Shown piece by piece: positions 1-47,689 of a DNA stretch of 47,689 bases. The position numbers and the translations under genes were made by a program. Under the pieces are notes generated by a model, which saw only the letters and a list, made by a program, of their open reading frames with translations, was not told where the DNA came from and searched no databases. Each line of letters starts with the position of its first letter. The first letter of the stretch is position 1. The DNA is from Alphaproteobacteria bacterium (GTDB lineage Bacteria > Pseudomonadota > Alphaproteobacteria > UBA828). The DNA lies in the NCBI GenBank assembly GCA_011523425.1, contig WTGU01000067.1:1-47689 (forward strand), given 5' to 3'.

Positions 1-92
1 GCCGGGGTGAGGTGGGGGAAGCTCGGGCAACACCGCACGAAGATTGGGCACCCGCGGCAAGTCGCTGCGATCGTGTCTGAACGAAAAATGCT

Positions 93-3062
93 CTAGCGGC
101 TGGCGAGCCGCGCGGGCGCGGGCATCTCGGCGAGCAGCACCGTGATCTTCTGCACCTGCCGCTGAAACGCGGCGAGTTCGGGCCCCGCCAGCTTGCGGCC
201 GGCCGGCAGCTTGAGCGTCATCGGATTGATTCGCCTGTCGCCCTGCATCACCTCGTAGTGGAGGTGAGGGCCGGTCGACATTCCGGTGGAGCCGACATAG
301 CCGATGACCTGCCCCTGGCGGACCCGCTTGCCCCTCGCCATGCCCTTCGCATAGCCGCTCAGGTGCGCATAGCCGGTGCTGTAGGTGCTGTTGTGCCGGA
401 TGCGGATGTATTTGCCGTAGTTGCCGTAGCGGCCGATCATAGAGATCGCCCCGTCACCGGCGGCGAAGATCGGCGTGCCTATCGGCGCGGCGAAGTCGAG
501 GCCCAGATGCTTCTTGTTGTAGCCGAGGATGGGGTGCATGCGCATGCCGTAGCCGGATGAAAGTCGCGCGCCGTTGATCGGTGTCCGCATGAGAGCCTTG
601 CGCACGCTGGCGCCCGTCGCGTCCAGGTAGTCCGCCGGCCCCTCCGCGGGCTCGTAGCGGAAGAGCTCGATCGTGCGCTTGCCGGCTTCGAGCGAGGCGT
701 AGAGGAGGGGACCGTTTTCCACGAACTCGCCGGCCATGTCGTACGCCGCCTCGTAGAGGACCTCGAAACGGTCGCCCGGCTGGAGATCGCGCTGGAAGTC
801 GACGTCGTAGCTGAAGATGTGCACCATCTCCATGAAGACCTGGTTCGGCATTCCCGCCGCGTCCGCCGCCACGTAGAGGCTCGATTCGATGGTGCCCGCG
901 TTCCTCTCCAGAATGCGGTCCAGCGGCCGGTCCACCACGCTCGGCAGGAAGAGGCCGTCATCGCCGCGCGTCACCACGACATCGCGGTCCGGCGCCACGT
1001 CGAGAGCGACGGCGGCGAGTCTCGGGGCGTCGCTCGACCCGTTCACCGGATCGAACGAGAGCGAGAGGGTCTGGCCGACCTGCAGCCGGCGTGGATTGTG
1101 GACCTGACGGAAGGCGACGATCACCGATTCGGCCTCCTCGCGCGAGCCGCCGGCCCGGGTCAGCGCGGCCGACAGCGTGTCGCCCGCGCGCAGGACGACC
1201 TGCTTCCGCACCAGGCCGTCGTCTTCGTCGACAAGGTCGCTGACGGTCCCGTTGACGGTGTTGCCGTCGATCGCGCCCATGGCGGGCGGCGGCAGCGGCG
1301 CGGCGGCGGCGACGAAAGCGCCGTCCATCACCTGCCCGCGGGTAGGTGCCGGCGCCTCCTGCTCCTTCTCGCCCTCGGCCGGTGCGCCGGTCGCGGCAAT
1401 GCGCCGGAGCGGTGCGGGGGTCAGCACGATTCGGGTCGTCGTCTCGGCCTCGAAGGTTCCGGCGGCGGTGCGTGTCACCTTGACGTAGCGATCGTCGCCG
1501 GTGCGCAGCGCGACGGCGGCGAGCGTATCCGCTCCCGTCTCGTCGATGCCGGTCACCAGGGTGATTTCCTGTCCGATACGGAGCCGCCTCAGATTGAACA
1601 TCGTGCGGGCCGCCTCGATGGCGCGGTCCGCCTCCACGCGGTCGATCCCGTGCCGTCGCAGGATTGCCATCAGGGTGTCGCCCGACCGCACCTCGATGTG
1701 CTTGGCCGATGTCGGCAGAGGTGCCGGCGCCGGCGCCGCAGCCACCGTCGGCGCGCTCTCGGGCTTGGCTTGCGTGCCCGTCGCGGTCGGTTCGGCCGGT
1801 TTCGCGGTCGGCACGGCCGGCTTCGCGGTCAGCCAGGCCCTGGGCGCCTCCCTGGTAATCCGGCTCGAGAAGCGCCCCTTCTCACCCCGCTCGACCTGGA
1901 TGAATCGGCCCTTCGGGAGCGCGATATCCAGCCTCGCGATGCGCGGCTCGAAGCCCGGCACCGGCCGTTTCGTGACCCGCACGGTGATGCCGGCGGGAAG
2001 GCGGCGCGGATTGAACACGCGGCGCAGGCTCTGCACGAGCGCGTCCGCCTCGGGCCTGCGTACCTCCGCATCGAGGAGGAGATCCATCAGGGTGCTGCCC
2101 GCGCGCAGGGTACGGCGCAGTTCGACGGTCGCCTGCTCCGGCTCCGCCGCACCCGTATTTTCGCCGCTCTCGTCGGGCCGGGGGGCGGCCGGCTGTGCAG
2201 CGGCCGCGGCCGGTGCGATATCGGCCGCGACCGAAGCGACATCGGCGGCGGCAGGGCCGTCCGGCTTGAGCCGCGGAACTGCGAGCTCTCCCGTCCCGGC
2301 GCTCGCGATGGGAGCGAGCTCGGCCGCCCTGAGCGCGGTGCCGGTCGTCCGTTGCGCGGCGAATCCGCCGCCATCGGTGCGGATGACGGCCACCGCCCGG
2401 TCGTCGTCGAGATAGAGCGCGATGCCGCGCAGCCGGGCCCTGCCGTCCGCATCGCGCCCCGCCGCGATCGAGATGACCTGCCCCGGCATCAGCTCGCGCG
2501 GGTCGAAATCCGTCCTCAGTGCTCTCACGACGGCGTCCACGGTCTCGCCGTCGACGCCGTGGCGGCTCAGGATGCCGCCGATCGTCTCGTTGCGCCGCAC
2601 CGTCACGGTGCGGCCTTCGCGGTCGAACGCCACTTCCGACAGCGGAATGGGGCGGGTGAGCGGGAGTCGGGTGCGGCGCGCGCTGTAGCGGCCGTTCGGG
2701 CGCCGATTCGCCTCGACGAACCGTTCCTTCCCCGTCTGGACGCTGATGGCGAGCGGAACGCGCCGGCCCTCATCCTCCAGACGGAACAGAAGCCGGACTT
2801 CGTGGCCGACCCGCATGCGCCGCAGGTTCGTCTTTCGCTGCACCGCGGTTGCGATCCAGCCGGCGTCCACCGGGCTCACGCCGGCCCTGCCCAGCAGGAT
2901 GGAGAGCGTGTCGCCGCGCTCGACGCGGAGGGTTTCGAGCTCCGTCGCGTCCTCTGTTGACGCCAGTGCCGCCTGCATCGGCGCCGACAGGACAACCGCG
3001 ACTCCTGCGATCAGCAGGAGTCCCGCAACCAGCCATGTCCAGCGTCGAAAGCGGCGATCCAT
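93..3062 (-). CDS. M23 family peptidoglycan endopeptidase with five LysM-like repeats
   Basis: Predicted periplasmic, membrane-anchored zinc endopeptidase that cuts peptidoglycan cross-links. I chose the ATG at 3062 (989 aa), because an upstream in-frame start only adds a basic, low-complexity stretch. Residues 8-28 form one N-terminal membrane anchor. Five LysM/OapA-like modules follow at about 44-94, 152-200, 313-364, 455-504 and 619-670; each ends with a version of NPRRLxxGQ. After most modules comes a short segment with a pattern like RYVKVTRTAAGTF. Ala/Pro-rich linkers lie around 265-310 and 410-452. The catalytic M23 domain spans about 830-945 and keeps the zinc ligands H852 and D856 (HLGLD) and H935 (HLHYEV), plus H900. 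Single-repeat relatives (MepM type) are about half this length, so the five-fold repeat is unusual. It ends the minus-strand pair with the DUF465 gene. Family is certain; the exact cleavage specificity is not. Confidence 0.93.
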   Translation of the reverse strand: MDRRFRRWTWLVAGLLLIAGVAVVLSAPMQAALASTEDATELETLRVERGDTLSILLGRAGVSPVDAGWIATAVQRKTNLRRMRVGHEVRLLFRLEDEGRRVPLAISVQTGKERFVEANRRPNGRYSARRTRLPLTRPIPLSEVAFDREGRTVTVRRNETIGGILSRHGVDGETVDAVVRALRTDFDPRELMPGQVISIAAGRDADGRARLRGIALYLDDDRAVAVIRTDGGGFAAQRTTGTALRAAELAPIASAGTGELAVPRLKPDGPAAADVASVAADIAPAAAAAQPAAPRPDESGENTGAAEPEQATVELRRTLRAGSTLMDLLLDAEVRRPEADALVQSLRRVFNPRRLPAGITVRVTKRPVPGFEPRIARLDIALPKGRFIQVERGEKGRFSSRITREAPRAWLTAKPAVPTAKPAEPTATGTQAKPESAPTVAAAPAPAPLPTSAKHIEVRSGDTLMAILRRHGIDRVEADRAIEAARTMFNLRRLRIGQEITLVTGIDETGADTLAAVALRTGDDRYVKVTRTAAGTFEAETTTRIVLTPAPLRRIAATGAPAEGEKEQEAPAPTRGQVMDGAFVAAAAPLPPPAMGAIDGNTVNGTVSDLVDEDDGLVRKQVVLRAGDTLSAALTRAGGSREEAESVIVAFRQVHNPRRLQVGQTLSLSFDPVNGSSDAPRLAAVALDVAPDRDVVVTRGDDGLFLPSVVDRPLDRILERNAGTIESSLYVAADAAGMPNQVFMEMVHIFSYDVDFQRDLQPGDRFEVLYEAAYDMAGEFVENGPLLYASLEAGKRTIELFRYEPAEGPADYLDATGASVRKALMRTPINGARLSSGYGMRMHPILGYNKKHLGLDFAAPIGTPIFAAGDGAISMIGRYGNYGKYIRIRHNSTYSTGYAHLSGYAKGMARGKRVRQGQVIGYVGSTGMSTGPHLHYEVMQGDRRINPMTLKLPAGRKLAGPELAAFQRQVQKITVLLAEMPAPARLASR

Positions 3063-3156
3063 ACCCCGAATCAGTCCCCAAGCGACACGCACACGCGCCG
3101 ACTTGTCAGTTGGGAGCGATGAGAGAACACCAAGCCTGAAGATACGCCGGCGCCTT

Positions 3157-3181
3157 GTCAATCGCGCGAGGGTCAATCGCG
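3157..3181. repeat. 10-bp direct repeat upstream of the M23 gene
   Basis: GTCAATCGCG occurs twice, at 3157-3166 and 3172-3181 (period 15). Read on the minus strand, this is two copies of CGCGATTGAC about 100 bp before the M23 start. Each contains a TTGAC core that could be a -35 element, but I found no well-spaced -10 box. It may be a tandem operator or chance. Confidence 0.4.
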
Positions 3182-3264
3182 TGACGCCGGAGGCGATCCG
3201 GAAATCCCGTGATTCCCGAGACTTGGGCGTGTCGCTGGTTCACAACGCAGGCCCGGTGCCAGCC

Positions 3265-3513
3265 CTAGCGTCTGCTACTGGCGCCCGATCGGCGCCCTGC
3301 GCCTGCACTTGCCGTTTGCAATCGTGCGATCTCGTCCTTGACCTTGAGCTTGCGGCGCTTCAGGTCGGTGAGCGACAGCCCGTCCGGCGCCGGCCGCCGG
3401 GCTTCTTCCTGGATCGCCCGTTCCAGCCCCGCATGTCTCGCGGCGAGAGTGGCAAGATAATCGTCGACCCCGATCTCGTAGACCAGTGTGAGAGGGTCGA
3501 TCCGCGAGTACAT
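3265..3513 (-). CDS. DUF465 (YdcH-like) small helical protein
   Basis: An 82-residue, highly charged protein. The central pattern (HAGLERAIQEEAR, then LSLTDLKRRKLKVKDEIARLQ at about 27-65) is the signature of the DUF465/YdcH family, which are short, mostly helical proteins common in Proteobacteria and without an established function. The C-terminus is an Ala/Gly/Arg tail. It stands alone on the minus strand, divergent from purH, with 148 bp between the two starts. The M23 gene lies 202 bp downstream on the same strand. No signal peptide or membrane segment is visible. Family assignment is by pattern recognition only. Confidence 0.82.
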   Translation of the reverse strand: MYSRIDPLTLVYEIGVDDYLATLAARHAGLERAIQEEARRPAPDGLSLTDLKRRKLKVKDEIARLQTASAGAGRRSGASSRR

Positions 3514-3661
3514 CTGTCGTTGGATCTCTCTGGGACTGTCTCGTCGGAGCGTGCTGTAGGCGTGCCACGGAAGATTGGCGATTCCGACGTCAGTATGTCA
3601 TATCGCCCGCACCATTGCCACCGCGCCAGCCGGCCACGACACGGCCCCGGGGAGTTCGTCG

Positions 3662-5251
3662 ATGCCTGACGCGCAAGGCCGGCCCATCGCCCGCGCCCTG
3701 ATCTCGGTTTCGGACAAGAGCGGCCTCGTGCCGTTCGCCTCCCGGCTGGCACGATCGGGCGTCGCCATTCTCTCCACCGGCGGCACGGCACGGACGCTTC
3801 GCGAGGCCGGCATCGCGGTCACCGACGTCTCCGACCACACCGGCTTTCCGGAGATCATGGACGGCCGGGTCAAGACCCTGCATCCGGCGATCCACGGCGG
3901 GATTCTCACCCGCAGGGACGACGCCGGCCACCGCGCGGCACTGGAGGCGCACGGCATCGCCGGCATCGACCTCGTCGCGGTCAACCTCTACCCCTTCGAG
4001 GAGGCGGTGCGGGAGGGTGCCGCGCTCGACACCTGCATCGAGACCATCGACATCGGCGGCCCGGCGATGATCCGGGCGGCGGCCAAGAACCACGAGGACG
4101 TGACGGTGGTGGTGCAGCCCTCGGACTACCAGGCCGTGCTGGACGACATGGAGGCGCTCGGCGGCGCCACCAGCCTGGCCCTGCGCCGCCGCCTGGCGGC
4201 GACGGCGTTCGCGCGGACCGCCGCCTACGATGCCGCCATCGCCCGCCGGTTCGCGGCCGAAGCTGAGGGCGAGATGCTGCCGTCCCGCATGGTGCTCGGC
4301 GGCGCGCGCGCCCGGCTGCTGCGCTATGGCGAGAACCCGCATCAGAGCGCCGCTCTCTATGTCGACCCCACGGCCCCGCCGGGCATCGCCCAGGCCGATC
4401 TGATCCAGGGCAAGGAGCCGAGCTACAACAATCTGGCCGATGCCGATGCGGCGTTCGCGCTGGTGCGCGAGTTCGGCCCGCCCGCCATCGCCATCGTCAA
4501 GCACGGCAACCCCTGCGGCGTCGGCGTCGCGGACAGCCTCGCCGCGGCCTACGAGAAGGCGCGGGCCTGCGATCCGGTGAGCGCCTTCGGCGGCGTGGTC
4601 GCGGCCAACCGTGCGCTCGACGGCGCTACTGCGGGCGCCATCGCCGACCTCTTCACCGAGGTCGTGGTCGCGCCCGAAGCGGATGCGGACGCGCGCGCCG
4701 CCCTTGCCGCCAAGCGCGACCTGCGTCTGCTGCTCACGGGCACGCACACGGGCGACGGCGACGAGCGGCTGGTGCTGCGCGCTCTCTCGGACGGCTTTCT
4801 GATGCAGACCGGGGACAATGTGCGCGTCACTGCCGACATGCTCGAGACGGTGACCAGGCGTGAGCCGACGGAAGGGGAGCGCGCGGACCTCCTGTTCGCG
4901 TTCACCGTCGCCAAGCATGTGAAATCGAACGCCATCGTCTATGCCAGGGGCGGCGCCACCGTCGGCATCGGCGCGGGCCAGATGAGCCGCGTCGATTCCT
5001 CCCGCATCGCGGCGCAGAAGGCGGCCGACGCGTCGGCCGCCGCCGGCGAGGACCGCTCGCGGGCGGAGGGCTGCGTGGTGGCGTCGGACGCGTTCTTTCC
5101 CTTCGCCGACGGGCTGCTCGCGGCCGCCCAGGCCGGTGCCACGGCGGTGATCCAGCCGGGAGGCTCCAAGCGCGATGCCGAGGTCATCGCCGCGGCCGAC
5201 GAGAAGGGCCTCGCCATGGTCTTCACCGGCGTCCGCCACTTCCGCCACTAG
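3662..5251 (+). CDS. purH: Bifunctional AICAR transformylase / IMP cyclohydrolase
   Basis: Catalyses the last two steps of de novo IMP synthesis in the cytoplasm: formylation of AICAR with 10-formyl-THF, then ring closure to IMP. The protein has 529 residues, the usual PurH length. The N-terminal MGS-like cyclohydrolase domain (about 1-150) shows [18 protein letters not shown] and [13 protein letters not shown]. The transformylase domain fills the rest and carries the catalytic Lys-His pair in IVKHGNPCG. The ATG at 3662 is preferred over an in-frame upstream start at 3575, because homology begins here and a GGGGAG ribosome-binding site lies 7-8 nt upstream. The PfkB kinase gene follows after 12 nt, so they are probably co-transcribed. 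purF, from the same pathway, is in the minus-strand block further right. Confidence 0.97.
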
Positions 5252-5263
5252 GCGCGGGTTCCG

Positions 5264-6202
5264 ATGATCGTCGTCTTCGGCTCGATCAACGCCGATCTCC
5301 TGTTCGCCGTCGACGCCCTGCCGCGCGCCGGCGAGACGGTGCTCTGCCCCGGCCATCGGGCAGTGGCCGGCGGCAAGGGCCTCAATCAGGCGGTCGCCGC
5401 CGCGTGTGCCGCTACCGACCCCGCGACCTCCGTCCAGATGGTGGGCCGCGTCGGCCCCGACGGCTTCGCCACGCTCGCGCTCGGCGCGCTCGAGGACGCC
5501 GGCGTCGGGACCGAGGCGGTCACCCGGAGCGCGCTGCCCACCGGCTGCGCCGCGGTGATCGTGGACCGGGCGGGCGAGAACCAGATCACCGTGGCGAGCG
5601 GCGCCAACACGGACCTTTCGCCAGACGCGCTGCCCGACGCGTGGCTCGAGCCGGAGACGGTGCTCGTGCTGCAGATGGAGGTCCCGCTCGAGTCCAACTG
5701 GGCGGCGGTCGAGCGGGCCAAGGCGCGCGGTGCCCGCGTGGTCCTCAACCTGGCGCCCGCCAAGCCGGTGCCGGCCGCCCTGCTGCCCGCATTTGACGTC
5801 GTGGTGGTGAACGAGATCGAGGCAGGCATGCTGGCCGAGGCGCTGGGACTGGTCGCCGCCTCCGGCGAGGACGCCGGGTGCGCCATCGCAGGCCGCTACG
5901 GCGTGACGACGGTGGTGAGCCTGGGCAGCGCCGGGGCTGCCGCCTTCACGCCCGATGCGGCCTGGCGCTCGGGCGCGCTGGCGATCGAGCCCGTGGACAC
6001 GGTCGGCGCGGGCGATGCCTTCGTCGCCGGCCTCGCGCTCGGGCTGGAAGCGGGCGCGCCGCTGCCCCGGATGCTGCAGCGGGCGAGCGTCATCGGCGGG
6101 CTCGCCTGCCTCGGCGAGGGCGCCGCGCCGGCGATGCCGCAGGCCGCAGAGGTCGAGGCCCGCCTCGCCGATCTGGCGCCGGCGCAGCCCCTCGATCTAT
6201 GA
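5264..6202 (+). CDS. PfkB/ribokinase family sugar kinase
   Basis: ATP-dependent kinase of the PfkB family, 312 residues. The N-terminal substrate motif GGKG(L)NQA is present near residue 35, and the C-terminal ATP/catalytic motif DTVGAGDAF lies at 245-253 with catalytic Asp251. The overall pattern (FGSINADLLF at the start, VVNEIEA in the middle) is closest to ribokinase. The true substrate (ribose, deoxyribose, another pentose or a nucleoside) cannot be read from the sequence. It is 12 nt downstream of purH. Its stop overlaps the stop of the convergent mtnA gene by 6 bp, so a link to 5-thioribose or 5-deoxyribose salvage is possible but is only an inference. Confidence 0.88.
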   Translation: MIVVFGSINADLLFAVDALPRAGETVLCPGHRAVAGGKGLNQAVAAACAATDPATSVQMVGRVGPDGFATLALGALEDAGVGTEAVTRSALPTGCAAVIVDRAGENQITVASGANTDLSPDALPDAWLEPETVLVLQMEVPLESNWAAVERAKARGARVVLNLAPAKPVPAALLPAFDVVVVNEIEAGMLAEALGLVAASGEDAGCAIAGRYGVTTVVSLGSAGAAAFTPDAAWRSGALAIEPVDTVGAGDAFVAGLALGLEAGAPLPRMLQRASVIGGLACLGEGAAPAMPQAAEVEARLADLAPAQPLDL

Positions 6203-7297
6203 CGAGGCCACCTCGCCTCTCTCGGGGAAGAGGTCGCGGAGGCCCCGCTCCGATGCCTCGCACACGCCGCGGTCGGTGATGAGAGCGGTCACCAGCCGCG
6301 CTGGCGTCACGTCGAAGGCGTAGTTGGCGGCGCGGCTGCCGGCGGGCGTCAGCGCCACTTTCGTCTCCCGGCCGGCCTCGTCGCGCCCGGTGATGGTCAG
6401 CACCTCGTCCTCGGCCCGCTGCTCGATGGGTGTGTCGGCGCCGTCCGCGAGGCTCCAGTCGATGGTGGGATGGGGCAGCGCGACGTAGAAGGGGATGCCG
6501 TTGTCGCCGGCGGCCAGCGCCTTCAGATAGGTGCCGATCTTGTTGCACACGTCGCCGCGGGCGGTGGTGCGGTCGGTGCCGGTGATGCAGAGGTCGACCA
6601 TGCCGCGCTGCATCAGATGGCCGCCGGCGTTGTCCACGATGACCGTGTGCGGCACCCCGTGGCTTGCGAGCTCCCAGGCGGTAAGCGCCGCGCCCTGGTT
6701 GCGGGGCCGCGTCTCGTCGACCCAGACATGGACCGGAATTCCCTCGTCGTGGGCCAGGTAGAGCGGCGCCAGCGCCGTTCCCCAGTCGACCGCGGCGAGC
6801 CAGCCGGCGTTGCAATGGGTCAGCACGTTGACCGGGCCGTCCTTCTCGCCGGCCGCCCGCTCCACCAGCGCGAGCCCGTTCTCCCCGATCGCCCGGTTGA
6901 TGGCGACGTCCTCGTCGCAGATCTCGCCCGCGCGCCGATAGGCTGCGGCGGCGCGCTCGCCCGCGCCCAAGGGGCGGAGCCTCCGGCCCAGGTCCTCCAG
7001 CGCCCAGCGCAGGTTGACCGCGGTCGGCCGGGTGGCGGCGAGCAGCGCGATGGCGTTCTCCAGACTGGCATCGCCCGGGTCGTCGGCGAGCGCCAGCGCC
7101 AGGCCGTAGGCCGCGGTCGCGCCTATGAGCGGCGCGCCCCGCACCACCATCGTCCTGATGGCGTCCGCCGCATCGTCCACGGTGCGGAGCGGGCGGGTCG
7201 CGAAACTGTGCGGAAGCCGCGTCTGGTCGATGACGACGACCGTGCGGCCGTCCTCGTCCAGCCAGATGCTGCGATAGGGGCGGCCGTCGACCTTCAC
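6197..7297 (-). CDS. mtnA: S-methyl-5-thioribose-1-phosphate isomerase
   Basis: Converts 5-methylthioribose-1-phosphate to 5-methylthioribulose-1-phosphate in methionine salvage or the 5-deoxynucleoside shunt. It has 366 residues, normal for the family. The substrate-binding RGAPLIGATAAYG is at 53-65, catalytic Cys162 is in THCNAGW, and catalytic Asp242 is in TGTDR; these match Cys160/Asp240 of the Bacillus enzyme. It is related to eIF2B-like proteins, but both catalytic residues mark it as a true MtnA. The start is GTG at 7297 and shares a GTGA overlap with the end of the upstream RraA-like gene, so translation is probably coupled. None of mtnB, mtnC, mtnD, mtnK or mtnP is in the window. Confidence 0.95.
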   Translation of the reverse strand: MKVDGRPYRSIWLDEDGRTVVVIDQTRLPHSFATRPLRTVDDAADAIRTMVVRGAPLIGATAAYGLALALADDPGDASLENAIALLAATRPTAVNLRWALEDLGRRLRPLGAGERAAAAYRRAGEICDEDVAINRAIGENGLALVERAAGEKDGPVNVLTHCNAGWLAAVDWGTALAPLYLAHDEGIPVHVWVDETRPRNQGAALTAWELASHGVPHTVIVDNAGGHLMQRGMVDLCITGTDRTTARGDVCNKIGTYLKALAAGDNGIPFYVALPHPTIDWSLADGADTPIEQRAEDEVLTITGRDEAGRETKVALTPAGSRAANYAFDVTPARLVTALITDRGVCEASERGLRDLFPERGEVASS

Positions 7298-7980
7298 GAG
7301 CCGGCGCCCGCCTTCGTCATCATGTCGTAGCGCACCCTGTCGTGGGCCTCGACCGGGTCCACGCCCTGGCGCACCGCCTCGATGATGCCTTCCTCGATGT
7401 TCTTGAAGAGCGTGGCATGCTCCAGCACCTCGGCGGCGCGGGCGCGGGGGACGACGCAGACGCCGTTCTCGTCGGCCACGATGATGTCGCCCGGCGCCAC
7501 CGGGACGCCGCCCAGCCGCACGGGGATGGCGTAGCCGGCGCAGGCGCAGCGGTTACGGATCGACTGCTGGATGAAGCCCCGGCCGTAGACCGGCAGGTTC
7601 AGCGCCTTGTACTCGTCGATGTCGCGGGTGACGCCGTCGATCACCGTGCCGACGAGGCCGAAGTGCCGGGTGGTGAAGCCGGCGACGCCGCCATAGCTGT
7701 TCACGTCCATCCGCCCGCCCTGGTCGATCACCAGCACGTCGCCGGGATTGCCCCGCTTGACCGCCTCGAGCGTGCCGAGCACGGGCGATTCCTCGGCCTC
7801 GCCCACGGGCATCAGCTTCAGCGTCGCGGCGGGGCCGACGATCCTGGCGCAGCTGTCCCACAGCGGGCCGATGCCGTGCGGTGCGCCGGCGATACCGGCG
7901 CGGTCGAGGCCGTCCGAGACGTTGGCGGTGGAGAGGCGGCGAAAGCCCTCGATCAGGTCTCTGAGGTCGGCGGCGGTCAT
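7294..7980 (-). CDS. RraA superfamily protein (HMG/CHA aldolase-like)
   Basis: A 228-residue member of the RraA/dimethylmenaquinone methyltransferase-like superfamily. Biochemically studied members are divalent-metal aldolases that cleave 4-hydroxy-4-methyl-2-oxoglutarate or related acids to pyruvate, or decarboxylate oxaloacetate. The family's Gly-rich segment (YGGVAG, about 96-101) and the Arg-Asp catalytic pair (TRD, R119/D120) are present, which argues for an active aldolase and against a pure RNase E regulator. An SD-like GGGAG precedes the ATG at 7980. The gene overlaps the start of mtnA by 4 bp. Upstream is the PanE-like reductase (30 nt gap). The substrate is unknown; the coupling to mtnA suggests, but does not show, a role in pentulose-phosphate salvage. 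Confidence 0.85.
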   Translation of the reverse strand: MTAADLRDLIEGFRRLSTANVSDGLDRAGIAGAPHGIGPLWDSCARIVGPAATLKLMPVGEAEESPVLGTLEAVKRGNPGDVLVIDQGGRMDVNSYGGVAGFTTRHFGLVGTVIDGVTRDIDEYKALNLPVYGRGFIQQSIRNRCACAGYAIPVRLGGVPVAPGDIIVADENGVCVVPRARAAEVLEHATLFKNIEEGIIEAVRQGVDPVEAHDRVRYDMMTKAGAGS

Positions 7981-8010
7981 GGTCGCTCCCGATCCGATTG
8001 CTGCATGGGT

Positions 8011-8952
8011 CTACTGCTGCTCGTCCGGCGGCCCGCGGAAGCCCCTCTCCTTGGCCCGGATCAGCGCCGAGACGAGCGTGTTGTAGGGCGCTTCGAGGCC
8101 GAGCGCCAGAGCCTCCGGCGGGATCGCACCGTTGATGGCGTCGATCTCCGAGCGGCGGCCGGCGAGGTGGTCCAGCAGCATCGAGGGACGTGCGCCGGGG
8201 ATCTTGGCGCCGAAGTCGCGCACGTAGGCGACGGGCTCCTCGAAGTCGAGGCGGACGCCGCGTGCGCGCGCGACACGGAATGCCTCGGCGGCGCAGCCGG
8301 ACGCGATGGGCCAGGCGTCCGCATCGGCCATGATCTCGCCCACCGTGAGCCCGGTCAGCGCCGCCGTGCCGCTGTAGCAGACGTTGCAGATCAGCTTCTC
8401 CCAGACGAGCTGGTCGATGTCGTCGAAGCACCTGACGGTGAAGCCGGACTCCCGCCAGAGCGCGGCGATGCGCTCCAGCCGGGGCGTCACCGCGCCGTTC
8501 GCCTCGCCAAGCCGTACCAGCTCCATGCCGTTGTGATGAGCGTGGCCCGGCGCCTTGATCGAGGCGCCGAAGCCGCCCACCACCCCGATGATGACGCGTT
8601 CCGCGCCCATGATGCGGGCGACCCTGGCGGCGCTGCCGAGGCCGTTCTGGATGGTCAGCACCGGGGTCTCCGGGCCGAGCAGGGCGCGCGCGCCGGCAGC
8701 CGCCTCCTCCACCTGCGGCGCCTTGGTGGCGATGATGACGAGGTCGCAGGGGCCGACGGCGGCCGGATCGCTGGTGGCGCCCAGCGCCACCGTGCGGTCG
8801 CCGCTCGCGCCTTCGAGCCGGAGACCGTTCGCCGCCATCGCGTCGACATGGGCCTGCCAGGTGTCGATGGCCCAGACCTCGTTGCCGGCATCGGCCATGA
8901 GCGCCGCATAGACGCAGCCCATGGCGCCGGCGCCGACGATCCCGATCTTCAT
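8011..8952 (-). CDS. panE: Ketopantoate reductase family protein (2-dehydropantoate 2-reductase-like)
   Basis: A 313-residue NADPH-dependent reductase of the ApbA/PanE family, which reduces 2-dehydropantoate to pantoate in coenzyme A synthesis. The Rossmann motif GIVGAGAMGCVYA is at residues 4-16. The segment LTIQNGLG and the conserved Lys in WEKLICNVCYS (the PanE catalytic lysine region) are visible. Many genomes carry several paralogues that act on other 2-oxo acids, so the gene symbol is tentative. It lies between an SDR gene (36 nt upstream) and the RraA-like gene (30 nt downstream) in one minus-strand run, which leaves room for a catabolic role. The start ATG at 8952 has an AAGGAG about 12 nt upstream. 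Confidence 0.8.
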   Translation of the reverse strand: MKIGIVGAGAMGCVYAALMADAGNEVWAIDTWQAHVDAMAANGLRLEGASGDRTVALGATSDPAAVGPCDLVIIATKAPQVEEAAAGARALLGPETPVLTIQNGLGSAARVARIMGAERVIIGVVGGFGASIKAPGHAHHNGMELVRLGEANGAVTPRLERIAALWRESGFTVRCFDDIDQLVWEKLICNVCYSGTAALTGLTVGEIMADADAWPIASGCAAEAFRVARARGVRLDFEEPVAYVRDFGAKIPGARPSMLLDHLAGRRSEIDAINGAIPPEALALGLEAPYNTLVSALIRAKERGFRGPPDEQQ

Positions 8953-8988
8953 GGCTCTCGCACGCTCCTTCTTGGTGAGGACCCCGGT

Positions 8989-9702
8989 TCAGGCCGGGCC
9001 GACGCGTTCGCCGTGCATCGTGCACGAGTCCTCGGCGAGCGCGACGAAGGCCTCGGTGACCGCGTCGGGTGCGGGCAGGCGGCTCGGGTCCTCGCCCGGA
9101 TAGGCGCGGCGGCGCAGAGCCGTCGCCACCGGGCCGGGATCGAGCAGGTTGACCCGGAGTGCGCTGCGCCGGGTCTCGGCCGCGTAGCAGCGGACCAGCG
9201 CCTCGAGGCCCGCCTTGCTCGCGGCATAGGCGCCCCAGAAGGCGGATGCGTCCCTGGCGGGGGCGGCGGTGACGAAGATCGCCCGGCCGGCCGGAGACGC
9301 GCGCAGCAGGGGGTCGAGACTGCGGATCAGCCGCCAGTTGGCGCCGAGGTTGAGCGCGAGCGTCGCTTCCCAGTCTTCCGGCGCATGGTGGCCGACCGGA
9401 CTGAGCTGGACCAGCATGCCCGCGTTGGCGACGAGGACATCGAGGCGGCCGAAACGCTCGGCGAGCGCCGCGCCGAGCCGGTCGATCCGCTCCCCGTCGC
9501 GGAGGTCCATCGGCACCAGCGTCGCGGTCTCGCCGGAGGCGCGCTGCACGGCGTCGTCCACCTCCTCCAGGCCGCCCGTGGTGCGGGCGACGAGGACGAG
9601 GCGCGCCCCCTCGGCGGCGAAGCGGCGGGCGACGGCGGCACCGATGCCGCGCGAGGCGCCGGTCACGAGAGCGATCCGGCCGTCGAGGCGCGGTGGCGCC
9701 AT
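8989..9702 (-). CDS. SDR family protein next to purF, catalytic Ser replaced
   Basis: A 237-residue short-chain dehydrogenase/reductase. The cofactor motif TGASRGIG is at 14-21, NAG at 93-95, and the YxxxK motif at Y159/K163. The usual catalytic serine should lie 13 residues before the tyrosine, but residue 146 is Ala (the stretch reads FVTAAPAR). Thr145 sits next to it. The DNA reads cleanly as GTC ACC GCC GCC there. It may therefore be a weak enzyme or have a non-catalytic role. I chose the ATG at 9702 because homology begins there, 8 nt after the purF stop. An SDR directly after purF is a familiar alphaproteobacterial arrangement; its substrate is not known. Confidence 0.87.
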   Translation of the reverse strand: MAPPRLDGRIALVTGASRGIGAAVARRFAAEGARLVLVARTTGGLEEVDDAVQRASGETATLVPMDLRDGERIDRLGAALAERFGRLDVLVANAGMLVQLSPVGHHAPEDWEATLALNLGANWRLIRSLDPLLRASPAGRAIFVTAAPARDASAFWGAYAASKAGLEALVRCYAAETRRSALRVNLLDPGPVATALRRRAYPGEDPSRLPAPDAVTEAFVALAEDSCTMHGERVGPA

Positions 9703-9710
9703 GATGTCGG

Positions 9711-11174
9711 CTAGCCGCTCTCGGCGAGCAGAGAGAGCTGCGCCGGCGGCTCGTCGCCCTGTTGATCCAAGAGCGCGATGGGATAGTCGCCGGAGAAGCA
9801 GGCGTCGCAGTACTGCGGGCGCGCGGGGTCGCGCCCCGGCTCGCCCATGGCGCGGTAGAGGCCGTCGATCGAGATGAAGGCCAGGCTGTCCACGCCGATG
9901 GAGCGCGCCATCGCGGCCACGTCGTGGCGCGCGGCCAGAAGCTGCTCGTGCGCCGGCGTATCGACACCGTAGAAGCAGGGATGCGCCGTCGGCGGACTCG
10001 CGATCCTCATGTGGACCGTCGCCGCGCCTGCCGAGCGCACCATCTCCACGATCTTGGTCGACGTCGTGCCGCGCACGATGCTGTCGTCGACGAGCACGAC
10101 CCGCCGACCCTTCAGGATCTGGCGGTTGGCGTTGTGCTTGAGCTTGACGCCGAGATGCCTGATCCGGTCGGTCGGCTCGATGAAGGTGCGCCCGACATAG
10201 TGGTTGCGGATGATGCCGAGCTCGAACGGAAGGTCCGCCTGCGCGGCATAGCCGATCGCTGCCGGCACGCCCGAATCGGGGACCGGCACCACCACGTCTG
10301 CCGCGGCCGGCGCCTCGCGGGCGAGCTCGGCGCCGATGCGCTGCCGCGCCTCGTAGACTCCGATTCCCTCGGCCACGCTGTCGGGCCGCGCGAAGTAGAT
10401 GTACTCGAAGACGCAGAAGCGCCGCCCGGCGGGGCGGAAGGGCTTCACGCTCTCCACGCCTGCGTCGGTGATGATCACCAGCTCGCCCGGCTCGATGTCG
10501 CGGACGTGGCGGGCGCCGATGATGTCGAAGGCCACGGTCTCCGACGCCAGGATCGTCGCGCCGTCGAGCTGGCCCAGCACCAGCGGGCGCACGCCGTGGG
10601 GGTCCCGTACGCCGATCAGCGAATCCCCGGTGAGCGCCACCAGCGAATAGGCGCCGTGCACCCTGCCCAGCGCCTCGATCATGCGCTCGACGAGGCGTGC
10701 GCGCCGGCTGATGGCGATCAGGTGGACGATCGTCTCGGTGTCGGAGGTGGACTGGAAGATGCAGCCGCGCGAGACGAGATCGGCGCGCAGCGAGAGCGCG
10801 TTGGTGAGGTTCCCGTTGTGCGCGATGCTGAGCCCGCCGGTGGCGAGGTCCGCGAAGAGCGGCTGGATGTTGCGCACTTCGGGTGCGCCCTGGGTGGAAT
10901 AGCGGTTGTGGCCGATCGCCGCGCGGCCCTCCAGGGCGTCGATCACCTCGCCCGAGGAGAAGATGTCGCCGACCTTTCCCAGCGCCCGGTGCGAATGGAA
11001 GAGGGTGCCGTCGGTGCTGACGATGCCGGCCGATTCCTGCCCCCGGTGCTGCAGCGCATGCAGACCGAGCGCCGCGTGGGCGGCGGCGTCGGGGTGCCCG
11101 AATATGCCGAAGACGCCGCACTCCTCGCGCAGCTTGTCCTCGCTCGGCCCGTTGCCTGTCCGGGGTGCGTTCAT
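9711..11174 (-). CDS. purF: Amidophosphoribosyltransferase
   Basis: First committed step of purine synthesis: transfers ammonia from glutamine to PRPP. The protein has 487 residues. An 18-residue propeptide precedes Cys19 (EECGVFGIFG), which becomes the N-terminal nucleophile after self-cleavage. The PRPP loop VVLVDDSIVRGTTS is at about 359-372. Four cysteines, C254, C400, C456 and C459, have almost the same spacing as the 4Fe-4S ligands of the Bacillus enzyme, so this is the iron-sulfur, oxygen-sensitive type. The ATG at 11174 shares one base with the cvpA stop (TGATG), a sign of coupled translation and a classic cvpA-purF pair. Confidence 0.97.
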   Translation of the reverse strand: MNAPRTGNGPSEDKLREECGVFGIFGHPDAAAHAALGLHALQHRGQESAGIVSTDGTLFHSHRALGKVGDIFSSGEVIDALEGRAAIGHNRYSTQGAPEVRNIQPLFADLATGGLSIAHNGNLTNALSLRADLVSRGCIFQSTSDTETIVHLIAISRRARLVERMIEALGRVHGAYSLVALTGDSLIGVRDPHGVRPLVLGQLDGATILASETVAFDIIGARHVRDIEPGELVIITDAGVESVKPFRPAGRRFCVFEYIYFARPDSVAEGIGVYEARQRIGAELAREAPAAADVVVPVPDSGVPAAIGYAAQADLPFELGIIRNHYVGRTFIEPTDRIRHLGVKLKHNANRQILKGRRVVLVDDSIVRGTTSTKIVEMVRSAGAATVHMRIASPPTAHPCFYGVDTPAHEQLLAARHDVAAMARSIGVDSLAFISIDGLYRAMGEPGRDPARPQYCDACFSGDYPIALLDQQGDEPPAQLSLLAESG

Positions 11175-11836
11175 CACTCGACGCTTTCGCTCAGCCCGTC
11201 GAGCTGCTGCCGCTCGCCGCCGCTGTAGCCGGTCTCGCTTTCCTCTTCCGGCTGGTTTGCGGGAACGGGCTCGGTGAGCTCCCGCACGCTTCGCTCGCGG
11301 CCATCGTCGAAGGTCTCCTCGATGTGTCTGGTGCCTTCGTCTGCGACTTCCTCCGGCACCACCTCGCGAAGCGCGGCGACTCCCTGCTTGATATAGGGCA
11401 AGGTCCTGGCCTCGTCGACCCACGGCGGCCAGTCGCTTTGCTGCACCACCGAGCCGAACAGCATGTAGGCGATGCAGACCAATGCCGCGCCGCGCAGGAT
11501 TCCGAAGATGAAGCCGAGCGTGCGGTCCAGCGCCCCGCCCCGGCTGCGCTGGATGCGGCCCGAGATGAGCTGGTTGACGATCGTGAGCACGATCAGGACG
11601 ACGACGAAGACCGCGAGGCCGGCGACCACGTCGGCGATCAGCGTGGATGAAGTGATCAGGTCGCGGGCGATCGGCCGGGTGTGGGGGAAGGCGAAGAAGG
11701 TGGCAAGGCCGGCGCCGACCCAGGCGCCGATGCCGAGCAACTCGCGCGCCGCCCCGCGCCCGAAGGCGAGCAGCGCCGAAAGGATGATGATCAGCGCCAC
11801 CAGGATGTCGATGAGATTGACCGGCAGGTCTTCCAT
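11174..11836 (-). CDS. cvpA: CvpA family inner-membrane protein
   Basis: Inner-membrane protein of the CvpA (colicin V production) family, 220 residues from the ATG at 11836. Four hydrophobic segments are visible: about 5-22, 30-48, 63-86 and 103-122. A hydrophilic, acidic C-terminal half (about 130-220) is rich in Glu, Arg and Gln and is probably disordered. The family is linked to envelope homeostasis and is very often placed in front of purF, as here. An in-frame upstream ATG at 11899 would overlap radA by 50 bp and adds a basic, non-conserved stretch, so I reject it. The radA stop is 13 nt upstream. Confidence 0.92.
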   Translation of the reverse strand: MEDLPVNLIDILVALIIILSALLAFGRGAARELLGIGAWVGAGLATFFAFPHTRPIARDLITSSTLIADVVAGLAVFVVVLIVLTIVNQLISGRIQRSRGGALDRTLGFIFGILRGAALVCIAYMLFGSVVQQSDWPPWVDEARTLPYIKQGVAALREVVPEEVADEGTRHIEETFDDGRERSVRELTEPVPANQPEEESETGYSGGERQQLDGLSESVE

Positions 11837-11849
11837 TCTCTCGCGATCG

Positions 11850-13232
11850 TCAGGGCGTCTCGAGCGACGCGGGAAAGAGCGCCACCAGGTCTCGTACATG
11901 GGTGAGCCGCGTCACCGCGATTCCCGGACCCTCCGCCTCGCCGCGGGCCGTGTCCGGCACCGGCGCCAGCGCGTGGCTGAAGCCGAGCTTCGCGGCCTCC
12001 TTGAGCCGGGCGCCGCCCTGGCTCACCGGCCGGACCTCGCCGGCCAGCCCGATCTCGCCGAAGATGACGGCGCCCTGGTCGAGCGCCCGGCCCGCAGCCG
12101 ATGAGGCGAGCGCGGCCGCGACCGCGAGGTCCGCGGCGGGCTCGGTGATGCGGAGCCCGCCCGCCACGTTGAGATAGACGTCGCAGACGCTGAGCCTGAG
12201 CCCGGCGCGGGCCTCCAGCACGGCCAGCACCATGGCGAGCCGGCCTGCATCCCAGCCGACCACGGTGCGCCGCGGCGATCCCGCCGGTCCGGGCGCCACC
12301 AGGGCCTGGATCTCCACCAGAACCGGCCGCGAGCCCTCGACCCCGGCGAAGACCGCGGCACCGGGCACGGGGCCGCGCTCCGGGTCCACGAAGAGGCTGG
12401 AAGGGTTGGGGATCTCCACCAGGCCGCGGTCGGTCATCTCGAAGACGCCGATCTCGTCGGTCGGTCCGAACCGGTTCTTGATGGCGCGGACGATGCGGAA
12501 CTGGTGGCCGCGCTCGCCCTCGAAATAGAGCACGCAGTCGACCATGTGTTCGAGCACGCGGGGGCCCGCGATCTGCCCCTCCTTGGTGACGTGGCCGACC
12601 AGCACCAGGACCGTGCCCGTGCGCTTGGCGAGCCGGATCAGCTCCTGGGCCGCGCCCCGCACCTGGGCGACCGTTCCCGGCGCCGAATCCAGCGTGTCGA
12701 GATACATGGTCTGGATCGAGTCGACCACCACCATGTCGGGCGGCGCGTCGTCCTCCAGCGTCGTCAGGATGTCGCGGACGTCGATCGCCGCCGCGAGCCC
12801 GACTGGCGCGCCGGCGAGGCCGGTGCGGGCGGCACGCATTCGGATCTGCTCGATTCCCTCCTCGCCGGAGACGTAGGCGACGCGGGTGCCGCGCACGGCC
12901 AGGGCCGATGCCGCCTGCAGCAGCAGGGTCGACTTGCCGATGCCGGGATCGCCCGCCAGCAGCACCGACGAGCCGGGCACGAAGCCGCCGCCCACGACCC
13001 GGTCGATCTCGCCGATGCCGCATTCCCGCCGGGCGAGCACGGCGCCGGGCCCGTCGAGGGGCAGGAATTCGATGCGGCGGCCCTTGGCGGTCCCCAGCCC
13101 GCGCGGCGGGGCTGCGCGCGACACCTCCTCGACGATGCTGTTCCAAGCCCCGCAGGCATCGCAGCGCCCGGCCCAGCGGGGCCGCGCGGCGCCGCAGGCG
13201 TCGCAGACAAAGCGCTTCTCCGCCCGCGCCAT
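11850..13232 (-). CDS. radA: DNA repair protein RadA/Sms
   Basis: Helicase-like ATPase that promotes branch migration during homologous recombination. It has 460 residues, the normal length. The N-terminal zinc finger has four cysteines (C10, C13, C24, C27). The RecA-like core has Walker A GDPGIGKST (Lys100), Walker B MVVVDSIQT, and the RadA-specific KNRFG motif near 253. A Lon-protease-like C-terminal domain follows, starting around 290 and lacking protease activity in the family. The ribosome-binding site AAGGAG is 4 nt before the ATG at 13232. It sits between mlaF (42 nt upstream) and cvpA (13 nt downstream). Confidence 0.97.
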   Translation of the reverse strand: MARAEKRFVCDACGAARPRWAGRCDACGAWNSIVEEVSRAAPPRGLGTAKGRRIEFLPLDGPGAVLARRECGIGEIDRVVGGGFVPGSSVLLAGDPGIGKSTLLLQAASALAVRGTRVAYVSGEEGIEQIRMRAARTGLAGAPVGLAAAIDVRDILTTLEDDAPPDMVVVDSIQTMYLDTLDSAPGTVAQVRGAAQELIRLAKRTGTVLVLVGHVTKEGQIAGPRVLEHMVDCVLYFEGERGHQFRIVRAIKNRFGPTDEIGVFEMTDRGLVEIPNPSSLFVDPERGPVPGAAVFAGVEGSRPVLVEIQALVAPGPAGSPRRTVVGWDAGRLAMVLAVLEARAGLRLSVCDVYLNVAGGLRITEPAADLAVAAALASSAAGRALDQGAVIFGEIGLAGEVRPVSQGGARLKEAAKLGFSHALAPVPDTARGEAEGPGIAVTRLTHVRDLVALFPASLETP

Positions 13233-13274
13233 GGGTCTCCTTACCCGGGTGTCGGCACGGCCGGCCGGCGCCGC

Positions 13275-14090
13275 TCAGGCGCGCCCGTCGGCGGCGACCG
13301 CAAGCCTGATCGGCCCGTCCGCCCGTCCGTTGATGAACTGCTCCACATGGGCGTTCCCGCTCTCGTCGATCTCGCCGGCCGGGCCCTGCCAGATGATCGT
13401 GCCGTCGTGGATCATGGCGATCCGGTCGGCGATCTTGCGCGCGCTGGTCATGTCGTGGGTGATGGTGAGCGTGGTCGCGCCGAGCTCGCGCGTGCAGGCC
13501 ACGATCAGGTCGTTGATCACGTCGGCCATGATCGGGTCGAGACCGGTCGTCGGCTCGTCGAAGAAGATGATCTCCGGCCGGGTCGCAATGGCGCGCGCCA
13601 GCCCCACCCGCTTGCGCATGCCGCCCGAGAGCGCGGCCGGATAGAGATCGGCCGAATCCTCGGCGAGACCGACCTGGGCCAGGGTCTCGATCGCGATATC
13701 CCGCGCCTCGCGCCGCGCCATGCCCTGCGCCTGGATCAGTCCGAAGGCGACGTTCTCCCACACCGGCAGGCTGTCGAAGAGCGCGCTGTTCTGGAACAGC
13801 ATGCCGATCCTGCGCATGGCGGCCTCGCGCGCGGCGCGGTTGCCGGCGAGCTCCTCGCCGTCGATGGTCACGCTGCCCGCGTCCGGGTGCAGCAGGCCCA
13901 GCAGGCACTTGAGCATGACCGACTTGCCGACGCCCGAGCAGCCGATCACCACCACCGACTCCCCGCTCCCGATCTCGAGGTCGAGGCCGTCGAGCACCAC
14001 CTGGCCGGCGAACCTCTTGCGCAGGCCGCGAAGGGCGATCTTGGGCTCGTTCGCGCCGTGCGCGGCGCGGGCGCTCGACGGCGCGCTCAT
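13275..14090 (-). CDS. mlaF: MlaF-type ABC transporter ATP-binding protein
   Basis: ATPase subunit of a Mla/MCE-type phospholipid transporter at the inner membrane, 271 residues. Walker A GCSGVGKS is at 50-57, the signature LSGGMRKRVGLARA at about 160, and Walker B IIFFDEPTTGLDP follows. The sequence LSGGMRKRVGLARA and the TTGLDP ending are typical of MlaF/Ttg2A. The ATG at 14090 overlaps the mlaE stop by 4 bp (ATGA), so the two subunits are translationally coupled. No MlaD (MCE protein), MlaC or MlaB gene follows; radA comes next. Confidence 0.92.
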   Translation of the reverse strand: MSAPSSARAAHGANEPKIALRGLRKRFAGQVVLDGLDLEIGSGESVVVIGCSGVGKSVMLKCLLGLLHPDAGSVTIDGEELAGNRAAREAAMRRIGMLFQNSALFDSLPVWENVAFGLIQAQGMARREARDIAIETLAQVGLAEDSADLYPAALSGGMRKRVGLARAIATRPEIIFFDEPTTGLDPIMADVINDLIVACTRELGATTLTITHDMTSARKIADRIAMIHDGTIIWQGPAGEIDESGNAHVEQFINGRADGPIRLAVAADGRA

Positions 14091-14890
14091 TGGGCGAAGA
14101 ACGCCTCCGTGATGATGTAGTTGAAGATCAGAACCAGGATGGCGCCGGTCACCACGGCGTTTGTGGTGGCCTTGCCCACGCCCTGGGCGCCGCCCTTCGA
14201 GTGGAAGCCATGGTAGCAGCCCATCAGCGCGATCAGATATCCGAAGACGGCGGCTTTGACGAGGCCCGAGACCACGTCCATCGTCTCCAGATACTCGAAT
14301 GTGTTGGTGATGTAGGTGTCGGCGTTGAAGCCGAGCTTGTAGACGCTGACCAGATAGCCGCCCAGAACACCGATGATATCGGCGACGAGAACGAGGAAGG
14401 GCAGCATCAGGAAGCCGCCGAGGAGGCGCGGCACGATCAGGTACTTGTGCGGATTGGTCGACAGCGTGGTCAGCGCGTCGATCTGCTCGGTGACACGCAT
14501 GGTGCCGATCTCCGCCGCCATGGCGGCGCCGACCCGCCCGGCGACCATGAGGCCGGCGAGCACTGGCCCCAGCTCCCGCGTGATCGAGAGCACCACCACG
14601 GTCGGGATCGTGCTCTCGGCCGAGAAGCGCGAGAAGCCCGTGTAGCTCTGCAGCGCCAGCACCATACCGGCGAAGAGCCCGGTCAGACCCACGACCGGTA
14701 GCGAGTAGAAGCCGATCTCCACCATCTGGCGGAGCAGGAGGCGCGGGTAGAGCGGCGGCCGGACGCAGTGCGAGGTCGCCTCGAAGGCGAAGAGGGCGAG
14801 GCGGCCTATGGCCCCGAACAGGGCCAGGACGCCGTGGCCGATCGCCTGCAGCGGATTGCTCTTCACGCACTCTTCCCGTCGACGACGCAC
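14087..14890 (-). CDS. mlaE: MlaE family lipid ABC transporter permease
   Basis: Inner-membrane permease of the MlaE/DUF140 family that partners with the MlaF ATPase to move phospholipids across the periplasm. It is 267 residues from GTG 14890; GTG 14866 is an alternative start and has GGGAAGAG just upstream. Five to six hydrophobic segments are visible. The family core is clear: LTGLFAGMVLALQSY, ELGPVLAGLMVAGRVGAA and AAEIGTMRVTEQIDAL. The gene opens the long minus-strand run down to mtnA. A candidate promoter ends about 40 bp upstream (14929-14964). No mlaD, mlaC or mlaB is nearby, so the periplasmic partners must be encoded elsewhere. Confidence 0.93.
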   Translation of the reverse strand: MRRRREECVKSNPLQAIGHGVLALFGAIGRLALFAFEATSHCVRPPLYPRLLLRQMVEIGFYSLPVVGLTGLFAGMVLALQSYTGFSRFSAESTIPTVVVLSITRELGPVLAGLMVAGRVGAAMAAEIGTMRVTEQIDALTTLSTNPHKYLIVPRLLGGFLMLPFLVLVADIIGVLGGYLVSVYKLGFNADTYITNTFEYLETMDVVSGLVKAAVFGYLIALMGCYHGFHSKGGAQGVGKATTNAVVTGAILVLIFNYIITEAFFAQ

Positions 14891-14928
14891 GCGGGCCGAT
14901 CTCCGACTCGGCGCCCGTCGCCGGGGAC

Positions 14929-14964
14929 TCTAGCCCGGAATTCTCGTCAGGGTCATGGCCCGAG
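14929..14964 (-). promoter_or_regulatory. Candidate mlaE promoter with shared dyad motif
   Basis: On the minus strand: CTCGGGCC (14964-14957), a -35-like ATGACC (14956-14951), a 16-nt spacer and a -10-like GCTAGA (14934-14929). The arrangement resembles the published Caulobacter housekeeping consensus (TTGACGS / GCTANAWC), although the spacer is a little longer. Two other copies, before ilvE and sspB, share the flanking and spacer bases too. GGGCCATGACCC is an imperfect inverted repeat. Confidence 0.6.
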
Positions 14965-15015
14965 CGGCTCCGCGCGGCGTGCGCCCAAGGGCTCGGTCCG
15001 ACTCGATCCCGACGT

Positions 15016-15051
15016 CTCGGGCCGTGACCCCGGCGAGACAGGCGGGCTAAC
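15016..15051 (+). promoter_or_regulatory. Candidate ilvE promoter with shared dyad motif
   Basis: CTCGGGCC at 15016-15023, -35-like GTGACC at 15024-15029, a 16-nt spacer and -10-like GCTAAC at 15046-15051. The expected transcription start is near 15058, about 35 nt before the ilvE ATG. It faces away from the mlaE copy; the two motifs are 51 bp apart in one 202-bp divergent intergenic region. Confidence 0.62.
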
Positions 15052-15092
15052 ATCGGCCATCGCCGCACGACATCGAGCTGGCCGGAGAAGCG

Positions 15093-16028
15093 ATGAGCAC
15101 GACGATCAAGGAGACCGAGTGGATCTGGCGCGACGGGGAATTCGTCCGCTGGCGGGATGCCACCCTCCATCTCCTCTCCACCGCCGTCCAGTTCGGCTCC
15201 TCGGTCTTCGAGGGCATCCGCTGCTACGACACCCCGGCCGGCCCCGCCATCTTCCGCCTGCCCGAGCATCTGAGACGGCTCCGCAACTCGGCGCGCATCT
15301 ACCGCATGGAGTGCGCCTATGACGACCGGGCGCTGACCGAGGCCTGCTTCGCCCTGGTCCGCCGCAACGGGCTCAGCGCCTGCTACATCCGCCCCGTGAT
15401 CCTGCGCGGCTACGGTGCGATCGGGATGGACGGCGTCGGCAGCCCCATCGAGACCTGGATTCCCGCCTGGGAGTGGGGCGCCTACCTCGGCGAGGAGGCG
15501 CTGGAGAAGGGCGTCGACGTCTGCGTCTCCTCCTGGAGCCGGGCTGCGCCCAACACCTTCCCCGGCATGGCGAAGGCGACCGGCCACTACAACAACGCCC
15601 AGCTGATCAAGCTCGAGGCCATGGCCAACGGCTTCGTCGAGGCGATCGCGCTCACTCACGACGGCCAGATCAGCGAGGGCAGCGGCCAGAACCTCTTCGC
15701 GGTGATGGACGGCACCGTGCTGACCCCGCCGATCGACGGCAGCAACCTCTCCGGCATCACGCGGAACGCGGTGATGACCATCGCCGGCGACCTCGACCTG
15801 CCGCTTCGCGAGTGCCCGATGCCGCGCGAGCTGCTCTACTGCGCCGACGAGCTCTTCTTCTCCGGCACGGCGGCGGAGATCACGCCGATCCGCTCCGTCG
15901 ACCACGTCACCGTCGGCCCGGGCGGGATCGGCCCGGTCACGCGGCGCATACAGCGGCGCTTCGCGGACATCGTCAGCGGTCGCTCCAACGACGATCACCG
16001 CTGGCTGACCCTGGTCCCGCCCGCCTGA
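15093..16028 (+). CDS. ilvE: Branched-chain amino acid aminotransferase
   Basis: PLP-dependent class IV aminotransferase (cytoplasm) that makes valine, leucine and isoleucine from their 2-oxo acids with glutamate. It has 311 residues. The PLP lysine is K161 in GMAKATGHYNN, matching the E. coli IlvE context. Other family marks are AVQFGSSVFEGIR (31-43), SEGSGQNLF and SGTAAEITPIRSVD. An SD-like GGAGAAG lies just upstream of the ATG at 15093. It is the only branched-chain gene outside the ilvB-ilvN-ilvC-leuA block in this window and has its own candidate promoter. The hydratase gene follows after 27 nt. Confidence 0.96.
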   Translation: MSTTIKETEWIWRDGEFVRWRDATLHLLSTAVQFGSSVFEGIRCYDTPAGPAIFRLPEHLRRLRNSARIYRMECAYDDRALTEACFALVRRNGLSACYIRPVILRGYGAIGMDGVGSPIETWIPAWEWGAYLGEEALEKGVDVCVSSWSRAAPNTFPGMAKATGHYNNAQLIKLEAMANGFVEAIALTHDGQISEGSGQNLFAVMDGTVLTPPIDGSNLSGITRNAVMTIAGDLDLPLRECPMPRELLYCADELFFSGTAAEITPIRSVDHVTVGPGGIGPVTRRIQRRFADIVSGRSNDDHRWLTLVPPA

Positions 16029-16055
16029 TCTACCCGTCTCGCGAGGAGGATGCGC

Positions 16056-16856
16056 ATGACCGAGAGCCGCGATCCTGCGGCCGCCCTCGCCGACCGGCTC
16101 TTCGCCGAGCATGCCGATGGGCGGCCCTTCCGCCCCATCCGGGGCGCCGACCGGCCGGCTTCTCTGGACGAGGGATACCGCGTCCAGAATCTGCTGGTCC
16201 GTCGCTGGAGCGAGGCCGGGCGGGGTGCGTCCGCCGGCTACAAGGTCGGCCTCACTTCCGAGGCGATGCGGGCGATGTGCAACGCCGATCAGCCGATCAG
16301 CGGCGTGATATTCGAGAGCACGGTGTATCGCTCGCCGGCGCGGATCGCGCTCGCCGACTTTGCCCATCTCGCGATCGAGTTCGAGCTCGCCGTCGAGATC
16401 GGTCGGGAGTTTCGGCCCGGGGACGGCCCTTTCACGCAGGACGACGCGCGAGACCGCGTCGCCGCCTGCTTGCCCGCCTTCGAGCTGATCGAGGACCGCA
16501 ACGCCGACTATGGCGACCTCGACGTGCTCTCCTGCGTGATGGACAACGCCTGGTGCGGCGGCGTCGTGCTCGGGCCGCGCCAGAGCGACTGGCAGGCCCT
16601 CGACCTCGCAGCCACGCCGGCCTCGCTCTCGGTCAACGACGGAGCGCCGGAGCCGGCGGCCACGGGCGCGGCCATGGGCAATCCGCTGAACTCGGTGGTC
16701 TGGCTGGCCAACCAGCTCGCGGACCGGGGCACTGCCCTCGAAGCGGGCATGATTGTCATGACCGGGAGCACGCTCGCCACGCGCGTCCCGGAGGCGGGCG
16801 ACCGCTTCGTCTACGCGATCGAGGGGCTGGGCCGGGTGGAGGCCACGATCGTCTGA
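16056..16856 (+). CDS. 2-keto-4-pentenoate hydratase / FAH family protein
   Basis: A 266-residue member of the 2-keto-4-pentenoate hydratase (MhpD-like, fumarylacetoacetase-fold) family. Known members hydrate 2-hydroxypenta-2,4-dienoate or decarboxylate 2-oxo-diacids with a divalent metal. Recognisable parts are YRVQNLLVRRW, AGYKVGLTS, the metal-ligand region EFELAVEIGREF, and GAAMGNPLNSVVWLANQL. I prefer the ATG at 16056 over 16050: GAGGAGG at 16043-16049 touches the first ATG but is 6 nt from the second. No other aromatic ring-cleavage genes are nearby, so the substrate is open. Confidence 0.85.
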   Translation: MTESRDPAAALADRLFAEHADGRPFRPIRGADRPASLDEGYRVQNLLVRRWSEAGRGASAGYKVGLTSEAMRAMCNADQPISGVIFESTVYRSPARIALADFAHLAIEFELAVEIGREFRPGDGPFTQDDARDRVAACLPAFELIEDRNADYGDLDVLSCVMDNAWCGGVVLGPRQSDWQALDLAATPASLSVNDGAPEPAATGAAMGNPLNSVVWLANQLADRGTALEAGMIVMTGSTLATRVPEAGDRFVYAIEGLGRVEATIV

Positions 16857-16866
16857 TCGCGCGGCG

Positions 16867-18021
16867 CTAAGGAGAACCGCCGCCGGCGGGGCGGCGCGAG
16901 ATGACGACGTCGCGGTGGACGCCGACGCAGAGCAGGAGCCCGAGACCGAGCATCAGGCTCAGCATGGCGCTGCCGCCATAGGAGATCAGCGGCAGCGGCA
17001 GGCCGACGATGGGGATCAGGCCGATCACCATCGCGACGTTGAAGAACACGTGGAAGAAGAACGTGACCGTCATGCCCATGCCGAGCAGGCGGCCGAAGTG
17101 GTTGTTGCTGCGCGAAGAAATCACCACGCCGTAGGTGGCGATCGCCAGGTAGAGCAACAGAACGCCGGTCACGCCGAAGAAGCCGAGCTCCTCCGCCATC
17201 ATCGTGAAGATGAAGTCGGTCTGCTTCTCGGGCAGGAAATTGAGGTGGCTCTGGGTCCCCTGGAGATAGCCCTTGCCGAAGAGCCCGCCGGAGCCCAGCG
17301 CGATCTTCGATTGCAGGATGTGATAGCCCGCGCCGAGCGGGTCCGCCTCCGGATCGAAGAAGGTCAGGATGCGCGCCTTCTGGTAGTCGTGCAGGAACTG
17401 CCAGACGACCGGCCCGGAGCCGAGCACGACGGCCACGGCCACGCCCATCTTCCACGCCTTGAGCCCCGCCAGGAACAGCATGATCCCGCCGCCGAGCGCC
17501 AGCAGCAGCGCCGTGCCCAGGTCCGGCTGGCGCAGGATCAGCGCAGCCGGCGCCAGGATCATCAGGAGCGGCGGGATGTAGATCCGGATGCGGCCCAGCG
17601 CGTCCAGCGGGATGCCGTGGAAATAGCGCGCGAGCGCCAGCACCAGTGCGATCTTCATCAGTTCCGACGGCTGCAGCTGGATCACGCCGATGTCGATCCA
17701 GCGCTGCGCGCCCATCACCGCCGCGCCCAGCAGCTCGACGCTCACCAGCAGGATGAAGGCGAGGCCGTAGATGGTGTATGCGGCGCGCAGCCAGAAGCCG
17801 ATGTCGATCACCGCCACCGCGAGCATCACGACGAGGCCGGCACCGAACCAGACGATCTGGCGCGCCGCCCAGGGCTCAGTGGTGCCGCCAGCGGCCGAGA
17901 TCAGCATCCCGATGCCGACCGCGCCGAGGGCGCAGACCAGGACCACCAGGAGCCAGTCGAGCCTCAGAAGGCGCTCGGCGAGCCGGAAGCCCCGATGGCT
18001 TCTGATCTCCAGCTGCGCCAT
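16867..18021 (-). CDS. rodA: Rod shape-determining peptidoglycan polymerase RodA
   Basis: SEDS-family glycosyltransferase that polymerises glycan strands for cell elongation, paired with PBP2. It has 384 residues with about ten hydrophobic segments. Family marks are AQRWIDIGVIQLQPSELMKI, LILRQPDLGTALL, and the SEDS C-terminal part with GLPLPLISYGGSAML. The ATG at 18021 shares one base with the mrdA stop (TGATG), so translation is probably coupled. It is the last gene of the mreB-mreC-mreD-mrdA-rodA operon. Confidence 0.97.
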   Translation of the reverse strand: MAQLEIRSHRGFRLAERLLRLDWLLVVLVCALGAVGIGMLISAAGGTTEPWAARQIVWFGAGLVVMLAVAVIDIGFWLRAAYTIYGLAFILLVSVELLGAAVMGAQRWIDIGVIQLQPSELMKIALVLALARYFHGIPLDALGRIRIYIPPLLMILAPAALILRQPDLGTALLLALGGGIMLFLAGLKAWKMGVAVAVVLGSGPVVWQFLHDYQKARILTFFDPEADPLGAGYHILQSKIALGSGGLFGKGYLQGTQSHLNFLPEKQTDFIFTMMAEELGFFGVTGVLLLYLAIATYGVVISSRSNNHFGRLLGMGMTVTFFFHVFFNVAMVIGLIPIVGLPLPLISYGGSAMLSLMLGLGLLLCVGVHRDVVISRRPAGGGSP

Positions 18022-19898
18022 CAGGCGGACTCGCTCGGTCGGACCGCGGGGGCGAGCAAGGGGGCGCGCGCGGACGGGTCACGGCGTTGGACCTCACGCA
18101 GGATGTCGCGCGCGATCGGGGCTGCGACGGAGCCCCCGCTGCCCCCGTGCTCGACGACGACCGCGACGCCGTAGCGGGGCCGCTCGATCGGCGCATAGGC
18201 GACGAAGAGCGCGTGGTCGCGCTCCTTCCACGGGCGGTCCTCGTTCTTGACCACGCCGGAGCGGTGCTCGCTTTCGGAGATCCGCCGCACCTGCACGCTG
18301 CCGGTCTTGCCGGCCATGGCGAGCGTGGGCTCCTCGATACGGGCACGATAGGCTGTCCCCTCGGGGTCGTTCACCACGTTCAGCATGCCTTCGCGGACGA
18401 TGTCGAGGTGGGCGGGCGACATCCCCATGGTGGGGAACGCCGGGCGCTCCGGCGCGAGCGGCTGCCCGTCGCGGATGGTCTCGCCGAGGATGCGGGGCTG
18501 AACCGCGATACCCCCATTGGCGATGCGCGCGACCATCACCGCGAGTTGGAGCGGCGTGGTCAGCAGATAGCCCTGGCCGATGCCGACCACCAGCGTCTCG
18601 CCGCCCTGCCAGGGCTCGCCGATGGCGGCGAGCTTCCAGTCGCTCGTCGGCACGAGGCCCGGCTTCTCCCCCGGCAGCTCGATGTCGAGCGTCCTGCCGA
18701 AGCCGAAGCGCTCCGCCATCGCGGCGATGCGGTCGATGCCGACGCGCTTGGCCACCTCGTAGAAGTAGACGTCGCACGACTGCGTCAGGCCCTTCACCAT
18801 GGCGACGTGGCCGTGACCATGGCGCCGCCAGCAGCGGAACCGCCGGTTCCCGAGCTCGAGATACCCAGGGCAGTAGAATCTGTGACCGGGGCTCACCTCG
18901 CCGCCTTCGAGCGCGGCCAGCGCCACGATCATCTTGAAGGTGGAGCCCGGCGAATACTGCCCGGTGATCGACTTGTTGCTGAGCGGGAAACGCGGATGGC
19001 TGATCAGCTCCCGCCACTGCTGGTTGCTGATGCCGGCGGTGAACATGTTGGGGTCGTAGCTGGGCAGCGACGCCAGGGCCAGTATCTCGCCGGAATGGAT
19101 GTCGAGAACCACGGCCGACCCGCTCTCGTCGCCGAAGCGGGCCGCGACATACTGCTGCAGCCCGAGGTCGACGGTCAGCATGTGGTCGTCGCCGGGCCGG
19201 CCGGCCCTGCGGCCGAGCTCGCGGATGACACGGCCGTAGGCGTTGACCTCGACCTGGCGGGCGCCGGCCTCGCCGCGCAGGGAGGTCTCCAGCGTCTTCT
19301 CGGCGCCGTTCTTGCCGATGCGGAAATCGGGGAGCGACAGGAGCGGATCGTCCGTCAGCTCGGATTCGGTGACGGCGCCCACGTAGCCGACGATGTGGAC
19401 CGTGTCCGCGCCGAAGGCGTAGAGGCGTCGCCGGCCGACGTCGATCATCACCCCAGGCAGGTCCGGCGCGTTGACCTCGATCTGGGAGACCTCCTCCCAG
19501 GTCAGGTTCTCGCGAACCATGATGGGGACGAATACTTCCTTGCGCCGGGCCTCGCGCAGCACCCGCTCGCGGTCGTGGTCCTCGATCGTCACCAGCGCCG
19601 CGATCTTGCTCAACGCGGCGTCGAGGTCCAGCGCCGCCTCCGGCACCACGACCAGCCGGTAGTTCAGCCGGTTCTCCGCGAGAATCCGGCCGAAGCGGTC
19701 GAAGATCCGTCCCCGTGCCGGCGGCAGGAGCTGCATGTTGATCCGATTCTCGTCGGCGAGCACCGTGTAGCGCTCGGACTCGACGACCTGGAGCTGATAG
19801 AGGCGTCCGGCGAGGCCGGCCGTGAGCAGCGCCTGCGCGCCGCCCACGATGAACGCGCGGCGCGTGAACAGGTTGGCGCGGCCCGTCTCGCCCCGCAT
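18021..19898 (-). CDS. mrdA: Penicillin-binding protein 2 (elongation transpeptidase)
   Basis: Class B PBP that cross-links peptidoglycan in the elongasome. It has 625 residues. One N-terminal membrane anchor lies around 13-33. The dimerisation/pedestal region follows (RGRIFDRFGRILAENR at 62-77). The transpeptidase domain has S319-T-F-K322, S374-C-D376 (the SCD form common in PBP2) and K531-T-G533. The mreD gene starts upstream and stops 1 nt before this ATG; rodA overlaps the end by one base. All catalytic residues are intact. Confidence 0.97.
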   Translation of the reverse strand: MRGETGRANLFTRRAFIVGGAQALLTAGLAGRLYQLQVVESERYTVLADENRINMQLLPPARGRIFDRFGRILAENRLNYRLVVVPEAALDLDAALSKIAALVTIEDHDRERVLREARRKEVFVPIMVRENLTWEEVSQIEVNAPDLPGVMIDVGRRRLYAFGADTVHIVGYVGAVTESELTDDPLLSLPDFRIGKNGAEKTLETSLRGEAGARQVEVNAYGRVIRELGRRAGRPGDDHMLTVDLGLQQYVAARFGDESGSAVVLDIHSGEILALASLPSYDPNMFTAGISNQQWRELISHPRFPLSNKSITGQYSPGSTFKMIVALAALEGGEVSPGHRFYCPGYLELGNRRFRCWRRHGHGHVAMVKGLTQSCDVYFYEVAKRVGIDRIAAMAERFGFGRTLDIELPGEKPGLVPTSDWKLAAIGEPWQGGETLVVGIGQGYLLTTPLQLAVMVARIANGGIAVQPRILGETIRDGQPLAPERPAFPTMGMSPAHLDIVREGMLNVVNDPEGTAYRARIEEPTLAMAGKTGSVQVRRISESEHRSGVVKNEDRPWKERDHALFVAYAPIERPRYGVAVVVEHGGSGGSVAAPIARDILREVQRRDPSARAPLLAPAVRPSESA

Positions 19899-19899
19899 C

Positions 19900-20415
19900 T
19901 CAGCCGGGCCGTGGCGTGGCCAGCACGCCGAGAGGCCGGAAGAACACCGCGAATACCGGGAAGACGAGCACGGTGATGACGATCTGCACGATGATCGGGA
20001 GCAACGGGACGAGCGTGCCGAAGCAGGCCGAGGCGATGGCCCAGCCGAGCAGTCCTGCCGCCGGCATCACCATGGCGAAGCCCCACCAGACCACGAGAAA
20101 CGGCTTGCCGCGGAAGAAGGTGCGCTGCGAGGCGACGACTCCCTGAACGATGAGCAGCACCAGCGCCGTCATGCCGAGCGGCGTGCCGGCAAGCAGGTCC
20201 TGCAGCACGCCGATGGCGAAGGTCGCCACGTAGGGGAGCCGCTCCGGCCGGTAGATGGTCCAGTAGAAGACCGCCATCGCGGCGAACGCCGGCGTGACCT
20301 CGACGAAGGCGGGCAGCCTCCAGGGGAGCGATCCGGCGAAGACCAGCGCCACCGTGACGGTCACCGGGATCAGGCCGCGCAGCGAGCGACCGGCCCGCAG
20401 CACCCAGTCGCTCAT
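19900..20415 (-). CDS. mreD: Rod shape-determining protein MreD
   Basis: Polytopic inner-membrane component of the elongasome, 171 residues with five or six hydrophobic segments. FYWTIYRPERLPYVATFAIG and the motif GVLQDLLAGTPLGMTAL are typical of MreD. I chose the ATG at 20415 because it overlaps the mreC stop by one base (TGATG) and homology begins there; a longer in-frame ORF upstream is antisense-like to mreC and is rejected. The mrdA ATG is 1 nt downstream of its stop. Confidence 0.94.
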   Translation of the reverse strand: MSDWVLRAGRSLRGLIPVTVTVALVFAGSLPWRLPAFVEVTPAFAAMAVFYWTIYRPERLPYVATFAIGVLQDLLAGTPLGMTALVLLIVQGVVASQRTFFRGKPFLVVWWGFAMVMPAAGLLGWAIASACFGTLVPLLPIIVQIVITVLVFPVFAVFFRPLGVLATPRPG

Positions 20416-21296
20416 CACTGGAGGCTCCCGGTGCGCTCGGCGCGGCGCGTTTCGGGGAAGACGCCCGGCACCACGTAGTCGAGGATCGTGACGTAGTCGA
20501 GCCGCTCCCACACCACGAAGGGATGCACGGTGGCGCGGTCCTTGTCGACCGCAGACACGATCCCGACATCCAGCGCCGGCGGGAACATGCCGCCTTCTCC
20601 CGATGTCACGATCCGGTCGCCGGGCTTCACCTGCGCCCCTGTCGCGAGGAAGGCGAGATAGGGATGCGGGCTGTTGTCGCCGCGCAGGATGGTGCGGTCG
20701 CGGCTCTCCTCGAGGACCACCGGGATACGCGAGTTCAGGTCCGTGAGCAGGAGGATCCGCGCCGTGTGCTCGCCGGCCTCCAGCACGCGGCCCACCAGCC
20801 CGTCGTGGTTGACCACCGCCTGGCCCCGGCGGACGCCGTGGGACTGGCCGGCGTTGACCATCACCATGTGGATGAACGGCCCACCCGAATCGGCGATGAC
20901 CCGGGCGGTGACGAATTGCGTCCGCTGGTCCGGCACCACCTTGAGCAGCCGGCGGAACATCTCGTTCTCGTAGCCGAGCTGCTCGGCCACCGCCTGCCAC
21001 TTGCGGAGCGTGGCGTTGTCGCTCTCGAGGCGCTCGTTGCGCTCGTGCACGACCAGCATGCCGCCAAGCTCGTCCACGCCGTCGGCGATCGTCGTTGCCG
21101 GGCGCGAGAAGAAACTAAAGACCGGAGCCACGGCATCGGCCACGCCGACCCGCAGCGTCTCAACCAGACGAGGCTCCGCCTGGCTGATGATCATGAGCGT
21201 GATCGCGGCACACGCCAGGATCGCGTAAGCGAAGCGTTGGGCGAATGCCCTCCCCGGCACGGCCAGAACGAGATGGCGACCGCGGCCAACCCTCAC
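20415..21296 (-). CDS. mreC: Rod shape-determining protein MreC
   Basis: Bitopic inner-membrane protein that links MreB to the periplasmic synthases, 293 residues. A single membrane segment lies at about 20-40, followed by a coiled-coil region (about 70-110). The periplasmic double beta-barrel core includes RVIADSGGPFIHMVMVNAG and GLVGRVLEAGEHTARILLLTD. The start codon is GTG at 21296. The gene follows mreB by 56 nt and overlaps mreD by one base. Confidence 0.95.
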   Translation of the reverse strand: MRVGRGRHLVLAVPGRAFAQRFAYAILACAAITLMIISQAEPRLVETLRVGVADAVAPVFSFFSRPATTIADGVDELGGMLVVHERNERLESDNATLRKWQAVAEQLGYENEMFRRLLKVVPDQRTQFVTARVIADSGGPFIHMVMVNAGQSHGVRRGQAVVNHDGLVGRVLEAGEHTARILLLTDLNSRIPVVLEESRDRTILRGDNSPHPYLAFLATGAQVKPGDRIVTSGEGGMFPPALDVGIVSAVDKDRATVHPFVVWERLDYVTILDYVVPGVFPETRRAERTGSLQ

Positions 21297-21352
21297 TCAG
21301 ACCTCCATGCGACACGCAGCCTCCCCGACTCGGAGGCCGCGAAGCTGGGTGT

Positions 21353-22408
<1,056 letters not shown>

Positions 22409-22458
22409 TCAGACGGCGGCGGAGCGTAAGGGTATCGGCCGCCGCCCGCCGCCGTCGT

Positions 22459-24009
22459 TCATGCCGACAATGCCTCCGGAGCCGACTTCTCGCGCTTGAC
22501 CAGAAGCTTGTTGAGCGCGTGCACGTAGGCCAGCACCGAGGCCACGATGGTGTCGATGTGCGCGCTCTGCCCGTTCACCGTGCGCCCGTCCTCCTCCAGC
22601 CTCACGCTCACCTCGGCCTGGGCGTCGGTGCCCTCCGTCACTGCGTGGACCTGATAGAGCTGGAGCCTGGCCTCGTGCGGGTAGATCGCCTTGATTGCGT
22701 TGAACGCCGCATCGACGGGGCCGTTGCCGGTGGCGCGCGCCTCCGCCTCCTCGCCGTCGATGGCGAGCGTCAGCGAGGCTTCCTGCGGCCCCGACGAGCC
22801 GCAGGAGACGGCAAGCGAGCCGAAGCGGATACGGTCGTTCGCGCCGGCGACCTCGGTGTCGACGAGCGCGATGATGTCCTCGTCGAAAAGTTCCTTCTTC
22901 TTGTCGGCGAGATCCTTGAAGCGCACGAACGCTTCCTGAAGCGCGTTGTCGCCGAGCTCGGTGTAGCCCAGGCTGCGCAGCTTCTCGCGGAAGGCATGCC
23001 TGCCCGAATGCTTGCCCATGACCAGCGTCGACTGCACCAGACCGACCGATTCGGGCGTCATGATCTCGTAGGTCTGCGCGTCCTTCAGCACGCCGTCCTG
23101 GTGGATTCCCGCCTCGTGGGCGAAGGCGTTGGCGCCCACGATCGCCTTGTTCGGCTGCACCACGAAGCCGGTGACCGCCGAGACCAGACGCGAAGCGTGC
23201 ATGATGCTCTCGGTCCTGATGCCGGTCTCGTAATCGAGCAGGTCGTTGCGCGTGCGCAGCGCCATGACGATCTCTTCCATCGCGGCGTTGCCGGCGCGCT
23301 CGCCGAGCCCGTTGATGGTGCATTCCACCTGGCGCGCGCCCGCCTGCACGGCGCTGAGCGAGTTGGCGACCGCGAGGCCGAGATCGTTGTGGCAATGCAC
23401 GCTGAGCACCGCCTTGTCGATATTGGGCACCCGGTCCAGCAGCATGGCGATCAGCGCCGCGAACTCGTCCGGCACCGCGTAGCCGACGGTATCGGGGATG
23501 TTGATGGTGCCGGCGCCGGCCTTGATCGCGGATTCGACGCAGCGGCAGAGGAAGTCGTGCTCGGTGCGCGAGCCGTCCTCGCAGGACCACTCGACATCGT
23601 CGGTGAACTTGCGCGCGTAAGACACGCTGTCGATCACCGCCGCATGCACGGCGTCCGGCTCCATCTGCAGCTTGACGCGCATGTGGAGCGGGCTGGTGGA
23701 GATGAAGGTGTGGATGCGCCCGGAACGCGCCGGCGCCAGCGCCTCGGCCGCCCGGTCGATGTCGCGCCGGCCGGCGCGGGCGAGACCGCAGACGGTGCTC
23801 TCCTTCACCACCTTGGCGACCTCGCGCACCGCCTCGAAATCGCCGTTCGATGCGATGGGGAAGCCGGCCTCGATCACGTCGACCCGCATCTCCTCGAGGA
23901 CCTCGGCGATCCTGAGCTTCTCCTCGAGATTCATCGACGCGCCCGGCGACTGCTCGCCGTCGCGCATCGTCGTATCGAATATTCGGACTCGGTTCCCTGT
24001 GTCGGTCAT
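22459..24009 (-). CDS. leuA: 2-isopropylmalate synthase
   Basis: Condenses acetyl-CoA with 2-oxoisovalerate, the first step of leucine synthesis. The protein has 516 residues, the long type with the C-terminal leucine-binding regulatory domain. The TIM-barrel core has TTMRDGEQSPGAS near the start, the metal-binding HCHNDLG, and the Gly-rich NGLGERAGNAA. The regulatory domain occupies about 390-516. I favour the ATG at 24009, with GAAGGGG 8 nt upstream, over an in-frame GTG at 24018. A 13-codon upstream ORF ends in an ATGA overlap with this start. Feedback inhibition by leucine is expected from the domain layout. Confidence 0.96.
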   Translation of the reverse strand: MTDTGNRVRIFDTTMRDGEQSPGASMNLEEKLRIAEVLEEMRVDVIEAGFPIASNGDFEAVREVAKVVKESTVCGLARAGRRDIDRAAEALAPARSGRIHTFISTSPLHMRVKLQMEPDAVHAAVIDSVSYARKFTDDVEWSCEDGSRTEHDFLCRCVESAIKAGAGTINIPDTVGYAVPDEFAALIAMLLDRVPNIDKAVLSVHCHNDLGLAVANSLSAVQAGARQVECTINGLGERAGNAAMEEIVMALRTRNDLLDYETGIRTESIMHASRLVSAVTGFVVQPNKAIVGANAFAHEAGIHQDGVLKDAQTYEIMTPESVGLVQSTLVMGKHSGRHAFREKLRSLGYTELGDNALQEAFVRFKDLADKKKELFDEDIIALVDTEVAGANDRIRFGSLAVSCGSSGPQEASLTLAIDGEEAEARATGNGPVDAAFNAIKAIYPHEARLQLYQVHAVTEGTDAQAEVSVRLEEDGRTVNGQSAHIDTIVASVLAYVHALNKLLVKREKSAPEALSA

Positions 24010-24351
24010 GGCGGGCACCCCTTCACCCCGGCGGCTACGATGGTCATCGCGCTCCCCTGGACGGTGGTCGATCGCGCGCGACGCACCGCTCAGGGGCAGC
24101 TAAGTCGCCGCCCGCCTGGGGTGAGACCTGCCGCGGCCGCCGCTTCGCACACCTCGGGCGTGCCCTTCGGCTCGTTCTCCCACGATGCCATCATCGGACC
24201 ATGCCCCAGACCCTGCCTGCACGAATTCGGCAACCCACCGGCGCGGCGCGACGCAGAATCGCCGCGGCCACGCACCTTTTACGCCCAACTCATTGGGCTA
24301 GGCAATAATATTGTCGCTGCCCGCCTGCGCCCATCCGGCCGCGGCGGGGCC
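24010..24351. promoter_or_regulatory. leuA upstream region with palindromes and small upstream ORF
   Basis: A 342-bp gap between ilvC and leuA with no supported gene. At 24303-24313 there is a palindrome, CAATAATATTG. At 24283-24298 there is a hairpin, GCCCAA-CTCA-TTGGGC. Both lie in an A/T-rich island in otherwise G+C-rich DNA. Read on the minus strand, the small ORF 24047-24006 encodes MTIVAAGVKGCPP; it has AGGGGAG 4 nt before its ATG and ends in an ATGA overlap with leuA. I see no run of Leu codons that would mark a classical attenuator. The leuA promoter is probably in the A/T-rich part, but the boxes are not clear. Confidence 0.45.
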
Positions 24352-25371
24352 TCAGTTCTTGCTGCGGTCCACCAGCCGGGCCTCGGCGATCCACGGCATC
24401 ATCGCCCTGAGCCGCTCGCCCACCTCCTCGATCGGGTGCTCGGCCGCGCGCGCGCGCATCGCCTTGAAGGAGGACTGGCCGGCCGCGTTCTCGGTCATCC
24501 ATTCGGTGGTGAAGCGGCCGTTCTGGATGTCGGCGAGGATCTGCTTCATCCGCGCCCGGGTGTTTTCGTCGACCACCCGCGGCCCCCGCGTGTAGTCGCC
24601 GTACTCGGCGGTGTTGGAGATCGAGTAGCGCATGTTGGCGATGCCGCCCTCGTACATCAGGTCGACGATCAGCTTCACCTCGTGCAGGCACTCGAAATAG
24701 GCCATCTCGGGCGCGTAGCCGGCGTCCACCAGGGTCTCCCAGGCGGCGGTGATGAGCGAGGTGAGGCCGCCGCAGAGCACCACCTGCTCGCCGAAGAGGT
24801 CGGTCTCCACCTCCTCGCGGAAGCTGGTCTCGATGATGCCGGCGCGGCCGCCGCCGATTCCGGCCGCATAGGAGAGGCCGATCTCCTTGGCATTGCCGGA
24901 TGCATCCCGCGCCAGCGCCAGCAGGCAGGGGACGCCGCCGCCGCGCTGGTATTCCGAGCGCACCGTATGCCCCGGCCCCTTGGGCGCCACCATGAAGACG
25001 TCGAGATCGGGCCGGGGCTCGATCAGGCGGAAGTGGATGTTCAGCCCATGGGCGAAGGCCAGCGCCGCGCCCTCCTTCATGGCGCCGTGCAGCACGTCGG
25101 CATAGAGCTGGCGCTGCAGCTCGTCCGGGGTGAGGATCATCACCACGTCGCCGAACCGGGCGGCTTCCTCGATGTCCATGACCGTGAGCCCGGCGGCCTC
25201 GACCTTGGCCGCGCTCGTCGACCCCGGCCTGAGCCCGACGGCGACGTCGGCGACCCCGCTCTCCTTCAGGTTGTTCGCGTGCGCGAAGCCCTGACTGCCG
25301 TAGCCGATGATCGACACCTTCTTCGACTTGATGAGGTTCAGGTCGGCATCGCGATCGTAGTAGACCCGCAT
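24352..25371 (-). CDS. ilvC: Ketol-acid reductoisomerase (NADP+), class I
   Basis: Magnesium-dependent isomeroreductase that converts acetolactate or acetohydroxybutyrate to the dihydroxy acid in valine and isoleucine synthesis. The protein has 339 residues, the short class I form. The Rossmann motif [13 protein letters not shown] is near residue 24, [14 protein letters not shown] near 130, and the metal-binding helical domain has [13 protein letters not shown], with the acidic residues of the active site. GGGAGAG lies 6 nt before the ATG at 25371. ilvN ends 56 nt upstream; leuA starts 342 nt downstream. Confidence 0.97.
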
Positions 25372-25427
25372 CGTGCTCTCTCCCGATAGGCTGATTGGGT
25401 GTTGTCTGCGGCCGGCCGCCGCGTCGG

Positions 25428-25934
25428 TCAGATCGACCCCTTGCCGCGCGAGATCGCGACCACGCCGGTGCGCGATATCTCGGTCAGGCCGAGCGGGGTC
25501 ATCAGCCGGATGAAGGCGTCGATCTTGTCGCCGTTGCCGGTCATCTCGAACACGAACGAATCGATCTCGCTGTCCACCACATGGGCGCGGAAGATATCCG
25601 CGATCCTGAGCGATTCGACCCGCTTCTCGCCGGTGGCGACGACCTTGATCAGGGCGAGCTCGCGCTCGATGTAGGGGCCCTCGGTGCCGAGGTCGGAGAC
25701 CTTGTGGATCGGCACCAGGCGATCGAGCTGCGCCTTGATCTGCTCGATGACCATGGGCGAGCCCGAGGTCACCAGGTTGATGCGCGAGAGGCGCTGGTCG
25801 CGCTCGACCTCGGCGACGGTCAGGCTCTCGATGTTGTAGCCGCGGCCTGAGAAGAGGCCGATGACCCGCGCCAGCACGCCGGGCTCGTTCTCGACCAGCA
25901 CCGACAGCGTGCGGCGCTCGGCAGTCTCGTCCAC
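25428..25934 (-). CDS. ilvN: Acetolactate synthase small (regulatory) subunit
   Basis: Regulatory subunit that binds valine and stimulates the large subunit. It has 168 residues with an N-terminal ACT domain (about 8-85, starting [30 protein letters not shown]) and a C-terminal ALS_ss domain with RELALIKV. The start is GTG at 25934, supported by GGGAGGA 6 nt upstream. ilvB ends 106 bp upstream and ilvC begins 56 bp downstream. The alternative name ilvH applies to the same family. Confidence 0.95.
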
Positions 25935-26040
25935 GGCCGTTCCTCCCGGCCGCCTAGCGGCGTCCGGCGCGGCGCGTCCGGCGTACTGGCGTGCCGGACG
26001 GCGGCTTGGCGATTGGCGTCATCGGTCGGTGTCCGGGATC

Positions 26041-27834
26041 CTAGACGAGCACCATCCCGTCTTCGGAGCGCTCCTCGAGCTCGCCGTGCTCGGGCCCGAG
26101 CTTCATCTCGTAGTGCGCGGCGCCGGCCGGGATCATCGGATAGACGTTCTCTTCCTTGTCCACGAGAATGTCGGCGATCACCGGCCCCGGCGTCTCGATC
26201 ATGGCCCGGATCACGTCGTCCACCTCCTCGGGCCGGCGGGCCCGGAGCCCGGTTGCGCCGAACGATTCCGCCAGCTTCACGAAATCCGGCAGCGAATCCA
26301 TGTAGCTCTCGGCGTAGCGGCCGCCGTGGAAGAACTCCTGCCACTGGCGCACCATGCCCATGTATTCGTTGTTGAGCAGGAAGGTCTTCACCGGCAGCCG
26401 GTACTGCACCATGGTGGAGAGCTCCTGAATGACCATGAGGAGCGAGGCCTCGCCGGCGATGTCGATGACGAGCGAATCGGGATGGGCCACCTGCACGCCC
26501 ATCGCCGCAGGAAAGCCGTAGCCCATGGTGCCCAGCCCGCCGGAGGTCATCCAGCGGTTGGGCTCCTCGAACTTGAGGAACTGGGCCGCCCACATCTGGT
26601 GCTGGCCCACCTCGGTGGTGAAGTAGGCGTCCCGCCCCTTGGTCGCTTCGTAGAGCCGCTGGAGCGCGTATTGCGGCTTGATGGAGCTGTTGGAGCCCTT
26701 GTAGCGCAGGCAGTCGCGCCCGCGCCACGCATCGAGCTGCCGCCACCACGCCGCCAGCGCCTCGGCGTCGGCCGCCGCGCCGCCCGCCTCCCACTCGGCC
26801 GCGATGGCGTCGACCGCGAGCCCCGCGTCGCCGAGGATGGCGACGTCCACCGGCACGTTCTTGTTGATGGACGAGGGGTCGATGTCGATCTGTACCTTGG
26901 TCGAGCCGCGCGAGAAATCGGCGAGGCGGCCGGTGACGCGATCGTCGAAGCGGGCGCCGACCGCGATCATCAGGTCGCACTCGGCCATCGCCATGTTGGC
27001 TTCGTAGGTGCCGTGCATCCCCAGCATGCCGAGGAAGAGCGGGTCGGAGCCCGGATAGCAGCCGAGCCCCATGAGCGTGTTGGTGATCGGGAAGCCGGTG
27101 CGCCGCACCAGCGCCGAGAGGCTCTGCGCGGCACCGGGGCCGGCGTTGATGACGCCGCCGCCGGCATAGAAGAGCGGGCGCCTGGCGGCGGCCATCAGCT
27201 CGACCGTGCGCTTGACCGCGTCCGCGTCGGGCTCCCGCTGCGGCCGGTAGGAGCGATGGTCCAGGCCGTTGCCCGGCGCCCTGGCTTCCTCATAGGGCGC
27301 CTTGGCCATCACCACGTCCTTCGGCAGATCGACGACCACCGGGCCGGGCCGGCCTGCGCTCGCGATATGGAAAGCCTCGCGGATCGTCGAGCAGAGCCGG
27401 TCGACCTCCTTGACCAGGTAGTTGTGCTTGGTGCAGGGGCGCGTGATCCCCACCGTGTCGGCTTCCTGGAAGGCGTCGTTGCCGATCATGTGGGTCGGCA
27501 CCTGGCCTGTGAGGCAGACGACCGGGATGCTGTCCATGAGCGCATCGGTGAGCCCGGTGACGCTGTTGGTGGCGCCGGGGCCGGAGGTGACCAGCACCGT
27601 GCCCACCTTGCCGGTGGAGCGCGCATAGCCCTCGGCCGCGTGGACCGCGCCCTGCTCGTGCCGCACCAGGATGTGGCGCAGCTCGTTCTGCTTGAAGATG
27701 GCGTCGTAGATCGGCAGCACCGCGCCGCCGGGGTAGCCGAACACCACGTCGACGCCGAGATCGACCAGGGTGCGGACGACCAGCTCGGCCCCGGTCAGCT
27801 CGGCCGAGGCGTGATCCGCGGCTTCCGATGTCAC
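26041..27834 (-). CDS. ilvB: Acetolactate synthase large (catalytic) subunit
   Basis: ThDP-dependent enzyme that makes acetolactate or acetohydroxybutyrate, the first common step of branched-chain synthesis. I set the start at GTG 27834, giving 597 residues: AGGAAGGAG ends 7 nt upstream and homology begins there. A much longer in-frame ORF runs through the upstream gene miaA out of frame and is rejected. The catalytic Glu is in RHEQGAVHAAEGYAR. The ThDP-binding stretch reads IAGEASLLMVIQEL ... NNEYMG; the GEAS form, in place of GDGS, is common in alphaproteobacteria. It is followed by ilvN and ilvC. Confidence 0.96.
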   Translation of the reverse strand: MTSEAADHASAELTGAELVVRTLVDLGVDVVFGYPGGAVLPIYDAIFKQNELRHILVRHEQGAVHAAEGYARSTGKVGTVLVTSGPGATNSVTGLTDALMDSIPVVCLTGQVPTHMIGNDAFQEADTVGITRPCTKHNYLVKEVDRLCSTIREAFHIASAGRPGPVVVDLPKDVVMAKAPYEEARAPGNGLDHRSYRPQREPDADAVKRTVELMAAARRPLFYAGGGVINAGPGAAQSLSALVRRTGFPITNTLMGLGCYPGSDPLFLGMLGMHGTYEANMAMAECDLMIAVGARFDDRVTGRLADFSRGSTKVQIDIDPSSINKNVPVDVAILGDAGLAVDAIAAEWEAGGAAADAEALAAWWRQLDAWRGRDCLRYKGSNSSIKPQYALQRLYEATKGRDAYFTTEVGQHQMWAAQFLKFEEPNRWMTSGGLGTMGYGFPAAMGVQVAHPDSLVIDIAGEASLLMVIQELSTMVQYRLPVKTFLLNNEYMGMVRQWQEFFHGGRYAESYMDSLPDFVKLAESFGATGLRARRPEEVDDVIRAMIETPGPVIADILVDKEENVYPMIPAGAAHYEMKLGPEHGELEERSEDGMVLV

Positions 27835-27947
27835 GACGATCTCCTTCCTGCGCGCATGCGCAACCAGCCCTCTCTCCGGCGGGAGGGTCGGTCGGCCCCC
27901 GACCGTGCGCACGAGCGCGCCCGTGTCGGTCGGCGGACAGTAGTCGC

Positions 27948-28904
27948 TCACCCGGTGCCGGTCAATAGCAGCCGCTCGACCAGGGCAAGGGATTCCCGTT
28001 TCGATTCCGCATGGTAACGGTCCGGCATCCGGGCCTGACCGGGCATCTGGGTGCGGAACCAGGTGGTCTGGCGCTTGGCGTAGCGCCGCGTCGCCTGGCG
28101 GCCCAGCACGACCGCACGCTCCAGCGGACTCTTGCCCGCGAGATGATCGAGCAGGGCGCGAAGGCCGACCGCCTTCATCACCGGCAGGCCGGGATCGAGA
28201 CCGCGCGCGAGCAGCCGCGCCGCCTCGTCGAGCGCGCCCGCCGCCATCATGCGATCGAAGCGCGCGTTGCAGGCGTCGTAGAGCGCCTCGCGGGGCGGCT
28301 CGAGGACGAGCACGGCCGCGCGGCCCGCATAGCGCTCGTGCCGCTCCTCCTGCCAAGAGAGCAGCGAGCGGCCGGTTGCCTCGATCACCTCGTAGGCCCG
28401 CATGATCCGCTGGCTGTCGCCGGGCTCGAGCCGCCGCGCCGCCTCGGGATCGCGCCGGGCGAGGCGCGCGTGCAGGGCGGCGCTGCCGTCCTGCGCAAGC
28501 AGCGCGCGGGCCCTCTCGCGCACGTGCTCTGGTATGGCCGGCACCGGCGCGAGGCCTTCGAGCAGCGCCCTGAGGTAGAACCCCGTGCCCCCCACCAGGA
28601 TCGGCAGCGCGCCGTCTGCGTAGACTTGCTCGCTTTCCGCCATCGCCAGGGCGCGCCAGCGCCCGGCCGAGCAGCGCTCCGCGCCGTCGAGCACGCCGTA
28701 GAGCCGGTGCGGCGCGCGCGCGCGGAGGTCTTCGTCTGGCCACGATGTCAGGATCGGCAGGTCCCGATAGAGCTGCATGCTGTCGGCGTTGACCACCACG
28801 CCGCCGACGCGCCGGGCGGCATCGGCCGCGAGCGCCGACTTGCCGCTCGCCGTCGGGCCGCCGATCACCAGTATCGAGGGCCGGTCCCGGGCTTCGGCGT
28901 GCAT
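27948..28904 (-). CDS. miaA: tRNA dimethylallyltransferase
   Basis: Adds a dimethylallyl group to A37 of tRNAs that read codons starting with U. The protein has 318 residues from the ATG at 28904. The P-loop GPTASGKSAL is near residue 16, then NADSMQLYRDL, GGTGFYLRALL and DPEAARRLEPGDSQRI; the C-terminal part has KRQTTWFRTQ. All are MiaA hallmarks. The upstream DUF1015 gene ends 8 nt before, so both are probably on one transcript. ilvB starts 113 bp downstream. Confidence 0.95.
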   Translation of the reverse strand: MHAEARDRPSILVIGGPTASGKSALAADAARRVGGVVVNADSMQLYRDLPILTSWPDEDLRARAPHRLYGVLDGAERCSAGRWRALAMAESEQVYADGALPILVGGTGFYLRALLEGLAPVPAIPEHVRERARALLAQDGSAALHARLARRDPEAARRLEPGDSQRIMRAYEVIEATGRSLLSWQEERHERYAGRAAVLVLEPPREALYDACNARFDRMMAAGALDEAARLLARGLDPGLPVMKAVGLRALLDHLAGKSPLERAVVLGRQATRRYAKRQTTWFRTQMPGQARMPDRYHAESKRESLALVERLLLTGTG

Positions 28905-28912
28905 GCGCGGCG

Positions 28913-30133
28913 TCAGGACAGGACCAGCGAGAGCAGTCCGTCGGCGAGCTTGGGTTCGAACCAGGTGGTCTTCGGCGGCAGGATCGCGCCGGCGTCGGCG
29001 ACCGCCATGAGGTCGTCGACGGAGGTCGGATGGAGGGAGAAGGCGACCGAGGCCTCGCCGCCGTCGACCGCCGCGGCGAGCGCTGCCGCGCCGCGCCCGC
29101 CGCCCACGAAGTCGATGCGCGCATCGAGCCTCGGATCGCCGACGCCGAGAACGGGACCCAGCACCAGGCGCGCGAGGATCGAGACGTCGAGCCGGTCCAC
29201 CACCGAGGCCGTGTTTCGCTCCCGCTCGTCGGCCGCGAGGCTGTACCAGCGGCCGTCCACGTACATGCCGAACGTGGCCGGCCGCGCAGGCTCCACCGGG
29301 GCATCCGCCGGCTCGCAGCGCAGCGCGGTGCCGACGGCCTGCAGGAACACCGCCGGCGTCAGCCCGTTCAGCCCCCGCACGATGCGGTGATAGCCGAGGA
29401 TCCGCACCTCGTCGACGGGGAAGTTCACTGTGAGCAGGCGGGGGTCCGGCCCGCCCGCCGCGCGACACGCCGTGCGGCCTGCGGCGGCACGGTGGTGGCC
29501 GTCGGCGATGTAGAGCGCGCCGATCGCATTGAAGCGCGCCGCCAGCGCCTCGATCTCGCCCGTGCCGTCGATCGGCCAGAGCGTGTGGGTCACCGCGCCG
29601 TCGAGCACGCAGCGGCTGAGCGGCGGCGGCTCGCAGGCCGCCGCGATCAGCCGGCGCACCTCAGCGTCCGGCCGGTGAATCGCGAGGATGGGGCCGGTAT
29701 GCGCGCCGAGCGCCGCGATGTGGCGGGCGCGGTCGGCCTCCTTGTCGGGCCGGGTCGATTCGTGCCGCTTGATCGCACCCCGCTCGTAGGCGGCGAGCGA
29801 GGCCGCCCCTGCCAGCCCCGTCTGCGCGAGGCCGCCCGCCTCCATGCGCCAGGCGTAGAACCGGGGCGTCTGATCCCGGATCAGCAGCCCGTCCGCGATC
29901 ATGCGCGCGAAGGTTGCGGCCGCGCTGTCATAGAGGGCCTGGGCGCCGGGCGGCGTCCCGGGCGCGAGGTCGATCTCAGGCCGCGAGACATGGAGGAAGC
30001 TCCAGGGCCGCCCGTGCACGGCGGCGCGGGCTTCCGCCGCCGACAGCACGTCGTAGGGCGGTGCCGCCACCGCGTCCGCGTGCTCGCGCGCCGCGCGGAG
30101 CCCGGCGAAGGGCGCTAGCAGCCGGCCGCTCAC
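28913..30133 (-). CDS. DUF1015 family protein
   Basis: A 406-residue cytoplasmic protein of the DUF1015 family. The start LLAPFAGLRA followed by APPYDVLSAAEARA is diagnostic, together with YRMVRGLNGL-like text (YHRIVRGLNGL) and the ADGHHRAAAG segment near 215. No enzymatic role is established for the family; it is widespread and sometimes linked to amino-acid metabolism genes. The start codon is GTG at 30133. It lies between a DUF2065 gene (36 nt) and miaA (8 nt). No signal peptide or membrane segment is visible. Confidence 0.85.
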   Translation of the reverse strand: MSGRLLAPFAGLRAAREHADAVAAPPYDVLSAAEARAAVHGRPWSFLHVSRPEIDLAPGTPPGAQALYDSAAATFARMIADGLLIRDQTPRFYAWRMEAGGLAQTGLAGAASLAAYERGAIKRHESTRPDKEADRARHIAALGAHTGPILAIHRPDAEVRRLIAAACEPPPLSRCVLDGAVTHTLWPIDGTGEIEALAARFNAIGALYIADGHHRAAAGRTACRAAGGPDPRLLTVNFPVDEVRILGYHRIVRGLNGLTPAVFLQAVGTALRCEPADAPVEPARPATFGMYVDGRWYSLAADERERNTASVVDRLDVSILARLVLGPVLGVGDPRLDARIDFVGGGRGAAALAAAVDGGEASVAFSLHPTSVDDLMAVADAGAILPPKTTWFEPKLADGLLSLVLS

Positions 30134-30169
30134 CCTGCGTGTGCTCCCCGAGTCACGACCGCCCCGCTC

Positions 30170-30364
30170 CTAGTTGACGAGCCAGACCAGCAGCAGGCCT
30201 GCCAGCGCCGCGCTCGTGCCGACGGCGCGGATCCGGCCCACCGGCTGGGCCAGCACCCGCTCGATGCTGCGCCGCATGGTGCCGGGAAAGAGCGCATAGA
30301 GGCCGCCTTCGATGACGAAGATCAGCCCGATGGCGGTCAGGAACAGGGTGAGCTCGTCGCTCAT
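30170..30364 (-). CDS. DUF2065 (YjeT-like) small membrane protein
   Basis: A 64-residue protein with two hydrophobic segments (about 6-25 and 46-62) and the family pattern IGLIFVIEGGLYALFPG, followed by RVLAQPVGRIRAVG. This matches DUF2065, found directly after hflC in many Proteobacteria (yjeT in E. coli). It follows hflC by 60 nt. The function is unknown; its position suggests a part in HflKC-FtsH membrane-protease biology. Confidence 0.88.
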   Translation of the reverse strand: MSDELTLFLTAIGLIFVIEGGLYALFPGTMRRSIERVLAQPVGRIRAVGTSAALAGLLLVWLVN

Positions 30365-30424
30365 CGCCGGATCGTTCGGAGCGGCCCGCGTCCCGGCACA
30401 GGTCCGGCCCGCGGCCGGGGCGCG

Positions 30425-31339
30425 CTACTCGGTGGTCGCCGGAGCGGGTGCCGGGGGCAGCACGATGTCGTCGAAGAAGCGGAAGAACTCGCTGTCGGGC
30501 GACAGGACCATGCTCGTGTCGTCGTCGCCGAGGGATGCGCGATAGGCCTGCATGGTCCGGTAAAAGGCGTAGAACTCGGGATCGCGTCCATACGCGTCGC
30601 GCGAGATGCGGAGCGCCTCTTCGTCGCCCTCGCCGCGCAGGGTCTGGGACTCGCGCTCGGCCTCGGCCAGAATCACCACCCGCTCGCGGTCCGCGCGGGA
30701 GCGGATGCGCTGCGACTCTTCCTCGCCCTGCGCCCTGAACTCCTTGGCCTCGCGCTCGCGCTCGGTCTGCATGCGCTGATAGACCGCCTGGCTGTTCTCC
30801 TCCGGCAAGTCGGCGCGGCGGATACGCACGTCGATCACGTCGACGCCGAAGCCGGTCGATTGCCGGTTCACCTGGTCCCTGATCTCGGTCATGAGCTGCG
30901 CGCGCTCGCCCGAGAGCACGGTGATCAGCTCGACCGTGCCTAGCACCTGACGCGTGCTGGCGTTGAGGATCGCGCCGAGCCTGGCGCGGGCCACCGCCTC
31001 GTTGCCGACCGACTGGAAGAATTTTAGGGGATCGATGATCCGGTAGCGGATGAAGGCGTCCACCACCAGCCGCTTCTGGTCGCCGAGGATCATTTCCTCC
31101 GCCGGCGCGTTGAAGTCGAGCACGCGCTTCTCGAAATACTCGACGTTCTGGACGAAGGGCGTCTTGAAGCGGAGCCCCGGCTCGTCCGTGCCCCACTGGT
31201 TCACCACCTTGATGGGCTCGCCCAGCTGGAGGAGGATCGCCTGTTCGTCTTCCCGCACCTTGAAGGTGGAGATCAGGATCAGGACGATGGCCACGAGGAT
31301 GACCGCAGCGCCGATGATGATCTTGGTCCGGGTGCTCAT
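30425..31339 (-). CDS. hflC: HflC, subunit of the HflKC membrane complex
   Basis: SPFH/prohibitin-domain protein that, with HflK, forms a cage that modulates the FtsH protease. It has 304 residues with an N-terminal membrane segment at about 7-24, the SPFH core (REDEQAILLQLGEPIKVV at the start), and a long charged helix (about 170-240, rich in Glu, Arg and Gln). The C-terminus is Ala/Pro-rich. hflK ends 3 nt upstream, which indicates one operon. No key region is missing. Confidence 0.95.
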   Translation of the reverse strand: MSTRTKIIIGAAVILVAIVLILISTFKVREDEQAILLQLGEPIKVVNQWGTDEPGLRFKTPFVQNVEYFEKRVLDFNAPAEEMILGDQKRLVVDAFIRYRIIDPLKFFQSVGNEAVARARLGAILNASTRQVLGTVELITVLSGERAQLMTEIRDQVNRQSTGFGVDVIDVRIRRADLPEENSQAVYQRMQTEREREAKEFRAQGEEESQRIRSRADRERVVILAEAERESQTLRGEGDEEALRISRDAYGRDPEFYAFYRTMQAYRASLGDDDTSMVLSPDSEFFRFFDDIVLPPAPAPATTE

Positions 31340-31342
31340 GGC

Positions 31343-32449
31343 CTACTGCGTGCCTGTCGTGTTGCCCTGCCGGCGCTGCAGCTCCGGCAGAGGCAGGTAG
31401 GGAACGACGCCGCTGCCGCCCTGCGCCGGCGAATCGATGATGATCTTGTCGATCCCGCCGAGCACCTCCTCCATCGTCTCCAGGAACATGCGGCGGCGGA
31501 CCACGTCCATGTTCTGCGCATACTCGCCGTAGACCGAGAGGAAGCGCGCCGCCTCACCCTGGGCCTTGGCGACCACCTCCTCCTTGTAGGCCGTGCCTTC
31601 CTGCACGAGCCGCTCGGCCGCGCCGCGCGCTCGCGGAATGATGTCGTTGCGGTAGGCCTCGGCCTCGTTCTTCGCGCGCTCCTGGTCCGCGCGCGCGGCT
31701 TGCACGTCGCGGAACGACGCAATCACGGCCTCCGGCGGCGCGATGTCCTGCGGCTCGACCTGGGTGATCTCGATGCCGGCGCCGTAATAGTCGAGGATCG
31801 ATTGCGTGAGCTCGTGCGTCTGCTGGGCCAGCAGCAGGCGTTCCTCGGCCAGCGCCGACTGCAGCCGCGACTTGCCGATCACCTCGCGCATGGCGCTCTC
31901 GGCCGCGTCCTTCACCGTGCGCTCCGGCGCCTGGATGTTGAAGAGGAACTGGCCGGCGTCCTGGATGCGCCAGAAGACGGTGAACTTCACGTCGATGATG
32001 TTCTCGTCGCCGGTGAGCATCAGGCTCTCGTCCGGCACCGCCCGCGTGAAGGCGCCCCGCTGGGAATCGACCAAGGTGCGATAGCCGATCTCGGCCCGGT
32101 TGATCTTCGTCACCTTGGGCCTGATGACCGTCTCGAACGGCCAGGGCAGGTGATAGTTGAGGCCCGGCTGGGTGGTCTTGGTCCACTCGCCCCAGCGCAG
32201 CACCACCCCCTGCTCGTCGGGCTCGACCCGGTAGAACCCGGTCAGCAGCCAGATCCCGATCACCACCAGAAGGAGCAGGATGAGCCCGCGGCCGCCGCGC
32301 AGCCCGGGCATCCACCTGCGGAAACGGTCCTGCCCGCGCCGCAGCATCTCTTCGAGATCCGGCGGAGGGGGTTGCTGTCCACGGCGGCCGCCGCCCGGCG
32401 AGCGACCCCAGGGTCCGCTCCCACCGCCGCCGCCACTAGACCAAGTCAT
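31343..32449 (-). CDS. hflK: HflK, subunit of the HflKC membrane complex
   Basis: SPFH-domain partner of HflC, 368 residues. The N-terminal Gly/Pro-rich segment (SSGGGGGSGPWGRSPGGGRR, about 4-23) and the following LEEMLRRGQDRFRRW are typical of HflK. One membrane segment lies at about 53-70, then the SPFH core begins with FYRVEPDEQGVVLRWG. A promoter candidate (32493-32521) lies upstream in the divergent gap with mrp. Confidence 0.95.
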   Translation of the reverse strand: MTWSSGGGGGSGPWGRSPGGGRRGQQPPPPDLEEMLRRGQDRFRRWMPGLRGGRGLILLLLVVIGIWLLTGFYRVEPDEQGVVLRWGEWTKTTQPGLNYHLPWPFETVIRPKVTKINRAEIGYRTLVDSQRGAFTRAVPDESLMLTGDENIIDVKFTVFWRIQDAGQFLFNIQAPERTVKDAAESAMREVIGKSRLQSALAEERLLLAQQTHELTQSILDYYGAGIEITQVEPQDIAPPEAVIASFRDVQAARADQERAKNEAEAYRNDIIPRARGAAERLVQEGTAYKEEVVAKAQGEAARFLSVYGEYAQNMDVVRRRMFLETMEEVLGGIDKIIIDSPAQGGSGVVPYLPLPELQRRQGNTTGTQ

Positions 32450-32492
32450 GAATCGGCCTTCCCGCCAAAACTATGCAAGCTGCCATCGGCGC

Positions 32493-32521
32493 CTTATAAG
32501 TCATGCGGTTGCCGCACGCAA
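32493..32521 (-). promoter_or_regulatory. Candidate hflK promoter
   Basis: On the minus strand: -35 TTGCGT (32521-32516), a 17-nt spacer and -10 TATAAG (32498-32493, five of six consensus bases). It lies 44 bp before the hflK ATG and is the clearest sigma-70 match in the 123-bp divergent gap. No equally good match is seen for mrp. Confidence 0.55.
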
Positions 32522-32572
32522 CGGCGCACGCACGCTGTGTCGGGCCGCGGCCACGGCGGTCGGAGCGGAACG

Positions 32573-33724
32573 ATGGCGTCGGTCACCAAGGAACAGGTTC
32601 TGGCTGCGCTCGCCGATGTCGCGGACCCCGACAGCGGGCAGAACGTCATCGCGGCCGGCCTCGTCAGCGGCGTCGTCGTGCGCGACGGCAACGTCGGCTT
32701 CGCTCTCGAGGTCGACCCGGACGACGGTGCGGCGAAGGAGCCGCTGCGCAAGGCGTGCGAGGTCGCGGTCGAGCGGCTGCCGGGCGTGCTCTCGGTCACG
32801 GCCGTGCTCACCGCCGAGAGGCCGTCGGGCGGCCCCGCCCGGCCACAGGGGCAGGCACACGGCCACACCCCTGGCGGGCAGGCCGGGGCGGCGGGGCAGG
32901 CGCAGCCGGGCGCCCAGCTTCTGCCGGGGGTGAAGAGCGTCATCGCCATCGCGTCCGGCAAGGGCGGCGTCGGCAAGTCGACGACCGCCGTGAACATCGC
33001 TACCGCCATGGCCTCCCAGAACGTCCGTGTGGGCCTCCTGGACTGCGACATCTACGGCCCCTCGATCCCGCGCATGCTCAACCTCAGCGGGCAGCCCGAG
33101 GTGGTGGGGGAGCGCACCCTGCGCCCGATGGCCAACTACGGCATCAAGTGCATGTCGATCGGCTTCCTGGTCGCCGAGGACACCGCCATGATCTGGCGCG
33201 GGCCCATGGTCATGCAGGCGCTCGAGCAGATGATGCGCGACGTCGAATGGGGCGAGCTCGACGTGCTGCTCTGCGACCTGCCGCCAGGTACCGGCGACGC
33301 GCAGCTCACCATGGCGCAGCGGGTGCCGCTGACCGGCGCGGTGATCGTCTCCACTCCGCAGGACATCGCGCTGCTCGACGTGACCCGGGGCATCAACATG
33401 TTCCAGCAGGTCAACGTGCCGATCTTCGGGGTGGTGGAGAACATGAGCTACTACGTCTGCCCGGAATGCGGCCACCGCGCCGAGCTCTTCCACCACGGCG
33501 GCGCGCGCGAGACGGCGCAGCGGCTCGGAGTCGACTTCCTGGGCGAGATTCCGCTCGACATGGCGATCCGCACGACCTCGGATTCGGGCCACCCGATCGT
33601 GGTCACCCAGCCGGAAAGCCCGCACGCGGCCGCCTACCGGCGGATCGCCTCGGGCCTGATCGACAAGGCGAGCGCGGCGGTGGGCGGCGCGGGGCGGGCG
33701 CAGCCACGCATCGTCATGATGTGA
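32573..33724 (+). CDS. mrp: Mrp/ApbC iron-sulfur cluster carrier ATPase
   Basis: P-loop ATPase that carries and transfers Fe-S clusters in the cytoplasm. The protein has 383 residues from the ATG at 32573, which has GGAG about 9 nt upstream. An N-terminal MIP18/DUF59 domain spans about 1-82. A Gly/Gln/Ala-rich linker with two His (about 88-116) joins it to the ATPase domain. The deviant Walker A GKGGVGKS is at 129-136. The CPEC motif that binds the cluster lies near residue 300. It is divergent from hflK and followed after 12 nt by the lipoprotein gene. Confidence 0.95.
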   Translation: MASVTKEQVLAALADVADPDSGQNVIAAGLVSGVVVRDGNVGFALEVDPDDGAAKEPLRKACEVAVERLPGVLSVTAVLTAERPSGGPARPQGQAHGHTPGGQAGAAGQAQPGAQLLPGVKSVIAIASGKGGVGKSTTAVNIATAMASQNVRVGLLDCDIYGPSIPRMLNLSGQPEVVGERTLRPMANYGIKCMSIGFLVAEDTAMIWRGPMVMQALEQMMRDVEWGELDVLLCDLPPGTGDAQLTMAQRVPLTGAVIVSTPQDIALLDVTRGINMFQQVNVPIFGVVENMSYYVCPECGHRAELFHHGGARETAQRLGVDFLGEIPLDMAIRTTSDSGHPIVVTQPESPHAAAYRRIASGLIDKASAAVGGAGRAQPRIVMM

Positions 33725-33736
33725 GGCGGGCCGCCG

Positions 33737-34420
33737 ATGGCGCGCAGGTCGAGCGACGATGTCATCCGGACTTTGGCGGCTCGCCTGGGCCGCAGGCGGT
33801 GGATCGGCGCATGCCTCCTCGCCCTCCTCGTCGCGCTGCTCGCGGCAGGCTGCACTCCCTCGGTGCCGGACCGCCAGCAGGACGTCTGCGCCGTCTTCGA
33901 GCAGCATCCCGACTGGTACGACTACGCCAGCGACGCTGCCGACGAATGGGGCACGCCGATCCACGTTCTCATGGCCTTCGTGCAGCGCGAATCGAGCTTC
34001 CGCAGCGACGCCAGGCCGCCCCGCAAGTACGTGCTGTGGTTCATCCCCTGGGGCCGGGTCTCGTCGGCCAAGGGGTATGCCCAGGCGCAGGACCCGGCCT
34101 GGGAGGACTACACCAGGGATCGGGGCTCGTGGTTCCGCAGCCGCGGGGACATGGAGGACGCCCTCGACTTCATCGGCTGGTACAACGACGGGACGGCGCG
34201 CGAGCTGGGGATCGCCAGGGACGACGCCTACAACCTCTATCTCGCCTATCACGAGGGGAGGGGCGGCTACCGGCGCGGCACCTGGAAGAAGAAGCCGGAG
34301 GTGCAGGGCTACGCGCGGCGGGTGGCGGAGACGGCGCAGAGCTACCAGGCGCAGCTCAAGCGCTGCGAGGAGGATTACCGCTGCGATTCCTGGTACCAGC
34401 TATGGCCCTTCTGCAGCTAA
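33737..34420 (+). CDS. Lytic transglycosylase-like lipoprotein (SLT domain)
   Basis: A 227-residue predicted lipoprotein. An N-terminal hydrophobic segment ends in the lipobox LLAAGC with Cys39. The SLT-like core has [20 protein letters not shown], in which E85 is the probable catalytic glutamate; the later parts include [14 protein letters not shown] and [14 protein letters not shown], and Cys residues near the C-terminus. This fits a periplasmic lytic transglycosylase that cleaves glycan strands. It follows mrp by 12 nt. The convergent thyX gene overlaps its 3' end by 21 bp. The family call is from motif recognition; the glycan activity is not certain. Confidence 0.8.
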
Positions 34421-35503
34421 GCCCAGCACGGCCATGAGCTCGCGCCACTCGCGCTTGGACAGGCCGCTCGACTCCTGATCGACCGCCTCGCCGGCGAGCA
34501 TGCGCCTGACCACGTCGAGCCCGCCGGAAGACAGCGACGCCGCGTTCATCGCGTAGTCCCGGAAGGCCCGGCAGGTCTCCGGCACCCAGCGCGAGACGAT
34601 CCTGTCGAGGATCGCGTCGGCATAGGCGCGGATCTCGTACTGGGCGTGGGCATCCGCCCGGAGCGAGAGGAAGTGCAGCAGGTTGTGCAGGTCGATCTTC
34701 CAGTAGAACTGGGTGTAGTAGTTGACCGGCAGCGCGGCGCGCGCGAGCTCGCGGGCGAGGCCGGCTCGGTCGGGATCCTTCTTCTCGCCGCTCTCGGCCT
34801 CGTTGAGCAGGTTCTCGTAGACGCCGTAGGCGCGCGTCGAGACCCAGTTGATGCGCGACAGCGCCTCCCGGGCCTCCTCGTCCGCCAGATCGTCGTCCCG
34901 GCCCTGCTTGTTGCTGCCCGACTGCGCGGCCAGCTCCTCGCGTTCCGCCGCCGCCTCCCGCCACCCGAACAGGTCGTCCATGCCGCTGCTGCTGGCCCGC
35001 TGGCGCGCGATCTGCTCCTCCAGGACCGATTGGAGGTGGGCCGGGTCGGGCACATAGAACTCGCGGTCGAGCCTGGAATAGCGCGCGGAGTACTCGTTGA
35101 CGCTGGCGGTACGGTGGCGGAGCCACTGGCGGGCGACGAAGATGGGCGCCTTGATGTGCAGCTTGATCTCGCACATCTCGAAGGGGGTGGTGTGGCGATG
35201 ACGCAGCAGGTAGCGGATCAGCGCCCGGTCCTCGCGCACCTTGCGCGTGCCCGCGCCGTAGGAGACCCGCGCCGCCTGAACGATCGCCCCGTCGTCCCCC
35301 ATGTAGTCGATGACGCGGACGAAGCCGTGGTCGAGCACGTCGAAGCGCTCGTAGAGGATTTCCTCCAGCGCCGGCACCGTGACCCGCCTGGTCTTCTCCC
35401 AGGCGGCGCGCTGCGCCTCGATCTCCGCCCGCTTGTGGTCGTCGATCGGCATGAAGAGGGGCATCCCCGGCGAAGTGAAGCGGCGGATCGCGCCCGCGAT
35501 CAT
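34400..35503 (-). CDS. thyX: FAD-dependent thymidylate synthase ThyX
   Basis: Makes dTMP from dUMP with methylene-THF and reduced flavin, replacing ThyA. From the ATG at 35503 it has 367 residues; starts at 35464 and 35452 are also possible, since homology begins only near [10 protein letters not shown]. The ThyX signature [14 protein letters not shown] is at 129-142. A segment of about 32 residues (159-190, between PAHLQ and [11 protein letters not shown]) appears to be inserted compared with the relatives I know. Downstream family regions ([13 protein letters not shown]) are intact. It is divergent from the tmRNA gene, with about 75 bp between the ATG and the tmRNA start. Confidence 0.93.
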
Positions 35504-35543
35504 ACCGCGCTCCCGCTGTCGCGTGCAGGGGCGCTGGTGCGGC

Positions 35544-35572
35544 TTCTCATGCGGGCCGCGAGCACCTATATT
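35544..35572 (+). promoter_or_regulatory. ssrA: Candidate ssrA promoter
   Basis: -35-like TTCTCA at 35544-35549, a 17-nt spacer and -10-like TATATT at 35567-35572. The predicted start, near 35579, falls exactly on the first base of the first tmRNA hairpin. This fit supports it, although both boxes are imperfect. Confidence 0.5.
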
Positions 35573-35578
35573 GTCGGG

Positions 35579-35890
35579 GTCGGCGGGAGACCGCCGACTA
35601 TGGCGATAAACGCCGTTCGAAATAAGCGTTGCGGACCCGGGGGCAGTACCCGGCGCCTCCACCACCCGGCCGGCAGACCGGATCACGGGGGCGAACCAGG
35701 ATCGACGTGCGTGGTAAAGGTGCGGTCTTCGCCCGGCATGGTACCGCCGTTATCGGGCCAACTCAGAGGTGCGAACGACAACGAAGTCGCACTCGCTGCC
35801 TAGCATCGCTAGGTAAGCGCGGCTCGGGGGGCGCCGGGCAACAGAAGCCCCCCACTCAGGCCAGCCCTGCGCAGAACGCACGTCCGGAAG
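35579..35890 (+). ncRNA. ssrA: Circularly permuted two-piece tmRNA
   Basis: Rescues stalled ribosomes and tags their products. The acceptor piece comes first (about 35579-35664): an 8-bp hairpin with a GAGA loop (35579-35598), a T-arm CCGGG/CCCGG (35637-35653), the 3' acceptor strand CGCCTCC (35654-35660), then A and CCA to 35664. A spacer (35665-35686) follows. The coding piece starts with GGGGGCG (35687-35693), which pairs fully with CGCCTCC, including the G3-U alanine identity pair. The tag frame at 35771-35803 reads ANDNEVALAA then TAG; the stop codon lies in a 5-bp helix (35799-35813). A 7-bp G/C helix (35826-35853) marks a later pseudoknot region. The 3' end near 35890 is estimated. Permutation of this type is known in alphaproteobacteria. 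sspB is next. Confidence 0.93.
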
Positions 35891-35892
35891 CG

Positions 35893-35929
35893 ATGCGGGC
35901 CGTGACCCCGCCGAAGCATCCGGGCTAAG
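35893..35929 (+). promoter_or_regulatory. Candidate sspB promoter with shared dyad motif
   Basis: ATGCGGGCC at 35893-35901, -35-like GTGACC at 35902-35907, a 16-nt spacer (35908-35923) and -10-like GCTAAG at 35924-35929. It is the third copy of the motif found before mlaE and ilvE. It lies just after the tmRNA coding piece, so it probably drives sspB separately from ssrA. Confidence 0.58.
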
Positions 35930-36000
35930 CTGCCCTACATCGCCGGGCCGACACCAGCACGGCCGTGGGCACGGACAGAGGCGCGAACGCGGGCGCGATC

Positions 36001-36582
36001 ATGGGCGCGGACTCGGGCAAGGATCTCATCGGCTACAACGCGTTGGTCGAGAACGGGCTTCGCACGGTCGTCCGCGAGGCGCTCCGCCGCGTTGCCGAAG
36101 AGGGCTGGCCCGGCACCCATCACGCCTACCTCACCTTCAGGACCGGCGCTCCCGGCGTCGAGGTCCCCGACTTCCTGCGTCAGCGCTATCCGGAGGAGTT
36201 GACGATCGTCCTGCAGCATCAGTTCTGGGGCCTGGAGGTGGGCGAGGAGTCGTTCTCGGTAACGCTGAGCTTCAACAAGGTGGGCCAGCGCATCACCGTG
36301 CCCTTCGCCGCGCTCACGAGCTACGCGGACCCCTCGATCAAGTTCGGTCTTCAGTTCGGGCAGGCCCCGCAGCCGGGCAGGAAGGCCGGCGCGAAACGGC
36401 GGCGGCCCGCGGCGGCGGACGCCCCGCCCGATGTGCACGAGGAGGAGTCGGCGCCGGCGGCGCGCAGCGAGCGGGTCGAGCCGGAGGCGCCGGAAGACGA
36501 GTCTGGAGCGACGCGGGACGCGAACGGAGAAGAGGCAGGCGGCGACAAGGTCGTCGCGCTGGACCGGTTCCGCAAGAAGTAG
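36001..36582 (+). CDS. sspB: SspB, ClpXP adaptor for ssrA-tagged proteins
   Basis: Alphaproteobacterial SspB: binds the ssrA tag and tethers tagged proteins to ClpXP. The tag-binding domain spans about 8-118, with LVENGLRTVVREALRRVAEEG, HHAYLTFRT, PEELTIVLQHQFWGLEV and TVPFAALTSYADPSI. A long Ala/Glu-rich linker (about 125-180) is probably disordered. The C-terminus LDRFRKK matches the known XB motif that docks on the ClpX N-domain. I prefer the ATG at 36001 (193 residues); GTG 35965 is in frame, but adds a non-conserved stretch. Its place beside ssrA joins the tag and its adaptor in one locus. Confidence 0.94.
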   Translation: MGADSGKDLIGYNALVENGLRTVVREALRRVAEEGWPGTHHAYLTFRTGAPGVEVPDFLRQRYPEELTIVLQHQFWGLEVGEESFSVTLSFNKVGQRITVPFAALTSYADPSIKFGLQFGQAPQPGRKAGAKRRRPAAADAPPDVHEEESAPAARSERVEPEAPEDESGATRDANGEEAGGDKVVALDRFRKK

Positions 36583-36593
36583 GCGGCCTCGCT

Positions 36594-37367
36594 CTATTCC
36601 TCCCACTCGAGATTGCCGCAGACCCCGATCAGCTGGCCCGTGATGTTGCGGGCCGCGTCCTGCGCCAGGAAGAACGCCGCTTCCGCGACCTCCTCGCAGT
36701 CGATGAGCGAGCGCGTGGAGATGAAGCTCACGTAGCGCTCGTGCGCCTCCTCGACCGTCTGCCCCCGCTCGGCCGCGAGATGCGTGATGAGCCGCCTGCC
36801 GCGCGGGTTGTCGATGATGCCGGGCAGGATGGCGTTGCAGCGAATGCCGAAGGGGCCGAGCTCGCGCGCGAGGTTCCGGGTCATGCCGTCCACGGCGCAC
36901 TTGGAGGTGACGTAGGAGGTTCTGAGCGGCATCCCCACCCGGGTCGACGCGGTGGAGATGTTGATGATCGCTCCCGCCCCTCGCGCCTTCATGACCGGCA
37001 CGGCGCGCTTGATGCAGTGGAACATCCCGTGGAGGTTGACGTCGACCACCCGGTGCCACTCGTCGTCCTCGATCTCCTCCACCGGCGCGCGGGGTCCGCT
37101 GATGCCGGCGTTGTTCACCAGCACGTCGATGGTCCCGAGCGTCGACAGCCCTTCCTCGAACCAGCGCCCGACCGCGTCGGCCGAACCCACGTCGGCGATG
37201 CTGCCGGACATGCCGGGATTGGCGCCGAGCACGGCCTCCAGGCTCTCCTCCGTGAGACAGCAGATGTGAACGCGGGCGCCTTCGGCGCAGAAGCGCTCGG
37301 CGACGGCCTTGCCGATGCTGCGGCCGGCACCGGTGACCATCACGGCCTGCGGCCTCTCGCTCGCCAT
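36594..37367 (-). CDS. SDR family oxidoreductase
   Basis: A 257-residue short-chain dehydrogenase/reductase of the classical type. The cofactor motif TGAGRSIG lies near residue 12, NNAG near 87-90, and the YxxxK motif in TSYVTSK. The position 13 residues before the Tyr is Thr (INISTAST), where Ser is usual; a Ser sits next to it. The C-terminal GVCGNLEWEE is unusual. GAGGAGGGA lies just upstream of the ATG at 37367. It is convergent with sspB (11 bp) and divergent from fumC, with an intergenic repeat between. The substrate is unknown. Confidence 0.88.
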   Translation of the reverse strand: MASERPQAVMVTGAGRSIGKAVAERFCAEGARVHICCLTEESLEAVLGANPGMSGSIADVGSADAVGRWFEEGLSTLGTIDVLVNNAGISGPRAPVEEIEDDEWHRVVDVNLHGMFHCIKRAVPVMKARGAGAIINISTASTRVGMPLRTSYVTSKCAVDGMTRNLARELGPFGIRCNAILPGIIDNPRGRRLITHLAAERGQTVEEAHERYVSFISTRSLIDCEEVAEAAFFLAQDAARNITGQLIGVCGNLEWEE

Positions 37368-37450
37368 GGCTCCCTCCTCGTCCTTGCTCGCCGACGGCGG
37401 GAGGATAGGGCGCGCCGATGCCTGCGCCAAACGCTCCGCCTCTATTTCTG

Positions 37451-37555
37451 ATCCCTCAGTCGCCGGGCGCTCGCTCCGCTCGCTTGGCTTCGCGCCGAGG
37501 GCGCGCGACGCAGATGCGCCGTCCGGACCTGACGGTCCGGCGTTTCTCCCCCACT
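37451..37555. repeat. Intergenic repeat element, copy 1
   Basis: About 105 bp that aligns with 42783-42890. It begins with ATCCCTCAGTCGCCGGG, then has a G/C-rich inverted repeat (CGCGCC-GAG-GGCGCG), and a perfect 7-bp hairpin, CCGGACC-TGAC-GGTCCGG at 37523-37540. It lies between the divergent SDR and fumC genes, so it is not a terminator for either. On the minus strand it can be read as protein (SERPATEG), but I see no support for a gene. Confidence 0.75.
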
Positions 37556-37628
37556 CGTTCAACTGTTGGCGGGCAGTCGTGACCGATCGCATGTGATAAA
37601 TGATGTCGACAAAGAGAGGGGCAGGGCC

Positions 37629-39035
37629 ATGACCAAGGATTCGGCGGAGACCCGGCGCGAGACGGATTCGATCGGCGCGATCGACGTGCCGGCCGACGCC
37701 TACTGGGGCGCCCAGACGCAGCGCAGCCTGCAGAACTTCAGGATCGGCGGCGAGCGCATGCCGGCCCCGCTGATCCGCGCGCTCGGCATCATCAAGCAGG
37801 CGGCGGCGCGGGTGAACGTCGAGGCCGGCCTGCTCGACGCCGGGCTGGGCCGGGCGATCGACCAGGCTGCCGGCGAGGTGATCGCGGGCGCGCTCGACGA
37901 CCACTTCCCCCTCGTCGTCTGGCAGACCGGCTCGGGCACCCAGAGCAACATGAACGCGAACGAAGTGATCGCCAACCGGGCCTGCGAGATCCTGGGTCAG
38001 CCCATGGGCGCCAAGGAGCCGGTCCACCCCAACGATCATGTCAACCGGAGCCAGTCGTCGAACGACACCTTCCCGACCGCGATGCACATAGCCGCCGTCG
38101 AGCAGTGCCACCACCTGCTGCTGCCGGCGCTCGAGCATCTGCACGGGGCGCTCGCGGCCAAGGCGGACGCCTTCGCCGACATCGTCAAGATCGGCCGCAC
38201 CCACCTCCAGGACGCGACGCCGCTTACCCTCGGCCAGGAGTTCTCCGGCTACGCGACGCAGGTGGCGTACGGGATCGAGCGCGTGCGCGCCGCGCTGCCG
38301 AGGCTTTCCGCGCTCGCCCAGGGAGGCACCGCCGTCGGCACCGGGCTCAACACCAAGGCGGGCTTCGACGAGCGCTTCGCGGCCGAGGTCGCGGCGCTCA
38401 CCGGGCTCCCTTTCCGCACCGCCGAGAACAAGTTCGAGGCGATCGCCGCCAACGACGCGGTGGTCGAGATGTCGGGCGCGCTCAACACCGTGGCCGCGAG
38501 CCTGATGAAGATCGCCAACGACATCCGCCTGCTCGGCTCGGGCCCGCGCTGCGGCCTCGGCGAGCTGGAGCTGCCGGCCAACGAGCCGGGGTCGTCGATC
38601 ATGCCCGGCAAGGTCAACCCGACCCAGGCCGAGGCGCTGACCATGGTCGCGGCCCAGGTCATGGGCAACCACGTCGCCATCTCGGTCGCTGGCGCGAGCG
38701 GGCACTTCGAGCTCAACGTGTTCAAGCCGGTAATGATCTACAACCTGCTGCAATCGATCCGGCTGATCGGCGACGGCGCCCGCAGCTTCACCGACAACTG
38801 CGTCGCCGGCATTGAGCCGAACCGGGAGCGGATCGACCGGCTCCTGCACGAGTCCCTGATGCTGGTGACGGCGCTCAACCCCCACATCGGCTACGACAAC
38901 GCCGCCAAGGTGGCGAAGAAGGCCCATGCCGAGGGAACGACGCTAAAGGAAGCCGCGCTTGCGCTCGGCGTGGTGAGCGAGGCCGACTTCGAGCGCTGGG
39001 TCGATCCCGCGAAGATGACCGGGCCGGCGCCCTAG
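37629..39035 (+). CDS. fumC: Class II fumarate hydratase
   Basis: Hydrates fumarate to L-malate in the TCA cycle; iron-independent and heat-stable class. The protein has 468 residues from the ATG at 37629. Key regions are [53 protein letters not shown], and the superfamily loop [15 protein letters not shown]. An in-frame upstream start at 37566 lies partly in A/T-rich leader DNA and is rejected. It ends 4 bp before the stop of the convergent aminopeptidase gene. Confidence 0.97.
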
Positions 39036-39039
39036 TCCC

Positions 39040-41061
39040 CTAGAGCGCCGCGGTCGCGGCGCGAAGCCAGGCCAGCGTCGCCTCGTCGCCCGCGAGCAGC
39101 GGGGCGAGCGTCTCCGCCACGCGCGCGTGGTAGCCGTCGAGCCAGGCGCGCTCGCCGTCCGTCAGCATGGCGGGCTCGATCAGCGCCCGGTCGATGGGCG
39201 CGAGCGTGAGCGTCTCGAAGCCGAGGAAGCCGTCGTCGCCGTCATCGGCTAGCGCGACCGTGACAAGGTTCTCGATGCGGATGCCGTAGGCGCCGGTCTC
39301 GTAGTAGCCGGGCTCGTTGGAGACCACCATGCCGGGAGCGAGCGCGGCCGCGCTGCCGAGGCGGGAGATGCGCTGCGGACTCTCGTGCACGTTGAGGTAC
39401 GCACCCACGCCGTGGCCCGTGCCGTGATCGTAGTCGAGGCCCGCCTGCCACAGGAACTGGCGCGCCAGCGTATCGAGCTGGGCGCCCGTGGTGCCGCGCG
39501 GGAAGCGCGCCGTCGCCAGCGCGATGTGGCCGCGCAGCACCCGGGTGAAACGGTCCCGGTGCTCGGGCTCCGGTCGGCCGATCGCGACGGTGCGGGTCAC
39601 GTCCGTGGTGCCGTCGAGATATTGCCCGCCCGAATCGACCAGGTAGAGGGAGCCCGGCTCGAGGGTCCGGTTGCTGTCGGCCGTGACCCGGTAGTGAACG
39701 ATGGCCCCGTTGGGGCCGGCGCCGGAGATCGTGTCGAAGCTCGGACCCCGGTAGTGCTCGCCGCCGGCGCGCATGGCCGCGAGGCGGTCGATCGCATCGA
39801 GCTCGCTGACGGACCCCGGCGGCGCGGCCGCGAGCCATGCGAGGAAGCGCACGAGCGCAGCGCCGTCGCGGCGATGGGCGGCGCGGATGCCGGCGAGTTC
39901 GACTTCGTTCTTGCACGCCTTGGGGAGCGCGCAGGGATCGGCGCCACGCACCACCTGAGCGCCCCCTTCGGCCAGGCGGTCGATCATCCAGACCGGCGTC
40001 GCCGCCTCGTCGACCAGCACCGCCTTGCCCGCACCGGCGAGGCGATCGAGGACGCCCGCCAGCGCTCCCGGCGGCCGTACCCGCACCGCATTGCCGAGAT
40101 GGGCAGGCACCTCGGGCAGCAGCTTGCGTGCGTCCACGAACCAGTCCACGCCGCCATCGCCGTCGACAACCGCGAACGAATGCGGCAGCGGGCTGTTGGC
40201 GACATCGGCGCCGCGCACGTTAAGTAGCCAGGCAATCGAATCGGGCGCGCTCAGGATGGCGGCGTCTACCCCCTTCTCCGCGAGGCGGCCGGCGACGGCC
40301 TCTCGCTTCTCGCTCGCATCCCTGCCGGCGAAGCGCACCGGGTGGGGCGCGATGGGGCCGAGCGGCGGCGGCGGCTGGTCCGCCCACAGCACGTCGATGG
40401 GGTTCTGCTCGCAGGCGACCAGGCGTGCGCCGGCGGCCTCGCACGGCGCCGCCAGCCGGTCGCGCTCGCGCGTGCCGTGCAGGGCTGGATCGTAGCCGAG
40501 CGCCGCACCTTCGGAGAGATGCTTCCCGAGCCACGCATCGGCCGGCGCGTCCGTCATGTGGCGATGCTCGTAGAGGGAGCCGTCCACCTGCGCCGCCGCC
40601 TGCAGCACGTAGCGCCCGTCGACGAAGAGCGCCGCCCGTTCCCCGAGCACGATCGCCATGCCGGCCGAGCCGGTGAAGCCGGTCAGCCAGGCGAGGCGCT
40701 GCGCCCGGCGCGCGACGTACTCGCCCTGGTGCTCGTCGCTGAGGGGGACCACGAAGCCGTCGAGGCCGCGCCTCGCGAGCTCCGCCCTGAGCGCCGCGAG
40801 CCGCGCCGCCGGCTCGGGCTCATCGATGCCGTCGGCTGCGTCGGCGCAGGTCCGGCGCAACTCCTCGAGCCGGTCGGCGAGCGCGCCCGTGGCCTGGGCC
40901 TCGGACAGGATCAGGCGCAGCCAGCTCCGGTCCCGCACGTCCGCCGCGGCGACGCCCTGCACCAGCGCCTCGACCTCGTCTGCGGATCTCTCGATCCCGG
41001 CCGCGGCGAGCGCCTGTGCCAGCGCGTCGCGCCGGCCCGTTGTCGCGGTGTCTTCCGGCAT
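39040..41061 (-). CDS. Aminopeptidase P family protein (M24B) with N-terminal extension
   Basis: Metallopeptidase of family M24B that removes the N-terminal residue from Xaa-Pro peptides. It has 673 residues; related XPNPEP1-like proteins are about 600. The extra 80 or so residues at the N-terminus are helical and charged, and I do not recognise them. The creatinase-like N-domains start at about 88 (LRAELARRGLDGFVVPLSDEHQGEYV). The catalytic domain keeps the metal ligands: two Asp in YLVDSGGQYLDGTTDVT, His in HGTGHGVG, Glu in SNEPGYYE and Glu in GIRIENLV. prmA ends 25 bp upstream. It is probably a cytoplasmic peptide-recycling enzyme. Confidence 0.92.
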   Translation of the reverse strand: MPEDTATTGRRDALAQALAAAGIERSADEVEALVQGVAAADVRDRSWLRLILSEAQATGALADRLEELRRTCADAADGIDEPEPAARLAALRAELARRGLDGFVVPLSDEHQGEYVARRAQRLAWLTGFTGSAGMAIVLGERAALFVDGRYVLQAAAQVDGSLYEHRHMTDAPADAWLGKHLSEGAALGYDPALHGTRERDRLAAPCEAAGARLVACEQNPIDVLWADQPPPPLGPIAPHPVRFAGRDASEKREAVAGRLAEKGVDAAILSAPDSIAWLLNVRGADVANSPLPHSFAVVDGDGGVDWFVDARKLLPEVPAHLGNAVRVRPPGALAGVLDRLAGAGKAVLVDEAATPVWMIDRLAEGGAQVVRGADPCALPKACKNEVELAGIRAAHRRDGAALVRFLAWLAAAPPGSVSELDAIDRLAAMRAGGEHYRGPSFDTISGAGPNGAIVHYRVTADSNRTLEPGSLYLVDSGGQYLDGTTDVTRTVAIGRPEPEHRDRFTRVLRGHIALATARFPRGTTGAQLDTLARQFLWQAGLDYDHGTGHGVGAYLNVHESPQRISRLGSAAALAPGMVVSNEPGYYETGAYGIRIENLVTVALADDGDDGFLGFETLTLAPIDRALIEPAMLTDGERAWLDGYHARVAETLAPLLAGDEATLAWLRAATAAL

Positions 41062-41086
41062 GGGGGTGTTTCTGCCAGCGCGCCGC

Positions 41087-41992
41087 TCATGCCGTCAATA
41101 TCAGCGTGACCCAGTCGCCCACCGGAACTCGGCGGCGGAGCCTGAGGCGGGCGGCGCGGCAGGCGGACAGCACCAGCCGCTCCTCGGCGTCCAGAATGCC
41201 CGAAAGGACCGCGGCGCCGCCGGGGCGCAAGCGCCGGGCGAGAGCCGGCGCCATCGCCGCGATCGGCCGTGCCCTTATGTTGGCGCAGATCAGGTCGGCC
41301 CGCCCGCCCCCGACCGCGTGGCCGGCGGGGAGGCCCACCGCCCACACCACCGTCACCCGGCGGGAGAGCGCATTCCGCCGCACCGTCGCCCGCGCCGCGG
41401 CCACCGCCAGCGGATCGACGTCCGTGGCGACCACATGGGCCGGCCAGAGCCGCGCCATCGCCACCGCGAGAATGCCGGAGCCGGTGCCGATATCGAACGC
41501 GAGCCGCACCCGCCGGCGCCGTGCCAGCCAGTCGAGGGCGAGCAGGCAGCCCCGGGTCGTCTCGTGGCGGCCGGAGCCGAAGGCGGGCCCGGCATCGACG
41601 GCGAGCGCGAGGCGCCCGTGCGGCACGGCCTCGCGCGTGCCCCGGATCGTGAGACGGCCTACCGTGAGCGGCGGAAACGAGGCGAGCGACTGCGCGGCCC
41701 AGTCGACAGCGGGCACGGGCTGCGCGGCTTCGGTCTCGGGCGCGACACCGGCCGCTTGGAGCAGCGCTAGCAGCCGCGCGGGCCGCGCGTCGTCCGCCGG
41801 CGGGCCGGCGCCGATGAGTGTCGCGCGCAGCCGGTCCTCCGGCGCCTCTCGGACCGGATGAGCGGCCTCGATCGTCTCGGCTACCACGGCGTCGGCATGC
41901 TCGGCGAGCGCCGGCTCCAGCGCCTCGAAGGCGGCGCGCGTGAGGGTGAGCGAGAGCCGCCAGCCTGCGGCCTCCTCGCCGCCCGCGCTCAT
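41087..41992 (-). CDS. prmA: Ribosomal protein L11 methyltransferase
   Basis: SAM-dependent methyltransferase that trimethylates ribosomal protein L11. The protein has 301 residues. The SAM-binding motif I is AFDIGTGSGILAVAMARL near 178, preceded by VDAGPAFGSGRHETTRGCLLAL, which is characteristic of PrmA. The catalytic stretch DLICANI(R) follows. It is upstream of the aminopeptidase P gene (25 bp) and divergent from the cysteine hydrolase gene (71 bp). It is Ala-rich and lacks any signal peptide. Confidence 0.93.
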   Translation of the reverse strand: MSAGGEEAAGWRLSLTLTRAAFEALEPALAEHADAVVAETIEAAHPVREAPEDRLRATLIGAGPPADDARPARLLALLQAAGVAPETEAAQPVPAVDWAAQSLASFPPLTVGRLTIRGTREAVPHGRLALAVDAGPAFGSGRHETTRGCLLALDWLARRRRVRLAFDIGTGSGILAVAMARLWPAHVVATDVDPLAVAAARATVRRNALSRRVTVVWAVGLPAGHAVGGGRADLICANIRARPIAAMAPALARRLRPGGAAVLSGILDAEERLVLSACRAARLRLRRRVPVGDWVTLILTA

Positions 41993-42063
41993 CGCAAGCG
42001 CCCCCGGTGCGGCGCAATCCCGGCTATGATGGGGAGGCGGACAAGCACCGCCGGAGAGATGTG

Positions 42064-42768
42064 ATGCCCGAGATACCGGACTGGCAGCGCTTCCTGAGCG
42101 AAGACGACAGGACCACCATCGAGAGCGGCCGCTGGGCCAGGCGCGTCGGCTTCGGCGCCCGACCCGCCGTCATTCTCATCGACGTGCAGAACTACATGGT
42201 GGGGGAGGAGGGCAATCACGACCTCGCCGCCTACCCCTATAGCTGCGCCACCGGCTGGGCTGCGGTGCGGCAGACCGCGCGCATCGTCGACGCGGCGCGG
42301 GCCGCGCGCGCGCCGGTGATCTACACCCGCTTCGCCATCGACCGCACCGTCGGCGATGCCGGGCTCTTCGACGCCAAGATCGGCGCGGAGGCGGGCGAGA
42401 ACGTCTATTTCGAGGGCACCCACGGCAGCGAGATCGTGGCGGACGTGGCGCCCCGGCCGGAAGACCTGGTCTTCACCAAGAAGAAGCCGAGCTCGTTCCA
42501 CGGTACGCCTCTTCTGCCCTATCTGATCGACCGTGCCATCGATACGCTGATCGTCACCGGCGGCGCCACCTGCAACTGCGTGCGCGCGACGGTCTTCGAC
42601 GCCTTCTCCTACAACTATCGCACCATCGTACCGGCGGATGCGGTGTTCGACCGCCTGCCGATCTCCCACGAGATCAACCTGTTCGACATGAATCGCTGCT
42701 CGGCGGATGTGACGGACACGGACGCCGTGCTCGCCTACCTCGGCGACATGGCCCAGCGCGCGGCCTAA
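42064..42768 (+). CDS. Cysteine hydrolase, isochorismatase superfamily
   Basis: A 234-residue member of the isochorismatase-like cysteine hydrolase superfamily, closest in look to N-carbamoylsarcosine or ureidoacrylate amidohydrolases. The triad is visible: D40 (LIDVQNYM), a Lys in TKKKPSSF (139-141) and Cys172 (GGATCNCVRAT). GGAGAG lies 5 nt before the ATG at 42064, which I prefer over an upstream in-frame start at 42007. It is divergent from prmA and followed by the intergenic repeat, not by a partner gene. The substrate is open: an N-carbamoyl or N-acyl amide is likely. Confidence 0.87.
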   Translation: MPEIPDWQRFLSEDDRTTIESGRWARRVGFGARPAVILIDVQNYMVGEEGNHDLAAYPYSCATGWAAVRQTARIVDAARAARAPVIYTRFAIDRTVGDAGLFDAKIGAEAGENVYFEGTHGSEIVADVAPRPEDLVFTKKKPSSFHGTPLLPYLIDRAIDTLIVTGGATCNCVRATVFDAFSYNYRTIVPADAVFDRLPISHEINLFDMNRCSADVTDTDAVLAYLGDMAQRAA

Positions 42769-42782
42769 ACTCAGACTCACGT

Positions 42783-42890
42783 ATCCCTCAGTCGCCGGGT
42801 GCTCGCTCCGCGAGCTTGGCTTTCGCGCTATTCGGCGCGCGGCGCGGTCGCGCCGTCCGGGCCTGCGGCCCGGTCCTCCCACAATCTCAC
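42783..42890. repeat. Intergenic repeat element, copy 2
   Basis: Aligns with 37451-37555. It starts with ATCCCTCAGTCGCCGGG and carries three inverted repeats: GCTCGC-TCC-GCGAGC near 42802, a GGCGCG/CGCGCC pair around 42841-42854, and CCGGGCC-TGC-GGCCCGG at 42857-42873. The last differs from copy 1 by matched changes on both arms. It lies between the cysteine hydrolase and SRP RNA genes. Confidence 0.75.
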
Positions 42891-42935
42891 TCCCTGCGTT
42901 GACCGGCCGCTGATGCCGGCGACGGCGCCACCTGC

Positions 42936-42941
42936 TATAGT
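42936..42941 (+). promoter_or_regulatory. ffs: Candidate -10 box of the SRP RNA gene
   Basis: TATAGT, in the context GCTATAGT, lies 7 bp before the estimated SRP RNA start. No well-spaced -35 is visible; a TTGACC at 42899-42904 is about 31 bp upstream and is too far to belong to this box. Confidence 0.5.
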
Positions 42942-42947
42942 GGATGC

Positions 42948-43046
42948 GGGAGGTCGGCGGCGGACGGCTTTCTCGCCAACCCGGTCAGGTCCGGAAGGAA
43001 GCAGCCGTAACGAGCTTCAAGCCGGGTCGTCCGTCGGCCTCCTGCC
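42948..43046 (+). ncRNA. ffs: SRP RNA (4.5S type)
   Basis: Bacterial signal recognition particle RNA that scaffolds Ffh and targets membrane proteins. The conserved core GGTCAGGTCCGGAAGGAAGC at 42983-43002, followed by AGCCG, is unmistakable: it contains the domain IV GNAR-type loop and the asymmetric A-rich internal loop. The outer stem is formed by GGAGG (42949-42953) with CCTCC (43038-43042). The length is about 99 nt; the ends are estimated from the stem. It lies 67 bp before dnaX, as is common in alphaproteobacteria. Confidence 0.93.
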
Positions 43047-43113
43047 GCCAAGCCGACGCACCGCCCGCCGCGCGCACGCTGCGCACCGCGAGCCCGAGGA
43101 CGACAATGCTCCC

Positions 43114-44877
43114 ATGAGCGAGGACGCCGCCGCCTATCGCGTGCTCGCGCGCAAGTACCGGCCGGCGAGCTTTGCCGGCCTGATCGGCCAGGACGCCCTG
43201 GTGCGCACGCTGAGCAACGCGATCGCGATGGACCGCCTGGCCCATGCCTGGCTGCTGACGGGCGTGCGCGGGGTGGGCAAGACCTCCACGGCGAGGATCA
43301 TCGCGCGCGCTCTCAACTGCATCGGCGCGGACGGCACCGGCGGCCCGACGCCCGAACCCTGCGGGACCTGCGATCACTGCGTCTCCATCGCAGAAGACCG
43401 CCACGTCGACGTGATCGAGATGGACGCGGCATCGCGCACCGGCATCGACGACGTGCGCGAGCTGATCGAGAGCGTGCGCTACCGCCCGGTATCGGCGCGC
43501 TACAAGGTCTACATTATCGACGAAGTGCACATGCTCTCGAAGCAGGCCTTCAATGCGCTGCTCAAGACGCTCGAGGAGCCGCCGCCCCACGTCAAGTTCG
43601 TGTTCGCGACCACCGAGGTCCGGCGCCTGCCGGTGACGGTGCTCTCCCGCTGCCAGCGCTTCGACCTGCGCCGGGTCGACATGGAGACGCTGGTCGCGCA
43701 TTTCGCCGGGATCGCCGAGGCCGAGGGGGTGGAGGTGGAGCCCGCGGCGCTCGCGCTCATCGCCCGGGCCGCCGATGGCTCGGTGCGGGACGGGCTTTCC
43801 GTGCTCGATCAGGCGATGGCCCACGAGGGCACGCGCGTCGCCGAGGAGGCGGTGCGTGCCATGCTGGGGCTCGCCGACCGGACTCGGCTCTTCGACCTCT
43901 TCGACATGCTGATGCGGGGCGCGATCAAGGACGCGCTCGACTGCTTCGCGGAGCTCCACGACGCGGGCGCCGAGCCCCAGGCCCTGCTGCAGGACCTGCT
44001 GGAGCTCTGCCACTGGCTGACTCGGCTGAAGCTGGTGCCCACTGCTGCGGACGACCCCGCGGTGCCGGAGGCGGAGCGCACGCGCGGGCGCGCCATGGCG
44101 GATGCGCTGGCGGTGCCGTCGCTCACCCAGACCTGGCAGATGCTGCTCAAGGGGCTGGAGGAGGTGGGCCAGGCCGCGCGGCCGGCGCTCGCGGTGGAGA
44201 TGACCCTGGTGCGCATCGCCTATGCCGCCGACCTGCCGAGCCCGGCGGACGCGCTCCGCGCCCTCGGCGCGGGAGGTGCGCAGCCGAGGGCCGACGGCGC
44301 GGCAGAGACGGCGGCGGCGCCCGCGTCCACCCCCGTCGATGTGCCTCGCGGGGGCGCTGCGGCGGCCGATTCCGCTGCAGCGGAGCCGGTACCGGCTGCG
44401 ACGCCGTCGCCGGCGACCGCTCCGGCCCCAGCGCCGACTCCTGCGCCGACATCCGCTCCGACCGCCGAGGCGGCCCCCCGGCCGCGCCCCGAGTCCTTGC
44501 GCGCGATCGCCGCGCTCGCCGAGGAGCGGCGCGAGCCGATCCTGAGCGCGTGGCTCAGGACCGAGGTGCGCCCGGTCCGCGTGACCGCCGGCACCGTCGA
44601 GATCAACTGCGTGCGCGCGCCCGACGGCAGGATGCTCGACCTGCTCCGGGACAGGCTCGCGGAGTGGACCGGCGAGCGCTGGATGATCGCGCTGACGGAC
44701 TCGGGCGGCGAGCCCACGCTTGACGAGCAGGCCCAGGCCGCGCAAGAGGCAGCCGACAGGGCGGCGGCGGATCACCCGCTCGTCCGCCAGGTGCTCGATG
44801 CCTTCCCCGGTGCGCGCGTGCGCACCGTTCACCGGCCGGTGCCGGACGGCGGAAACGACGGAGACCCCTCCCCATGA
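43114..44877 (+). CDS. dnaX: DNA polymerase III subunits gamma/tau
   Basis: Clamp-loader ATPase of the replicative polymerase. The protein has 587 residues from the ATG at 43114. Walker A GVGKTS is at 53-58, the zinc-binding cysteines are C69, C83, C86 and C89, and the DEVH Walker B form appears in YIIDEVHMLS. The domain III and C-terminal parts are separated by an Ala/Pro-rich linker (about 405-460), rich in repeated AP. I see no A-rich slippery sequence of the E. coli type, so separate gamma production is not evident. The start is weakly supported by a ribosome site; a long in-frame extension is rejected because it runs through the SRP RNA. It overlaps ybaB by 4 bp (ATGA). Confidence 0.96.
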   Translation: MSEDAAAYRVLARKYRPASFAGLIGQDALVRTLSNAIAMDRLAHAWLLTGVRGVGKTSTARIIARALNCIGADGTGGPTPEPCGTCDHCVSIAEDRHVDVIEMDAASRTGIDDVRELIESVRYRPVSARYKVYIIDEVHMLSKQAFNALLKTLEEPPPHVKFVFATTEVRRLPVTVLSRCQRFDLRRVDMETLVAHFAGIAEAEGVEVEPAALALIARAADGSVRDGLSVLDQAMAHEGTRVAEEAVRAMLGLADRTRLFDLFDMLMRGAIKDALDCFAELHDAGAEPQALLQDLLELCHWLTRLKLVPTAADDPAVPEAERTRGRAMADALAVPSLTQTWQMLLKGLEEVGQAARPALAVEMTLVRIAYAADLPSPADALRALGAGGAQPRADGAAETAAAPASTPVDVPRGGAAAADSAAAEPVPAATPSPATAPAPAPTPAPTSAPTAEAAPRPRPESLRAIAALAEERREPILSAWLRTEVRPVRVTAGTVEINCVRAPDGRMLDLLRDRLAEWTGERWMIALTDSGGEPTLDEQAQAAQEAADRAAADHPLVRQVLDAFPGARVRTVHRPVPDGGNDGDPSP

Positions 44878-45197
44878 AGAACATCGGCAAGATGCTCAAG
44901 CAGGCCCAGGAAATGCAGACCCGGATGGCCGAGCTGCAGGAGAGCCTGGGCGCGCTCGAGGTCGAGGGTGCGGCCGGCGGCGGCCTCGTGCGGGTCACGC
45001 TCACCGGCAAGGGCGAGATGCGCCGCCTCTCCATTGACCCGGCGCTGGTGAAGGGCGACGAGGTGGAGGTGCTGGAGGATCTGATCGTCGCCGCCTTCAA
45101 CGACGGCAAGGCCAAGGTCGAGCAGCTCGTTCAGGAACGGATGGCGGAGGTCACCGGCGGCCTCAAGCTGCCGCCGGGTCTCGACCTGGGCCTCTGA
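44874..45197 (+). CDS. ybaB: YbaB/EbfC family nucleoid-associated protein
   Basis: Small DNA-binding protein, 107 residues. It starts with [18 protein letters not shown] and has [22 protein letters not shown], which is the family core, forming a dimer with tweezers-like helices. It sits between dnaX (4-bp overlap) and recR (19 bp gap), a conserved replication/repair arrangement. The C-terminus ends in LPPGLDLGL. No unusual residues. Confidence 0.95.
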
Positions 45198-45216
45198 GCC
45201 CGCCCGGCGGCGCGCG

Positions 45217-45813
45217 ATGACGAGTCCGGCGATCGAGCGGCTGGCGGGCCACCTGGGCAAGCTTCCCGGCCTCGGGCCGCGCTCGGCGCGCCGCGTTGCG
45301 CTCCACCTGCTGGAGCGTCGCGAATCGCATCTGGAGCCGCTGCTGAGCGCGCTGCGCACGGCCGCCGAGAGCGTCCGCCCCTGCTCAATCTGCGGCAATC
45401 TCGACGCCCAGGATCCCTGCGCGATCTGCGCCGATCCGGAGCGCGACGGGGCCGCCATCTGCGTCGTCGAGCAGGTGGCGGACCTGTGGGCGCTTGAGCG
45501 CACGCTGATGTTCCGCGGCCGCTATCACGTGCTGGGGGGCCTCTTGTCCGCGCTCGACGGCATCGGACCGGAGGATCTCGCCATCGCCGGCCTCGTCGCC
45601 CGCGCCGGCGCGCCCGAGGTCAGCGAGATCATCCTCGCCACCAGCGCCACCGTGGACGGGCAGACGACCGCGCACTATCTGACCGACCGCCTGGCCCAAA
45701 GCGATGTCACGGTCTCCCGTCTCGCCCACGGCCTGCCGGTCGGCGGCGAGCTCGACTATCTCGACGACGGCACGCTCGGCACCGCGCTCAAGGCGCGCCA
45801 GCGTCTGCTCTGA
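45217..45813 (+). CDS. recR: Recombination protein RecR
   Basis: Works with RecO (and RecF) to load RecA on gapped DNA. The protein has 198 residues, the usual length. The helix-hairpin-helix [16 protein letters not shown] is at 13-28, the four-Cys zinc finger at C56, C59, C68 and C71, and the Toprim domain starts about [14 protein letters not shown]. Walker B-like [18 protein letters not shown] follows. It ends the dnaX-ybaB-recR operon and is convergent with the porin gene. Confidence 0.97.
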
Positions 45814-45831
45814 GCCCGTCCGCAGGGGAAG

Positions 45832-45856
45832 GGGCGGCCGCATGAGACGACCGCCC
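45832..45856. terminator. Candidate hairpin between recR and porin
   Basis: GGGCGG (45832-45837) pairs with CCGCCC (45851-45856) around a 13-nt loop in the 92-bp convergent gap. There is no T-run on either strand, so it would be an atypical or Rho-assisted end signal, possibly used in both directions. Confidence 0.35.
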
Positions 45857-45905
45857 GCGGTTGATCCCACGCCTCGCCGGTGGCGCGTTCCTATCGCTCC
45901 CGCGT

Positions 45906-47192
45906 TCAGAACTTGATGCGGGCGCCAACGCCGGTGATGGTGATGTCGTTGGTCGACATGCCCACGATGTCGGCGCTGTAGATCCCGTAGATGGCGTAGA
46001 GCTCGGTCCCCAGGTCCTCGATCTTCTGCACGAAAGCGAGGTCGTAGTAGCTGCCCGCGTTGCCCTCTCCGCCCTGGTTCTCGGTGTCGCCGATACCGAA
46101 CGAGAGCGCCCTGCTGCCTTCGAGCTCCTGGCCCAGCTTGAGGTAGGTGAAGGTCGGGTCTGCGCCGGCGCTGCGGCTCGTCGTCGAGTAGGCCCCGGTG
46201 AAGCTCGTGCCCGACGGGGCGAGGAACGAGACCGAGCCGCCCTGGCCCGTGGTGTCGGCGTTCTTCTGCCAGGTAGAGGCGGCCGCGGCGACGTCGAAGT
46301 CGCCGAGCTCGGCGCCGTAGCGGAGCGCAAGATCCCATGCGCCGGATTCGACGCCGTCCTTGTAGCGGCCGCCGAGGAAGGACGTCGAGACCTGGAAGCC
46401 GTTGAGGCTCGGCGAATCGTAGCGGATCCGGTCCTTCCGGCTCAGCCCGTCCTGGTTGCCGAAGAGATCGTCGACGACCACGCCGGAGCCCACGCGCCCG
46501 GCCATGTCGGACCGGATGAACTCCAGCGACGCGCCGGTGCCGCCGAAGCCGGCGCCGGTGATCACGCCGGTGCCGGAGAGGTCCTCCTCGATCGTGCCGT
46601 CGGAGGCGGTGCTGCCCTGGCCGAGCGAGATCTTGCCCACGTCCCCGTTCTCGAACCAGACCTCGAGCTTGCGCTCCTTGAGCGAGGCCTTGTTGGTATC
46701 GCCGCCCTCCTTCGGGTCCTCGATCGCCACGCTGGCGGACGAGTTCGACTCGAGCTCGGCCTCGAAGGTGGTGCCGGCGGACCAGCCGCCATCCAACTCC
46801 GCCTTGCCCTTGAGGCGGAAGCGAGTCGAGGACTGGTCGTTGTCCGCGAAGAAGTTGCGGCTCTCGTTGCCGTCATCGGCCATGAGGATCATCCGGTTGA
46901 CCTGGCCGGAGACCGAGAGGCTCACATTCCTCTTGCCCGAGGTGACCATCTTGGCAGGCGCTTTGGGCTCCGCCGCCTCCATCACTTTCCTGCCCTGCTC
47001 GATCACCATGTTCTTGAGGATACGCACTTCCTGCTCGAGATCCTCGATCATGGCGCGGAGCTCGGCATTCTCCGATTCGAGACGGCTGTCGGCGAGCGCC
47101 GGGCCCGCCAGGCCGATCAGAAACGTCGTCCCGAGAAGCGCCGCGGCAAGGGATCGCCCCCCGACGCTGCGCCGAATCCGCTTGAATTCCAT
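45906..47192 (-). CDS. Outer-membrane porin with N-terminal coiled coil
   Basis: Predicted general porin, 428 residues. The signal peptide occupies residues 1-35 and ends ALA-DS. The ATG at 47192 is chosen: GAGGAGGAAGAG lies just upstream and the hydrophobic core follows. Residues about 38-68 form a heptad-like coiled coil (LESENAELRAMIEDLEQEVR), which may reach toward the peptidoglycan. The rest is a beta-barrel with alternating patterns and Gly/Ser-rich loops. The last residue is Phe (GVGARIKF), the typical signal for BAM assembly. It is monocistronic, with an A/T-rich promoter region. Substrates are unknown. Confidence 0.9.
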   Translation of the reverse strand: MEFKRIRRSVGGRSLAAALLGTTFLIGLAGPALADSRLESENAELRAMIEDLEQEVRILKNMVIEQGRKVMEAAEPKAPAKMVTSGKRNVSLSVSGQVNRMILMADDGNESRNFFADNDQSSTRFRLKGKAELDGGWSAGTTFEAELESNSSASVAIEDPKEGGDTNKASLKERKLEVWFENGDVGKISLGQGSTASDGTIEEDLSGTGVITGAGFGGTGASLEFIRSDMAGRVGSGVVVDDLFGNQDGLSRKDRIRYDSPSLNGFQVSTSFLGGRYKDGVESGAWDLALRYGAELGDFDVAAAASTWQKNADTTGQGGSVSFLAPSGTSFTGAYSTTSRSAGADPTFTYLKLGQELEGSRALSFGIGDTENQGGEGNAGSYYDLAFVQKIEDLGTELYAIYGIYSADIVGMSTNDITITGVGARIKF

Positions 47193-47356
47193 GATGCTCT
47201 TCCTCCTCTCTGACACACGTTGAGCCCGCCCAGGCGGCTCCTTCCGCCGTCACGCTAGGCGGCTGTCGTGAAGCGTGGATTGCGCTTGTGTGACGAATGA
47301 ATGGCATCGCTTGCCGGCCTGGACCCAACTCTCTGGGCGACATCGTTACCATATTG

Positions 47357-47387
47357 CAACTAAGACTTATTCGCGTTTAGTTGTCAA
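47357..47387 (-). promoter_or_regulatory. Candidate porin promoter with inverted repeat
   Basis: On the minus strand a perfect -35 TTGACA lies at 47387-47382. With a 17-nt spacer the -10 would be CTTAGT (47364-47359), a weak match. CAACTAA (47357-47363) and TTAGTTG (47377-47383) form a 7-bp inverted repeat with a 13-nt spacer that covers the -35 to -10 zone, so a regulator could bind there. Confidence 0.5.
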
Positions 47388-47596
47388 GGGGAGTTACGAG
47401 GGAGTGAGTGTCGAGGCAAGACGGTGTCAGGGGGAGTCAGCGTCTAGGGCACTTTTCGACCAGACGCGATCGCAGCGGGTTGCCGCGGGTGCCCGCACCA
47501 TGGTGCGGTGCACGGGGCGGGGTGGCCGTGCGAGAGTCGCGGCATGATGGGGAAGAGCGGGAAGGAGCGGGGCGCGGTAGGGGAGCCGGTGCTCAA

Positions 47597-47688
47597 GTGG
47601 GATTCAAGTGGGATATGGAGGCCGCCAGACCCCGCGGAATCCCTCGCTATCCCACGAAATCCCGCATGCCCCCCCTCCGGCGAATCCC
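47597..47688. repeat. Periodic GGGAT/ATCCC repeats at the window edge
   Basis: Plus strand: GTGGGAT at 47597-47603 and 47608-47614 (period 11). Minus-strand GGGAT (seen as ATCCC) at 47639, 47649 and 47659 (exact period 10), and again at 47684. This resembles the TGGGN-N5 boxes of MraZ, which lie before the division gene cluster, but the gene that would follow is outside the window. Confidence 0.45.
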
Positions 47689-47689
47689 A

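Follow-up and report, generated by a model that had tools for sequence, protein, structure and literature searches.

The E. coli genes ssrA and sspB are not known to be linked, and the SspB of this organism reads the N-terminal part of the ssrA tag. Caulobacter carries a longer ssrA tag than the one described here. SspB is presented as a ClpX adaptor for ssrA-tagged proteins in an excerpt of PMC8138137. A comparison of alphaproteobacteria, as excerpted from PMC2245857, reports that the genes on both sides of tmRNA are conserved and calls functional links uncertain; the section concerned names no sspB. A literature search with limited coverage of the key papers found no published report of ssrA-sspB linkage, which may well be in print.

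Here we describe an ssrA gene followed directly by sspB on the same strand of an alphaproteobacterial contig (UBA828 lineage, WTGU01000067.1), of which a stretch of 47,689 nucleotides, the window, was analyzed. We conclude that the two genes are very probably the standard alphaproteobacterial pair for trans-translation tagging and delivery. The locus comprises the following features.

35544-35572, + strand: promoter-like site of ssrA (TTCTCA, 17 nt, TATATT), from a sigma-70 scan
35602-35664, + strand: acceptor piece, encoded first and ending ACCA with CCA at 35662-35664, from the RF04321 and RF01849 alignments; the 5' end is predicted
35665-35686, + strand: intervening segment, predicted to be removed, which the Rfam alignment places after CCA and ahead of GGGGGCG
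35687-35856, + strand: tmRNA coding piece, opening with GGGGGCG as its 5' acceptor strand and closing with a conserved 3' block, where the RF01849 match ends
35771-35803, + strand: tag reading frame, ANDNEVALAA and a TAG stop, from ARAGORN
35902-35931, + strand: promoter-like block ahead of sspB (GTGACC, 18 nt, TAAGCT), the second conserved island in a nine-locus alignment
36001-36582, + strand: sspB, presumed ClpXP adaptor of 193 aa (PF04386, 136.3 bits)
36547-36579, + strand: C-terminal tail KVVALDRFRKK, probable ClpX-docking motif, of the LDxFR kind common in SspB frames

The locus encodes a permuted tmRNA with a ten-residue tag

The covariance search, which the original prediction had named as a possible refutation, finds an alpha tmRNA: RF01849 matches over its full length at 35540-35856 (+) with 226.1 bits (Rfam gathering score, 50 bits). 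The tmRNA_permuted model RF04321 matches 35602-35803 (+) with 144.6 bits, and ARAGORN calls a permuted tmRNA at 35570-35894 with the tag ANDNEVALAA. The RF04321 alignment and the letters place the acceptor piece ahead of the coding piece, with G3-U70 and an encoded CCA. As read from the letters, the acceptor strand CGCCUCC is followed by ACCA ending at 35664, and G3 (35689) lies opposite U70 (35658) as the alanine identity pair. Rfam, ARAGORN and the letters thus bear out the predicted tmRNA as a permuted one of the putatively two-piece kind, and ARAGORN and the reading frame confirm its 10-residue encoded tag. The coding piece probably ends at 35856, where conservation falls off in an alignment of nine closely related loci; ARAGORN goes on to 35894.

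The gene shares with the two-piece class of RF01849 the acceptor-first order, the alanine identity pair, the encoded CCA, the tag frame and the full-length match, but its ten residues differ from the longer Caulobacter tag. The tag of another genome (G072, ANDNFAGEYAVAA) resembles the Caulobacter form. Within the source family, the tag is identical in 13 of the 19 genomes with a tmRNA, differs by one residue in four and by two residues in two. Ten residues is the commonest tag length, found in 55 of the 182 sspB-bearing genomes sampled. A search of the whole source assembly, a draft genome of 3.62 Mb in 159 contigs, finds one alpha tmRNA and one SspB.

Two unusual tmRNA genes were seen elsewhere in the class. 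G361 (L299 and L317) carries two different permuted copies with the tags ANDDYAELALAA and ANNDYAELPLAA, possibly due to contamination of this draft genome. In G163 (L294), the segment between the tmRNA pieces spans about 575 bases and, judged by eye, consists of near-identical repeats.

SspB is encoded by the next gene

The original prediction placed an SspB gene directly after the tmRNA. The encoded protein indeed scores 136.3 bits against the SspB family PF04386 (curated Pfam cut-off 27 bits, E 1.2e-39), whereas NCBIfam models gave no match to it at E up to 0.001. The solved structures that match it best, of Caulobacter and Agrobacterium origin, are 2qaz ("SspB Protein"), 2qas ("Hypothetical protein") and 2nys ("AGR_C_3712p"). 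Residues 6-123 align with 2qaz (E 3.5e-33), but the linker and tail of the source protein fall outside the aligned stretch. An LDxFR tail, presumably the ClpX-docking element of SspB, occurs in 185 of 203 distinct SspB frames. The start codon is most likely ATG 36001; an alternative GTG at 35965 was rejected because relatives place their ATG near 36001.

The pairing is class-wide

In the window, thyX lies upstream in the opposite direction, with fumC and, on the other strand, an SDR gene downstream. A small bacterial SRP RNA gene is also encoded at 42949-43045 (+; RF00169, 61.2 bits).

The source family carries a tmRNA in 19 of 21 genomes and SspB in 20 of 21, and ssrA immediately precedes sspB, with strand shared, in all 19 genomes with both. 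A sample of the class has a tmRNA in 221 and SspB in 213 of 231 genomes; SspB is present in 367 of 389 genomes of a larger class sample. Linkage was scored in the 121 alphaproteobacterial genomes that had both places given among the best matches listed, with "adjacent" meaning fewer than 400 bases from the tmRNA model to the SspB domain. Among these listed matches, the genes are adjacent in 87 genomes, lie within 8 kb of each other with order and strand kept in a further 22 (109/121 linked in total) and are not together in 12. Two of the 12 (G219, G115) are uninformative, as their genes lie close to contig ends. In a third (G224), the tmRNA is also close to the end of a contig, but the almost 8 kb of sequence upstream of sspB do not contain ssrA.

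We also inspected 80 named loci, a non-random set picked by likeness to the source SspB. Here ssrA is upstream of sspB in 72, including one at a distance of 4.3 kb (L118), and five of the other eight have less than 2 kb of upstream sequence. The 51 loci with long flanks retain ssrA in 48 cases (49 after an added search), versus 17 for ThyX, 21 for FumC and 8 for SDR. The pair therefore outlasts its neighbors, and the flanking genes turn over faster than ssrA-sspB. Relatives thus keep the two genes linked, a point that the original prediction had marked for checking, and the pairing is a class-wide arrangement that is ordinary for Alphaproteobacteria and no local oddity.

Tags keep an N-x-N motif where SspB is present

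Tags were collected from 182 genomes with sspB and 17 without. This sample is non-random. It comprises the source family, the 109 genomes scored as linked, others without linkage, and small genomes that were selected deliberately; many of the 182 tags are thus from genomes selected for linkage or small size. We assigned 26 tags by hand, 23 of them where ARAGORN gave none; the other three are those of G072, where ARAGORN is clearly wrong, G087, where it agrees, and G318. The tag start of G318 was shifted by one residue to fit its genus-mates, and the tag was then counted as having NDN at residues 2-4. For G024, G149 and G096, ARAGORN probably misplaces the start, and its calls were kept.

An N-x-N motif is present in the tag of 180 of the 182 genomes with sspB. 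It is NDN at residues 2-4 in 155, another N-x-N at the same residues in 16 and an N-x-N elsewhere in nine. The two tags without it belong to G024, which lacks the motif also when read from its likely start, and G281. The SspB of the latter genome (L301 / L323) is strongly diverged (E 5.3e-13); its gene lies 2.2 kb downstream of the tmRNA, whose tag is ANNYVAPRVALAA. SspB acts as a ClpX adaptor for ssrA-tagged proteins in E. coli (PMC8138137). The E. coli tag is AANDENYALAA, whereas the surveyed class has AN-x-N.

The variable residues (EVA in the source tag) sit between N-x-N and the end taken as the part read by ClpX. The pattern is suggestive, though not proof, of a motif that is kept while the adaptor is present and of a tag middle that is free to drift. 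A requirement of SspB for N-x-N is the apparent reason that tags retain it. Linkage does not account for the retention, because ANDN tags occur in all 13 examined genomes that did not show ssrA and sspB together.

Long tags repeat the motif

Tag lengths in the 182 genomes fall into two groups, 9-15 residues in 159 and 20-36 residues in 23, with none between and three starts doubtful. The 23 long tags come from 13 families and nearly all from genomes of at most 2 Mb, which is partly due to the choice of small genomes. Past residue 4, the long tags contain 24 N-x-N, compared with 9.1 in within-tag shuffles, and none of 2000 shuffles reached this number. At least two separate N-x-N occur in 16 of the 182 tags. 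Examples of long tags are ANDNVAFVAANDNTVVEVAVAA and ANDNFVACNDNYGDAISVAA; the genomes that carry long tags, most of which repeat N-x-N, include G113 (L279), G064 (L284), G343 (L303) and G382 (L314). The simple reading is that the long tags repeat the adaptor motif, but RNA structure or codon use could also be the source of the repeats.

Genomes without sspB

Among the 17 genomes without sspB, four have an N-x-N tag (G045, G134, G176, G188). A search of the 17 genomes with a second SspB profile, derived from 29 diverse proteins, gave no SspB at E up to 0.1 and recovered five of five positive controls. The absence of the gene may be an assembly gap in G134, G176 and G188, since each has a relative of the same genus or family that carries sspB. 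Leaving these three out, the motif is found in one of 14, namely G045, which lacks sspB and has kept ANDN. The other 13 tags are AKSDYAEYALAA, ANDDYAELALAA, ANESYAIAA, ANDKFALAA, AKNNQLALAA, ADDNFEYAMAA and similar sequences.

Two of the 14 genomes have a one-piece tmRNA in standard order, G087 (L143 / L326) and G067 (L144), the latter cut by a contig end and its order judged by eye. Four more sspB-less genomes also have a one-piece tmRNA: G170 (L324), G184 (L328), G252 (L327) and G267 (L325). Pfam finds SspB in none of these six, and N-x-N is absent from all of their tags. A control search of seven genomes that have sspB but no alpha-tmRNA match gave no standard tmRNA over the cut-off. Four further genomes lacking both had none either, save a short match of 47.1 bits in G063, where ARAGORN finds no tmRNA.

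Fisher tests at the genome level give p = 2.9e-15 for N-x-N (180/182 versus 4/17) and p = 1.4e-8 for NDN at residues 2-4 (155/182 versus 3/17). Genome counts overstate the pattern, and we set these values aside in view of the clustering of sspB-less genomes on the tree. When 197 permuted tmRNAs are placed on a tree with the tag left out, five sspB changes suffice; by nearest neighbors, three fall to the doubtful genomes, one to family f26 and one to f40 and f83 jointly. Sound losses among permuted genomes are about two. In a paired tree test, the tag follows sspB in zero to two of five contrasts and opposes it in none, with a median p of 0.5 from these few independent events. The direction is consistent with N-x-N relaxing after sspB loss, and about two losses together with the one-piece lineages are suggestive of this but do not prove it.

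Promoter-like elements and possible origins of the linkage

The ssrA site is the only sigma-70-type match within 35450-36150 (0.1 expected), with none ahead of sspB in this plain scan, and its CTATATT is invariant in the nine-locus alignment. The GTGACC-18-TAAGCT block between the genes is a single match in the window, with none on the other strand. It recurs exactly in seven of eight same-genus genomes and five of five near-identical named loci; all 16 loci from other genera lack it. A separate sspB promoter is therefore plausible at the genus level. The predicted promoter candidate for sspB is upheld in the form of this block, though the sigma-70 scan showed the ssrA site only.

It is conceivable that the two genes form one transcription unit in which sspB is expressed via read-through from ssrA. 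They share a strand, the tmRNA model ends a median of 112 bases before the SspB domain in the 87 adjacent genomes, and one locus (L015) has no promoter-like block. No terminator-like site was found within 35450-36150, but the scan covered one terminator type, and the block conserved between the genes in the source genus argues against read-through. A single transcript seems unlikely to us.

A separate question is what the linkage means. It may be leftover ancestral gene order without function, in two genes that were merely never separated. Normal ANDN tags where the genes are apart (G030, G144 and G225 of family f11; G054, G161 and G241 of f35; and others) fit this, as does the promoter-like block of sspB in the source genus. 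On the other hand, ssrA stays beside sspB at nearly all long-flank loci while ThyX, FumC and SDR come and go, and we hold the leftover account to be close to an even call, somewhat short of favored. A stricter form of co-evolution, in which each residue change in the tag is matched by one in the adaptor and linkage holds matched versions together, could claim the diverged SspB of G281 and its motif-less tag. It is improbable given that the presumed adaptor-side motif is in nearly every tag and that genomes with the genes apart look alike. The original suggestion that co-location reflects co-evolution of tag and adaptor is likewise left unsupported, with N-x-N near constant, EVA variable and unlinked genomes all ANDN.

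Proposed mechanism and implications

From the genes, tag, linkage, motif and promoter-like blocks, we infer processing, binding and delivery in a standard tagging pair as follows. Cleavage of the ssrA transcript would yield two RNAs, which would pair to form an alanine-charged tmRNA, in line with known biology. At a stalled ribosome, this tmRNA would extend the unfinished protein by A-ANDNEVALAA. SspB, encoded next door, would bind the N-terminal part of the tag (AN-D-N), and its C-terminal tail would dock on ClpX, handing the protein to ClpXP, which would grip the LAA end. In the source genome, the two genes have separate promoter-like elements. Their side-by-side position is probably an old class-wide gene order that was retained as neighbors changed, possibly under selection on linkage.

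For the Alphaproteobacteria as a whole, we tentatively sketch an ancestral ssrA-sspB module, which we hold to be less likely than not. SspB alone would keep AN-x-N, with decay after sspB loss; one-piece lineages would never have had the adaptor or would have lost it; and several families would have evolved long tags with two or three motif copies. If true, these copies could occupy both grooves of an SspB dimer or simultaneously engage more than one adaptor. The survey itself gives a candidate rule for reading tmRNA tags, in which N-x-N is the adaptor's part and should relax in genomes without sspB. The arrangement also offers a hint of the tag segment that SspB may hold, and the sspB-less families, the families with one-piece tmRNA and the multi-motif tags may serve as natural experiments on the dependence between tag and adaptor.
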